A stretch of 64,000 nt of DNA from Blattamonas nauphoetae. Taxonomy: Eukaryota > Preaxostyla > Oxymonadida. This document shows positions 1-64,000 of the stretch, in pieces. A program made the position numbers and the translations under genes. Within the stretch, counting starts at the first letter, position 1. Every line of letters begins with the position of its first letter. The notes under the pieces are model-generated. The model saw nothing but the letters and a program-made list of their open reading frames with translations, had not been told where the DNA came from and did not search any database. The stretch spans positions 186,001 to 250,000 of the forward strand of contig JARBJD010000025.1 of the NCBI GenBank assembly GCA_033064195.1. Reading direction: 5' to 3'.

Positions 1-2
1 GG

Positions 3-629
3 ACGAAATCCATCCCCTTCGGTGATACTGCAATTATTTTCAATCTTTTCCATCACTTTCTGTCCGATATCACCATACTCAACCCCTCAATATCAACCTC
101 GCTATGATATTTCAATGAGTATCATGGAAAGAACATCTGCGACGCAGAGTTCGGGATTAAAATTAAAGAACTAAGACGACACACACCTCCTCGACCTATT
201 GAAACTTGCTCAGGCTTTGTAGAATACTTCACTCACATTGCTCAATCTAAAGACGCACGAAAGGTTAAGTTTGTTGATTTTCATCCGTTGTTTGCTTCGG
301 AATCTCCTGAAATACAATACGATGGTGTTACCACATTCCTATGTTTCACGATCGTGAACTATAGACTTTTTGCCAGTGTTTCGGCGTCAATTCAAGCAAA
401 AAGTTGGCTTCAGCTCCCATTCAAGTTTTTAAATGTTCACTACGACTTTGAGATCAAGACTTGGCATCAGGAATCAGTTTCCTTTCGTCAGAGGACTTCT
501 CCTGAAAAACAAGCTAAAGTCCGATCAAGGAAAAGCATGATCATCAGAGGATCCTGCCTGACCGAGAACCAATATGTATTTGGGTGCGAAGTGTCTCTTT
601 TTTTCATTTGTTCACTTTCGTTTGAATAG
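3..629 (+). pseudogene. Remnant of a DDE-type transposase, C-terminal part
   Basis: Frame 3 stays coding-like from the left edge to a stop at 629, apart from one in-frame TGA at 105-107. Just after that stop it reads YFNEYHGKNICDAEFG. An HGK-x-x-CD-x-x-G motif of this kind is familiar to me from the C-terminal end of several eukaryotic DDE transposase families. The next stretch (IKELRRHTPPRPIET, then FVEYFTHIAQ) also looks like protein. The start lies outside the window. I cannot name the superfamily, and no terminal repeats were found. The last 60 codons look random, so the true end may be earlier. Confidence 0.33.
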
Positions 630-2880
630 GGCGAATCACTTTCAATGTGATCCCCTCCTTCCATCGTAGAGAGGACGATTGAGAGCGATCAACCACCTCT
701 GTCTCAGCGTCGGACACGTCGAGTGATGAATCCACAAAAAAAGGATGATAGTGTCTTCGTTCTTGGTTTGGAGATCAGACCCCTGGATCAAGAGGAAAAA
801 ATGGCCGGAGTTTGATTTGGACGAGATTGTGTCGATGATTCTGAGTTGGGAGGACGAGACTCAAATTGAACAAGTGCGGAGACTCCAGGCTTTCACGACC
901 AAACACGCGCTTCAAACAATCCCCCAGCCACAATCTGCCTCATTCTAGGTTGCAGCGAATCAACTGGCAGCAAATCAAAGCACGGAAACTACTATCATAA
1001 AATCGAAGAAAAGATAAACACTGTTCTGTCGAGACAGGATGAAGAGCTCCTCCTCAAAACGATCGAAGCTGACAGTCTGAAAGGGAAGAGATGGATTCCA
1101 AGCGAGATACATCAATTTGGGAAGACTCATTCTTCGAAAGACAAAAATAATAAGTCATGGGCAAACTAATTTGTTTCCAGGCTCAAGTCGAGAATCTGTT
1201 TCCTGTCAGCACAGCCAATGTCCAACACGCGGATGAGCCTCACTACTGGATCAATCAAAGCCTTTTTCACAACAATGGCTCAAGTCCTCCAAAACATCCA
1301 TCCTCTTCTCTTCAAAAACGCTGACGAGATGGGCTACCAGCAGAAACAAGACGCATTCAAACATTCTCTGATTGGATCAGTAAAGTCATAGGATTGACCA
1401 CTTCATTATCCAGTTGATCTATCTGAAAGGCGATTCAACCCATTGATTCAGTCTCCACATCTCATATTCTCCCAAACCAGATCCAGGTGTGTCTTCTTTC
1501 TCCACTTCAAATATCACTTTCAGATTGTGTTTTGTTGATGACATCTTTGAACATTTTGAGACAAATGGGAGATTCTTTTTGAAAAGACTCGACACACATA
1601 TGGTGGTCCCTTAATTTCAATTGTTCTCCAATTCCTGTTTAGCTCTTCAACAGACTTGAGAGAGGTGATATTTAGTCACACTGTTGGTTTCAAAACACTT
1701 CAAAAAACTGATCATCAGGGAAAAACCTTTCATTTGTCAGATTAAAGTGCATTTGTCAGATTCTAACCGAACCGAGAAATACCATTCTCTCATTCTGTTG
1801 GAAAAAATCAATGCGATCGTACATTCACAACTTTCACTCACCATCTCCAGACGCGACGGCCATTCAAAAGTGGAGAAGATCCACTGGGACTCCAATCATT
1901 CTTCGAATATCAGACTTCCACATTAAAGTCAACGAAACTCCTTTTTATTTTAACTTCTATTTAAAAAGTGTCTTTGTATTGGGAACAATTCAAATAAGCT
2001 GGGATCAATGAAGATTGAACCGATGGGATCAAAACCAGAACCCTGTTGATGATTATCGAGGAACTAATGAGAAAACAGAACATGATGAAAGGAGAGAATT
2101 GCTACTCTCCGAGAATTGGCACAATCAGAATACCGTGGAATGATTCGTACGGAGCGAGTTCTTCGTGTCGAAAGAACCTTCAAGGTGAAGAAATGATTCT
2201 TCACTCCATCCAACTGATGAACATGTCCTTGAAACGACTCCAAGATATAGTACACTGTTTATTGCTGCTGGCGAACATGTCCGCTTAGAACGAGGTTCCA
2301 TTCTTCCTTGAACTTTTCGAGGACTCAAGCAATGTGGCTCTCTGAGACAAAGTGAATCTGAACTGCATCCAAGCTGTAGGGAGTAAATCGTCCAGGTAAA
2401 CACACAATTACGTGCTGTAATTACTTTCGGAGTGATTTTACCGCGATCTTCATGACATCCGAGAAAGTCAGAGATGGCATTGACCAACTTCGCATGGTCG
2501 GGTAGGATTCAGATTTAGATCAGTGATGAATAGCATTCTCCCTTCAAGAATGAGAAAAACAACTTATCACGAATTGGCACTTTAAACCTATTCTTCAATA
2601 AAGTGCAACAAAAACAGAAATATCGTCAGAGAAATGCTCAAAAAAGCCCTCGAAAAGAACCAGTATACTGTAGCGACACTTGATGCATGTGAAATGATGA
2701 TGATGATAATGTTGTTCGTTTTGAAGTTGGTCAAGCTCTCAATTGCAGTCTACGCATCACCAGAGGATATTGAGTCAAGTAGAGAATCATCTCCTTCAGA
2801 TTCTGAGGCGAAATCGTCTGGCACTTGAGGGATCTCTAGGATCTCCTGAATTGTGGGAGGATCGTCCTGATCCTCGAAAT
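630..2880. other. No recognisable gene; decayed intergenic sequence
   Basis: Only short open frames occur here (for example 745-948 plus, 67 codons, and 2634-2828 plus), without a recognisable domain. Their composition does not stand out from the AT-richer background. They may be exons or scraps of old transposons. I see no terminal repeats, tandem arrays or RNA genes in this stretch. Confidence 0.4.
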
Positions 2881-2883
2881 CGG

Positions 2884-3321
2884 TCAGATGCATGACATGA
2901 AAGTCTGGTGTTGGAGTGTAAGGAATTGAATGAGTTTATTCTTGGATAATTGAAATGAACGACCATTTCTAGGGAAGAAGCGCCTCCTATGGCTCCATAG
3001 TCTTTCGACTGTATTTGTACACCTGTCTGTTGTAGGATCTCTAATTATTGTGCTGTGATTCACTGTTGTGTGTGAACCCTTCTTTGGTACAAAGACGACA
3101 AAATTGGGTCCAGCGCCTTCTCCTTCCTTTCTCTCCACTCCCCTAATCACCCAAATCTGTTCCTTTGCCCGACCTCTGTGATATTTTCGTTTACGATTCA
3201 ATACCTCGTCAATTTCGACAATTCTATTAGGACCGCCAATTGGATCTTGATTTCGATTCCACTTCTCTGTGCAAGTGGCAGAAATATGACTGCGCCAAAA
3301 ACCAATCGAATTTGCAGTCAC
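2884..3321 (-). pseudogene. Merlin / IS1016-like (ISXO2 type) transposase remnant
   Basis: The 145-codon frame begins near a GGPNRIVEIDE motif, the first catalytic aspartate region of ISXO2-like transposases. It is followed by KRKYHRGR and WVIRGVER, then TVNHSTIIRDP and CTNTVERLWSHRRRFFPR, which is the final catalytic block with its conserved glutamate. This order is characteristic of the Merlin superfamily. The stretch that should hold the second catalytic aspartate is missing: FVVFVPKKG runs straight into the TVNHS block. The copy is therefore internally deleted and cannot be active. Parts upstream on the minus strand, up to about 3550, may belong to the same relic. No terminal inverted repeats were identified. 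Confidence 0.65.
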
Positions 3322-3649
3322 ACAAAATGGATTCTAAAACCAGGTAATAGTGTCAGTTTCGGAGAGGAAAAGCCTTGTCGGAATATTTGTCACCGACTCA
3401 CTCCACAAATTGGCATGCGAACACGTTCGGAAAGGGAGGCACTCGAGATGATCACTATGACATCCCCCACTGTCAAAGAGTCGTCTCTCTGAATAAGACG
3501 AGGGAATCTTCATGGGTTTTATTGTGGACTCTTCAGAATAGAGTTGCAAATCCGTCTGTGATCGCGACCATGACTAAATGATCGCGCACATGACATTTCC
3601 GGCACTTCACTTTTAGGATTTTTCAATAGCTATTGTTTATCGAAGATCA

Positions 3650-4770
3650 ATGGAAAGTTATTGGATACACAAGAAGAAGGATATCCACGTGAGATGCAAG
3701 GAGAAGTTTGGAACCGTGCTTGGAGGTCGGGCATTCACACAACTGTCAAAAAAACGACTGTCAACGCATTCGGAGTGTCTTCTCTTCGCCTTTGATCATT
3801 GGCCCAAGTTCTACCTGGGGAAGTCATTCGTCAAAGACATCGCATACATTTTCCGATCGTAGACTGACCGACGAGCAAGAACTCGAGGTCGTTCAGGAAA
3901 TACTAACTCAAGCTGAACACCATCGACCAATTGGTAGGACTGGAATCATAAAGTTCGAGGTCGCGACTACAAAAGAGGATCATAAAGAAATATAAGAAAC
4001 GACTTCAAGACTCCATTGTGGGAGTCCATCCCAGGCTGATATTTAATTGCGATGAGAGTCTCCTCAAGAAGGCTGGATCAGTTGCCACGAAGAAAGTCAT
4101 CGTTAAAAAAGATGCTGCACCGCCTCGATACAAGAATTGCACGAGCAAAAAAGTTACTGGAATATTAGCGTGCATACCATTCCAAGGAAAACCGGTTAAG
4201 CCGTTGATTGTTCTCAAGGCGAACAAACTTGACGAGAAAGTCGTCCAAGAAGTTAAGAAGGGGAATATTGACGCCGTTACAAGTGTGAGCCAGAGCGGAT
4301 TGATCCAGGCGGATCAATACCAGAACTGGATCACCGATATTTTCATTCCACACGTCCAGAAGGTGCGGGTCCAGCAAACCCTTCTTGAAAATACAGCCGT
4401 CCTCCTGGCTGACAATCTAGAAATACATAAGGCGGAGAAGATCAAACAAAACCTTGCTATAAACAACATAGTATTGTTCACTTTCCCCCCGGCGTCTTCT
4501 CATCTCACCCAACCATGCGACCAGCTCACATTTACGGCACTGAAACAAATTGAAAGAAAGGACAATGAAATCCTGAATGCGACAACTCAAACGAATCGAT
4601 TCAGCGAAACTGCTCTTACCCTTGCAAGTTGCACAGACGAAAAGAAGAACCGCCTGGCGTTCATGGATGCTGGCTTCGCGATCAAGGATGTGAAAGGCAA
4701 ACGGACAGTAATCCTCAACGAAGAGGTGTTTTCCGAGATGGAAACGCACTGTGTTCCCGACGATCAATAA
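3650..4770 (+). pseudogene. pogo/Tigger-like DDE transposase, probably decayed at its N-terminus
   Basis: The open frame 4018-4770 (250 codons) carries a complete DDE_1 catalytic triad: FNCDES (D12), LLADN (D132) and LTQPCDQ (D168). The last two are separated by 35 residues, as in pogo-type elements of the Tc1/mariner superfamily. Upstream, a frame ending at 3995 contains LTDEQELEVVQEIL, which resembles the start of a CENP-B-type helix-turn-helix domain. It is in another frame and is preceded by a further short overlapping frame (3650-3862). Either introns or frameshifts separate these parts; I favour decay because the joins lack clear splice sites. The product would cut and paste its own element at TA sites. 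I could not find the terminal repeats. Confidence 0.7.
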
Positions 4771-5075
4771 ACACAAAAAGAAAGAAACGAGGATGATCAC
4801 AACCCGTCATTTGGTTTTGTCAATCGACTCCAATATCCCGCTCGATGGGTCCCGAAATATAAACAGTAAGGAGGTGCATTTATTTGATCTTTTCTCACAT
4901 TCCACAGGATTTCTCGATTCAGAAACGTTGTACGAAAGGAAGACGGATGAAATGAGAGTGTCGAAATGTCATCAAGGTGATCATCATGACACATTGGGGA
5001 TCCCCAACGGAATGTCAAATTGTTGACACCTCAGGTCGAGATGGTTGACTTCTAATGACGACACTGATTGATAAA

Positions 5076-5273
5076 GGGTGGACCACAAGTCCTCGAACCC
5101 CCGCTCCTGGTCCCGACTAAGTTTCAAATCATTTCAAAAAAATGAAGTTGTTGAATAATCGATCTGGAAAAGGCCTACACAATAATCAATCTGCAAACTG
5201 TCCCACAACGGGACAGCACCATCATTGATATTCCGTCCCATTCCCGAGTCCGAGTACTTGAGGTCCACCCTGT
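5076..5273. mobile_element. Short mariner-like MITE (~200 bp)
   Basis: The left end AAGGGTGGACCACAAGTCC and the inverted right end (ACTTGAGGTCCACCCTG on the plus strand) match over about 24 bp with a few changes. Each is followed outward by TA (5074-5075 and 5274-5275), the target duplication of Tc1/mariner elements. The interior has no reading frame. It abuts the next inverted-repeat element. Confidence 0.5.
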
Positions 5274-5275
5274 AT

Positions 5276-5805
5276 GTTATTTACCCGGTCTGTGTCAACA
5301 ACCCGGAACCTGGGGTCAAAACAAACCAGATTGGTCAAACTAGGAAATACATTTTTATTTGAGAATTCAACTCCCTGGGGAATCGGAGAAAAACTAATAA
5401 TACTATATCCAGCAAGAATGCATCCATTTTTCAAACTTATTCTGCTTAAATCTCCACAACCAGATCTCCGTTTAAAACCTAATAGGGCATTTTGATTGTG
5501 AATATATCGAAAACAGACTCACAAAATCCCCATCATCTTTTCTCACTTTTTGTCCAAAAATTCTTTTCATCAAAAAAGACGCTTCTGTGGACTATTTCAT
5601 CACAATTGATCCGCAGATTGTTGACATATGATTTGGACACACTACAAAAAGGGCCACAAACGAGGTATTTTAAGGATTTCTCCGATTCGCCAATATTGTA
5701 AATTGTCTAATTTCTTTTTTCTATGTTTGACCAGAATGGTTGGTTTTGACCCCAGGTTCCGGGTTGGTGACACGGACCGGGTTAATGACACATCTATAAG
5801 TGAGT
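5276..5805. mobile_element. Inverted-repeat element with GTGTCA-rich ends (~530 bp)
   Basis: The arms 5281-5345 and 5723-5783 are inverted copies sharing the blocks CCCGGAACCTGGGGTCAAAA and TTGGTCAAAC. Further out lie repeated GTGTCA/ACCCGG motifs. The interior is AT-rich and lacks a plausible gene. The ends resemble those of the element at 58490-59096 (TATAG-TGTGTCA outer tip, double GTGTCACCAA motif, GGTCAAACTA inner motif), so both probably belong to one non-autonomous family. The exact tips are uncertain by several bases. Confidence 0.5.
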
Positions 5806-6370
5806 TGGTGAGGACTCTGGTGGCAATCAACTCCGGCGACACGACAGCGATCAGCCGGTATGGTGATGCGACAGACTCCCAAACCTTCAGCTCCCACTCC
5901 TTGAGATAGTAGTCCGTGAAGTGGCCCATTGGTCCTTTCAATCGCACGAAGGGGCAGCAAGCCACCCCGATCTTCGTCCAGGCACCTTCAACCAATTTTT
6001 ACAATCGCGACCACTTCTAACAGATGTCAGTGGCATATTCACATCAGATTGTGATAAGCAGCGGGATAGTATTATCTAGATGAGGCTTATCATTGATCCA
6101 CAAATTGCCCATTGAATGTGGACAACGTATTCCAATGCAAAGACAACAACTCTTATCATGACCCTAGTAACATTCAAAAATTCATCTACTCGTTGTGGAA
6201 GAGAGCTGGAACTCACTTTCTTCTATTCTAGTGATGTTGAGCTCTCAAGAAATCTTCTTCGATAAAACTCATGAACCTTCGCACTTCAGATAAGCGAGGA
6301 GTAATAAGAAACTGCGAAAAAGGAAACAGACTTAGCAGAGCCATCCTCCTCTAATGATAAAATGTCACAG
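5806..6370. other. No recognisable gene; contains a dispersed coding-like repeat
   Basis: Bases 5845-5990 read on the minus strand give a peptide around KGPMGHFTDYYLKEWELKVW. A related sequence recurs at 28274-28335, 28519-28595 and 33345-33437. The rest of this stretch holds nothing I can support. Confidence 0.3.
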
Positions 6371-6698
6371 ATTCGTCACCATTCACAGTAAATCTCACAT
6401 TTCGACGAATTCGGAACACGTCTAAAGTGGGGGAGTGAAAAGGTGATACTAGAACATAGACACCTCTTCCCAACTCTTTCAATCACAGTGGTTGGGAATT
6501 GTCGACGAAGAGTGAGGCGCATGTTCCGAAACAGTTCTACAAGAAGAGAACGAATTATAGCAAGTGATCGGATATCTATCAAACGTGTCATACACAGATG
6601 CGAACCGACATTGTTTTAGCATGGAAGGTACGGAGGGGGAATTTTCACCGATAATCGATTGGCGACTGATTCTATTTTTTGGTTCGAATTGGCTTCGT

Positions 6699-7163
6699 TT
6701 ATGAGTTATGCAGGATGAAGCCCGACGTTGACATTTCCATGTTTGCCATCGGATGCAGGTACTCGGACAATGCAGGGATTGATTCTGGATGATCTTTCTT
6801 AAATTCAATGTACAATGCTCTTTTTGTTCCTCGATACATTCTTCTTTCCCATCTCCATTCCCTCGCCAGGGCTGGGTTGAATCTTTCTACAAGAAATCCT
6901 TGCTGCGCTTCAAAATGGAGACGGAACGATTCTGTCCAAGCTCGGAAGGTTGATTTTGGTTTGACAATCTGCGCTTTGCATGTTTCTGTGGTGTTGACAT
7001 CGATCCATTCGAAGAGAGTCAAAAAAGCTTCGGACTGATATTTCTTTGTCCCAGGAGGTTTCGGTTTTGCATATGCCTGATAGTCTTTTGTTTTTGCTCG
7101 GTTCTGAGCCTGTCTGACACTGTTGGCAGTAACATCAAAACCGACATTCTTGAGATCACCCAA
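6699..7163 (-). CDS. Unrecognised open frame, possibly part of a transposase
   Basis: The frame has 154 codons with protein-like composition: aromatic and charged residues alternate (FRAWTESFRLHFEAQQGF, then REWRWERRMYRGTKRALYIE). I do not recognise the domain. It overlaps other short minus-strand frames at its 3' side (6376-6591, 6479-6808), which suggests exons or decay. It sits among transposon remnants, so transposon origin is possible but unproven. The start is chosen as the first ATG. Confidence 0.3.
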   Translation of the reverse strand: MGDLKNVGFDVTANSVRQAQNRAKTKDYQAYAKPKPPGTKKYQSEAFLTLFEWIDVNTTETCKAQIVKPKSTFRAWTESFRLHFEAQQGFLVERFNPALAREWRWERRMYRGTKRALYIEFKKDHPESIPALSEYLHPMANMEMSTSGFILHNS

Positions 7164-7348
7164 ACTAAACGACTGAACAAGCGTTTCTAAAAATCGGGTC
7201 CATAGTTGTTTTGCCCCATGCTGTTTTTCTCAATATATGATGGAAAATCAATTCATATTGTTCATTTCACCCATAATTTGTGCCGTCCGAAATGCCAGAC
7301 GAAAATGTCACATGTACCTTTGACCGATATTCTGATGTGTTTAGTTCC

Positions 7349-7515
7349 AAAAAGTGTGCAAAAGTGGCCGGAAAATTGAACGGTGTTTGAGTTCGATCAT
7401 GACTTATCTTCAAAAAGAGACATGTTTACTGACTACGGAGCAGGAAAATGGTAATTCGGCAAAAAATCATTGTTTTGAACGCACCATCGTGTATTGCAAC
7501 ATTTCAGTGAGAATC
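7349..7515 (+). repeat. Dispersed non-coding repeat, copy 1
   Basis: This stretch aligns with 24638-24807. Both share AAAAAGTGTGCAAAAGTG, then after a variable middle GGTAATT-GGCAAAAAAT, GACGCACCAT and a closing TTTCA-GAGAATC. The second copy ends at the internal inverted junction of the 23951-25909 element, so this copy may be a relic of the same element type. Confidence 0.45.
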
Positions 7516-8016
7516 ACATCTCCATTTCACAAACTCTAAGGATGGGATCTTCGCATCCGTTTCCGGCGAGATCCCTCGTGACAAATGGCTGAAACTGAAT
7601 TCAAACAGTGTTATCGCATGTATCAAGCCAACTCCTGTCTCATCGAAAAAATCGAGGAAGGAATTGAATCATTTACCTTTTCTCATACGGTATTCTCCAA
7701 TACAAATAATTCCTTAGATGATTCTGGAATCGACGAGACTCATGTACCAGTTGATTCTAGTGAACGGAAAACGAAAAAAAGCACGAAAGCAGAACAGGCG
7801 GAGAGGAGTCTCCCGATCAAATGAGGATTGGGAGATAAGCAGTGAACCTGATGATTCTTCAGACGACATCAACACGTTTAAAAAAACTATATGTCAGTGT
7901 TGTTCAGTAATAATCCTCCAACTTTCTGAAATAACCAATAAAAACAAGTTATAATTGTCTACGAAGAACAGGGGTACGTCGTAAAAAATCACCCAGATCA
8001 AGCCCACACAAGATTG
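7516..8016 (+). other. Short unassigned frames, no recognised gene
   Basis: Two overlapping plus-strand frames, 7585-7824 and 7718-7954, are acidic and serine-rich and end just before the pogo-type element. Nothing in them is recognisable. They could be an exon of a gene cut by the element that starts at 8017. Confidence 0.2.
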
Positions 8017-8221
8017 CTACTATTGTTCATCAACCCCCAACATTCTTAAACCCACAACATTTTGAGAATGTGTCAGTTTTGTTCTCTCATTTTCTGCCTT
8101 ATGCCTTCTCATTTCATTTTGTTCTTTCTCTCATCCCTTCTTTTCACAATATTAATCAGGTTTGAGTCAAAAAACAGAAGAAAACTAAAAAGTCTTCCCT
8201 GAACGAAGTGATCTTCCCATT
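8017..8221. repeat. Left terminal inverted repeat of the pogo-type element
   Basis: It pairs with 9979-10182 over its whole length. It begins CTACTATTGTTCATCAACCC and ends near GAAGTGATCTTCCCAT. Long, unbroken arms of this size are unusual for pogo elements, which commonly have short ends. Confidence 0.85.
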
Positions 8222-8285
8222 TTGTCATTTGTCTGCATCCTCCTGAGTAGTCCCTTGTATGACTTCCGTTTTGGTTTTGTTGCAT

Positions 8286-9809
8286 TCATTTTTGGTTTTT
8301 GAGCTGGGAGAGCCTGTTTTTTTCCTTCTCTTTCTTTCTTCTCAAGGTTTTTGGCGTGCATTTTCGGATTCCCAACTTCACGTTTGGAATTTTCTTCCTT
8401 TCACGCTTGGTCGCTCTTTCTTTGATCTCGTTTTCTTTTTTTTTCTTCTCAGAAATGTACTCCTGTGTCGTCAAGAGGATTCCAGATTTCACTACTGGCT
8501 GAACCGATGCAAATGATGCATTTGCAAACTTCTGAATTGTTGACTGAGATTGGTTTTCGGAATCATTTTCTTGCTTTGGAAGTCTGTCGAGAAGTGGTCT
8601 CGAATCTAGTGGCTGAATTCCACACCTTCTAAATGCTGCTTCGATGACTGTTCGTCTGAATGCGGTTTGAATTGCATTTGGAAGCGCTCTCGTAATTGCC
8701 TGACGATGCCCAACTTGTGTGAATGGGTGTGGAATAGAGTAAGACGATGAGTAGCTTCTTTGAGATTCTGAAAAATTCTGATCGTCGAGTGGCTGAGTGA
8801 GGTTGGTGGTATTGGGTGGCAACGTGAGGATGTGGATTTGATTTTGGAGAGCTAGTTGAGAGACGGAAGATGAGAGGTGTGACGAACAATTGTCCATAAT
8901 GAACAATGCCCACTGACCGGTTTGATTTGCCTTCTTTCTCTTCTTAATGATTGCTGGTTGGATCCAAGTTGTCCACAATTGATGAAATAGATCTGAGTGG
9001 ACACCACTGTCTCCCTGACAAAGCACCTTAATTCCAAACGTCTCCAACTCGATAAATTCAACCGGTATAGTTTTCATTGGATACATTAGTCTTGGCTTGA
9101 AATATGATCCGTCAGCACACACGCATGCAACAAGAGTGAAGTTGCTCACTCTTGTATTTTTCCGAAGGAGGGGAGGAGGATCGTTGATGCGATGGATAAT
9201 TGATTGTTGCGAATGTTTTACTTCGCTAAATCCAGTTTCATCACAGTTAAAAATCAGGTTTTTCTGGATTTTGTTTATTATGATGATGTCTGAAAGTTGT
9301 TTGTGCCATTCCATCATATTTGTTTCGTTTGCAGCAGCTGTTTTGCGGAATCCATCCGTTTCGGAACAGAATAGTCAAGGTTGGGGTGATTGGAAACATG
9401 ATTGTGTGTCCAGTTTGGTGCAATCTGTATCTGCCTCGTCACTTCGTTTGGAGACGAGGAAAGAACATCTTCAAGCTGTATGATTCCAATGAACGAAAGA
9501 AACGTGAGATACCTTGGAATGTGCTTCTTTAACAGTGATGCATTTACTCGCATCGACTTGTTTTTGCAGCCAAGATTCAAATAGTGCCAACTCGGCCTGA
9601 GGGATTGCAGAAGGTCGTCCATTCTTCTGGATTTGCTTCCTTGATCGAAACATGGTTCGAGCTCGTGAGATTGTATCTGATCTCAAATGAGTAATTTCTT
9701 GAATCACTCCCCGCTCGACTTTGGTTTTTTGTTCGAGAATGAGCAAGGCAAGAAGGGGATTCATCGTCGTATATGGTTGCTTTTGAAGTTTCAATCTGAT
9801 TTCAATCAA
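8286..9809 (-). CDS. pogo-like transposase, in three overlapping frames
   Basis: The largest frame (8286-9317, 343 codons) holds the DDE catalytic domain: FNCDETGF (D26), IMDNCSSH (D142) and LTQPLDDQ (D178), with 35 residues between the last two. Upstream, 9471-9809 encodes a basic, helix-rich segment with GRPSAIPQAEL, as expected of an N-terminal DNA-binding helix-turn-helix. 9314-9622 bridges the two in a third frame, and its stop overlaps the start of the catalytic frame. The tail after D178 is lysine- and glutamate-rich. Because the terminal repeats look identical, these frame changes may be short introns or one or two fresh frameshifts. The protein should bind the terminal repeats and catalyse cut-and-paste transposition in the nucleus. 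Confidence 0.75.
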
Positions 9810-9978
9810 ATTTTGTTTCCACCTTGCGGAGTGATGAACAGGTTTTCTGTTTCGGGACAGATTTGATCTCTATGGGTGACATATTGAAGCAATCAAAACA
9901 GCAGACAACATACAGCACGTGTAGTGATTCCCATCGCAATTCTTGAAGCTTGGGGACGGAATTTTGGTTCGCAAAATA

Positions 9979-10182
9979 ATGGGAAGATCACTTCGTTCAG
10001 GGAAGACTTTTTAGTTTTCTTCTGTTTTTTGACTCAAACCTGATTAATATTGTGAAAAGAAGGGATGAGAGAAAGAACAAAATGAAATGAGAAGGCATAA
10101 GGCAGAAAATGAGAGAACAAAACTGACACATTCTCAAAATGTTGTGGGTTTAAGAATGTTGGGGGTTGATGAACAATAGTAG
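9979..10182. repeat. Right terminal inverted repeat of the pogo-type element
   Basis: This is the reverse complement of 8017-8221, with no mismatch seen. It ends GGTTGATGAACAATAGTAG. Confidence 0.85.
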
Positions 10183-10193
10183 TTGGATTTGTA

Positions 10194-10717
10194 CAGGTAT
10201 GTAAATTTCAACTTGCCCCTCAATTTTCTCGGTCAGCTTCGGTCTGTTGTTGTTTTAACCTTCATTTCACCATTTACAGTTGTCTTCTTCATGTTTTTGC
10301 ATATTTCCGAAACAATGGTTTCTCATGAACTTGGGAAGGTGTGGTCTCCCAGGTTCGTACGAAAAATCACCATTTTCGAGATCTTCTTAAATCCTGCGAA
10401 TTGTGCGAATGCACGGAGCTTCTGCCCCGTGTAGCATTGTACACCATTCCAAACATTCTGCGGGGGTCTTGCCACTAATCCAAGAAGCCTCAATCAGAGT
10501 GCGATCGCGGATGATCACAGTGCGAGAAGGTGATTGATGCTGGTGGAGACTATTCCAAAGGGCGAGATCATCGTTCCCACTTCATGAGAAACCATTTTTT
10601 TCGGAAATTTGCAAAAACATGAGGAGAACAACGGTGAATGGTGAAATGAAGGTTAAAACGACGGCAGACCGATGCTCACCGAGAAAATTGAGGGGAAAGT
10701 TGAGATTTACATACCTG
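10194..10717. mobile_element. Fold-back element with ~145-bp arms
   Basis: Arm 10194-10342 and arm 10575-10717 are inverted copies at roughly 85 percent identity. They begin CAGGTATGTAAAT and share AACCTTCATTTCACCATT and ATGGTTTCTCATGAA. The loop between them has no credible gene. The CAGG tip recalls hAT ends, but I could not find an 8-bp target duplication; the left flank may have been changed when the pogo-type element landed ten bases away. Confidence 0.6.
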
Positions 10718-11290
10718 GCAAAGTTTTTATGATATGTCCATGTCATCCCCAGGCACTCCAGGGGACCTCTTAAACATTGATTTTTTGAAAAAGAGGAATA
10801 AATCAGGATTTAAGGTGAGGTGAAAATGAACATAGAGTTTTTTTCATCATAGATTCGGTTTTCACCCCTGGTCCAGACGTCTTGATGATGGATGTTGAAC
10901 GGAAATAGGGGGTGGAAACAGCTTTTATTCAATCCACGTCTTCAAGTCATTGATTGTTTTGCGATTTCGTCAAAGAGTTAAACGGTTTTAGGTGATGATC
11001 AACCCTTAAAAAAGTGGATGGACAACTCAAAGAAAATTGCCCACCTGTATTGTCTTTTGTTCCTCTCTAACACGCATGCTAATTCAGAAATGAATCATGA
11101 AAACACATAGAAGTGTCTACAAAATAACGAGGAAATGAAAAAGTGGTCCTGAGATTATTGTCGAGACTGTCTTCGAACAAAGATCGCAAACACCAATCGT
11201 GGGGATGATGTGTTGGTGGGACTTGGACAGAATATGGCATCGTATTCGATCTTTGATCTTGTGATGAAAGTATCAGGCATTGGATGTTTC
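10718..11290. other. No recognisable feature before the segmental duplication
   Basis: The sequence is AT-rich with no long frames. Homology with the second duplication copy begins near 11290-11307. Confidence 0.4.
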
Positions 11291-12960
11291 GCTGGTGTTT
11301 CCTGTGAAAGCAGTGGGTGATGTTGGGAGATGACTTGATGGGACGGGGAGTGGTGTTGGGGTTGAGGTTGAAGTGTCGAATCGGAGGTCGAATCCAACAG
11401 CACCCGATCGGAGTCTGGCTGACGATCAAAGAATGTGTGTGTGGGGATCTTGATTCGATCAGGTTCCTTCTTCGTTGTTCATCTGCGAGAATGCGAAGAG
11501 AAGTCGAGAGTGACTCTTTCACGTGGGTCGAATCTTAAGTTCAGATCTGATCACGAGAGACAACGGAAAAGATGAGATGACGGAGAAGTCGAATTGAAGA
11601 ACAAAACGAAAAGAAAAGAAAGTGCTGATGCCACGAGAAGGGAAATTGCAAGAAATCAAAACAAAACTGAATGAAATCATGGATGGCTGTGGAACGGTGG
11701 TTGACTGGACTGGCGTGGCTTGAGCGTTCGAGAGGAAGGACGTGTTCTGTCGGTGGAGTTTGAGGTTTGGAAGGACGCGGAGGGTGGGAATGTCACCGAC
11801 TTCGTGTTGGCGAACGACGAGAGTGTCGACGAGGAGGCGATGACCAATTTGGAGATCGTGAAGTGGTTGCGAGTGATTTCAGTGCTCGTGTGGACCAGGG
11901 ACTTCATCAGACACGATTGTGAAGGATTTGTGAAGCCTGTTTCGGTCGATTGCTTCAGTGTGAATAGCGAACGGTGTGGGATAGAAGAGAATGCGCTTTG
12001 GGTGGGTTGTGGAGGATGCGACTGTTTTGTCAGTTCGGTTGGTCTCAGCGTGAATCGCGAATGGTGTGGGATGGAAGTGACTATCCGCATTGAGGATTGT
12101 GTGAGTGAGAGCTGAGTCGCTGGTGAGATCTCCAGTTGCGATTGTGCCGGCAGCGCTGTGTTTGAAAAGAAAGGGGGAGAACAATGGGTGGATGATCAGA
12201 ACTGTGTCGAGCTGTATGAATGGCTGGTAGTGAATGATTGAATTGATATGAGTGTCTGCTTCCCGCATGGCGCGATAGAGTGACAAGAACAGCGAAGATG
12301 AAAGGTGGTTGTTTGGACTGTGATTCGATGAAGAGGAAGGAGGGAACTTCTCACTTTTCAGAGATGAGGGAATCATTTGATGGATTGGCAACAATAAACA
12401 CGATGTGACGATGGAGGTGATGAACGACGATTCTTCGTTACAAATGAAAGAGTTCGCGCCACAAGGATCAAAATCCTGTTTGTTTGGTGATGGGAGAGGA
12501 TGAGAGAAACGAAAGACAATCATTGTGGAAAGGCTGAGAGATGGGGTGCATCCCGTTTCGACGATAAAAACGAGATGTGTTTCGAGACTGTCCAAAAGTT
12601 GAGTATGGGAAAGATAATCTGGTCACAATGTGTCGTTTAGTGACAAAAGGAATTGCTTGGAGAGAAGACGGTTGACGATGCGTCAGTCAAAGACAGCCGC
12701 GTTGAGAACGATGAATCCAATGAAACAGACCATTTCTGGAAGATTGGTGACGATTCCAGAATCTGTTCGTCCGAACCAGCAATCAACGCATTCCCAAGAT
12801 CCGAGGAGTGTCCGCAGAAACGAGTGTGGAGACATTCGAGATTGGCTCTTGGGATGAGTCAAAGTGTATCTCATCATTCAGGGAGATTCGATATACAATC
12901 CCAAATATGGTAATGTGGAGTGATAAGAACCGACAATTTTGTGATCAGAAAGCTTTGCGA
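11290..12960. other. Duplicated region 3' of the surface-protein gene, copy 1
   Basis: This stretch is paralogous to about 42530-44200. Both strands carry frames conserved between the copies. On minus, 11879-12595 has NSFICNEESSFITSI and LPIHQM, also read at 43471-43740. On plus, 11720-12115 has DESVDEEAMTNLE and VDCFSVNSERC, also read at 42978-43223. I cannot decide the coding strand by eye and do not recognise a domain. Frames are broken relative to each other in both copies, so this may be a multi-exon gene or a relic. Confidence 0.4.
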
Positions 12961-12984
12961 ATATAGAGTTTGGTTAACGTTATG

Positions 12985-13181
12985 ACTGATCGAGGTGGAT
13001 GAGTGAGGCTACACATGCGACGATGGGAGGGGTGAGATTGGTGGATGGAAATAGTGTTGCTCATCGTCACGACTGATCGAGGTGGATGAGTGAGGCTACA
13101 CATGCGACGATGGGAGGGTGAGATTGGTGGATGGAAATAGTGTTGCTCATCGTCACGACTGATCGAGGTGGATGAGTGAGG
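12985..13181. repeat. Minisatellite of 86-87-bp units, copy 1, left part
   Basis: The units read CTACACATGCGACGATGGGA, then GGTGAGATTGGTGGATGG, then TGTTGCTCATCGTCACGACT, then GATCGAGGTGGATGAGTGAG. About 2.3 units lie here. The array continues at 20909 on the far side of the DIRS-like element, which inserted inside a unit. A shorter array of the same family lies at 44205-44400. Confidence 0.85.
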
Positions 13182-13197
13182 CTTCTACAACAAACCA

Positions 13198-13264
13198 GTG
13201 CCCTTCAACAAGTGAGATATCCCTGGTGACGTGTAAGGAAACAATGGGTGGCAGATCCAATCAG
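13198..13264. repeat. DIRS left inverted terminal repeat (shared core)
   Basis: It matches 20811-20876 in inverse orientation over about 66 bp, including GTGAGATATCCCTGGTGACG and CAATGGGTGGCAGATCCAAT. The outer 14 bp (13184-13197) is tip sequence unique to this end. Confidence 0.88.
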
Positions 13265-13556
13265 GAAAAACCAAACAGAATAAATCAAAAACAACTTTAT
13301 CTGTTCCCAAAAAGATTGACAACAAGGGACTGAAGAGTCACGATGTTGGTTTGCCCAAGTGGGGGCAGTTGAAGGGCAAAAAGAGAGAACGATGTCTCTC
13401 GTCCAGAAATCCTCAACGAGGAACAAAAACTGGACAAACGAGAGGTCAAAAGTGACTAATGAAGTGTAAAAGAACCAAAAGGTATATTCAGAGTCGCTCC
13501 GCGACATAAAAACAAGAGTCCCCCCGAACGAGCCCCAGTTGTGTGGCTGCGTTCTT

Positions 13557-13635
13557 AGTTGAAGGGCACTGGTTTGTTGTAGAAGGATTTCCTTTCACTC
13601 AATCCTCTACCAAACCTGTGCCTTCAACAAGTGAG
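13557..13635. repeat. DIRS internal complementary region
   Basis: The first half (GGCACTGGTTTGTTGTAGA) is the complement of the left tip. The second half (GATTTCCTTTCACTCAATCC, then CTACCAAACCTGTGCC) is the complement of the right tip. They meet at AG, the complement of the CT that flanks the integrated element. In DIRS elements this region is known to template closure of the circular intermediate. Confidence 0.88.
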
Positions 13636-13720
13636 AGTTGAAAGGGACCTAAAAGAAGGGAGAAGAATCATTGAAAATGAAAAAGAAGAGAAGGATGTCT
13701 TGATTCTTTCTCCTGTACAG

Positions 13721-16700
13721 CTAGTTCGATACAGTTGGAAGGCCGTGAACCCGTAAGGGCAGCCACCAACTCTCTGTGAGTGTGGGTACTCCAGTTCCAA
13801 TCAGGATTGGAGCAGAGTAGTAGACGTCTGCAATTGTCGAAGTGAGAGACCAACCCACATGGCTATTGACTACTTCCAGCGGAACCTTGGCCACACGCCT
13901 GAGGTGGCTCACCGCTGCATGCTTGACCGTGTATGGTCCGTAAGAACCAGGGACACCGATCTCTTTCAGCACACTTTTTAGAATGGACGCAATGGCCGGC
14001 ATCTTCAGTGGAACGCCTTTCCTGAAATCATACCATATCTTGCAATTCGCAATGTCTGTGTCAACCGACTCTGCAATGACTCGCTCGATGTTTCTCTTAT
14101 GTGCGATCAATGCTCGAAAGGCTGAGAATGATTCATCCCCTTCGTCTCGAACAAATCTGATGTCGTCCTGCAATTGATTCTGTTTTGCCCTGATTGTCAC
14201 CGTCGCAAATGACGTTGGAATGAAGTCCGATGATTCATGGAAGTCAACGTCCCTCCATCGAAGGTTGACAATCTCTGCACGGCGACAGCACGTCGTTGCA
14301 AGGAGGAGAGACAACGCTCTCATCTGCTGGACCTCTGGATCTTCGCTGGCTAATTCATTTGTTTTCTGTGCCCAGTTCAGGAGCAGATCAATATTCCACA
14401 TTACGGTGTAGTGACGTTTTGACTTGTTCTTTGGGTGACTCTTTGCAAGAACCTGTCTGAAAGAATTCAGGTGTGACCTGTCGTTGTGCAGTGTTGGGTG
14501 GAAGAGGCCTAATGATCTGACGACTTTCGGAACTGCTGTGTGAGGGAGTTGGTTCGGAGGTGGGAACCGCTCGGCAAGATCTGCGACGAAACTGCAAAGA
14601 AGTTGTTCAATGTTTGTTGACTTGGCAACAATGAAGGAAACAGAATGATTGAACTTCTCGCAATATTGTTTGAATAACTTCCAAGCCCGCATCCAAGGGC
14701 CCTTGTGTTTGTATGCGTCTTCTTCCACATTTCGGACATTCATTGGGATTCTTCCCTCATCACACAGACTTCTGAAGAAGTCTCTCCCCTCCAGGTTCTC
14801 TCCCCCCACCAGAGATGCTCGTACATTCCCTGGGGGGAGGCTCGCTTCCGATGTCGGATCCGTATTCACTGTCATCGTGGAGTATGGTCCGAGAACGATG
14901 CTGTCCAACTCCACCAGAGATAGGAGAGGAGACCAAGTTTGATTGCTCCAGTCCGGAGTGATGAGGACTCCCTTCTTCACTGGTTCCTCCCTCAGCTTCT
15001 TCAGAACTCGTGGAATGAGGAGAATCGGAGGATGACAGAGAGGTTGTATCATCCCTGTCCAGTTGACGACGAGGGCATTCACGCCAGCTGAGTGCTCTTC
15101 CGGTCTCAGCGAGAAGTATTTGTGACATTGTCTGTTCTGATCTGTGGCGAAGAGATCGATCAGAGGAACGTAAGACCATCGATCTTTCAATACCTGAAGC
15201 GCTAGAGGGGTCAGCATGAACTCCGCAAGAGGGTGGAGCCTTGACAGAGCATCCGCTACTGTATTCTTCACTCCCGCAATGTGTTGGATGTCGGCCAGAA
15301 TCATCCCACTCGATCTGATTGTTTGAAGAGTTTGATTCGTGATCTGAACAAGGGATGAGGTGGCTCTCTGCTTCTTCACATTTTGAACGGCCGTCGTATT
15401 GTCGCTGTGAACTGTGATTGCCCGCACATCCTTCTGCTTGAGGAGCATGGTCGCTTTGATTAGGGAGAAACGAATCGCTGCCGTTTCTTTCCAATTGGAC
15501 GTCTGAACCTTCTGCTGTTCGGTCCAGACTCCATGGAAGAGAGTTGTCTCCTCCCCAATCGTGAGCACACATCCCCAGCCCCATGGGCTCGCATCTGTGG
15601 TGAGAGATGCTGTGGGTGTGACTTGACGGAAGGAGTGAGGAGTGTTCCGTTCTATCGCTGAAGCCCAGAAGGTGATCTCTCCCAGGTGGAGACGGTTGAG
15701 CTGGACCTTCGCTTCCCATCCACCCTGCCTGGCACCCATGTCTTTCCATTGGTTTAATTTCTGCAGGTTGAGGCTCGCAGCTGGAATGACCGTTCGAAGG
15801 AAGTTGAGACGACCGATCAGAGCTGCCAAGTCCCTCACTCTGATTGATTCTCGATGTAGGATGATTGCCTTGGTCATCCGCAATTGATGGAGGAGTTTGG
15901 AGCGTCGAGACGAGGTGATTGAGATCGATTGTGTAACCGCGTCGATCGACCATCCCAAGAATTCGATTGATTGGGACGGGACTGTCTGACACTTGCTGAC
16001 GGCAATCTGAAAACCCAAGTTTGTCAGGGTTTCCATCGCTCTTTCTGTATTGACCCTTGCCGACTCCATCGTTTGCGAGATGAGGAGAATGTCGTCTAGA
16101 TAGAAGATTATCGGAATCTGGAGAATGTGGCGGAGATGTTTCACAGCACAACGCATAATCTTCGTAAACGTTCGCGGAGCAGTCGACAACCCGAACGGCA
16201 TTCCCACGTATTGATAAAACTGCTTCTCGAACTCGAAGCAGAGATACTTCCTGAGTTGTGGAGGCACCAAGACATGTTGATATGCATTCTTCAGGTCTAT
16301 ACTCGTCATCCATTCTCCTCCATTGATGAAAGAGGTCGCTGTTTTTACATCTTCCATTTTGAAATGCTCGACCTTCAGTTCCTTGTTGAGTGCCGTCGCA
16401 TTCAAGATCTTCCGCCATCTCCCCCCCGTTTTCGGGACAAGGAAGGTATGAAGAGAGAGGGTGACTTCCGTTTGTGGGACAGGAACAACCACACCCGTCT
16501 GGATCTCTTCCAACAAGAGTGAATGAAAGCCGCCGTCTCCTCCACATTGCCCTTGAATGGAGGAGACCACGGGAGTTCTTGCAACTTCTGCGGGGACTCT
16601 GGACTGATCCACTCCCACATTGCCCCTGCTAACACCCTCTCCTTCCCGCCTATCTCCTCCCATCTCGCCAAGGCATCCCTCAGCCTCTCCGGAACTGGTC

Positions 16701-17050
16701 GACTGGATGGTTGTGTTAATGTCGTTTGGGGTAGAATCTGTTGCGTTGTCCCTTGGGTTGAGTCGGGAGGCGGACTGACCCCCCTTGTTGAGAGAAAGAA
16801 TTTTGACTAAACTGTTGTTGTGGATTATTGGACTGAGTGAACCCTGGAGATTGATTGGGAGGTAGAAGCAGATCATTGGGGGCTGTCGCTGGTTGAGTGA
16901 GCCCCAAAGTGAAAGCGACCTGTCCCGCATTGACCGGGGTAACGTATCGGCCAAGATGGCTGCAGGCTGCAGAGTCCGCAGCATCCAAGATACCCTTCGT
17001 GATAATTGGCAGGATGTGTTTTGGCGGCTCTCCATGTGTGACCATATCAT
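13721..17050 (-). CDS. DIRS polyprotein: reverse transcriptase, RNase H, tyrosine recombinase
   Basis: The frame has 1109 codons. The reverse transcriptase has WMTSIDLKNAYQ, GMPFGLSTAPRTF and the catalytic FYLDDILLIS near residue 317. RNase H follows with TTDASPWGWG (about 484), NWKETAA and VHSDNTTAV. The C-terminal part is a tyrosine recombinase with CCRRAEIVNLRW, HAAVSHLRR, HVGW and a YY near the end, so the Arg, His-x-x-Arg and Tyr pattern is present. In this family the reverse transcriptase makes cDNA, RNase H removes the template, and the recombinase inserts a circular copy. No methyltransferase domain was seen. The ORF's first ~170 residues overlap the gag-like frame and may not all be used. 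Confidence 0.88.
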   Translation of the reverse strand: MIWSHMESRQNTSCQLSRRVSWMLRTLQPAAILADTLPRSMRDRSLSLWGSLNQRQPPMICFYLPINLQGSLSPIIHNNSLVKILSLNKGGQSASRLNPRDNATDSTPNDINTTIQSTSSGEAEGCLGEMGGDRREGEGVSRGNVGVDQSRVPAEVARTPVVSSIQGQCGGDGGFHSLLLEEIQTGVVVPVPQTEVTLSLHTFLVPKTGGRWRKILNATALNKELKVEHFKMEDVKTATSFINGGEWMTSIDLKNAYQHVLVPPQLRKYLCFEFEKQFYQYVGMPFGLSTAPRTFTKIMRCAVKHLRHILQIPIIFYLDDILLISQTMESARVNTERAMETLTNLGFQIAVSKCQTVPSQSIEFLGWSIDAVTQSISITSSRRSKLLHQLRMTKAIILHRESIRVRDLAALIGRLNFLRTVIPAASLNLQKLNQWKDMGARQGGWEAKVQLNRLHLGEITFWASAIERNTPHSFRQVTPTASLTTDASPWGWGCVLTIGEETTLFHGVWTEQQKVQTSNWKETAAIRFSLIKATMLLKQKDVRAITVHSDNTTAVQNVKKQRATSSLVQITNQTLQTIRSSGMILADIQHIAGVKNTVADALSRLHPLAEFMLTPLALQVLKDRWSYVPLIDLFATDQNRQCHKYFSLRPEEHSAGVNALVVNWTGMIQPLCHPPILLIPRVLKKLREEPVKKGVLITPDWSNQTWSPLLSLVELDSIVLGPYSTMTVNTDPTSEASLPPGNVRASLVGGENLEGRDFFRSLCDEGRIPMNVRNVEEDAYKHKGPWMRAWKLFKQYCEKFNHSVSFIVAKSTNIEQLLCSFVADLAERFPPPNQLPHTAVPKVVRSLGLFHPTLHNDRSHLNSFRQVLAKSHPKNKSKRHYTVMWNIDLLLNWAQKTNELASEDPEVQQMRALSLLLATTCCRRAEIVNLRWRDVDFHESSDFIPTSFATVTIRAKQNQLQDDIRFVRDEGDESFSAFRALIAHKRNIERVIAESVDTDIANCKIWYDFRKGVPLKMPAIASILKSVLKEIGVPGSYGPYTVKHAAVSHLRRVAKVPLEVVNSHVGWSLTSTIADVYYSAPILIGTGVPTLTESWWLPLRVHGLPTVSN

Positions 17051-17387
17051 AAACTTGGGCCATGTGTCCGATCGACGAAAAGGTTGAATGTGTTGCTGTC
17101 ATCAAGGCCTGATCTTGTATTCTCTGCGCCTCTGTGATTATCGCACGGTTTGCAGCTATTTCTGTGGGAATTCCCAACAAATTCTTGATCTGAGACGTAT
17201 GTGAATTTGTCAAATCACGTTGCTGATTTGGCAATGTTGTTTGCAGCCAATTCTTAGTAAAAGATGGTTCTTGCTTCTTCATATCTTTGAAAAGTTGTTT
17301 CTTTAGCATTTCCTGTCTTTGTCGGCTGGAGATTCCACTTCGTCTGTGTCGCCGATCGCTGCATGATGATCGTGTCGATGTGCTCAA
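16716..17387 (-). CDS. DIRS gag-like protein, main part
   Basis: This is a 223-codon basic protein whose tail is rich in glutamine and asparagine and ends with RFYPKRH. The central segment (ITEAQRIQDQALM, then SSIGHMAQVYDM) resembles the segment EAQRLQDDILKQST and ALLGDIYK of the gag-like protein of the second DIRS-like element at 60 kb. It is probably a nucleic-acid-binding structural protein. It overlaps the start of the polyprotein frame. Confidence 0.65.
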   Translation of the reverse strand: MSTSTRSSCSDRRHRRSGISSRQRQEMLKKQLFKDMKKQEPSFTKNWLQTTLPNQQRDLTNSHTSQIKNLLGIPTEIAANRAIITEAQRIQDQALMTATHSTFSSIGHMAQVYDMVTHGEPPKHILPIITKGILDAADSAACSHLGRYVTPVNAGQVAFTLGLTQPATAPNDLLLPPNQSPGFTQSNNPQQQFSQNSFSQQGGSVRLPTQPKGQRNRFYPKRH

Positions 17388-17911
17388 ATTTCGATGGGAA
17401 CTCTTCTTCCTTTTGTAGTCCTGTGCGATTTCGACTTTCGGTGGCGAAGAATCTCCTTTAGACGCATCAAGTCACCATCTGTCGAAGAAGTGTCTGATAT
17501 CATTGTTGACGACTGATATGACTCTGAGGATTCTTCGAAACTACTGTCAGTGTAATCGTATTTGGATTGTTGTCGTCTATTCCGACGATGCACAGCTATA
17601 CTTCGATTTTTAGATGGTCGATTTCGGTGCCTTCGATCTGTTCTAGTGGGAGAAGTACGTTTCCTCTTGAGGATCTTTTCTTGTGAGTGTATCGGTGAAA
17701 GGGGATCTAGAGCTTGTTCTGCCGTGTTTCCAATTTTAGTCTCGATCGGTCGTGCAATTGACTGAGTTGTTGCTTGCGATATGTATTGAGGAATGGAATT
17801 GATTACTTGTTTCGTAATCTCTGTGATGTAGGCATGGCTGACCGGCACTGACCGGTCAGTTTTCATCGAAAAGTACTGACGGTCACTGACCGGAGAAATG
17901 AGGGAACCCAT
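17384..17911 (-). CDS. DIRS gag-like protein, arginine/serine-rich part
   Basis: The 175-codon frame is rich in Arg, Ser and Thr (RRHRNRPSKNRS, then SSFEESSESYQSS). It directly precedes and overlaps the main gag-like frame. Similar Arg/Ser-rich sequence begins the gag-like protein of the second DIRS-like element. Its 5' side is where the hAT-like element is nested. Confidence 0.5.
   Translation of the reverse strand: MGSLISPVSDRQYFSMKTDRSVPVSHAYITEITKQVINSIPQYISQATTQSIARPIETKIGNTAEQALDPLSPIHSQEKILKRKRTSPTRTDRRHRNRPSKNRSIAVHRRNRRQQSKYDYTDSSFEESSESYQSSTMISDTSSTDGDLMRLKEILRHRKSKSHRTTKGRRVPIEI
17821..17828. repeat. Target duplication, left of the hAT-like element
   Basis: CTGTGATG, repeated directly at 20729-20736. 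Confidence 0.8.
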
Positions 17912-18129
17912 AATCCAGAGTTACCATTTCTCCGAAGTGGATTCATCGAAAACTGCATTTCGCATCGATACCGTGAGTATTCGTGATCTGTCTTCGGATA
18001 TACAACAAATGTATAATTTTCACTTCTATTCATCTCTTGCTAACTTATTCTTGGACATTTTTACCAGTTATAAGTACAAAAGGCAATTATGGGTTGCTCT
18101 TTGACATTTTTCGTATTCTCCAAGTTAAG

Positions 18130-20415
18130 TTAACACTCTTGTTTTCTCACTTCGGCTTTTTGAATCACAGAGTTTTGAAGAGGATTGAAACACTTTATGA
18201 ATGAAGTGGGAACGACGCCACTACTCATTGCTGTCATCACTTCTTTCCTCCCCACTTCGTGCCCACCAAATCGATGGCAGACTTTAGTGGAGGAGCACAC
18301 GAATGAGGAGTACTCTGACGGGGAGGGAGAGCATTCGACTCTTGTTTGGTGGGCGATGGATGGACGAGAGGGGTGTAGGACAGGGCGAGGGGCGAGTGGT
18401 GTGAAGGGTGTTGGGGACGGCGTGGTCAGGAGGGGTGGTGCCTTCAGGACGTCGGGTGCTTCCTGCGGCAGCGAGGGGAGGAAGGGGAGAACGAACGGTG
18501 AATTGGGAGTGGTCTGCTTTGTGGGTGGGGTGCGCTCGGCCTGCGGGAGGACCACCGAGAGTGGTCGATCCAGCACGTGCTGCGAGTCCGCTGATGGATT
18601 GGGATCGACAGCGAGTTTTGTGAAGTGCGGGAGGGTGAGGAGTTATGTTGGGGAGGGCTGTGTCCGTCCAGGCGACCGTGCTGGAGGAGATTGACGGATC
18701 AGAAGAGACAAGCGGGGTTTGGAGGCTGGCTGTGTTCCAAGAACGGTGATCGTAGTGGGAAGCTTCTGCTCGGCTGGCTGAGAACTCGCCCCGTCCGTGC
18801 AGTGCGTAGGAGGGGGAGCAGCCGACGAGCTCCGAAGCACGTCAGCTGCGTCTGTCCTGTCCAGCTGGGGGTGGCGATCAGTGAGGTTGGGAGTGCTGAC
18901 AGACTCGCCTGTGCTCTTCAGGAGAGAGAGGGGGAGCAGCGCGTGGCTGTTGAGGTTCAATCGCTGCAGTCCCAAGGTGTGCTGAGCAGGCTGGGCCGGT
19001 GTCTTCTCCAGCACCGCATCTGATCAATTAGGCGAGAGACAATTGAGCACGAGCTTTGGAAGCGGAGAGTACGGCAGGATCAGCTGTGTTGGGGTGCGGG
19101 GGCAGTCGGGTTGGCAAGCGTGGCTGGCGATGGCGCTGGTTGTGTCGGGGAGAAGAACACGGGCGAAACGCTGGTGCCGACAGGAGGAGTGACAGCAAGC
19201 GACGGTGGAAGGGTCGGAAACAAATAAGAGGACGGCTGGATGCCTTTCATCTGCAGAAGATGGGCGAGCGGGAAGGCGAAGGAAGTTGTTGTGGGGTGCG
19301 TCACGGGCGGCAGGGATGACTGTTTGTCAGTGAAGAAGAAGCTGCCTGTTAGTCCCTCGGGATCATTGGGCGACGACGCAGGTGGGGGTGAACCGTTATT
19401 TCCCCACGACAGTGTCTGTTGGACAGATCCATACGATCGGTACCGAAATAGTGAATATGATAGGGTTTGGGGCAGAGGATAGAAATAGTGTGCAACATCA
19501 AGCGATTTAGTCTGTGGAACGGGCGGGAAAGAGCCAGACTCGGCGGTGATGTGAGGGGGCGTCGGCGGGATGGCACTGAAGTCTTCCTGGGCCATCAAGA
19601 AGCTTTCCCGCTGCGCTTCGAGTTTGTGGCGTTCGCGGTCTTCGCTGAGACGCCGACTGGCTGGAATAAACACTTTGGAGTGCACGGTCAGCGAAGACAG
19701 CGTCGATATGGAAGAAAACGGAGTGGAGACTGAAAGGAGAGGTTGGGAAACATGATGAGAAGCAGAGAGACTTCATAGAACAATGATGAACACACTTTCC
19801 AGATTGGAAGGTTGTTTCGTGTCGATCGACAAGTCTGATGACTCCGTTTTGGCAGAAAGCTGCGAGCCTGCCAGCGGTGGATATACAGTGTCGCGGATCC
19901 TGTGGAAAAACTGCTCGAAGTGACAGACGTCAAAGGGGAGCGAGTACACAAGGAGCGACAGGAGGGTACGCTCCATGTCGTTGAAGATAGTCGGAGCGAT
20001 GCCTCCGAGGTGGGCGTAGTGCTTGTTGAAGAAAAATTGGTCGTCGAGATACTTTGTGGAGACAACGGTGCTGAAGGGAAGATGAAAAGGAGAGGAGATG
20101 AAACGCTGTGAGGAAGAGGGTGTGGGCGTTGTGAGAGGTGAAGCGCACGCCACAGTCTGTCCGGAGACACTCGATGTACAAAAGAGCGATCACGAAGCAG
20201 AAAGGAGAACAGTTCATTCTCAACATCAGTCTGAAAGCACAGAGGCGATCAAGGAAAATGAGGTAAAATGATGAAAAAGTGAAAGGAAAGTGCGTACAAA
20301 TCAAGACATATTGACAGAGATGGTAAGTGCGGTGAGCTTTCGAAGAGCCAGATTGTGTCGGAGTCTTGGCTTGTGCTTGACTACGAGTCACGACGTGAAA
20401 CCTGGTCGAGAGCAT
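18130..20415 (-). CDS. PHO80-type cyclin with Pro/Ser-rich tail (multi-exon)
   Basis: The cyclin box is read from FLDRL, then NCSPFCFVIALLYIECL and FTSHNAHTLFLTA, then after a probable 34-nt GT-AG intron (20071-20104) VVSTKYLDDQFFFNKHYAHL, GGIAPTIFNDMERTLLSLL and FEQFFHRI. This is the classic order of PHO80-like cyclins, which activate cyclin-dependent kinases. I place the start at the ATG at 20415. A second probable intron (about 19723-19788) joins the box to a Pro/Ser/Thr-rich tail read at 19080-19685; further tail-like frames at 18643-19014 and 18130-18576 may be more exons. The N-terminal exon join before FLDRL is unresolved. The gene lies wholly within the hAT-like element. The box frame itself shows no stops. 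Confidence 0.75.
20071..20104 (-). other. Probable 34-nt spliceosomal intron in the cyclin box
   Basis: On the minus strand it begins GTTTCATCTCC and ends CCCTTCAG. Removing it joins HTLFLTA to TVVSTKYLDD, which restores the exact spacing expected between the NxHxLxLTA and KYLDD segments of the cyclin fold. Confidence 0.65.
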
Positions 20416-20810
20416 AAAGTTTCACGATTGCAAAAGCACTCGCTCCGTCAACATCGTGGAGATCTTTTGGGCTGTGTTTGCTGATCGATTCGTGGTATGT
20501 TGGTGAATGTGATGTGTGAGATCAACAATCCCATTGTTGTAGGATATCTCCATGATACGGAAAAAGGAGGCTTCCGATCGGCTTCTGCAAGCAAATCTTG
20601 ATATGTATATCCGCTTGCTCGCCGATTTCTGGATTATAGAAAGTGATTTATAGAAGAGCTGAGATCTGACCCTTTTAATTATTCCAGGGTGACACTGACC
20701 GGCACTTTTGGCCGGTCAGCCATGCCTACTGTGATGAGATCAGCACTAACATTTATCGAAGATAGTGCATCGGATTGGATTAACACTGACTGTTGACTAG
20801 GCTGAGTCAT

Positions 20811-20876
20811 GATTGGATCTGCCACCCATTGTTTCCTTACACGTCACCAGGGATATCTCACTTGTTGAAGGCACAG
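20811..20876. repeat. DIRS right inverted terminal repeat (shared core)
   Basis: This is the reverse complement of 13198-13264. Bases 20877-20906 form the tip unique to this end (GGTTTGGTAGAGGATTGAGT, then GAAAGGAAATC). Confidence 0.88.
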
Positions 20877-20908
20877 GTTTGGTAGAGGATTGAGTGAAAG
20901 GAAATCCT

Positions 20909-21236
20909 ACACATGCGACGATGGGAGGGGTGAGATTGGTGGATGGAAATAGTGTTGCTCATCGTCACGACTGATCGAGGTGGATGAGTGAGGCGACATC
21001 AGCGACGATGGGAGGGGTGAGATTGGTGGATGGAAATAGTGTTGCTCATCGTCACGACTGATCGAGGTGGATGAGTGAGGCGACATCAGCGACGATGGGA
21101 GGGGTGAGATTGGTGGATGGAAATAGTGTTGCTCATCGTCACGACTGATCGAGGTGGATGAGTGAGGCTACACATGCGACGATGGGAGGGTGAGATTGGT
21201 GGATGGAAATAGTGTTGCTCATTGTGATCATTGATC
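20909..21236. repeat. Minisatellite of 86-87-bp units, copy 1, right part
   Basis: About four units lie here. Two unit variants alternate: one starts CTACACATGCGACG and the other CGACATCAGCGACG. Joined to the left part across the DIRS-like element, the array would have six to seven units. Confidence 0.85.
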
Positions 21237-21266
21237 GAGACGAGGGAACATGGTGATTATTGCTTG

Positions 21267-21782
21267 TCAAGGTTGGGTAAGGATGGACAAAAGAGATTTT
21301 CCTGCTTTTTCGAATTCATGAAGACATCTTCTGGATACGTTGAGAATTGTTGGGGGAACTTGTGATGGAGAGAGGACGAAGTTTAGATGGAGAGTGGGCT
21401 CGGTGGTTTGCATGAGTGGTTCAGCTGGTGATGAGAGTTGTTGTGCCGAGAGGTGAGGTATTTGGATGACAGCCGGGTTTGATGCTTCGAGAAGCAGCTG
21501 AGATTGGGATAGTGTGTTGTCACATGAAAGGATGATTGCTGGATGTGTCTGAGAGTGGTTGAGAAGCGAAGAGAGTTTGTCTTTTGAGGGAGAGAGATCA
21601 CAGAAGGATGCAATTCGGGTTTTGTTTTGGTGATTTGTGATGGATGTGGCGTGGATGGCGGTGTTCTGTTGAATGAGGTGAAGTAACTGTCCCTGGAGTG
21701 TGTGAGTGCTTGTGGTCAAAGTTCGTCCGAGTTTCGATGCGATGACGGCACTGTCTTGTCGGACACGACCCGAAGCGAGCAA
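21267..21782 (-). CDS. Conserved frame 3' of the surface-protein gene, copy 1
   Basis: The 171-codon frame overlaps the 3' end of the surface gene in another frame. It is matched by 44356-44979 in copy 2: both read NTLSQSQLLL, LSSPAEPLMQT, VPPTILNVS and EFEKAGKSL. The shared frame with amino-acid-level conservation suggests coding, either a final exon of the surface gene or a small separate gene. I do not recognise it. The plus strand is also open here, so the strand is not certain. Confidence 0.35.
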   Translation of the reverse strand: MLASGRVRQDSAVIASKLGRTLTTSTHTLQGQLLHLIQQNTAIHATSITNHQNKTRIASFCDLSPSKDKLSSLLNHSQTHPAIILSCDNTLSQSQLLLEASNPAVIQIPHLSAQQLSSPAEPLMQTTEPTLHLNFVLSPSQVPPTILNVSRRCLHEFEKAGKSLLSILTQP

Positions 21783-23950
21783 CCAGAGAACGACGACCCC
21801 TTTCGGCGAATCACAGGCAACACTCGACCCACAACCACAACAAGTCCAGCATGCCCAGAACCAGACAAAGTATGAACAATCTTTCGTTTCCGTTCGATAA
21901 TCGGAACTCCAAACGAGTCGCGATCCAAAACAACTCCACTCACACGAGTCTCTTCAAACCAACTCCCAAAAACATCTACCATCACTTGGCATCCACCGTC
22001 ACTCCACACAACAACTCCTCCATTTCTCTCGACTCCACTTCCAGACCATGAAACACTGCTGTCCACAAACACATTCTCATGCAACAAAATCTCTTTCCTT
22101 CTTCCAACCTGACCACTCCCAATTCGAACAACCACCACTCCTCCCTTCTTCAACGATCCCACTGTTCCTTCCACGGTCCCACAATCAGAGAACACACATT
22201 TCGAGATCAGCGTCTTCTCTTGCCATGTCGAGACCACAATCACTCCCATCCCATCGACCACTCCACCACTCTCAACTCGCTCTGTCGACACAAACACACA
22301 ATCAAGAATCCCAATGTGCGATTCTTCTGACTTCGATGAGAAACAAACAAGTCCAGCATTTCGCGACACAACTCCAATCAATCGACACGAATCCATCTCA
22401 AATGACACGTCCTTCTCAGATGACGAACAATTCACAAGAATCACATCTGACTCCATCTCAACTCCCTCCATCACAATCCCACGAAGCGTCAACGATCCTC
22501 CCAACCAACACACAAGCCCCATCCCAACTCTCTCCAACTTCCATCCACTCACAATCGAAACTGATTCCACCACACACTCCCCAAACCCTCGCACCACACT
22601 TCCCATCCCACTCTTTCCAAACTGTCGCGACGGAGGCAGACACAGCGTCACTCCCACAATCACAACACTTCCTCCAGACATCGTCATCACTCCTTCCTCT
22701 CTCCCTTCCCCCAACACTCCTTCCTCCACCACCAATCGAGACTGTCCTCTCTCGATTCCTTCAATCTCCAGCTTCTTCTCTCCCACAACCATTCTTCTTC
22801 CAAATCCTCCCCATCCATCAATCTTCACAACCACCTTCTCCACTCTCTCCTCTTCTCCCACTCTCCACCCAACCAACACAGAATTGCACGGATTCCCAAT
22901 CGTTCCACATTTTGCCGTCTTCTCGCTTCCTCTTTCGCTGTCAACGAAGATCTGCATTGTCGGCCTCTTCGGAACACTCAACGTGAGAGGTGTGTCGAAC
23001 AGAACGATCCCATCTGCAGCGTCGAGTGGCGTGATCGTCGACACTTCGTATTTCGTCTCGAATTGCAGTGATCCTGCCGATCCAACTGGGAGTTCTTCCG
23101 ACTCAGCGAGCGTGGTGGTTTTCATCGTGATCGTCAAGGAGTGAGTTGGGTTCAGCGTCACTTTGTATATCTTCCCAATCTCCAAATCTGTCCCAGCAAA
23201 TGACACGACGCAAGCAGTTGCGAGTGAATTGAACTTGATCGACGCTGATTCGATGTGGGGAGGACGAAGGATGGTCGCTGTGATGCCATCGTTCACAACA
23301 AGATTCGATGTCTCTCCGCTTTTGATGCAGACAGTGTAAGATCCTCCAAACGCGACGAACGACAGACTGTGGCCTGCTCCAACAGCAAACACCGCTTCGC
23401 ACGAGGTGGAGGCAGATACACTCAACGTAGACACAGATTCCCAGAACGACGAGCCATTTGTGAGCCAGACAGAACCAAGTCCATCCCGAAGAGCACGGCC
23501 AGTGAAGGAGAGGACTGCTTGCTGTCGATTCTTGGAGAGCATAGTTCCTGTCCATCCTTCGATTCGGGGTGGTTCAGTGGGCACCACAAATGAGTGAGAT
23601 TCGGTGTCGAATAGCAGAGATGTACTGCCACGATGGAACGAGACAACAGTGTATCTCACACCAAACTCGAGCTGCTCTCCTCGTTTTGGTCCTTCTTCGA
23701 TTGGATACACACAATGATCAAATGATGCAATTGTTCCATCGTTCTCAGTTGTGACACTGATTCTTTTGGTGTGGCTGGGAATGGAAGAGACAGCAGTGGA
23801 TTGGAATGTGAGGGTGTAGTCAGTGTTGGCGAGAAGTGCTCGGGAAGAGAATGTCAGAAGCAGTTTCGATTGTTGAGGATCAGAGAAGGACGACGCACAC
23901 GAAACACTCACAAGTCGCTCTGGTTCTGTCGGTGTTGAGAAAACACAATT
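21716..23950 (-). pseudogene. Surface beta-helix/Ig-repeat protein, copy 1, 3' segment
   Basis: The segment encodes the C-terminal half of the protein: Ig-like repeats with linkers such as FSTPTEPERLVSV and FVVPTEPPRI, then the second beta-helix (CGTIGNPCNSVLVGWRVGEE onward) to the stop at 21716. It is over 80 percent identical by eye to the matching part of copy 2. It contains one repeat (IEGWTGTMLSKNRQQAVL through TATILRPPHIES) that copy 2 lacks. The frame continues past 23950 into the inserted element, which is not part of the gene. The gene is cut here by the insertion at 23951-25909. Confidence 0.85.
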
Positions 23951-24637
23951 GGGCGATTCTGAATGAAAGGACGCGTGCGTTACAACTCCGTCAACATTTG
24001 AAAGATCGTTGAGAAAGCTATTCATCTCCCAGGAACAATCAAAATCTCCATCTTGAAGGTTTATATTATCTCTTTTTTTCATTTTCACTCACTTTTCTAC
24101 AAATTCAAAGATCAGGTGACTCATTCTCCATCAAACAACTTTAATCGGTCAGATCGATGATTGAACCGACCTTATACCGTGTATTGCATGCGATTCTTTT
24201 GGTTTGTGTCATTTATTTCGTTCACATTGACAGACACTCAGCACTTTTTTCAGGTGAGACGGATCGTGTCTAACAGGCAGAAAACAATCTGGCCTGTTCA
24301 CCTATCTGATGCTTTCTCCTGTTTTCACTCGATCATGTATCTTTTGTCATGAATTTCTCATCTTATAGATCACAAACTGACACGGACTTGTTGATCGTCC
24401 TCCTTGTCCTCTAATTCAGATCAATCTCAATTTCCCTTCACTTTATATCTCAAACCACCTTAATTGGATATGTCTCTCCAATTCTTAAGTCTAAATTCAT
24501 CAATCTTGTCGAATCTTCCGATCCGCACTTTTCACGTCTTTTTCTTCAATAGATGTATTTGTATTGGTTCTCTCACACAGAATAGGGTTTTTACGTTGTT
24601 TTACATCATTTCTCCATTTTTCAACTTATTCTGTGAT

Positions 24638-24807
24638 AAAAAGTGTGCAAAAGTGTCCGGATCAAAAAATGGCTTTATCGAACGCGATCCTACTTGAAAT
24701 CCAGTAATTCACTCTTTTTCTGTCGACTAAACAGATGAACGGTAATTGTGCAAAAAATGATTTTTTGGGACGCACCATAGTGTTTTGCGACCTTTCAAAG
24801 AGAATCG
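24638..24807 (+). repeat. Dispersed non-coding repeat, copy 2
   Basis: It aligns with 7349-7515 at roughly 65 percent identity by eye. It lies just left of the internal inverted junction of the 23951-25909 insert. Confidence 0.45.
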
Positions 24808-24832
24808 CCCAATTGTGCGAATCCACGATGAC
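24801..24832. repeat. Internal junction complementary to both insert tips
   Basis: AGAATCGCCC, then AATTGTG, then CGAATCCACGATGAC. The first and middle blocks pair with the left end (17 bp) and the middle and last blocks with the right end (22 bp), without mismatch. Confidence 0.85.
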
Positions 24833-25909
24833 TTCGCACTATCCTCAAAAACACACCAGATTGAGTCGTGACCAATAGAAGGAAGAGGAGATCACGTCTC
24901 ATACCTTTCTTTTGCCATTTCATTCCTTGTTCGTTTCATTTCGCTCGCCCATTTCAGAAAATTGGTTTCGATTGCATCTTCTTTTGAGACCTTATCAATC
25001 GCAGAAAGTCAGTCTTCCACTAATAAATATCAGATTATGTCACATTCTCATCAAATATCTCACAAATTCAGCTCTCTCGTCGAATATTGGTTCGCAAGAA
25101 AAGGAAGTCCATTCTTTTATCCTGATCTCCAACAAGTAAACTAGTGATCAAACCAAACACCATATCATCGGTGTTGACAACTCATTTCACACATTTTTTC
25201 GGACAATACACTCCTCAAACCAATCCGGTCAAAATCAGGCGATTTCTATCTTCAATCTCATCCAAAGGACATGGTCAATCAAACAATCGCACAAATCTTA
25301 TCTGTTTTCAGGAATCGTCTCCCAACCTATGCCATTCTGAGTCAATCACAAAAGAAACAGACTCCAATCGACAGTTCACTGCGATTCGCATTTAGACGGA
25401 ACCAGACATATTTATCCAACTTGGTCGTGTTTGATCCCTTTTTATCAACATTTTCAGACATGACAATAGTCAGTCGCCATTCAGTTCCCGTGTTTGCTTC
25501 GAACCAACTTCTGAAGTCGACCATATCCTTTGCGAGAATAAAATCGGGACGTTATATCACTAAAAACAAGAACAGAGTCGAATAAGATTCTTTTGAATGA
25601 CACACGAGACATTGGGAAGTCATTTTCTGCGATCTGATCACAATGTCGGATATCACCGTGTTTTGGTTGTTTGTCCTTCAAGCTCCAGTTTCAGCATCAA
25701 AACATTCACTGTCTGATAATTTCCAGTTCAACAAAACAGAAACCTCACATGTTCGTAGATAATGACGACAGAAGAAAGTTGTGACCGTTTATCACTATAG
25801 AGCTCGTTAGAAGAGAAATTTAGATGCGTAGTATGATCTCACTTCTTATTTGGTTTTGTTGTCTGATTTTTTTCAAAAAATTCGAAAGTGTGTAGTCATC
25901 GTGGATTCG

Positions 25910-27086
25910 CACAATTCAACTTCTCAATCAGCACAGTTGACGAATCAGTTGTTCGATTCATCTCGTCAACTGAGTACGTGTGTCCGTACTTCAGCTTAGA
26001 ATCAGGATAAAGCGACACTGAGAGTGTGTTCGACGTCGCTGTTGTCGTCGTCATCGTCAGCGTTGTCGTGTGCTCCTCATTCGATCCTGACGGCACTGTG
26101 GGCGTTCCAACAACCGAAATCGAGTATCCTGCGTTTGGAGAAAGCGAACGCGATGTCAGAGTTAGCGTTGTTCCATTTTCACCAGCATTCACTTTCGATG
26201 ATGTTGACACTAGACGAGCTGGCTCGTCCATGGTTTCGATTGCAGTCTGAGCGTCTCGAAGCAGTTCCGTCGTTTCTGTTCCCATCCGGAACGAAGTCAC
26301 GGTGTATGTCGTACCATACACCAGTTCAGCATCTGACGAAGGATACAGAACTGCTGATCCTTCCCACTTTCCACTCGACGTGTTGTATGTCATATCAATC
26401 GTGTGATTCACTGTGGCTGATGCACTCAGCTCAACTTTGTATGTCGCCCCTTCATCCAACACTCGACCTGTCATCACAAATCCAATCCTCTTCTTCTCGT
26501 CGTCGTATTGTCCTTTTATGAACTTGACCAGACGCGTCGGTTCTGTCGGGGTCAGAAAAGTCAGAGTGTTGAAGATGACTCCGACGCCTGCTGTGTTCGA
26601 GAGAGAAGAGAGCGTGTAGGTCTCTCCAAACATCAGATCCACTTCAGTCTCTGTCATCGAATAAACGATCGCTGTCGTCTTCGCTTTCGATGAACTGATC
26701 CGATCGACAGGAAGAGGGATCTCGGCCCCACTCGCTGAGGAGACAACGAGAGTGTAATCTCCCGCAGTCAGTCTAACACCGATTAAATCCATTTCAATCG
26801 ATGAATTTGAGGCATCAGTGAATCTCACTTCTCCAACACTCGTCAGGCGGGGTGGATTGGGAGTGGTGAAGAAGAGACGGATGGGATCAAGAAACACTCC
26901 TTCTGAAGACCCTTTCATTTTCACCAAGTTCACTTCGTATTGTGTGTTTGGTGAGAACTTGCTCCCCTCCCCAAACAGCGAGATGCTGAATTCGGTTGAA
27001 TACATGTTCTGCGTCCCAGCTTCTGTCGATCCATCAAAGGACACAGTGATCGCTGGATCATCGATCCCCTCAATGTGAACAGTGTA
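25910..27086 (-). pseudogene. Surface protein, copy 1, middle segment of Ig-like repeats
   Basis: The frame reads YTVHIEGIDDPAITVSFDG through STVLIEKLNC, matching the central repeat region of copy 2. It carries an extra repeat (PTEPTRLVKFIKGQYDD to AIETMDEPARLVST) that is absent from copy 2, so the two paralogues differ by whole in-frame units. Both ends of this segment are insertion borders. Confidence 0.85.
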
Positions 27087-27471
27087 CAGTTGTTGGACAA
27101 TTTTGATAATTTGGAAACTTTGTTGATTCCATGCGCGTTCTTGGGCCGATTGATGACCACTCTCAACAGCAACTTCCTTCCACAAAGTCGAGTCCTCCCA
27201 TCCACCAACTCCTTCTCCATCTCGTCATCAGCACGCTCTATCCAACAAAATCTGATTCAGCCGATCAATTCAGTAGGTCTGACAGTCCAACACATTTTCT
27301 GACATGGGATCAACTGCTGATGGTCTGTCGTTCTCCCAGAGAACTCCCAACATCGCGACGAATGGAAGGGTCGTACTGTGACATGACACGATTTGGAGCT
27401 GGAGAAAAGGTTCGCATTTTGTTTGTCTTTTTTCCGGCATTTTCCAATTTCCCAAAATTGTCCAACAATTG
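27087..27471. mobile_element. mariner-like MITE in the surface gene
   Basis: Ends CAGTTGTTGGACAATTTTG (left) and CAATTGTTGGACAATTTTG (right, inverted) differ by one base. TA lies immediately outside both. Copy 2 shows the empty site: ACGTACGTTCC at about 47693-47703 aligns to the sequence here with the insert removed. The interior of about 345 bp is non-coding. Confidence 0.82.
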
Positions 27472-28179
27472 TACATTCCAGCGACAACACCTCTCCCAAC
27501 CAGGCCAAGCCACACATGATTCAGACCTGTTCCACTTCGGCACAGAACACCCATGAGTCGGGGTGGATTTGGTGTGCTAAAAGTGAGAGAGTTCGAGGAC
27601 AGGTTCGTCCCATTGATTGATGATCCAATCACAGAATACCTTTGTCCCAGTTGCAGGATTTCCCAATCACCACATCTCACTGTCAACGACGACGTCGTGC
27701 TCGGTGATGCGAATGCGAAGGAGAGGAGACGTTGGATGGCTGGAGCAGAGTTCGCTGTTCTCTCGTCTTCAGAATCTGTGTTGTCCACCAAAACCAGCAT
27801 TGTCCCTCTCACGGATCCTGAAACTGTCGCCAGAAGTGTGGCTGAGACCCCATCAGCTTCCAAACTTGACACGATCGATTTAAGTGTTCGTGTAGTGGTT
27901 GTCTGTGGAATGAGAGAATCGTTACTTTCCTTCGAGGTGTTAAAGTACCAACTGGGACTTCCTGAAGTGGAGTCACAATTCGTCACATTCGAAGTCAGTT
28001 CTGAGGCAGTCCAACACGATGATCGAATATCATTCCCTTCCCTTCCTCGGCATTCTCGGAATTGAATGGAATCCATTCTGAGTTGCTCACATTCATAAAA
28101 TGTCAATCCTCCTCCTCCACCGTTGCTGATGATTCCTGACGAGCAGTTCATGAACACAGAGTTGGAGAGGAGAATAGAC
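27472..28179 (-). pseudogene. Surface protein, copy 1, end of first beta-helix and first Ig-like repeat
   Basis: It reads LLSNSVFMNCSSGI, GGGGGLTFYE and MDSIQFRECRGREGND, then the first Ig-like repeat up to LVGRGVVAGMY, colinear with copy 2. The left border is the mariner-like MITE and the right border is the hAT-like MITE. The flanking 8-bp repeat AGAATAGA is at 28171-28178 and 38415-38422. Confidence 0.85.
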
Positions 28180-28206
28180 CAGGGTTTGGATCGGGTCCTC
28201 ACCTGA

Positions 28207-28274
28207 GGGTAGGTCTAGACTCAGATCCGAAAAAGTCTAGGCGCAGATCTGCAGATCGGTCTAGGCGCAGATCT
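28207..28274. repeat. Left terminal inverted repeat of the 9.6-kb element
   Basis: It contains the spaced blocks AAAAAGTCTAGGCGCAGATC, TGCAGATCGG and TCTAGGCGCAGATCT. It pairs with 37782-37849. Confidence 0.85.
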
Positions 28275-28980
28275 TACACAAACCGAAGCTCCCACTCCAT
28301 TGAGATAAGGTCCATGAAGTGGCCCACATGTCCTGAGGGACAAATGGTAATTCAACAATAATAATGATCCAATTTAATTACATTTATAAGCAATATCACT
28401 TCTTTTTCTTCAATCAGGGCGTACCAATGATCGAAGAAACTGCCGCTTGCGCGACGGGAATGGGAGCAAAGGCAACAGGGGCCGGGCAAATCAGGATGAC
28501 AGGTTGGGAAACTCGTGGGAGCTTCGGTTTGTGTAAGAGGAGCTCTCTTACCAGTCGCTCCTCACAAACCTTAGCTCCCACTCCATTGAGAGTTGAACAG
28601 AACAGCGATTACTATCGAACGAACAGACGAAACAGAGAGTTGAATAAAATGAAAAGGCATATCTGTTGAGTGAATCACCCATCGATGTGGAACATGATGA
28701 CTGCATTGTTGGACCGTGACTCCACGATCCGTGGCTGTCATCGTGATTTGGTGTGGTCCCTCCTTGTTCAGTGACGGATCTGACAGTGTACAACCAAATA
28801 CGACTTGGCTGACGAGGCTGGACCACTCACTTACAGTTCGAACGGTGTGGCAGTATCAATCGAGACAGGGAAAGCTGTGTCGACTGCCAATATGTGAGTC
28901 TTTGTTGATGGTTCCAGTCAAGGCACGCGTGAAGATCGTGACATGCATGACCTATCTCGTCCCAGACAATCGGAAAGTGT
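28274..28980. other. Subterminal region with a fold-back and a dispersed repeat
   Basis: 28274-28335 and 28508-28595 contain copies of the sequence around CTCCCACTCCATTGAG. At 28508-28575 two partial copies face each other and could form a hairpin (GTGGGAGCTTCGGTTTGTG against CACAAACCTTAGCTCCCAC). A third copy is at 33345-33437 and a diverged one at 5845-5990. No gene is evident. Confidence 0.45.
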
Positions 28981-28992
28981 ATTCTTCTCAGT

Positions 28993-31155
28993 CTACCGCT
29001 GATTGAGGACATTCGTGAGGAACTGGGAGAGATAATGCAGATATTCGATCATCGACGTGATGATGTTGTAATCTTCCGATGGCTGCTGGTGGAATAGATG
29101 CTGCGTTTCGAGGTCGTGACCTTCACGAAGTTGTCGGACGAACTGCATTCCAATTACGAGTGGAAGGATCTCAAGCGAGAGATCATCCCACTTTGTTGCC
29201 CTGAGTTTGTTTTCGAGAAGTTTCTGGATGAGCTGACGAGAGTTCTCCTGCGGTATTCCCCTCGTCTTGTTCGTGGATGACACAACATTCGAATAGTAAG
29301 TTGACGAGAACTGAAAACCAGCCATCGAACAGCAAGTGTCGTGCGAAGAGAGGATATGTGGCGGTTGAGCGGCTTTGTGCCCTTTCGCTGACATGAGTTG
29401 GATCACGACCATCTGAAACACTGAATGGTGACCGATGAGGTCGTGTGCATCTACCACGTTCAATATTCGTCCATGGATACCCATGATACTTTGGATGCGG
29501 AGATATAATGACTGGTTCGTCGATGAATGAGCTTCGCTCGTTTCCAGATTCAGCCACGTTCGTCTTGTGCTGTGGAGTGGCAGAAGCGCGCCAAAGCGAC
29601 ACGCGGTTGATTGCTTGGCGGGAACGGCTGTCGATTAAGTGAGAACCTCGAGATTAGGAAATGGAGAGTCTGTCGTCTGCTGAGGACGATCTGAACGAGA
29701 ATATCGAGAGAGAGAAGATATGGGATGAATGTGGTCATCGCCAAGGGGCGACGCTGGATAAACTCATCATGGGCTGGGATACGATCAACACTGTTGATTG
29801 AGATGGTGTGGACGTGTGAGAGAGAAGAGATGCCGATCTGAAGAAAGATCTAAATCCACAATCACTGAGTGGTTGCTTCTTGTTTGAACTCCGATCTCTT
29901 CAACGCTATTGTCTTGTTCATTATCATGCGCTGAAGGGGGACCGAGTCTCGATGCTTGTTTCCGTGAATAGACGATTGTCTGGAGTCCCGTCACCTGGCG
30001 AATCTCTGCTGACCTTCATGCTTCCAGTTACGTTTCGCTCAATGATTTCTAGAATAAACCATCGAGTTTAGTTCGACTCGAGATGTGGTGGAAGGCTTCA
30101 TCGAATGCAAGCTTGTATCCCTTCCAGTTGAAACGATTCTGCAGCTGTGAGAGTGAGGAAGGATCTCTTATACTTCCAGTCGCACCTTCATCAACGACTT
30201 CGACTCGGAGCTTCTCAATCTTCATTCCTGGTACCTGTTCGTGGACCATTCCATCCGGAAAATCCTTGATGTTCACTCGCCTAAATCCAAGTTCTCGCCC
30301 GAGGAGAACGGTTAGAGGATGAACGGAAGAGAAGTTTTGTGTCATTACTTCGCCTATATTCGGCGCAATCCTGGATGGAGTTGAATTAGGGGAAGGGAGG
30401 AGATGACTGGATGGAGTCTGGTCTTGTGAATGTATTTGAAGAGCATAAAGATGGAGTTGCTGCTCGTCGTTCTGCTTGCCAAACGTTGGAATAGAGCTGG
30501 CCGGGATGGTGGAACGATTCAACGCGCTGAAGAGAGAGCTTCCAAATGATGATGAGAAGTTGGTCGACTTTCTCTTCCACGTTGAACAGAGAAAGGGCCA
30601 TTCGTAATTCTGGATTCGCTTCATTCGCTCTTCCAATTCCAACGGCTTCGCAGACACCAACGACTCCCCATCCCCATTGTTGGTCTTCACTGCTTCGACC
30701 TGGCTGAGTGATGACGTAAACTTTGATGACGATACTGTGAACCTGAGATATTCTTGATGCGGAGGTTGTACTGTTCCCTCCTCTTCATCGATTCATTCTG
30801 CTCCGAATCTCGCACGATTGAACCGCCTCTTGACAACGGAGAGATTCCAACGACTTCTGACTCACTCCACCGAATGTGTCTCCCTGTTCAGCGACAGTGA
30901 GTGGATTGGATTCTATCATCCTCTCGGAATTCACGCTCCTTCCGACGATTAACATTGTTCTTCTGCGTCATGTTCCCCAAGAACGTTCCCGGACGAGAGT
31001 AGGATAGAGGGAACATGTGATTCTGCGGGTTGAATAGTTTCAAGACTGTTGGAAGGCGGATGGGTTGAAGGGGACATCCAAACTCCACTCGGTTTCTGTG
31101 CGGTGGTTAGGAGGCAGAAAAGCTGGTCTGAACTGTAATGTGGGAGTGGAAACAA
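28993..31155 (-). CDS. Unrecognised host-like gene inside the 9.6-kb element
   Basis: Several minus-strand frames follow one another: 30888-31155, 30049-30690 (213 codons, with GFRRVNIKDFPDGMVHEQVP), 29785-29994, 29550-29744 and 28993-29484 (163 codons, with KWDDLSLEILPLVIGMQFV and YLHYLSQFLTNV). Frame changes between them may be introns. The last exon-like part is hydrophobic-helical, suggesting an alpha-helical fold. I do not recognise a family. The span and the joining of frames are guesses. No transposase motif is visible. Confidence 0.38.
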
Positions 31156-31159
31156 CTTT

Positions 31160-32670
31160 ATGAGCGCTACAGAGCTACTTGTGTTTGGGGAGAGGGTGAT
31201 GAGGTGGTGGTTAGGAGATGGGCATGTTGATCTGTGAATACGCTGTGGACAATGCGAATCGGGTTATCCGTCGCGAATTGGTTCTATTCTTGTAGAACTG
31301 CATCAGTTTGATGTTCTTCCCTCTTAGCTCATCATCGAGTCCACTTCGATGTACTAAAACAAGCGTCAGTCGTATTCGCCTTGGTTAGGGATATTCCTGT
31401 CTCAAATCCTTCCCGACAGGATTTGTGGTTGCTTACCCCACATCTATCATAAACAAACCGGGTCTGGTCGTCTGCGGAAATATATTCTATTCTTGTAGAA
31501 CTGTTAGGATGTGCTCTCCCAGACGTCTGTGTCGTCGATTTTATGCTGCTGAATACGTATTCGACGTTGCCCATCACTTTGTAACCCTGTTCGTCATCGT
31601 CAAAACCACCCTCATCCGAATGTGGACGGTGTTCAGAGGATGAAGACAATTAACTCCTTCCTCGCCTGGTCGATCCCAATTTCGGTGGTGTTCACCACTT
31701 CTATTTGATGATTCCACGGTTAAGTTCCTGAGTCACACCGAGTGTAATGATTCTTATCGATGAAATACTTGGCAAAACTTGTACTGTCAACTGGGCTAGA
31801 GATACGATGTACGGACCGCCTTTATGAAGACAGGACGATTCTTGACTAATCCTTGACATATGATGATACTTGGGTTCCACATGACGAGGTTGCACTCATG
31901 TACATCGGACAAGGAGTTGGGCGACTCAGGGAACTCCTTCAGGGTGTAGTGATGTCATGAACGTTACCGGAAGATGTGCAACTGCCTCGAATATCTCCCA
32001 GAATGAGCCTCTGCCCCACAAGACTGATGAGATCTGAGAGACGGGTGGAAAAGGCTTGATGTCACTTCGACATGGAAAAATGTCCTGCTTCGAATCTCTT
32101 GAGTCTGTCGGCTGTCATCTCAACTGAGAAAGGCGCTGAGTGATGTATCTATGGTGAGCCGGACCTGTAAGACGTCACAGTTCTCGTCATTCGCAACAAC
32201 AGCTGTGAGAGTTCAATTCAAGGGTACCGCCCGCTTATTTCCGCATTCGGATGTTATCAACCGATCAGCCATGAATTCTAGAATAACTCCCCGCGATGTG
32301 AGGGTTCCCACAGAGAGTTACCTTCATCTTGATGGTGGAGATATTTCGGTGAAATATGGTATATCTTCGCTTCTGTTAACTTTGTTGCATTTCTTCTTCC
32401 ATTGAAAAGTGTCGTATGCAGATGCACTATGCCTGTAATCACTTGAGGAAGATGAACTTGATGATTCTTTCTCCGACATTGTGAGCACTGTTTCGTGCTT
32501 TCTAGTGACTGTTTCCATTTTCGGTGAAGTCTGATATGTTGATTGCGTACTGGATTATTGAGTGGTGTGCGAGACGGATGTCATAAAACGATTCGGAGCC
32601 AAGGTAGAGTCGACTGAATCACTGTCACCGAAAATCTTGAATTCTTGAATAATAACTTGCACGATGCCAA
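31160..32670. other. No recognisable gene
   Basis: Only short frames occur on both strands, none with a domain. The ATTCTATTCTTGTAGAACTG motif occurs twice, at about 31281-31302 and 31484-31502, which hints at a small local duplication. Confidence 0.35.
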
Positions 32671-32680
32671 AAGGCATGTG

Positions 32681-33263
32681 CAGGGTTTGGATCGGGTCCT
32701 CACCTGACTCACCCTCAAAAGACCTCGCCTCTATTCTCATTTATGTTTTTGGTTTAATTTTCACGAGGATTCTCATTTCATGAAAAATTGATTATAGATT
32801 GAGCAAAATTTCTAAATGTGAGATGGATAGTGGAGGAAAATGTGGTGCTGTTTTTCGCTTCTATTCTCTCAATAAGCTCAATCAAGGAGAAATTTCCTCT
32901 TTTTTTTCATTAAATGGATTCGAGAAGCTCATTTAACATCTAAAATCAAATTGAAAGTCACATTGGATCACTCTATGGAAAAACTGAACATTGATCCAAC
33001 CCACCAACTTTTTGGTCTTCTGGATCAAGTGACAATTTCAGTGATTTTTGCGAAAAAAGAGAAATTCAACTGTGTCCGGTGAAGTGGAAGGAAATTTAAG
33101 GTGCGAAATGGTGTCGGAGAGTCGTGTTGTGGTCGATGATCTCACTTTTTTTGGCTTTTCAGTTGCCTATTTCGGACATCGAGAGACCTCACCTCCAAAA
33201 TGGGGAGGTGAGGTCTTTCGACCTCACGTTTACACTAAATCTGTCTGACAACTATAAACCCTG
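32681..33263. mobile_element. hAT-like MITE, intact copy (583 bp)
   Basis: It starts CAGGGTTTGGATCGGGTCC and ends ACAACTATAAACCCTG, flanked by the exact 8-bp repeat GGCATGTG (32673-32680 and 33264-33271). It is nearly identical to the split copy at 28180-38414, so both moved recently. It lies inside the 9.6-kb element. The interior contains no transposase. Confidence 0.88.
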
Positions 33264-33344
33264 GGCATGTGATTAGGGATCATTCGTTGGTGTTCAATGC
33301 GTGGCATGAACCAAAAACCAGGGATAGTTGGATCAATTTGTTTT

Positions 33345-34660
33345 GAAAGGACCTGTGGGCCACTTCATGGACCTTATCTCAATGGAGTGGGAGCTAAGGT
33401 TTGTGAGGAGCGACTGGTAAGAGAGCTCCTCTCGAAGTCGACACGCAGATCTCTCTTTCTTCGTGTTATTTTCGACTTTGAATCACATTTTAATCTTCTC
33501 AAACCTAAATATAGACATCGTATCCTGTTTTTGGGCTTTTCACTTCACTTAACAGCATTATTGCATCAGTTGATTCAAATCTCGATCAGAACCTGGGTTG
33601 ATCAAGTCTCATCGCCTGCACAACGAATAACTGCACCTGGCTGGATGCTCCCCAGCAAGTGTTTGTTCTCCCATTCCTTTTCCATACTCCTTTTCATCAT
33701 CATCGTTTCCACTACTGAATTCCACCAGCAACCAGCGTTTGCCAATGCCCCTGTAAAATTCTGGATTCAATTTCACCAGATATCCTCTCTCCTCATGTCT
33801 CCAAGTTCACTCTCACTGATCTCCTCATCCATCCTCCAGGATCTCCAATCAGAATCGACGGTTCACTCACCAATCGTATGCCCTTCTCTTCTTCGAATAT
33901 CTCTCTTGACTTCATCATCTTTCTTAATCCTGATGACACTCTCGTTTCCTCCACACCTCAATCGATTTTGATCTGGAACCAGTCTCCTCCGCACATGGCT
34001 GAACATTACACCCCGCTTGAAAGAAGAACAATGAAACCAGGATGACAGGAAATGATGACGCAGGAAGAAATGTGCGAGAAGGAGCGAGAAAGGGGGCATC
34101 TAAAAGATGCAAATTCGGAGGAGAGTGAACGAGGACTGAGAAAGACTGTTGAAGAACAAAGGCTGAAAGATGAAACCAAAAACCAAAGATAAACATAATT
34201 ACAAGGCTGTGGACAACATAATGAGGTCAGACCAGGAAAGAAGCTGAAGGCGTGAGGAGTAACCAACTATGGCCCAAACGCGTTGTCCTCCCTGCCCAGT
34301 GCAAAGAGACATTGCAGATATGAGAAAAGCCGGAAAAACACGAAGAATATACAAGAGGGAGTGCAAAGGATGAGGAGACGAGGCGGAGACACAGACATCG
34401 TTAAGGACACGCTTGTTCGAACAAATGCGGTCTTCATGACATGCACCTTTGGCTTTGCGAGTGGTGGTTCCAAGGAAAAGACCATACACCCCTCGCTGTT
34501 GAAGATGGATGGTGGTACACAGTCAATCACCCTTCTGAACATGACCAGCAGATCTACATCGATTTTGAAGCTGTCGACAGCTGATTCTGGACGAATAGTG
34601 TCCGAAAACGCAAACTCTCTTCCAGGCATCTATCGCCCTCGTCCAATCGTTCCTGGTCTC
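33345..34660. other. Dispersed repeat followed by unresolved frames
   Basis: 33345-33437 is the repeat also seen near 28.3-28.6 kb. Beyond it, plus-strand 33297-33971 and minus-strand 34199-34629 are open. The latter includes DTIRPESAVDSFKIDVDLLV and looks protein-like. Strand and gene structure are undecided. Confidence 0.3.
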
Positions 34661-34674
34661 AATTGCCAAGCGAG

Positions 34675-37546
34675 ATGATGGCATGGAAATCCTCCTTCTT
34701 CTCGTCGCTTTCTGAGAACTCGGAGTCTGTTCAGCGGATTGATGAACAGGAATTGGACCGTCTTGGCGGATGGAGGCGAGCAGTCCTCTTGATCGACGAA
34801 ATCTGCATCATGTGCCGTGGACAGGAAGACAATTTAATCCAATCTGTCGTCACAGAACTTGTCGACAACGGCGTTATCTCCAAACTAACAAGGGTCCTCA
34901 CGAAGATCATCGTAATCCCAGATGCCAACGCTAACACAAGACACCATCACACTCGACCACCTGACACTCAATTCAGTCAACAGAACAGCCAACCATTCTT
35001 TTCATATTTGCGAGAGAATGACAAGGCAGATCAGATTTCTACGCCCCTCACGCCAACACCACCGAAACAGACGTCGCCTTTCCTTGCCCTCACGAATACG
35101 CTTCTGTCGTTGCTCTCGTTCAACGCACAGGCTGTTATCACCGCACATCAGGACGAACATGTCCAGAATTATCCCTCTCTGCACACCATCGTGTTCGCGA
35201 TCCTCTTTGCATCACCGAGATCAATCACGCAACAATTGTTTGATGTGGTTTTTCTCATAATGACAAATACACCAGCGTCCCATCCCCTTTCTTCGCTGAT
35301 CACTAAGCACCTAATTCCGCTCCTATTCAGCCCCATCACGTCAGTCCCTCTGACCCATCAACTCTCCCTCTTTCCTCCCCCAAAACCCAACCTTTCCGAC
35401 AACCACGCCCTCCAAGAAGTCCTGACACTCTCACTCGCGGGTATTCCCTCATCTTCAGACGAGATCTCCTCGCGTGATCTGGTGTCCCTTCATCCGTGTA
35501 CCGATTGCTCATACTGCCTAAACGCATGGAAACACAGAACAGGTGTTGCAGATCTCGAAGATGAATCGATCCCGACATTTCCTCTTTCTTCTGTCCCCTC
35601 CAGCAACTGTGTGAACTGGCGTGCCATTTGGTATCCACGAGTCACCCTCAAATCCTCTCTTTCTTCTCAAACTCGGTGTTCACCCAGCATATTCTTATTT
35701 TGTTCGGACAGATCCCCATTTCTTCCTCGTTTAGTTTGCCCGCTCTTCGCTACCTTCGAACCGCCCTCCATTCGTCCAACACTCTTTTGACCTTATTTTT
35801 CCCCCCAAACACGCCAAACATGACACTTCCGTCAATTTCTGGATTAGATTTTCATCATCCCCTTTCTTTTGCTGGACCAGGTGAACCTGTCGTCCTTCCT
35901 CCCGCCCGCTCTCTTCGACCACCCGTCATTCGCCCCAACCAATCCCTTCTATCTCATCTTCACTCCATTCCTGAAACACCGTCTGTCAGATCACGCTCTG
36001 AGCTCGTCCCTTCTCGAGTTTCTCCTCACCCTCCTTCCTCAAAACCACTCATCAGGAAGAAACACGCCACGGGATCCTTCTTCTCTTCGTGTACCCGTTC
36101 ATGGTGATGCAGTTTGCCCAGCGTGTCCGGACCATCGAGATGGAGGGGATGGAAGAACGGCGATTGGAGGAACAGAGCTTTCGGGAAGAGATGGCACGAG
36201 TCGAACAGAACTGGGTGGGTAACCTGAAGGACAAGGGGAAGGAAGAAATCATGCTTGATTTTGTCGAATGGCGTCTTGCTCGATTTGATTGTCATTCTGT
36301 AGCAACAGTCCAAACAATCAACAACCACTCCCCACACTCGCACAGTCTCTTTCACCCACAACTCCCTTCTCGAGCTTCCTGAGGTGAAGGGAGTGGGGAT
36401 GGTTGACGTGTTGGAGTGGCTGTGTCGAGACGAGTACATCCTCGAGCTGTGCGACGCTGTCTCCGAAGCGTTGGACGAAGATGGGACCCTCGAAGCTGAT
36501 CTGGAGAAGTGGTGTTCGAAGACAAGCGAGATTCAAGAGCAGCTTCTCGTCGACCTCAAACAACGAAACGCGCAGACGAGACTCGACGCCGAGCAGCAAA
36601 GGCAAGAGGAATGGGAGTTCTTCGTCAAGTCGAGAGCGGAAGAGGAGGAGTCGAAGGCACAGAAGGCCACTGTAGTCTCAATCGATTCTCCGCCAACCCA
36701 GCCTTCGCACATTCGGGGATCGTCGCCGTGGCAGACAGACTCTCCGCTGTTCTCAACATCGCAACACTCACCGGCGTCGATCTCTCGCTCCTTCCTCTCT
36801 CTTCAGATGGCGTCGACTAGTTGGATGCCCCCGTTCCCCTCCACCACTCCTCAGCCACGCAGCATCAACCACTCCCTCTCTGCCCAGCGCTTCATGTTTG
36901 AGGCTGGCAGTCCGAGCACAATGTCCGACAGCACACCTCCCCTGATCAGTCTCAAAATCATGTCTCGATCGCCAGCCACGTCGGAAGAGTCTTCGGAGGC
37001 TGGCAGAGCATCCCAACCATCTTCCATTCGCTTCACAAGTCGTCGTCTGGGAAGCAGACAGTCCCTACAGCACAATCACCGAAATCAACCCAGTCACCAC
37101 CGCATGAACCAAAGCAACCGATCTTCGAGGAACTGCACTGTTCGCCGACAGATTCGCATCAGCTTCTCTTCAACACACCTCCCTTCCCACACTCCCTCCT
37201 CTCCGCTGCCACATCCTCCTCCCTGCCTCGACCCACTCCTCGCCCGCCTTCTCGCCAGTCCCCCACACTCCGTCCCTCAGGCAAAGAGGTCGAGACCGAC
37301 ACGTTGGGATCGTTTGAACTGGTTGGGATTGACGAGATTGAGGCTGTCGACACTGGACACTTCAACGCGTCGTCGCCCTTCTCTTCCTCTCCTTTCACGG
37401 CTTCTCTCTCGCGGTTCAGTGTAAGTGTCCCAAGTGACACCGCAACAATCTCATTCCTTCCTCAGAACTCGCCTTCAGACACGCAATCACTCGGCTTGGG
37501 AATGTCTACCGCGTTTGAGTGTGAAAGCGATGATGGAGGACATTAA
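34675..37546 (+). CDS. Multi-exon host-like gene: helical repeats then coiled coil
   Basis: The first exon-like frame (from the ATG at 34675 to about 35790) reads WRRAVLLIDEICIMCRGQED, SVVTELVDNGVISKL and later NTLLSLLSFNAQAVITAHQD, the look of an armadillo/HEAT-type helical protein. Plus-strand frames then follow in turn: 35628-36107 (ALRYLRTALHSSNTLLTLF), 35869-36222 (HALSSSLLEFLLTLLPQN), 36089-36382 (coiled coil: MEERRLEEQSFREEMARVEQ) and 36384-37424 (LEWLCRDEYILELCDAVSEA, then a Ser/Pro-rich tail). The regular succession on one strand suggests small introns rather than decay. The function is unknown. The gene lies entirely inside the 9.6-kb element, near its right end, so it looks like captured cargo. 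Confidence 0.5.
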
Positions 37547-37781
37547 CAAGGCGATACGTCCTGTGGATGAAGACTGAACGGCCAGTGATTGGGATGAGGA
37601 TACTGCAGCGGCAGCAAGCGACATTCATGGGTGGGATCAACTCTGAAGTCAACTCCAAACTGCAATGCCGAAAAATGCGAAATGATCAACACAAAATTCA
37701 CATTTCACGTCGTATTCTTTGATTGCAAACATTTTTAAGTCGAAATGAACCAAAACAAGAGAGATCTGCGTGAAGACTTCG

Positions 37782-37849
37782 AGATCTGCGCCTAGACCGA
37801 TCTGCAGATCTGCGTCTAGACTTTTCCGGATCTGAGCCTAGACTTACCC
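37782..37849. repeat. Right terminal inverted repeat of the 9.6-kb element
   Basis: This is the inverse of 28207-28274 with four differences. The directly flanking 9-mer CTCACCTGA is at 37850-37858. Confidence 0.85.
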
Positions 37850-38414
37850 CTCACCTGACTCACCCTCAAAAGACCTCACCTCTTTTCTAATTTATGTTTT
37901 TGGTTTAATTTTCACGAGGATTCTCATTTCATGAAAAATTGATTATAGTTTGAGCAAAATTTCTAAATGTGAGATGGATAGTGGAAAATAATGTGGTGCT
38001 GTTTTTCGCTTCTATTTTCTCAATAAGCTCAATCAAGGAGAAATTTCCTCTTTTTTTTCATTAAATGGATTCGAGAAGCTCATTTAACATCTAAAATCAA
38101 ATTGAAAGTCATATTGGATCACTCTATGGAAAAACTGAAAATTGATCCAACCCACCAACTTTTTGGTCGTCTGGATCAAGTGACAATTTCAGTGATTTTT
38201 GCGAAAAAGAGAGAAATTCAACTGTTTCTGGTGAAGTGGAAGGAAATTTAAGGTGCGAAATGGTGTCGGAGAGTCGTGTTGTGGTCGATGATCTCGCTTT
38301 TTTGGCTTTTCAGTTGCCTATTTCGGACATCGAGAGACCTCACCTCCAAAATGGGGAGGTGAGGTCTTTCGACCTCACGTTTACACTAAATCTGTCTGAC
38401 AACTATAAACCCTG

Positions 38415-39817
38415 AGAATAGATGTGACATATTGGAAACGTATCCCGCCTCCTTCTGACATTGACCCTGTGGTTGTGCTGTTTTTGAAAAAGGAGAACGA
38501 GATAGTGGCTGTAGTTGCTCGTAATACAAACACACTTCCACCTAAATCAGTCGCTGAGCAGTTCGAGAATGACGACGATTTCAAAGTAAAGGGAAAGTTC
38601 GCTGCTGATGATGTGTGGTAGAAAGAGACAGTACCGCCAAAATAGGTGGTCGATCTGATATGAGCAAAGGAGCATTCGGAGATCGATAGCGAAGATAGGG
38701 GACCATGATGATAAATGGCTGATCCGATTGTCGATGCAATCATCGAATGGAAAGTGCAGCGGGTGAAGATGATTTCTGATGCAGTGGAGGATGAATTAAA
38801 CTCATATCGAGTGTCCGACGACGAGCGATGTTGGAGGGAATACGTCGGTCCATCCGAAGGCGAAAGAGAAGAGGAGCAACCAGCGAACGACGAATTCATG
38901 CACAGAAGGTCCCCGCCACTGTTCAGGTCAAGCGATGTCGTCCCAGCGAGGTGGTCAGCACTGTCCGCCACTGAAGTCCCCACGATCCCTTGCGAGAACA
39001 AAGAACACGCAATCACATCACGCCTTCCACACCACGACACGTTCCGCAACTCACCCGCAACAAGCCATGTCGACACTCCCATCGACGCCATCCCAACATC
39101 TCGACCCCCACTTCCAACCGACGAGAAGTCCACCAGAGGGCCAGTTCCCCCAAGAAGAGCGCAGTCCGACAGACAAAGTGAGACACTGCGGATCGAATGA
39201 ACAGGGTCAGGCCAGCTGCAATCTGAATGACCTGAGGGCGGATGAGCCAACTCGCTGAACATTCCCAGAGGGAGCAGGGTGTGCGGGCACGACGATCGGT
39301 GCGTGGTGTTAACAAGGCTAATCGATGTCCCATCTCGCCCCGACCGCCCAAACAGCACAAATGGAGATGCCTCACAATTTGAGACAATTCTGCATGTTGC
39401 AAGTGTTAATGTTGATGATGAGATCTTGATCACGCAAATCCCGTCCGGACCACAATCAAAAGCAAGGTCTGACAGTAAAATCGAACTGTTGCACAAAATA
39501 AAGATCGATGAAATCGACTTCCCGTCAGCGTTAAACTCCTTTCTGGTCTTCGGTGGAGAGTTTTCGTTCGTTCGGACACACGACGAATGAAGAATAGTTG
39601 TCTTGTCACCCCAGAGAGCAATCTCCCTCGAATCGATCACATATTCTTCCGCGTGATACAATGGGGCAATAAGTACTATTTTTGAATGATTCAATTCTGT
39701 TGGTTCTTTTTCAAGTTCGAGTTCAATGTCGAATGGCGTCGTATTGTCAGGTGGTATCGATGCTCCGCAAGAGACGAAGCATGTGACCAGTGCAAATATG
39801 GGTAAAAGTGCAATCAT
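38415..39817 (-). pseudogene. Surface protein, copy 1, 5' segment with signal peptide
   Basis: It begins MIALLPIFALVTCFVSCGAS, a clear signal peptide, and continues through the first beta-helix (SECSFAHIRSTTYFGGTVSF, SSSFSNCSATDLGGSVFVL) to GGGIRFQYVTSI. The insertion border cuts the gene there. The following residues before the stop at 38381 are MITE-encoded. It is colinear with the N-terminus of copy 2. The original gene resumed at 28179. Whether a truncated secreted beta-helix is still made cannot be told. Confidence 0.85.
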
Positions 39818-39936
39818 AAAGCGTTTGTCAGTTTCTGCAAGAGTTCAAGAATACAATTTAAGGGTGCGATCATGATTCTGAACTAATATGAGCGTAATTA
39901 GCATCATTGGTTCGTTTCCAGATCTTTAAAAATTGG

Positions 39937-40417
39937 GCAAGGGTGGACTTTCTGGGCCAAAAAACTCTAAGTAGTGGCAAAAAAGTTGTGCTCGGCGGGA
40001 GTCGAACCCCGAGCACAACAGTCGACAGAGGGGTTGGCTACCGCTAGGCCAAACGCGCCGCACGTTCACTTCCAAAAAATTGGTGTCTTGAAGGGAGAAC
40101 TGCAGTAGATTGTCACTTCACGATACATCATGATCAATCGCTATGTTTTGAAAAATTGCAAGAAAATACGAGACATAAAGTTGAAATGAATCAAGAAAGC
40201 GTAAAGATGAAGTGATATAGTTCGCCGATCGACCTCATCAAACACGATCGAATGATCGTGACATTCTCTGAGACGATCTCGACAGTATTCTCAACATTTT
40301 GAAAAGAAAACGTGTTCACATCCATATTGGACAATTTATTATGAGAGAATAGCCTCGATGAACTACAATGTCACAACACACCTCGATCACCTTTGGCCCA
40401 GAAAGTCCACTCGTGCC
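39937..40417. mobile_element. Inverted-repeat element holding a tRNA-like sequence
   Basis: Ends GGCAAGGGTGGACTTTCTGG (left) and GGCACGAGTGGACTTTCTGG (right, inverted) match at 23 of 26 positions. The 8-bp direct repeat AAAAATTG flanks the element (39929-39936 and 40418-40425). It has no reading frame. A sequence with pol III promoter boxes lies near its left end. The superfamily is unclear; 8 bp fits hAT or P-like elements. It sits upstream of the copy-1 surface gene, about 120 bp from the start codon. Confidence 0.72.
39985..40059 (-). tRNA. tRNA-like sequence (GUC anticodon position), probably degenerate
   Basis: On the minus strand an A-box-like TGGCCTAGCGG and a B-box GGTTCGACTCC are at tRNA spacing. 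With standard numbering T54-T55-C56 falls right and the anticodon loop reads CTGTCGA, giving GUC (Asp). However, the acceptor, anticodon and outer T stems do not pair. Instead GTTGTGCTCGG and CCGAGCACAAC around the B-box form a perfect 11-bp hairpin, and TTGGC/GCCAA forms a 5-bp D-like arm. I judge it a tRNA relic or a pol III-transcribed hairpin rather than a working tRNA. Confidence 0.45.
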
Positions 40418-40542
40418 AAAAATTGTTCGAGTACATGGAAGCAGTAGAAAGTTTGAGAGGAACAACAATGAAGTCACCTTGTGTCATTGAAGTGAAAAAT
40501 GAAACAAAGACCTCAAGTTGGCCAGAAGGAAGATGAAACCAG

Positions 40543-42113
40543 GGTTAAGTATAGGCGCAGATCCGATTTTCGCTACACGCAGATCTGAAAAATCGGATAC
40601 GCGCAGATCCAAATGGATACACGCAGATCTCACACTTTTTTTGTTATTTTCGATTTTATGTCATGTTTTTGTCTCCTAAAACTTCAGTATTGATCGAGTC
40701 TCTCTTAACCTCCTTTCAGAATAACAAACAGATTGAAATAAACAGATGAAATGTGCAGAGTGGTTCCCAAAAGAAGGGTGGTCGGAGATTTCGATTTAAA
40801 GATGTGGTTGTGGAGGAGATATCGAAAATTCTGGTCGTGTTCCATGGTGATATTCCAACGCTCGGTGATAGTGATGATGAAGAAGGGATGCTGAGGATTA
40901 GTGCCTTCGAAAGTGGAGATGTCAACGTGGGCAATATAGCGACTTAAATTGGATCATAAAGATCGAAATGAGAGGAGAGATGGGCTGAACGGTTGTTTGG
41001 GTTATTTTGAGAGGAGAAAGGGGGTTGAGTGATGAGGTGTGCGGATCTTAACTTTGTCGTCTTGGAGGGGAGATTGGTGAGAGTTCACCTCTTTTTGATG
41101 AAAGAAAGTGTTGGAAGTTTTGGTTGATATTGACTGAACAAACTTTTGGTGAACGCAATCCCAATGTTTGTGTTCTCTGAAGCTGTGTCTGGATGGAATG
41201 CCTGAAGGAAGAAGAAGGCTCTTTTCGGCTCGTGAGAACAACCAGAGAATGAAAGAGAGGAAAGACTGGTGGTATGATCTTTCCTCTCAAGGAAGTTTTG
41301 AGATTGACGAGAACTGCGGACAGTTTCATTCGTGATCGAGGAGATCGTAATATTTGGAATGTTTGCAGGATCAAAGTTTGGACTCATCAGTAGATCCGGA
41401 CGTCTTGGCATTATTTATAGTGGTTTATTCTGATTCGGGAGGAACGATAGTACATGAAGAGAGAGATGTGACTTACGGCGTTATTGAGACAGTGTTGAAG
41501 GAATCTCAATAAAACCCACCAAAAGCGCATCCAACGAAGGAGAGAGACGAAAGACTGTGAGGTTGATTCTTTGGACGGTTTCCAAGAGTAGAAACAGCTC
41601 TTCAGTGTTGGGTGTGGTTCTGTCTGAACCGACAATTGATGAATGTTGCTGAAGAATTCCTACTCTGATGGAACCTCTATATTGGTGAACTCGAACAGAA
41701 AACAAACACAGGTGCGTTGATTTGATGAGATGGATGACAGTCGGGAGGAGTCACAAAAAGGCCTGAGGTGTGATCCGTGAGCAAGAAAATGAGTAAACAT
41801 GGTCGGTATGTGATTAGGAGAGACCTAATTTCCAAACAGCGAGTTCAGATTTTGTGTAGAAATGGTAGATTGAATACGGGTTTTGGTAAGATCAACATTC
41901 TCGTTTGATGACTTTACAGAATCAGATTTGTGAAAAGTATATGAGAGTACAAATGAATTGTGAGCATTCAGAGTGAAATGACATGAATCGGATATGGTAA
42001 GCACAAAACAATCAACGATCCTTTTGGATCTGCGCGTATCCATTTGGATCTGCGCGTATCCGATTTTTTAGATCTGCGCGTAGCCAAAATCGGATCTGCG
42101 CCTATACTTAACC
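40543..42113. mobile_element. Mutator-like element, non-autonomous (1.57 kb)
   Basis: Terminal inverted repeats of about 95 bp start GGTTAAGTATAGGCGCAGAT and contain three or four spaced GCGCAGATC blocks. The 9-bp direct repeat TGAAACCAG flanks the element (40534-40542 and 42114-42122). Block type and duplication length match the 9.6-kb element, so both belong to one superfamily though not to one family. No transposase was recognised. Short frames inside (40753-40947 plus, with FRFKDVVVEEISKILVVFHG; 41085-41411 minus) may be captured scraps. Confidence 0.8.
40753..40947 (+). CDS. Short protein-like frame inside the 1.57-kb element
   Basis: The 64-codon frame reads GGRRFRFKDVVVEEISKILV, then GDSDDEEGMLRISAFESGDV. 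The mix of an acidic patch and hydrophobic strands looks like a genuine exon, but I cannot name the parent gene. It could be a captured exon. Confidence 0.25.
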   Translation: MQSGSQKKGGRRFRFKDVVVEEISKILVVFHGDIPTLGDSDDEEGMLRISAFESGDVNVGNIAT

Positions 42114-42529
42114 TGAAACCAGTCCCATGTGATGGTCTGCAGAACCACTTGACAAAGATTGTGAAATCGTCCCTCTCCGTCACTCGTTTCGAACTGGCGT
42201 GGATTCACAATCATTCGTGTCGATGAACGAGGGGGGTCAAGGTCTTCCGAAGACAGAGTGATGACCATGTCGATCACATCGTCCAACTCGAACGTGTCCT
42301 CTGCCTCATCTGGCTTGCCCCACACTTGTCCGATGGCCGCAAGAATCGGGCAGCTCTGTCTTGGAGTGCATCGTCGAATGGACAGTCAGCTTTTACGAGT
42401 GCCACAAGCGAACAGTTGATCCTCCTTTTCCCGTCGAATGATGGTTTTGAGCGAGGATCGAAATGGAGGAAAAGAAGAGGATCTGTCTTGACATTCAAAT
42501 GATTGTCAGGTGAATGCGGAAAGCAGACA

Positions 42530-44204
42530 TCAGTGGTTGTGGTGAATGCAGTGGGTGATGTTGGCAGATGACTTGAGGGGACGGGAGTGGTGTTGGGGTT
42601 GAGGTTGAAGTGTCGAATCGGAGGTCGAATCCAACAGCAGCTGATCGGAATCTGGCTGACAAGCAAAGAATGTGTGTGGGGATCTTGATTCGATCAGGTT
42701 CCTTCTTCGATGTTCATCTGCGAGAATGCGAAGAGAAGTCGAGAGTGACTCTTTCACGTGGGTCGAATCTTAAGTTCAGATCTGATCACGAGAGACAACG
42801 GAAGAGATGAGATGACAGAGAAGTCGAATTGAAGAATAAAACGAAAAAGAAAAGAAAGTGTTGATGTCACCAGAAGGGAGACTCCAAGAAATCAAAACAC
42901 ACCTGAAAGAAATCATGGATGGCTGGGGAATGGCGGTTGACTGGACTGGCGTTGCTTGAGCGGTCGAGAGGAAGAATGTGCTCTGTCGGTGGAGTTGGAG
43001 GATTTGGAAGGACGACGAGAGTGTCGACGAGGAGGTGATGACCAATTTGGAGAATGTGAAGTGGTTGCGAGTGATATCATTGCTCGTGTGGACCAACGAC
43101 TTAATAAGACACGATTACGAAGGATTTGAGAAGCCTGGTTCGGTCGATTGCTGCAGTGTGAACAGCGAACGGTGTGAAATGGATGTGACGATGCGCATTT
43201 CGCTTTGTATGAGTGAGAACTGAGTCGCTGGCGAGATTTCTTGCCTCGACTGGGTGGAAGCGTTGTGTTTGAAAAGAAAGGGGGGAACGATGTGTGGATG
43301 ATCAGAACTGAGTCGAGCGGCATGAATGGTTGGTGGGGAATGTTTGAATGGATTAGAGTGGCTGTTTCCCGCACGGCTCGACAAGGTAACGAGAAATGCG
43401 AGGATGAGAGGTGGCTGTCTGTGCTGTGATCCGATAAAGAAAAAGGAGTGAACTTCTCACTTTTCTGAGATCAGGGACTCATTTGATGGATTGGCAATGA
43501 TAAACACGAAGTGAAGATGGAGGTGATGAACGACGATTCTTCGTTACAAATGAATGAGTTCGTGCCACAAGAATTAAAAGCCTGTTGGCTTGGTGATAGG
43601 AAAGGATGAGAGAAACGAAAGACAATCATTGTGGAATGGATGAAATGTGGGGCGCATCCCGTTTTGACGAGATAAACGAGAAGTGTTTCTGAGATGGTTG
43701 GAAAGTCGAGATGGGGAAAGATAATCAGGTCACAATGCATCGTTCAGGGACGCAAGGAATTGTGTGGAGAGAGGACGGTTGACGATATGACAGTCAAAGA
43801 CAGCCGCATTGACAACGACGAACCCAAAAGAGCAAACCATTTCGGGACGATTGGAGGCGATCTAAGAATATGTTCATCTGCACCAGCAATCAGTGCATTC
43901 CCAACATCCGAGGAGAGTCCGCAGAAATGAGTTTGCAGTCATTCGAGAGAAGCTGTTTGGATAAGTCAAACGGAATCTCATAATTCTGGGTGATTCGACA
44001 GATAATCTCAGCTTTTGTGAGATATTCAGGCAATCTTCGACAAGATAGTGTCTATAATCTCCGTCCTTGTCGTTCAACAGCTTCTGTTCGAGTGGGTCTT
44101 CGAAGCCTTCCGAAAACAGGGCTTGCATCATCCGGTGCCCAGAATGGGACGATCAGAAAGCCTTTCAACAACAGAGCTTGCTCATCGGGGTGAGGGATCG
44201 AGGT
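42530..44204. other. Duplicated region 3' of the surface-protein gene, copy 2
   Basis: Paralogous to 11290-12960 at high identity, including GGTTGAGGTTGAAGTGTCGA and GAGTGACTCTTTCACGTGGG. Relative to copy 1, several short insertions and deletions shift frames on either strand (for example around 42990-43010), which argues against both strands being intact coding sequence. No domain was recognised. Confidence 0.4.
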
Positions 44205-44400
44205 GGTTGAGAGAGGCGACATCAGCGACGATGGGAGGGGTGAGATTGGTGGATGGAAATAGTGTTGCTCATCGTCACGACTGATCGAGGTGGATGAGTG
44301 AGGCGACATCAGCGACGATGGGAGGGGTGAGATTGGTGGATGGATCAAGTGTTGTTCATCGTGACGACTGATCGAGGTGGATGAGTGAGGCGACATCAGT
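44205..44400. repeat. Minisatellite of 86-87-bp units, copy 2
   Basis: About 2.3 units of the array family seen at 12985-13181 and 20909-21236, in the same position relative to the surface gene. One unit has GGATCAAGTGTTGTTCATCG in place of the usual GGAAATAGTGTTGCTCATCG. Confidence 0.85.
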
Positions 44401-44979
44401 GACGATGGGAAGACAGACATTGGTTGATGGATCGACTGATGGGCACATGGTGATCATTGCTTGTGACGGTTCGGTATGGATTGAGAATAGAGATTTTCCT
44501 GCTTTTTCGAATTCACGAAGACATATTCTGGACACGTTGAGAATTGTTGGGGGAACATGTGATGAAGAGTGGACGAAGATGAGATGGGGAGTGGGCTCGA
44601 TGGTTTGCATGAGTGGTTCAGCTGGAGATGAGAGATGTTGCGATGAACTGCGTGGGATTTGGATGACAGTGGTGTTGGACGTTCCGAGAAGCAGCTGAGA
44701 CTGGGATAGTGTGTTCTCGTTTGAAAAGGGTGACTGCTGGATGCGATTGAGAGTGGTTGAGGAGTAGAGAGAGAGAGTCTTTGGTGGGAGAGAGATCTTA
44801 GAAGGATGTGAGGCGGTGAAGATCGTTGCGATGGGTGATGGATGTGGCGTTGAGGGCAGTTTTCTTCTGAATTGTGGGAAGTGCCAAGTCGGAAGCAGGC
44901 GTGGAAGTGTGGTCAGAGTTCGTCTTAGTTTCGATGCGATGACGGCACTGTCTTGTCGGACACAATCCGAAGCGAGCAT
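44356..44979 (-). CDS. Conserved frame 3' of the surface-protein gene, copy 2
   Basis: The 207-codon frame is the counterpart of 21267-21782 and shares NTLSQSQLLL, LSSPAEPLMQT and VPPTILNVS. It runs into the minisatellite, reading DVASLIHLDQSSR from it. It overlaps the end of the surface gene by 55 bp in another frame. It may be a last exon or a separate small gene; not recognised. Confidence 0.35.
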   Translation of the reverse strand: MLASDCVRQDSAVIASKLRRTLTTLPRLLPTWHFPQFRRKLPSTPHPSPIATIFTASHPSKISLPPKTLSLYSSTTLNRIQQSPFSNENTLSQSQLLLGTSNTTVIQIPRSSSQHLSSPAEPLMQTIEPTPHLIFVHSSSHVPPTILNVSRICLREFEKAGKSLFSIHTEPSQAMITMCPSVDPSTNVCLPIVTDVASLIHLDQSSR

Positions 44980-47900
44980 CCCGAGAACGACGATCCCTTC
45001 CGGCGAATCACAGGCAACACTCGACCCACAACCACAACAAGTCCAGCATGCCCAGAACCAGACAAAGTATGAACAATCTTTCGTTTCCGTTCGATAATCG
45101 GAACTCCAAACGAGTCGCGATCCAAAACAACTCCACTCACACGAGTCTCTTCAAACCAACTCCCAAAAACATCAACCAGCACTTGGCAAACTCCATCACT
45201 CCACACAACAACTCCTCCGACACCAGACTCCACACTTCCTGACCATGAAACACTGCTGTCCACAAACACATTCTCATGCAATAAAATCTCTTTCCTTCTT
45301 CCAACCTGACCACTCCCAATTCGAACAACCACCACTCCTCCCTTCTTCAACGATCCCACTGTTCCTTCCACGGTCCCACAATCAGAGAACACACATTTCG
45401 AGATCAGCGTCTTCTCTTGCCATGTCGAGACCACAATCACTCCCATCCCATCGACCACTCCACCACTCTCAACTCGCTCTGTCGACACAAACACACAATC
45501 CCCAATCCCAATGTGCGATTCTTCTGACTTCGATGAGAACAAATCAAGCGCAGTATTTCGCGTCACAACTCCAATCAATCGACACGAATCCATCTCAAAC
45601 GACACGTCCTTCTGAGACGATGAACAATTCACAAGAATCACATCCGACTCCATCTCAACTCCCTCCATCACAATCCCACGAAGCGTCAACGATCCTCCCA
45701 ACCAACACACAAGCCCCATCCCAACTCTCTCCAACTTCCATCCACTCACAATCGAAACTGATTCCACCACACACTCCCCAAACCCTCTCATCACACTCCC
45801 CATCCCACTCTTTCCAAACTGTCGCGACGGAGGCAGGCACAGCGTCACTCCCTCAATCACAACACTTCCTCCAGACATCGTGATCGCTCCTTCCTCTCCC
45901 CCTTCCCCCAACACTCCGTCCTCCACCACCAATCGAGACTTTCCCTTGACAACTCCTACAATCTCCAACTTCTTCTCTCCCACAACCACTCTTCCTCCAA
46001 ATCCTCCCCATCCATCAATCTTCACAACCACTCCATCCACATCGTTTTCTTCTCCCACTCTCCACCCAACCAACACAGAATTGCATGGAGTCCCAATCGT
46101 TCCACATTCTTCTGTCTTCTCGCTTCCTTTTTCGCTGTCAACGAAGATCAGGGTGACGGTCGGTTTCGTTGGCACACTCAACGTGAGAGGTGTGTCGAAC
46201 AGAATGTCTCCTTCTGCAGCGTCGAGTGGCGTGATCGTCGACACTTCGTATTTTGTCTCGAATTGCAGTGATCCTGCCGATCCAACTGGGAGTTCTTCCG
46301 ACTGAGCAAGTATCGTGCTTTCCATTGTGATCGTGAAGGAGTGAGTTGTGTTTAGCGTCACTTGGTATGTCTTCCCAATTCTGAAACGAGTCCCTGCAAA
46401 TGTCACGATGCAAGTAGTTGCGAGTACATTGAACCGGATAGACGCTGATTCGATTTGGGGTGGTTCTGCTGGCACCACAAATGAGTGAGATTCGGTGTCG
46501 AATAGCAGAGATGTGCTGCCGCGAGTGAAAGAGACAACAGTGTATCTCACACCAAACTCGAGCTGCTCTCCTCGTTTTGGTCCTTCTTCGATTGGAAACA
46601 GACAATGATCAAACGACGCAATTGTCCCATCGTTCTCAGTTGTGACACTGATTCTTTTGGTGTGGCTGGGAATGGAAGAGACAGCAGTGGATTGAAGTGT
46701 GAGGGTGTATTCAGAGTTGGCGAGAAGTGCTCGAGAAGAGAATATCAGAAGCAGTTTCGATTGTTGAGGATCAGAGAAGGACGACGCACACGAAACACTC
46801 ACAAGTCGCTCTGGTTCTGTCGGTGTTGAGAAAACACAATCCAACTTCTCAATCAGCACAGTTGACGAATCGTTCATTCGATTCATCTCGTCAACAGAGT
46901 ACGTGTGTCCATACAGAAGATCACCAGGGAAAGGATAAAGCGACACTGAGAATGTGTTCGACACCGCTGATGTCGCCATCATCGTCAGTGTTGTCGAGTG
47001 CTCCTCATTCGATCCTGACGGCACTGTGGGTGTTCCAACAACCGAAATCGAGTATTCGGATCCGGTTGACAGCGAACGAGATGTCAGTGTCATCGTCGTT
47101 CCATTTCTACCAGCATTCACTTTCGATGATGTTGAAACAAGACGAGCTGGCTCTGTCGGAGTCATGAATGTCAGAGTGTTGAATACGACTCCGATGCCTT
47201 CTGTGTTCGAGAGAGAAGAGATTGTGTAGGTCTCTCCAAACGACAGATCCACTGCACTCTCTGCCAACGAATAAACGATCGCTGTCACCTTCCCACTGGA
47301 CGAATCTGACCATTCCACTTCAAGAGTGATATGTGCCCCACTCGCTGAGGAGACGACGAGAGTGTAATCTCCCGCTGCGAGTCCAACACCGAAGAGATCC
47401 ACTTCAATCGACGATTTTGAGGCATCAGTGAATTGCACTCCTCCAACACTCGTCAGGCGGGGTGGATCGGGAGTGGTGAAGAAGAGTCGGGAGGGATCAA
47501 GAATGACTCCTTCTGACGATCCTTCCATTTTCACCAAGTTCACTTCGTATTGTGTGTTTGGTGAGAACTTGCTCCCCTCCCCAAACAGCGAGATGCTGAC
47601 TTCGGTGGAATACATGTTCTGCGTCCCATCTTCTGTCGATCCATCAAACGACACAGTGCACGCGAAATCATCCATCCCCTCAATGTGAACAACGTACGTT
47701 CCGGCGACAACACCTCTCCCGACGAGACGAAGCCACGCATGATCCAGACCTGTCCCGCTTCGACACACAACTGCATTGAGTTGAGGGGGATGTGGCATGA
47801 CAAGTGTGAGAGAGTTCGAGGACAGGTTCGTCCCATTGATTGATGATCCAATCACAGAATAAGTTTGTCCCAGTTGCAGGATTTCCCAATCACCACATCT

Positions 47901-49784
47901 CACTGTCAACGACGATGTCGTGCTCGATGATGCGAATGCGAAGGAGAGGAGACGTTGGATGGCTGGAGCAGAGTTCGCTGTTCTCTTGTCTTCAGAATCT
48001 GTGTTGTCCACCAAAACCAGCATCGTCCCTTCCACATCATCCGAAACTGTCGCCCGCAGTGTGGCTGAGATACCATCAGCTCCCAAACTTGGTACGATCG
48101 ATTGAAGTGTTCGTGCTGTGGTCGTCTGTGGAACGAGAGAATCGTCACTTCTTTTTCCGCTAACAATGTACCAACTTGGACTTCCTGAAGTGGAGTCACA
48201 ATTCGTCACATTCGAAGCCAGTTCTGAGACACTCCAATAATCCGAAAGAATATCATTCCCTTGATATCCTCGGCATTCTCGGAATTGAATGGAATCCATT
48301 TTTAGCAGCAGAATGTCAGCAAACGACAATCCTCCTCCACCAAATCTAATTGTTCCTGCCGAGCAGTTCAGGAACACAGAGTTGGAGAGGAGAACATTTG
48401 TTGAAGTGTCGAAACAGATTCCGCCACCTTCTGCGTCTGTTCTCGTTACCGTGCTGTTTTTGAAGAATGACGAGGAGATAGTAGCTGTAGTTGCTCGTAA
48501 TACATACACACTTCCACCTAAATTATTCGTTGAACAGTTCAGAAATGACGATGACGTCAAAGTGAACGGATATTTCGCTGTTTCGTGGTCGAAAGTGACA
48601 GCGCCGCCACCGCCGTAAGATGATATGATGTGAGCAAAGGAGCATTCTGAAATCAACAGCGAAGACGGGGCATATAAAACATAAATGGCTGATCCTTTCG
48701 AGGATTCTTTCATCGAATGGAAAGTGCAGCGTTTGAAGATGATTGCTGATGAATCTGACGAACTTATGAAATATCGAATGTCAGACGACGAGCGATGTTG
48801 GAGGGAATACGTCGGTCCATCCGAAGGCGAAAGAGAAGAGGAGCAACCAGCGAACGACGAATTCATGCACAGAAGGTCCCCGCCACTGTTCAGGTCAAGC
48901 GATGTCGTCCCAGCGAGGTGGTCAGCACTGTCCGCCACTGAAGTCCCCACGATCCCTTGCGAGAACAAAGAACACGCTTTCACATCACGCCATCCACACC
49001 ACGACACATTCCGCAACTCACCCGCAACAAGCCATGTCGACACTCCCATCGACGCCTTCCCAACATCTCGACCCCCACTTCCAACCGACGAGAAGTCCAC
49101 CAGAGGGCCAGTTCCCCCAAGAAGAGCGCAGTCCGACAGACAAAGTGAAACACTGCGGATCGAATGAACAGGGTCACGCCAGCTGCAATCTGAACGATCT
49201 GAGGGCGTCTGAGCCAACTCGCTGAACATTCCCAGAGGGAGCAGGGTGTGCGGGCACGACGATCGGTGCGTGGTGTTAACAAGGCTAATCGATGTCCCAT
49301 CTCGCCCCGACCGTCCAAACAGCACAAATGGAGATGTTTCACAATTCGACACAATTCTGCATGTTGTAAGTGTCAATGTCGATGATGAGATCTTGCTCAC
49401 GCAAATCCCGTCCGTACCACAGTCAAAAGCAAGGTCCGACAGCAAAATCGAGCTATTGCACAAAATAATGATCGATGACATCATATTCCCGCGAGTACAA
49501 AACGCTGTTTTTGCCTTCGGTGGAGAGTTTTGGGGTGTTCGGACACACGACGAATGAAGAATGGTTGTCTTGTCACCCCAGAGAGCAATCTCCCTCGAAT
49601 CGATTACATATTCTTCCGTGTGATACAATGGGGCAAGAAGTGCTATTTTTGAAGGATTCATTTCTGTTTGTTCGTTTTCAATTTCGAGTTCGATGTTGAA
49701 TAGCGTCGCATTGTCAGGTGGGATCGACGCTCCGCAAGAGACTATGCAAGTGACCAGTGCAAATGCGTGGAAAAGTGCAATCAT
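44925..49784 (-). CDS. Secreted beta-helix/Ig-repeat surface protein, copy 2 (open)
   Basis: The frame is open for 1632 codons from 49823, but I choose the ATG at 49784 because it starts a clean signal peptide, MIALFHAFALVTCIVSCGAS. Residues ~40-600 (numbered from 49823) form a pectin-lyase-like beta-helix (SSSFLNCSTNNLGGSVYVL, LLSNSVFLNCSAGTI). Residues ~650-1175 hold five Ig-like repeats of ~105 residues joined by TPxEPxRL linkers. A second beta-helix starts at CGTIGTPCNSVLVGW (~1195). No convincing membrane anchor is seen at the C-terminus, though a short VVVVGRVLPVI stretch precedes RRKG. The likely role is at the cell surface or secreted; the ligand is unknown. The gene is uninterrupted, unlike its copy at 21.7-39.8 kb. 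Confidence 0.88.
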   Translation of the reverse strand: MIALFHAFALVTCIVSCGASIPPDNATLFNIELEIENEQTEMNPSKIALLAPLYHTEEYVIDSREIALWGDKTTILHSSCVRTPQNSPPKAKTAFCTRGNMMSSIIILCNSSILLSDLAFDCGTDGICVSKISSSTLTLTTCRIVSNCETSPFVLFGRSGRDGTSISLVNTTHRSSCPHTLLPLGMFSELAQTPSDRSDCSWRDPVHSIRSVSLCLSDCALLGGTGPLVDFSSVGSGGRDVGKASMGVSTWLVAGELRNVSWCGWRDVKACSLFSQGIVGTSVADSADHLAGTTSLDLNSGGDLLCMNSSFAGCSSSLSPSDGPTYSLQHRSSSDIRYFISSSDSSAIIFKRCTFHSMKESSKGSAIYVLYAPSSLLISECSFAHIISSYGGGGAVTFDHETAKYPFTLTSSSFLNCSTNNLGGSVYVLRATTATISSSFFKNSTVTRTDAEGGGICFDTSTNVLLSNSVFLNCSAGTIRFGGGGLSFADILLLKMDSIQFRECRGYQGNDILSDYWSVSELASNVTNCDSTSGSPSWYIVSGKRSDDSLVPQTTTARTLQSIVPSLGADGISATLRATVSDDVEGTMLVLVDNTDSEDKRTANSAPAIQRLLSFAFASSSTTSSLTVRCGDWEILQLGQTYSVIGSSINGTNLSSNSLTLVMPHPPQLNAVVCRSGTGLDHAWLRLVGRGVVAGTYVVHIEGMDDFACTVSFDGSTEDGTQNMYSTEVSISLFGEGSKFSPNTQYEVNLVKMEGSSEGVILDPSRLFFTTPDPPRLTSVGGVQFTDASKSSIEVDLFGVGLAAGDYTLVVSSASGAHITLEVEWSDSSSGKVTAIVYSLAESAVDLSFGETYTISSLSNTEGIGVVFNTLTFMTPTEPARLVSTSSKVNAGRNGTTMTLTSRSLSTGSEYSISVVGTPTVPSGSNEEHSTTLTMMATSAVSNTFSVSLYPFPGDLLYGHTYSVDEMNRMNDSSTVLIEKLDCVFSTPTEPERLVSVSCASSFSDPQQSKLLLIFSSRALLANSEYTLTLQSTAVSSIPSHTKRISVTTENDGTIASFDHCLFPIEEGPKRGEQLEFGVRYTVVSFTRGSTSLLFDTESHSFVVPAEPPQIESASIRFNVLATTCIVTFAGTRFRIGKTYQVTLNTTHSFTITMESTILAQSEELPVGSAGSLQFETKYEVSTITPLDAAEGDILFDTPLTLSVPTKPTVTLIFVDSEKGSEKTEECGTIGTPCNSVLVGWRVGEENDVDGVVVKIDGWGGFGGRVVVGEKKLEIVGVVKGKSRLVVEDGVLGEGGEEGAITMSGGSVVIEGVTLCLPPSRQFGKSGMGSVMRGFGECVVESVSIVSGWKLERVGMGLVCWLGGSLTLRGIVMEGVEMESDVILVNCSSSQKDVSFEMDSCRLIGVVTRNTALDLFSSKSEESHIGIGDCVFVSTERVESGGVVDGMGVIVVSTWQEKTLISKCVFSDCGTVEGTVGSLKKGGVVVVRIGSGQVGRRKEILLHENVFVDSSVSWSGSVESGVGGVVVWSDGVCQVLVDVFGSWFEETRVSGVVLDRDSFGVPIIERKRKIVHTLSGSGHAGLVVVVGRVLPVIRRKGSSFSGCSLRIVSDKTVPSSHRN

Positions 49785-49856
49785 TAAGGGTTTCTGTGTC
49801 TGAGCAACTTTGAAAGAATACAACTAATGGGTGCGATCATTCTTCTGGACCAATAT
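49785..49856. promoter_or_regulatory. Conserved sequence upstream of both surface genes
   Basis: The stretch with GAATACAA and GGGTGCGATCAT just 5' of this gene recurs 5' of copy 1 (about 39848-39872). Homology ends near 49857. Conservation may simply mark the duplication edge, but it would include the promoter. Confidence 0.3.
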
Positions 49857-49956
49857 GCACCGCCCCTTCGGTAGGTGCATTCCAAACCTTCGGCTTCTCT
49901 TCAGGGAGATCGGTCCGGGTAAGTTTGTAATGGGGCTCGGTCCACATTGATCAAAC

Positions 49957-50247
49957 ATGTCGGCGAACACTTCAGATCTTTTATCTCCTCCTGCCCCTCC
50001 CACAGCTCCAACGATACCACGTGAAGTGCTTGCACAAATTACCGAGAACCTCCAGGCGGAATTCCCAGATCTCTTCAGGCGCCAAACACCTGCGGCGAAC
50101 TCGCCTAAACGTACTCGATTTAACCCGCAACTCCGGATTAACCCGCAACTTGTGTCCGGGGCCCAAAATTTCGATATATTCCAAGTTTCATCATTATTTC
50201 GCCGTTATTTCATCATAATCTGTTCTGGAGAACGCTTAATCTCATGA
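49957..50247 (+). CDS. Possible gag-like N-terminal fragment of a retroelement
   Basis: The frame starts MSANTSDLLSPPAPPTAPT and continues REVLAQITENLQAEFPDLF, a proline-rich start followed by an amphipathic helix like those beginning DIRS gag-like proteins here. Two GCAACTCCGGATTAACCC/GCAACTT motifs near 50128-50152 recur, inverted and diverged, at 60163-60200 at the start of the second DIRS-like element. This is a fossil fragment at best; family assignment is tentative. Confidence 0.3.
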   Translation: MSANTSDLLSPPAPPTAPTIPREVLAQITENLQAEFPDLFRRQTPAANSPKRTRFNPQLRINPQLVSGAQNFDIFQVSSLFRRYFIIICSGERLIS

Positions 50248-50249
50248 AA

Positions 50250-51240
50250 TGAATGAGAATGTGTGGTTGATCAAGATCACGACCATAAAAAAAACGACTC
50301 GAAAAGTGTGTTGAAATCGTGGAAGGTCGAATGAGAGAATTAGCGAATCTCATTCCATCTTTTCGTTTCTTGTTGCTCAATCTCCCTCGTTCCTTGTTCT
50401 CTCCTTCTTCATTCTTTTCATCTCTTCTTTGTTCACTTCTCTTCGATTCTCCCTCCTTCTCCTGTTCTTTGGCTCTGCTCCTTTCTTGATTTCCTCCATA
50501 ATTGCTTCAGCTTCTCAACGTATTTGTCTCCAGTGCGGTGAGTTGACAGATGTGCTCAGAGGCTGTTTGGATTGTTTTTGAGATGATCGCTGTGTCGGGG
50601 AACAGCTGATGCGAGAGGGAATTGAACAGCCTCTTCTGCATCACCACTTCAGACTTCTGTTCGATCTGACCGAAGTTGAGAATGTAGATGGCCATGTCGA
50701 TGGAGACGTGTATGGAGATATTGTGAGATTTTGAGGCCTGAGACAAGGAAAAAAGGAAGACGAGAGTGATGAGGGAGAACAAGAATGGATAGGAAAACTG
50801 AGAAAGATGAAGAATAATCCATAGAGCGGCAACCAACACTTCACCCAAACCAAGATTGGAAAGCAATTCTCGCGAAGAAGTCCTCCTTTGTCACCAGCTT
50901 CATCAGTTCCCTCTTCCCTCGCATTTCCATCGGAAGTGGTCCTCACATTGTTGACTTTTCGTATCTTGAGACATCTCCCAACCACACTATCCTCGACAAT
51001 TCTCTCCTCGATCTAGCTATGCCTGTGGACATTTGTGCGCTTCTCGCTGCCAAACAGCGAAGACACGTTCTTGACGAACGAGGGAGAGTCGCTTTCGCTG
51101 AGCTCTTTCGTGTTTTTGTCTTCTCGATCAGCGAGTATTGTGAAGCAGAGTGAATGATCACCGTCCACCGCCTCTTTATGTTGATGCCGCTTCGACGTGC
51201 TCGCTGTCTTCTCATCTTCGGTCGTCGTTGAGGATGTCGC
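50250..51240. other. Unassigned minus-strand frames
   Basis: 50507-50866 (minus, 119 codons) has a hydrophobic stretch (VLVAALWIILHL, then FLFSLITLVFLFSL) followed by SIHVSIDMAIYILNFGQIEQ. 50943-51345 overlaps in two frames. These may be exons of a decayed gene. No domain was recognised. Confidence 0.3.
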
Positions 51241-51245
51241 AAGCT

Positions 51246-51330
51246 CCATCCACAACCAAACCGGGCAATCAACATACGAGAGAGTGCCGTGAATAAATAA
51301 GGGGCTGGCCTCGATCAAACATGTGCAAAA
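51246..51330. repeat. DIRS-tip-like repeat, solo copy
   Basis: The sequence around ACAACCAAACCGGGCAATCA, then CATACGAGAGAGTGCCGTGA and TAAGGGGCTGGCCTCGATCA, recurs inverted at 56075-56149 and in part at 55745-55797. The CAACAAACC-GGCCC tip resembles the left tip of the DIRS-like element at 13184 (CTACAACAAACCAGTGCCC). Confidence 0.45.
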
Positions 51331-51661
51331 CAGAAAAGCACACACCTCCTCGTCTGAATCGGCGAACTATGTTGGCATAAATCACAAAACTCTCAGCGTA
51401 ATCCTTTCTCAAGCAGTTTTAGACAAGATTTGACACTCATCACTCAACACGATTCTCGTAACATTTTCTCTCCAATCGCGGTCTCAAATTCAAAAACAAT
51501 GGCGTTAATCTCGAGGGCAAGTTGCAGAGATCGATCTCCCGGCTTATGAAATCTATATCCTAGCCATCGGACCTTGCCAAAGATGAAATGCTTATTGAAC
51601 CGTACGTGTTCAACTCCAGTGGACGAAGACAGTCTATCCACGCAGTACCGTCATGAATGTT

Positions 51662-51985
51662 CAGGGACCTGAGAAGGATCTGATCGATCAGACCTTCATT
51701 GATCAGACCTAATTTTTGTTCTTAACAAACTGTTTCATTAAAAGAGAGTTTACTTTCGAAAAAAACTGTGAAATGAGTCTAATCGACCATTTGAGAGGCT
51801 ATCTGGTCATAATTGATTGTTTATTGGTTGAATTGAACTGGTACGATGAAGAAAATGAAGTGAGGAATTGGAAAAAGAGGAAAATCGATACTCCTAATTA
51901 GGAAACGGATCAGACCCCCACTTCTGTGAGGTGTGATCCATGATCACACCTCATACAGTAAACAACAGACCTGATCAGGTCCCTG
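51662..51985. mobile_element. hAT-like MITE (324 bp)
   Basis: It begins CAGGGACCTGA and ends TCAGGTCCCTG, flanked by the exact 8-bp repeat TGAATGTT (51654-51661 and 51986-51993). Inner sequence has several GATCAGACC/GGTCTGATC motifs. The short frame inside is not a transposase. Confidence 0.82.
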
Positions 51986-51993
51986 TGAATGTT

Positions 51994-54900
51994 CCTTGGA
52001 GGCTTCCTTATCAGCCAGTGCAAGTTAAGTGGACAATCAAGATAATACAATAGAACAGTTCACAACTTCGAATCTCAACGTGGGCAACCAACAAAACAGA
52101 CGAGGAGGTGGAAATCGTTGGAGCTAATGATCATATATAGCTCTAAATAGTAAAGGACTGACAGTTGTTGTCGGAAGCGTCGATGAATACGTTATGGATA
52201 TCGATGGCAAAATTCTTCGATCCAGAACAAGTGCTCCAAAGCACCAACCATGCAGATTATTCCGGAATAGGCAAACTCGAAATCAAAGAACATTATAGTT
52301 CAGCCTTCGCAGCGATCCCGCTCATTGATTCAGGCGGCTTGGCTCACCCGAATGGGCCATCTCGATGAATCGTGTGAACCCTACAATCCATGTTAATCAA
52401 CAGAATACCGATACTGGAATATCTTTGCGGGGTTTTAGCGGCATCTAAATCAACTCAGGTCGATCATTCGGACAGGGTGGCCCAACCTCCGATGATGACG
52501 GCAAATATCACTCTTTTGCGGGTGGAGAAGGGAGATTTTCGTTCAACTTCGAGATTAGATGGGATTCAACGGGAACAACTATAACAAAGCTCCCAGCAAT
52601 AGCTCTCCTACGACATATTACACCCATCAGACGAAACGCCACCCAGTGTCAGGGAATTCATCACAACAGGAATATTATGCCAGAATTTCGAGGATCTTAG
52701 CACCTACAATATTAATCAACCTCAGCGACTCCCTTGTTGTCGATCACAAGGTCAAACGATCGATGCAGACTGTCGAACGTCCGTCCCACTTTTCTAAGGA
52801 TGACTTCATAAAAACAAAAGACAGGACCACTATTCATGACCCAAGATTCATCCATTACTCTACTCACTCAAAGTAAATCGTGCGCAGCTGGGATTCGTGA
52901 CTACCCAACCGATCTCACCAGGAAGGATGTTCTCTCGTGTCTGTCGAACTCGTCAGCTCAAATAGCTTCCGATCATCCTTTGGGACAGTATACATGCAGA
53001 TTAAGAGAAGACAGGACGTGTGGTATTTCGTTTTCCTTCCAGCCTGGAAGTTCTCTGTGATCGATTGAATGCCCCTCATATTTTCTACGTCGGCGACGTC
53101 CGGACAAGTGTCTTTTCCCATCTGTCCAGTGGATTGGACATGGTGCATTACTGATACAACGTTATTTCTTGTCGGGAAACAACATTGGACGACGAAGCTG
53201 ATCGAGAGCGGACACACCACAGGAGGACCGCACCGACGTTATGGAGAAGAATGTCCAATGGATGATACGAATGAAAATCGTTGTAAACTTCCTTCATCTT
53301 GACGTGAATTCTGAACTCCAGAACCAACAAACTGGAGAAAAAGTACTTCGTTGAAACACAAATGGTGTTCCTGTCGGCGCAGGAGGAACGATGATGATCA
53401 AGCTGTATCCCACTTTCCAAGTGATCTACGAACACAAAGACACAATCGAATCGTTCTCAAAACCAGAAATATTGAGAGGCTGTGTCAGTAAGTGTGATAA
53501 ACACAAAGTATCAAGGGGAAGAATTGACTGCTCATCTGAATTAAAATCTGAAAAAAGATCTGATCCATCCAACAATCAATTCAATCGCCCTTATTGAACG
53601 AAGGGATAAGACAATTCTCGCAACTTATCATGATACTGAGGACAAGGATAGCCAAACGTGGAGACTTTTGACCAAATTGGGATGGAGTACGTTGTTTCAA
53701 GACATCTCGATCTCCGAAGAATAAGGAACAGACAATACATTTTCCTTCCAAAGGTCGACTCGTTGTTCGCCTCAGAGTCTTGCTTCTTCAGAAAGAACAG
53801 GACCGATGGTTGACACAGGTCACTGGGTGAGCTGTCAGAGTCTTGACCATCCCCTTCACGCACTCAGTGGTAAAGACAAAGATTGATTCATAATTCTTAA
53901 TCGATCCAACACGAATGGGAGAGCGATACTCGCTGGCTGGAACGAGGCTGACATCATCAACACGAACACTCGGAATTTAAACCAACGGGTGATCGAACTC
54001 ATCTCTGAGTATTCTGAATGTCTTTGACTCTTCAATTTGGAGATTGGGAGCGATAGGTCGGTCCTCTTGAATCGAACTCCTGTGAACCTCTCTGCGCGTA
54101 ACGTTCACAATCATCTCATCCATCATATTGTACAGGACGATTGAGGTGGGAAGAAAGCAGGGCACAGAATGATCATCGTCTCTCGCGAATCAAATTTCTC
54201 TCTCCACCACAATAGTGACTTGTCTCCACTCTTCGCATCGACTAATTATCTAGCAAGGGAATGGAGTGTAGAGTGCAGATAACGGGATTGACTCAAGATA
54301 CTGGTGTCCATCGAGTGTCAGATGGATGATTTCCTCCAGCCAACTGAAATCCATCTTCACCTCCCAACTGCGCTCGTGATTGCTGGACACAATCAGAGAA
54401 GAATCCAGCTGGACCGCATCGTTCAAGAGCGTGAAGAGAATCGGAACTTGATGGGAAATATTGTTCCAAAGGAGAGAACGGAAATCTTTGACTAAGAGGA
54501 ACATGGCAGCGATGTAGAATTGATTGAAAAGATAATCGTTGATCTGAATGATGCCCACACTGAATGTTCCATTCTGATAACGAGTCACGCGGATACAACT
54601 GACACGCCCATATCGGAGAGGATGTGTCTTTTGGAAAAATGAACCCCTTGATGAAGTAGTCGCTGTTCAGACAACGAATCACCAGATTAAAGGGGTGAAC
54701 TCCAGGGTAATGAAGATGCCATCAAACGAAAAGAAACGGTGTCACCATCATACCAGCAAACTTTTCAGTGACTGCAACAGGTTCGACTGTGAGGAGGACA
54801 TGTCAAATCGCTGATAGAAAGAAGGAATCATTCAAGCACATTGTCCGAACACAACTGATGATAAGAGAAAGACACCATTCTGTGCAATTTGTCTCTCGGA

Positions 54901-55740
54901 CTCTTGACAGAGGAATAGACGGAAGTGAACGGGGAGTCTCAACAGGAGGGATTGATCACCGGGCGGATTGTGAGCAGCTATCGACATCTTGGAGCGAGCA
55001 AGGAGTGGGACAGGAATGACACATTTCTGGAAGAAGGGGATTGGCGATTGATGAGGGTGAAGAACGGAAAGGATAAGTGTGCGAGTTGGGGGACGTTGAA
55101 TGAGGACAACAGAACAAGCTGTTATTGTCAGTTTGTTCCCACGCCGTCACAACTGGAGGGAGGAAAACAGGGTATGTTTTTTTTGGAGGGAGTCGGAGGG
55201 GAGTGAGTGGGAATAGGAGTTCATACGACCCACACATCGATCTGAGAGGCGATGATTGTTGATTCGATCCATTTGATGGAAATTCAGATGAAGGAAGGAG
55301 TGTTAGAAGGATGGATCACAATTAGATCAGGACGGAAGAAGAAGGAATTGTCATTCGTGGGTCGTCGGGTGATGGACAGAGGAGATCTCATCCTGACTTA
55401 TCCCTTCCTCGATTAGGAAAGCGAGAAGAGGACATCTGATATAGAGTGGAATCCAATGGTGTCATCAATGGGGAGCTGGGTCGCATGACAGTGTGATGGA
55501 AACAGACATCTCCTTCAAGATCTTGACGTTGTTTCCCATCACATTCAGAGGAAGAACTCAGCTTCCCTGATCTCTCATTGACATTCTCGATCATTCTTTC
55601 TTGAACAGGTGGTATCAGCCTTTCAAAGGATACTCACGGCCTCAACAAACAGAAGAAAGAACCAGAACTTAAACACTGGTTCCCAGGGACATCTTCTTTC
55701 TTCTCATTGTTTTTCTCTATCTTGTTCATTTAATAGATCC
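51994..55740. other. No recognisable gene; decayed sequence
   Basis: Frames of 60-130 codons occur on both strands (for example 52559-52876 plus, 54293-54682 minus, 54925-55206 plus with RLMRVKNGKDKCASWGTL). None shows a domain I can name. No terminal repeats were spotted. This could be an old multi-exon gene or a decayed element. Confidence 0.35.
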
Positions 55741-55744
55741 TTTC

Positions 55745-56150
55745 AACACTCGTATGTTGATTGCCCGGTTTGGTTGTGGATGGAGCTTGCGACATCCTTT
55801 TACAACAAACCGGGCCCATCAACGAGTAGTCCTGATACACACCTGTGGTTGGCTCACTGTCAAGTGATCCTTTGTTTCACTTGACGGGTCGTTTTCGACC
55901 CTGTTCTCCCAGTTTTTGTTCCCTGTTAGGGATTTCTGGGTAAAAGCCAAATGGCAATACCTTTTTTTTTCCCATCAACAGCCCTTCGGGGCAGAACCAT
56001 CATTGTGTACGTTACGTTCCTTTGATGGGATTTTACTAACAGATAAAACTTATTTCTGTTTAATCTTTGTTGATCGAGGCCAGCCCCTTATTTATTCACG
56101 GCACTCTCTCGTATGTTGATGGGCCCGGTTTGTTGTAAAAGCATCACTGA
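55745..56150. repeat. DIRS-tip-like inverted repeats, remnant
   Basis: TTTTACAACAAACCGGGCCC (from 55799) is inverted at the right end, which closes at 56149. Between the tips lies about 350 bp of non-coding sequence. Bases 55745-55797 hold another partial copy in the order seen at 51.25-51.33 kb. I read this as a remnant of a DIRS-related element of a family other than the two coding elements here. Confidence 0.42.
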
Positions 56151-56643
56151 ATCGCCTCGCAGTTCCGTTCGGTGAGATACAACAGCAGAACGCATCCACC
56201 TTCTAGCATCGATTCTGGCGGGTGGATCGGTGAGTGGAGAGAGGCAGGGGCGCCCAGGCGAGTGTATTCTTCTTATCTCAGCGATGTGTTTCTCAATCGC
56301 GAGCGAGTCAGCTGTTTTGTCTGATCGGATTAATGAAACTGTCCATCGCCTCCACATCCGACAGACAGAAACGACTTGTGGATCGTCTCAGCCAAAAGAT
56401 GACAGACGCGAGTTGAAAATGTCAGTGTCTTGATAAGTGTGATCGCATGGATTGGAGTCAGAGGGTCGAAGTTGGAGCCTCTGAAGCTTTTCTGTGCGCA
56501 GTATACACCGGAAAAGAACACAGTTGCCTTCACTCGTGCGCAACGGAATCTGTTCTTTGGGAAGATGAACGGGGTGGCAGGAAGTCTGGTGTATTATTGG
56601 TATCCCCACACATCGGCAGAAGAGGAGCTGGCAGTGAACGACG

Positions 56644-58470
56644 ATGGGGATGATCATGTTGAGTGTGGACTGGCGGCTCGCTGGTGGCTGGAGAAGGCCA
56701 GACGATCACAATGGACAATCCGAAGATGGAGGGTGTGGAAGGAACACGAGAAAAGGTAATTCTGACAGCGGTTGGACATCTGATCCTGACAAACATACCG
56801 ATTGGAGGAAGCTCGTCAGTTTCGGATCGACAGCACTGACATCCTGCTCGATCGCTCTGGAGTCAGCAGATTCATCAGCCGACGCAGATGTTCTGAAAGT
56901 GGAAGGAGGAAGTGTGGAGATGACAGGACTGGATCTGAACACTCGAAACGTGCTTGTGAAATCGCTTTTGGCTCAAACTAGAGGATCTGTGCTTCTGCCG
57001 GAACTGATCTCAGGAAAGGACACGCTGACACTGACAAGGAGTACCTTTGTTGCAGGACCATCATCGCACACTTCGAATGCCGCAGCTGCATCGACAATCG
57101 CAGTCACTGTGAAGAACGAACAAAAGCTGAAGATTGGAGATGTGACAAACGAAGTAACAATCTCGAACTGTGGAGAGGATGATGGCTGAGAGTTGGAGCT
57201 GACGAACACGAAGTTGTCGTCATGTAGAACGAGTCTGGGAGGAGGAGGAGTTCATGTGAGTGTTCTGAGTGGAGGAAGAGCGACGATTGTTGATTCCTTG
57301 TTTGATGGATGCTCAGCGAGTGGGGAAGGAGGAGGAATGCAGGTGAAGGTGGCGGGAACAGGATCTGTGTCGATTTCAGGAATAGTCGCTAGCTGTTCGT
57401 CAGATGATGTTGGAGGAGGGTCGTTTGTTGATGTGTCCTCGCTGGGAGTTGAAGGGTCGTTCGTTCTGAGCAATCTGGTGTTTGGGACCGACTCAACAGA
57501 GAACAAAGCTGGTACAGAAAAAACGGGTCACAGCATGTTTATCCGAAACAGCAGCTGACAAACGAGGGCTGGTCAACGAGACGAGTGTTGTTGGGAGTGG
57601 ACTTTCGTTGCCGTCGGGCAGTGTGTTCACCGCAGCGGAACTTGAGCTGTGGTCGTTCTCAGAAAAGAATGGGTTGAGTGGAGGGATTGCGTATCTGTTC
57701 AACATTTACGAAGGAGGGACACTGATTGAAGACGATGCGAATGGAATTGACCATGCACTCTGTGGACATCCCCATCTGCCGTGCCGTTCTCTCTCCTCGT
57801 CGCTGTCGAACCTGAAAGGAGAATCCATGGCAGTTCTGCTTTCAGGAGATCTGAACCTGGATTTGACAGCCACGTCCACAAAAGACTCGTCGATCTCTCC
57901 TCGCACAGACGACACTCATTCAATCAGCATCACAGAGCAAGTGAGTGTGATGATTGCTTCCAATACACTGACACTCAATTCGCTGACATTCAAGACAACA
58001 GTGGACGAGGAGCGATAAAGATTGAATGTGCGGATCTTGTGACAGCAGAGTCGCTGATCGTGAAGGCAGAATTCACAGACTGCGAGAGTACAAACGAGAA
58101 CGGTGAGAGTGATATCGAGAAGAAGGGATGGTTCGTACACTGACCGTCAAATCGTGGATGCACATGTTCTGTTGATGTCTGAACGACTGTGTGTCTGCGT
58201 GGCAGTTCGACGTCAGACTTGTTCCGAGCAGCTTTCCGTTTAAATGTGGCGTTGTTGTGGTCTCGTGTTTCCCGCAGAGAGTTGAGAATGACTGACAATG
58301 AGGATGCGACGGGAGGTGTCCATGTCACGCTGTTCGATGCTGTCGGAGCCATCGGAGAAACGACGAACGATTGTGTTTCTTCTGTTGCAGACATCAGCTC
58401 TGGTGAGATCGACTGCGAACGAGAGTATCGAGATGTTGGCAGCACAACTAGTTTCGATGTCGGGATTTGA
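56644..58470 (+). pseudogene. Beta-helix surface protein relic
   Basis: Plus-strand frames in succession carry beta-helix repeats: 56644-57189 (VLKVEGGSVEMTGLDLNTRN), 57193-57558 (GGGGVHVSVLSGGRATIVDS, SISGIVASCSSDDVGGGSFV), 57482-58018 (SGGIAYLFNIYEGGTLIEDD, then HALCGHPHLPCRSLSSSL) and 58189-58470. The CGxPxxPCxSL block is the one that opens the second beta-helix in the minus-strand surface genes, so this is a distant family member. A TGA at 57187-57189 and at least two frame changes interrupt it, and no signal peptide was found. The absence of splice-like joins suggests a pseudogene. Confidence 0.6.
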
Positions 58471-58489
58471 ACCAACCCACACCTGATTG

Positions 58490-59096
58490 ATGTAATAGTT
58501 GTGTCACCAATATGTCCCATGTCACCAATCCGGCCTTTTTTCTGGAAAAATCAATATCGGTCAAACTAAGAAAAATCTGAAATTTAAGAATTATACTCCC
58601 ACGCGATCCCGAGAAATCCTCAAAATACCCCCTTTTGCCCGATGAAAAACATCGTTTTGACAATATCTCAACAACCAGTGAATCGATTTCGATGAAATTT
58701 TTCACACAAACGTTTTTTTGGTGAAACGAACATTTTTGCAAAAATTTGGAGAAAAAATTCTGCGTATTTGGGAAGATCGGAAAAAACCCATATTTTTCTC
58801 GACAAAATATTCTTAGGAAAAAAATCCTTTTTTTTTTTGTTCATCTTTTGTCGAGATCTATCCGACTATTATGCCTTTTATTTGATTTAAAACGGATGGC
58901 TGGTTGTGGAGAAATGACCGCAAAAAGTTGAAAAAAATGTGTGCATTCGTAACGTAAAACGTATTTTGAGGTTTTCTCGGGATCGGGTGGGAGTATAATG
59001 CTAAAATTTTATTTTGTTCTTAGTTTGACCACAATAGTCCCTCACAGAAAAAAGGCCGGATTGGTGACGCCGGACGGTTTGGTGACACCACTATAA
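58490..59096. mobile_element. Inverted-repeat element with double GTGTCACCAA ends (~600 bp)
   Basis: The arms (about 58490-58615 and 58970-59096) match at roughly 75 percent. Tips read ATAGTTGTGTCACCAA and, inverted, ATAGTGGTGTCACCAA. A second GTCACCAATCCGGCC follows, then GGTCAAACTAAGAA and TATACTCCCAC-CGATCCCGAG. The interior has a poly-T/A-rich loop and no gene. The ends resemble the element at 5276-5805. The outer dinucleotide TA on the left hints at a Tc1/mariner relative. Confidence 0.6.
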
Positions 59097-60145
59097 ACAG
59101 GATTGTTTTGTGTTCAGACGCCACCCCAAAGGCGACTGGATCCAGCAGGCCGTATGACGACACTCCAATCTCGTCGTTTTGTGACATCGTCTGTCTCGAT
59201 ACCCCACGATCATTTTCTGGGTCCAAATTCGCGAAGAGACAAGAAGGAGGTCCACAAGAGGGATCTGGTTGTGTGTTTTTCGTTCCATATTGGCGGTAAA
59301 TTGGGTGCTGTTCGAGGAGAGGAGAAGGTGAGCGTAGCCGTTCAGAGTGTGGGTTGAGAAGGAGGATGTGGTCAGTGCCATTGTCGTCCACACATGAGGA
59401 AAGTAGATTTGTTGAACGACTCCGGTCTGAATGCAAAACAGGCTGCGCTCACCGCAAAAAATGAACACGATTTCAGTCTTTCACTGGGAGTGCGATCTTG
59501 ACGATGTATGGGAGGTAGAATTGGTTGGGCTATGGTAGCGAGCAAGAGCGAAGAGATGAACGTTGAAAAGAGGCATTTCGAAGGAGATGAAAAGCACTTG
59601 CAGCGACTGTTGAATCACAAGCACACAATCACAGGCGAACACAGCGATCGGATGGCTCAGAACAAAATCATCATAGTGTGTGTTTGATGATGCCGTTAAG
59701 GGATGTTTGGCTGCCAATGCCGCAAGATTAAGTAGGTTTTGCTTCTTCCAGTTCGCGTCGATCTGTCTGCTCAAACTGGTTAGAAAAACTGCTGATTCCA
59801 AAACTGACAGGTCTTCGCTAATCGTTATTTCATAAAATGAAATTTCCGAACTTTCCGATCCATCCAGAGACGATAGCCCGGTCTTCGAATTGTCCCCTTT
59901 TTCTTTCGAGATAACTGTTGACGATCGGATCGTTTTCTGGATGACTACTGTTATGTAATCGATTTCCCAATCGGCAGCACGCTTCCTCCTCCAAAGCAAC
60001 GTGCGGAACAAGTTGTTTCACTTTCATCTTCAAATCGTCCCACAATGAGAACTTGTGAGATGATGACACCAAATTTAGAGGTATAAATGTGGATTTTGAA
60101 TGCAATATTGGTCCATACCGGATGCCTAAAATGTGAACGCTTGAG
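59097..60145 (-). pseudogene. Partial host-like gene between a MITE and a DIRS-like element
   Basis: Minus-strand frames follow in order: 59830-60105 (reading HSKSTFIPLNLVSSSHKFSL, then KMKVKQLVPHVALEEEACC), 59481-60011 (NWKKQNLLNLAALAAKHPL, HPIAVFACDCVLVIQQSLQV) and 59091-59468 (VFIFCGERSLFCIQTGVVQQ). They look like exons of one protein, the last part with the feel of a beta-propeller. I do not recognise the family. The frame is open to its upstream edge at ~60145, where the DIRS-like element starts, and ends at the MITE, so the gene seems truncated at both sides. Confidence 0.4.
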
Positions 60146-60221
60146 GTGACTTCAGTTGTTTGAATCTGGAGTTGCGGGTTTTCCCGAAGTTGCGTGTTTA
60201 TCCGATGATGTTAATCAAACC

Positions 60222-61274
60222 ATGTCCTCGTATCCGCCTACACCACGCTCCTCTTCAGCCTCATCGGCACGCACTCATCACCACCTGCCAATTAAAAAGT
60301 CCAAGAGACAATGCGCTGATGATTCTCCTTCACGCAACTCAACGTCATATTCTGACTTCGATTCGGACGATTCAAGCGAGCGAGTTTTTCAGTATCGTCC
60401 CCACTCACCACGACATCGTGCAAGAGAACCAAATCTTTCGCAATCAGATAGGGATACTGGCAGGAGGAGACCACACCGATCGGCCTCTCCCAAACGTCAT
60501 CGCAACCACTCACAACGCTCAGGAGTGACAGATAAAGCTTCAAAGAGGTCTTCGCGTTCGAAACACAAATTTAAGGAAGCCGCATACCGCTGGGAGCAAG
60601 TTCTTGATTTTGACCTTCCCCCGCCCCCAGAGTTTCCAGCTATCTTGCAAGCGAAACTTGAGAGAAGGTGCAAGGGGTTCGACTTCAGGTGGTCGGATAC
60701 ATTGCTGACACCCCACTTTCGACAAGAGCTGGCAATCGCATCCAACCATATGCAAGCAACGATGGGTATATCCACGCAGCTCGCAGATGTCCCAGGCAAG
60801 ATGACAGAAGCGCAGCGGCTCCAAGACGACATCCTCAAGCAGTCGACTATGTCGGGGCTCACCACCATTGCCTTACTAGGCGATATCTACAAGACACAAT
60901 TCGAGCTGGACGAAAAGTCACCTCTCCTCCCGAAGCTCATCGACACGATGCTATCAGCCGCTGATGCTACCTCCCGCGCTCACCAGGCTCGTTTCGTTTA
61001 CGTCACTGACCTGAAGCTAATGTACAGCAAGATGGGAATTCAGCAGCCCCTAGGGGAGGAGCTCATCACCAGAGAGCTCCCTCCTCCCCCTCCGCCAATG
61101 CAGCTCAACCAGACGCATTTTGATCGCACGGTACAGATGCTCGCCCCACAGTCCTTTTCACAGATGCACTCGGCGAGCAATTTCTCATCTCGAGGGGGTC
61201 AGGGCCGGACCCCCGCCAAATCTTTCGGCTCGGGAGCGGGCAACAACAGGAACAGGAGGTTCGGTCGCAACTAG
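60222..61274 (+). CDS. DIRS gag-like protein (second element)
   Basis: The first ATG after the left border gives MSSYPPTPRSSSASSARTHH. An Arg/Ser-rich N-terminal part (RHRAREPNLSQSDRDTGRRR) is followed by a helical core (KMTEAQRLQDDILKQSTM, ALLGDIYKTQFELDE) and a Gly/Asn/Arg-rich end (GSGAGNNRNRRFGRN). It matches the gag-like core of the first DIRS-like element in order. It is probably the RNA-packaging protein. The next frame begins at its stop codon. Confidence 0.68.
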   Translation: MSSYPPTPRSSSASSARTHHHLPIKKSKRQCADDSPSRNSTSYSDFDSDDSSERVFQYRPHSPRHRAREPNLSQSDRDTGRRRPHRSASPKRHRNHSQRSGVTDKASKRSSRSKHKFKEAAYRWEQVLDFDLPPPPEFPAILQAKLERRCKGFDFRWSDTLLTPHFRQELAIASNHMQATMGISTQLADVPGKMTEAQRLQDDILKQSTMSGLTTIALLGDIYKTQFELDEKSPLLPKLIDTMLSAADATSRAHQARFVYVTDLKLMYSKMGIQQPLGEELITRELPPPPPPMQLNQTHFDRTVQMLAPQSFSQMHSASNFSSRGGQGRTPAKSFGSGAGNNRNRRFGRN

Positions 61275-63184
61275 TGGAAAAGGAGAAGATAACAGGAAGG
61301 TTGAAAGACAGACTACATCTCTGGGAAGCTATTGGTGGGAAGACTTTGGTAGATTCTGGAGCACTGTGGGAATGGATGGACAAGGACTCCCCGTCTCGCC
61401 TTCGGCTGCTCCCTCATGCTCCACCGTTCAAGGGCACCCCACAGGAGATGGACGCTTACGCAGCCCTCCTGCAGGAGGAAGTGGAAATCGGAGCAGTGTC
61501 GGAAGTACAGCGGTCAACAGCCTCTCTGATCCTGCCAACGTTCCTCGTCGCGAAGAAGGGAGGCAAACATCGGAAGGTGATCGATGCCTCGAGACTCAAC
61601 AAGGAAATCAAGACGGATCATTTCAAGATGGAAAGCGTCCAAACGGCCTTTCCACTGATCGAGGAGAACAGCTGGATGACAACAATAGACATACAGTCAG
61701 CTTATCTTCATATTCATCTGGCAGAACCACTCAGGCAGTTCCTCTGCTTCCGTTTTCAGCAGAAGACCTATCAGTTCAACGCGCTGCCCTTCGGCCTATC
61801 AACCACCCCCCGAACCTTCTCAAAGATCATGAAGGTTGCGGTCAAGGCTCTTCGAGTGGAACTGAACGTGTCGGTCATCTTCTACTTGGACGATCTTCTA
61901 GTGATCGCGAGGACAGAGAACGAAGCTCTCCAAAAGACGAAACAAGCTGTGCAGAGATTACAGCAGCTTGGCTTCGTGATCTCGGAGGACAAGTGTCACC
62001 TCAAACCCTCTCAGGAGGTGGAATTCCTCGGTTGGCGCATCAACTCTCGGAATCAATCGGTCAGCGTCACGGAATCAAGGCGGACGAAGTTACTAGCGAA
62101 GCTGAGATCTCACACGATCAGTTGTCAACGGAGAGAACGGACGGCAGCCAAGAGTCTGTCCAGCCTCATCGGGTCACTCAATTTTCTTCGTACTTCAATA
62201 CCGGAGACCAGCCTTTATCTCAGGAGGCATCATACTCTGCTGGCGGGAGCAGTTCGGAAGCGGGGATGGAGCACGGACATTACTCTGAATCCCCAGCTCT
62301 TGGGCGAAACCCAGTTTTGGAAACGGCGCCTCCTTCTCAATCAGCCTCACTCATTCAGACCGACGGCGGCACAGGCGGCGATAACTACGGACGCCAGCCC
62401 AACGGGGTGGGGCGCCACCCTTCAGCTGAACAATGGCACTCTCTACTTTCATGGGTTTTGGAGCGAGGGATCCCTCCTTCAGACGAGCAATTGGAAGGAG
62501 ACGGCTGCCGTTGGTCAGGCTCTCAAGGCAGCGATGAAACACCTGAGGCACTCTCGGATCACATCAGTCTCTCTCCTCTCGGACAACACGGCAGCAGTAT
62601 TCAATCTCCGGAGGCAAAGAGCAGGTCGTCCGCTCCTCAACATCACCAGGAGAGTCCTGAAGACATTCAAGAAGCACAACATCACCCTCCACTCGATCAA
62701 CCACATCCCTGTGAAGAACAACGGGATCACGGACTCTCTCTCTCGCCTGCCCCCCCACGGCGAGTATCACCTCCTCCCTCAGGCGCTCCAAATGCTCCAA
62801 CAAGAATGGAACTTCGTTCCGGAAATAGATCTGTTCGCGACAAGCAGGAACAGACAATGCAAGATGTTCTACTCTCTCTCAGAGGAGGAAGACGGAGCTG
62901 GAAGAGGAGCTCTAACAATAGACTGGTCAGGGATGATGAATCTTCTGATCCACCCTCCGATTCTGCTGATCTCGAAAGTGGTGAGGAAGCTTATCCTTCA
63001 GAAACCGAGGAGAGCAGTACTGATTACTCCAGCATGGAAAGGCCAGCCATGGTCCGCTCTCCTATCCCGCCTCTCCCCCCTGCAGTTGGAGTTGGGGGAC
63101 TACGCCCTCCTGTCGGCGCTGGATCTTCCGCTCGCGGAAACGAAACTACCGCCCGGCAGGATTTTGGCCTCGTTGATCGAATAG
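61274..63184 (+). CDS. DIRS reverse transcriptase / RNase H (second element)
   Basis: The 636-codon frame overlaps the gag-like stop by one base. The reverse transcriptase has WMTTIDIQSAYLHI, ALPFGLSTTPRTF and the catalytic FYLDDLLVIA. RNase H follows with TTDASPTGWG, NWKETAAVGQ and LLSDNTAAV. The C-terminal EIDLFATSRNRQC block is shared with the first element (PLIDLFATDQNRQC). The initiation codon is not clear; in-frame reading from the gag stop is possible for this family. Confidence 0.85.
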   Translation: MEKEKITGRLKDRLHLWEAIGGKTLVDSGALWEWMDKDSPSRLRLLPHAPPFKGTPQEMDAYAALLQEEVEIGAVSEVQRSTASLILPTFLVAKKGGKHRKVIDASRLNKEIKTDHFKMESVQTAFPLIEENSWMTTIDIQSAYLHIHLAEPLRQFLCFRFQQKTYQFNALPFGLSTTPRTFSKIMKVAVKALRVELNVSVIFYLDDLLVIARTENEALQKTKQAVQRLQQLGFVISEDKCHLKPSQEVEFLGWRINSRNQSVSVTESRRTKLLAKLRSHTISCQRRERTAAKSLSSLIGSLNFLRTSIPETSLYLRRHHTLLAGAVRKRGWSTDITLNPQLLGETQFWKRRLLLNQPHSFRPTAAQAAITTDASPTGWGATLQLNNGTLYFHGFWSEGSLLQTSNWKETAAVGQALKAAMKHLRHSRITSVSLLSDNTAAVFNLRRQRAGRPLLNITRRVLKTFKKHNITLHSINHIPVKNNGITDSLSRLPPHGEYHLLPQALQMLQQEWNFVPEIDLFATSRNRQCKMFYSLSEEEDGAGRGALTIDWSGMMNLLIHPPILLISKVVRKLILQKPRRAVLITPAWKGQPWSALLSRLSPLQLELGDYALLSALDLPLAETKLPPGRILASLIE

Positions 63185-63222
63185 TCGGCAACTCGGACAC
63201 CAGTTCCTTCCCGAACTTCGAT

Positions 63223-63540
63223 TCAGCCGGCGCAGGACCTCCCGTCGTTGGGAACGAACATACCGCCCGGCGCGACCCAGATACTGGTCCCATCTCGAAC
63301 CTCGATACAGTCGGCGCTGGAACTTCCGTCTTCGGAAACGAACATACCGCCCGACACGACCCCGGCATCAGTTCCTTCTCGAACTCCGATGCAGTCGGCG
63401 CTGGAACTCCCGTCATCGGGAACAAACATACCACCCGACACAACTCAGGCATCAGTTCCTTCCCGAACTGCGATGCAGTCGGCGCCGGACCTCCCGCTAC
63501 TGGGAACGACCTTACCGCCCGACAGACCCTGGACGCCCAT
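63223..63540 (+). repeat. 84-bp tandem repeats between RNase H and recombinase
   Basis: About four units recur every 84 bp, marked by GTCGGCGCTGGAACTCCCGT and GAACAAACATACCACCCGAC variants. The unit length is a multiple of three (28 codons), so copy-number change would not shift the reading frame. The first DIRS-like element has no such array in this linker. Confidence 0.75.
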
Positions 63541-64000
63541 CTCCAACCCGCCACTCACCCTCCGTCTCCGTTCTTTCGGGAACTTTGCGAAGCGGACGGC
63601 TGGGAGGAGGGTCTCATCAGTTTGGAAGAGAGGAGATTCAAGGCTCAGTCGAAATGGAGACGAGCGTGGCGTTTCTTCCACCAATTCTGTGTCAGCAAGA
63701 GCTACGAGGTGGCCTTCATCATCAATCCAAGCACGAACATCCAGAAAGTTCTCTCGGAGTTCGCCCTATATCTGCGGCCTATACTGAGGAACTCACCTCG
63801 CACCCCAGCCCAACTAGTGTCGAACGTGAAATCGAGCCTTCAGCTCTTTCACCCCTGCCTCGCGAACGACAAGACGGCCCTTCGTTCAATCCAGAAACTC
63901 CTATCGAGAGACACACCACTCGACACCCCACCGATGTACACTAACATTTGGAATATCAACAATCTCCTCCGCTGGACACAGCTGACAGCTCAGAGGGCGG
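63541..64000 (+). CDS. DIRS tyrosine recombinase, N-terminal part (cut by window end)
   Basis: This stretch reads FFRELCEADGWEEG, WRRAWRFFHQFC and YTNIWNINNLLRW. These align with FFRSLCDEGR, WMRAWKLFKQYC and YTVMWNIDLLLNW of the first element's recombinase N-terminal domain. The catalytic domain with the Arg, His-x-x-Arg and Tyr residues would lie beyond the window. Confidence 0.7.

Follow-up and report, generated by a model that had tools for sequence, protein, structure and literature searches.

Transduplication by hAT-type elements, in which a transposon picks up and multiplies host genes, is known from plants, animals and fungi. The available parts of PMC8903248 describe Pack-hAT (Pack-TYPE) elements of maize and rice, in which non-autonomous hAT ends and 8-bp duplications enclose captured host coding DNA. 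Among animal Pack-TIRs, 208 of 370 are associated with hAT, and the portion of PMC8277862 at hand describes hAT-end capture of host DNA that includes multicopy cases with different target duplications. In fungi, hAT elements carrying histone H3 show 8-bp duplications and an amplified housekeeping gene whose copies may be inactivated, and a shortened 2.3-kb form in Pyrenophora keeps the dimerisation domain, according to the accessible sections of PMC6710886 and PMC3538342.

The locus described here resembles all three. It lies in a 64-kb stretch of contig JARBJD010000025.1 (hereafter the window), where positions 17829-20728 hold a complete element of 2,900 bp. The organism, Blattamonas nauphoetae, is an oxymonad, a gut protist without a mitochondrion. 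Because the element combines 8-bp duplications, ends shared with elements of varied interior, transposase-bearing relatives and host cargo, we read it as a Pack-hAT: a non-autonomous DNA transposon of the hAT superfamily that has captured a nearly complete, intron-containing Pho80-type cyclin gene of its host (probability about 0.87). As such, it is a case of transduplication by a hAT-type element.

Table 1. Features of the cyclin element and its target, in window coordinates
Feature	Position	Strand	Basis or remark
Reverse transcriptase-tyrosine recombinase ORF of the DIRS-like retroelement that is the element's target	13721..17098	-	Pfam domains
Left target-site duplication CTGTGATG	17821..17828	.	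single copy at 14 uninterrupted sites
Left terminal inverted repeat TAGGCATGGCTGACCGGC	17829..17846	+	found at 694 sites in the genome (<=2 mismatches)
Whole non-autonomous hAT-type element, 2,900 bp	17829..20728	.	ends, interior comparison, uninterrupted sites
Left terminal module, 107 bp, common to interior types	17829..17935	+	
Exon 4, part of long tail	19111..19729	-	frame lost soon after; TGA 19024-19026
GT-AG intron 3, 66 nt (host 69 nt)	19730..19795	-	host alignment
Exon 3, cyclin box and linker	19796..20070	-	PF08613 and host alignment
GT-AG intron 2, 34 nt (host 34 nt)	20071..20104	-	host alignment
Exon 2, cyclin box	20105..20230	-	PF08613 and host alignment
GT-AG intron 1, 67 nt (host 81 nt)	20231..20297	-	host alignment
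Exon 1 remnant of host gene	20298..20497	-	no in-frame ATG; TAG 20381-20383; host start position 20523-20525 = TTG
Right terminal module, about 86-140 bp, less closely common to interior types	20643..20728	-	
Right terminal inverted repeat	20711..20728	-	
Right target-site duplication CTGTGATG	20729..20736	.	

An earlier note on this DNA had described perfect 18-bp inverted ends, 8-bp repeats on both sides and repeated motifs near the ends, and all three are confirmed. A computed length of 19 nt for the inverted ends arises because one base of each duplication pairs by accident. The two ends contain six occurrences of the motif CTGACCGG or its complement, and the rest of the window has one; such a combination of short terminal inverted repeats with subterminal repeats is hAT-like. 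A tblastn search of the window with the transposase of the family returned nothing at E 0.1, in agreement with the claim that the element holds no transposase, and the two reading frames of the element, when scanned, matched a cyclin and nothing else. About 180 bp from the element, a tandem array comprises 3.6 copies of an 87-bp unit (window 20915-21222).

The element is nested in a DIRS-like retroelement, as had been proposed. The reverse-strand ORF beside it matches RVT_1 (8.8e-25) and Phage_integrase (1.6e-6), each above its cut-off, and RT_RNaseH (5.2e-4) under its cut-off, and the interrupted sequence is that of this retroelement. Joined with a single CTGTGATG, the flanks are found whole in 14 other places in the genome (13 at 100% identity, one at 99%) and at 72% in three further places, and the window's own copy matches as two halves. 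The uninterrupted flanks at 14 places therefore demonstrate an insertion.

The ends belong to a large family. Allowing up to two mismatches, the end sequence occurs at 338 + 356 = 694 sites in the 88.3-Mb, 837-contig genome, against 0 + 2 sites for a control pattern read backwards, and chance inverted ends are therefore excluded. A genome search for the ends had been put forward in the earlier note together with a listing of their contents, which vary among the elements sampled. Our sample comprised 20 regions bounded by terminal inverted repeats, taken from the first 100 places listed, or 21 elements when a nested case on C15 is counted. In that case a cyclin element lies inside another member of the same family, a second nesting; L023, a relative of this host member, lacks the cyclin element there and is not identical at the site. 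Exact 8-bp duplications flank 17 of the 21 sampled pairs; three more (L018, L023 and L028) match over 7 bases as read by eye, and L027 shows no match. Together with the window's element this makes 22 elements, whose common ends enclose interiors of 10 types. Terminal modules of about 107 bp on the left and about 86-140 bp on the right are common to all 10 types, and some pairs of types remain alike for 200-280 bp.

Cyclin is one of two cargos that we could identify. The type represented by L010 and L016 carries a SufD-SufS fragment (SUFBD_core 1.1e-23, Aminotran_5 1e-27) that corresponds to one 1,144-bp stretch of a host gene, C833, at 96.5-96.6% identity, gap-free in L016 and with two gap positions in L010 (dS 0.09, omega 0.20-0.22). 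The host gene has a 1,064-aa frame, longer than the captured piece, and no element ends within the 1,401 bp examined. For a third type (L012, L013, L018 and L028, with a 570-aa frame in L028), a candidate host relative is C190:72753-74714, part of a 1,110-aa frame near which none of the listed ends occurs. Scanning one ORF from each of the seven remaining types gave no Pfam family over its cut-off, and no Pfam transposase family appeared in the 10 ORFs of the sampled elements. Sampled elements of 5-7 kb were considered as transposase carriers and rejected: BLAST shows them to be smaller elements with insertions or replaced parts, and a 419-aa frame at L018:1039-2295, within the portion of L018 that is absent from the shorter L012 and L013, has no Pfam match.

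A candidate transposase is found in elements with nearly the same ends. Searching the genome with the PF05699 profile gave at least 150 scored matches at E <= 1; among the matches listed, we paired these by eye with 22-mers of the left end and recomputed the spacing afterwards. Among them, C96, C215, C259 and C435 have a hAT domain about 2.70 kb inward from the same left end, and C125 is a fifth place with this arrangement. The left end reads TAGGCTTGGCTGACCGGC on C125, C96, C259 and C435, one base change from the end of the cyclin element. This variant occurs 17 times in the genome and stands on both sides of the elements on C96 (5,398 bp), C125 (5,067), C259 (5,067) and C435 (5,052). These transposase elements of 5.05-5.40 kb have identical 8-bp duplications in four of four cases, with left flanks that differ, and their hAT domains lie 2,693-2,706 bp from the left end. 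C215 keeps one variant end; at C215:64135-64195 (L114), a right-end arm is joined to the left end of the transposase copy at the CTGACCGG repeat, an end-to-end rearrangement. In the 5-kb elements (L104/L105 and L110; C125 and C96), the stretch beyond the transposase gene is also shared, over about 1 kb or more, and is possibly another captured gene.

The frame on C125 begins 336 bp inside the left end and encodes 855 aa. Its hAT dimerisation domain scores 21.9 bits against a cut-off of 21.4, a marginal value that counts against the Pack-hAT reading; the database protein of the C215 copy (P0001) scores 18.1 bits, below the cut-off, and a 41%-identical relative (P0004) scores 27.2 bits. DNA, CxxH and TRW motifs in the candidate resemble what we take to be hAT landmarks. 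In the hAT end consensus, base 2 is A and base 5 is G; the element ends have A and C at these two positions. PDB sequences yielded no match to the transposase, the one match of its profile to PDB (E = 2) is meaningless, and its AlphaFold model, with a mean pLDDT of 30, is unusable. A search of NCBIfam returned nothing. To judge from sequence, the 855-aa protein may act as a transposase on these ends. The description of a hAT-type element without a transposase thus holds, given the 8-bp duplications, partners that encode a hAT domain behind nearly the same ends, and no transposase match inside.

The cargo bears the PHO80-type cyclin box that had been reported for it. PF08613 matches the spliced reading at 8.4e-12, within exons 2-3. 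A host relative, the 728-aa BLNAU_23485 on C428, has a PF08613 match of 4.3e-14 and, in a search of PDB sequences, hits yeast PHO80 at 2.8e-8; no element ends (up to 4 mismatches) occur within the 3,625 bp examined around it. The cargo is collinear with this gene, three introns included, over a stretch that runs from near the start codon to within the tail, with identities of 70-92% in exons and 56-72% in introns. The 34-nt GT-AG intron predicted in the earlier note has a 34-nt GT-AG counterpart at the same place in the host relative, and two further introns, of 67 and 66 nt, are predicted beside it. All three stand at host positions, which supports the proposed capture at the DNA level, with genomic DNA as the source. 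Since homology starts near the host start codon, the host promoter was probably left behind at capture. As for a donor locus, a related host gene of shared exon structure exists on C428; it is the nearest one, at about 74% identity and dS 0.78 (dN 0.21, omega 0.27). A search with a 701-bp cyclin piece revealed no immediate donor and no closer source in the genome at its sensitivity.

That search gave 26 matches, 23 of them at 99-100% identity, two at 91% and one at 77%. The 77% match is the C428 host gene, and the remaining 25 are element copies, the window counted once among them. The cyclin-side end is present within 4 mismatches in 24 of the 25. Identical 8-bp flanks occur in all 22 copies that could be tested; the other three are those on C416 and C81, where the end is disrupted or displaced, and one C182 copy, set aside for its far end. 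The copies on C15 and C515 have the same flanks and are apparently a single insertion that was assembled twice, which is why the 22 copies show 21 rather than 22 different duplications. The copy on C836 holds about 3.3 kb of extra DNA. At L051 and C81:14921-20845, a cyclin copy adjoins a SufD-SufS fragment with stops, an arrangement that suggests nested or composite elements with two captured genes.

Does the captured cyclin still work? The earlier note took its unbroken box to suggest that it may, and the copies do not support this. The host start position reads TTG or GTG in all 24 readable copies (one of the 25 is unreadable there), the exon 1 TAG is present in 23 of 25 with TTG in the other two, and the tail-codon TGA of the window recurs in 24 of 24 readable copies. 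A start codon together with a frame open through the whole box, as expected of a functional Pho80-type cyclin gene, was not found. Single-base codon variants among the 25 copies, a count that leaves out gapped codons and codon variants with more than one base difference, comprise 9 synonymous, 36 nonsynonymous and 4 stop changes. This fits neutral drift, for which 24-31% synonymous changes are expected depending on transition bias (P 0.06-0.31), and rejects an omega of 0.27 (P = 2e-6); no current purifying selection was seen among the copies. Given the stops, lost starts and neutral variation, an unbroken box in one copy is no evidence of a working gene, and we infer the captured cyclin to be a passenger pseudogene. 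Public gene models include these copies: among 14 relatives of the host cyclin in the database, 12 (P0007-P0015 and P0017-P0019) are on contigs that, as judged from their length, hold a cyclin element copy, one is the host gene and one a paralogue. Nine of the 12 carry a Cyclin Pfam label, and the cyclin gene-family count of the public gene set is probably inflated.

The same data bear on two roles that the cargo might have. Some copies could encode a working cyclin under selection, either as a shortened protein from an internal ATG or spliced to a promoter and start of the element. In favour of this, the box is constrained relative to the host gene (omega 0.18); amino-acid changes polarised with the paralogue P0016 are balanced, with 17 on the cargo side, 14 on the host side and 64 ambiguous (4, 6 and 15 within the box); and four of the five public models compared begin MLSTRLMLRMN, in an annotation that used RNA-seq hints according to the part of PMC10703272 available. 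Yet the predominance of nonsynonymous variants among copies runs counter to such selection, the host-start ATG is found in 0 of 24 readable copies and most carry the TAG. The models also differ from each other downstream, and in P0007 the match to PF08613 does not begin until profile position 65, against 39 for the host gene, so that this model lacks the beginning of the box. We consider a working cyclin improbable. It is very improbable, too, that the cargo acts as RNA, with putative transcripts of the copies feeding small RNAs that regulate BLNAU_23485, an idea favoured by the number of copies, by the 81-92% identity of exons 1-2 to the host gene and by a mention of small-RNA regulation from captured fragments in the available text of PMC8277862.

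The remaining alternatives concern the origin of the ends and of the cargo. If the ends belonged to another superfamily that makes 8-bp duplications, the hAT gene would itself be a passenger in the 5-kb elements. The marginal Pfam score in this clade and the commonness of passengers in the family agree with this, but the C125 frame starts 336 bp inside the left end, the domain lies at a like distance from that end in four elements, and none of the 10 ORFs of sampled elements matched a Pfam transposase family; we find this scenario hardly credible. For the origin of the cargo, omega for both identified cargos against the host genes is about 0.2-0.27, lower than expected for capture from those very genes followed by neutral drift, which counts against such a capture. 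The cyclin in particular was constrained before it drifted, with a box omega of 0.18 against the host paralogue. Since both cargos, cyclin and SufD-SufS, were under constraint while they diverged from the host genes and drifted only afterwards, they may derive from donors now absent from the genome, whether paralogues since lost by the host or genes brought by element transfer from another oxymonad. We regard this as unlikely.

Under the Pack-hAT reading, the hAT transposase of the 5-kb elements would recognise the two shared terminal modules, left and right, and move the cyclin element by cut-and-paste, generating the 8-bp target duplications. Capture at the DNA level may have occurred by template switching or gap repair. 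The simplest history would be that a long-functional paralogue was captured, lost its start and was recently amplified as a passenger.

Within the literature searched, these findings add the oxymonads to the groups with multicopy capture of genes by hAT-type elements; no earlier report of such capture in this group was found in the open-licence PMC literature. The part of PMC8767320 available describes, for the oxymonad M. exilis, many unclassified repeats that overlap with protein tyrosine kinases; these might reflect the same phenomenon. Public gene sets of Blattamonas nauphoetae count transposon passengers as genes. The family also offers a tractable case of gene pick-up by DNA transposons: ten interior types share their ends, there is a candidate transposase, and two cargos have identified host relatives. 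Should the donors indeed have been lost, the hAT system would serve this mitochondrion-less lineage as an archive of, or a vehicle for, cell-cycle and Fe-S genes.

Several features distinguish this system from its closest counterparts as the available portions of the respective sources present them. Full-length fungal H3 hATs carry transposase and cargo together, whereas the cyclin element has no detectable part of a transposase (PMC6710886, PMC3538342). Unlike the Pack-hAT elements of maize and rice, it resides in an oxymonad, and its cargo is a nearly whole, intron-bearing gene in about 25 copies (PMC8903248). Among animal Pack-TIRs only four multicopy cases are described, whereas here a multicopy cyclin type belongs to a family in which at least 10 interior types share their ends (PMC8277862).
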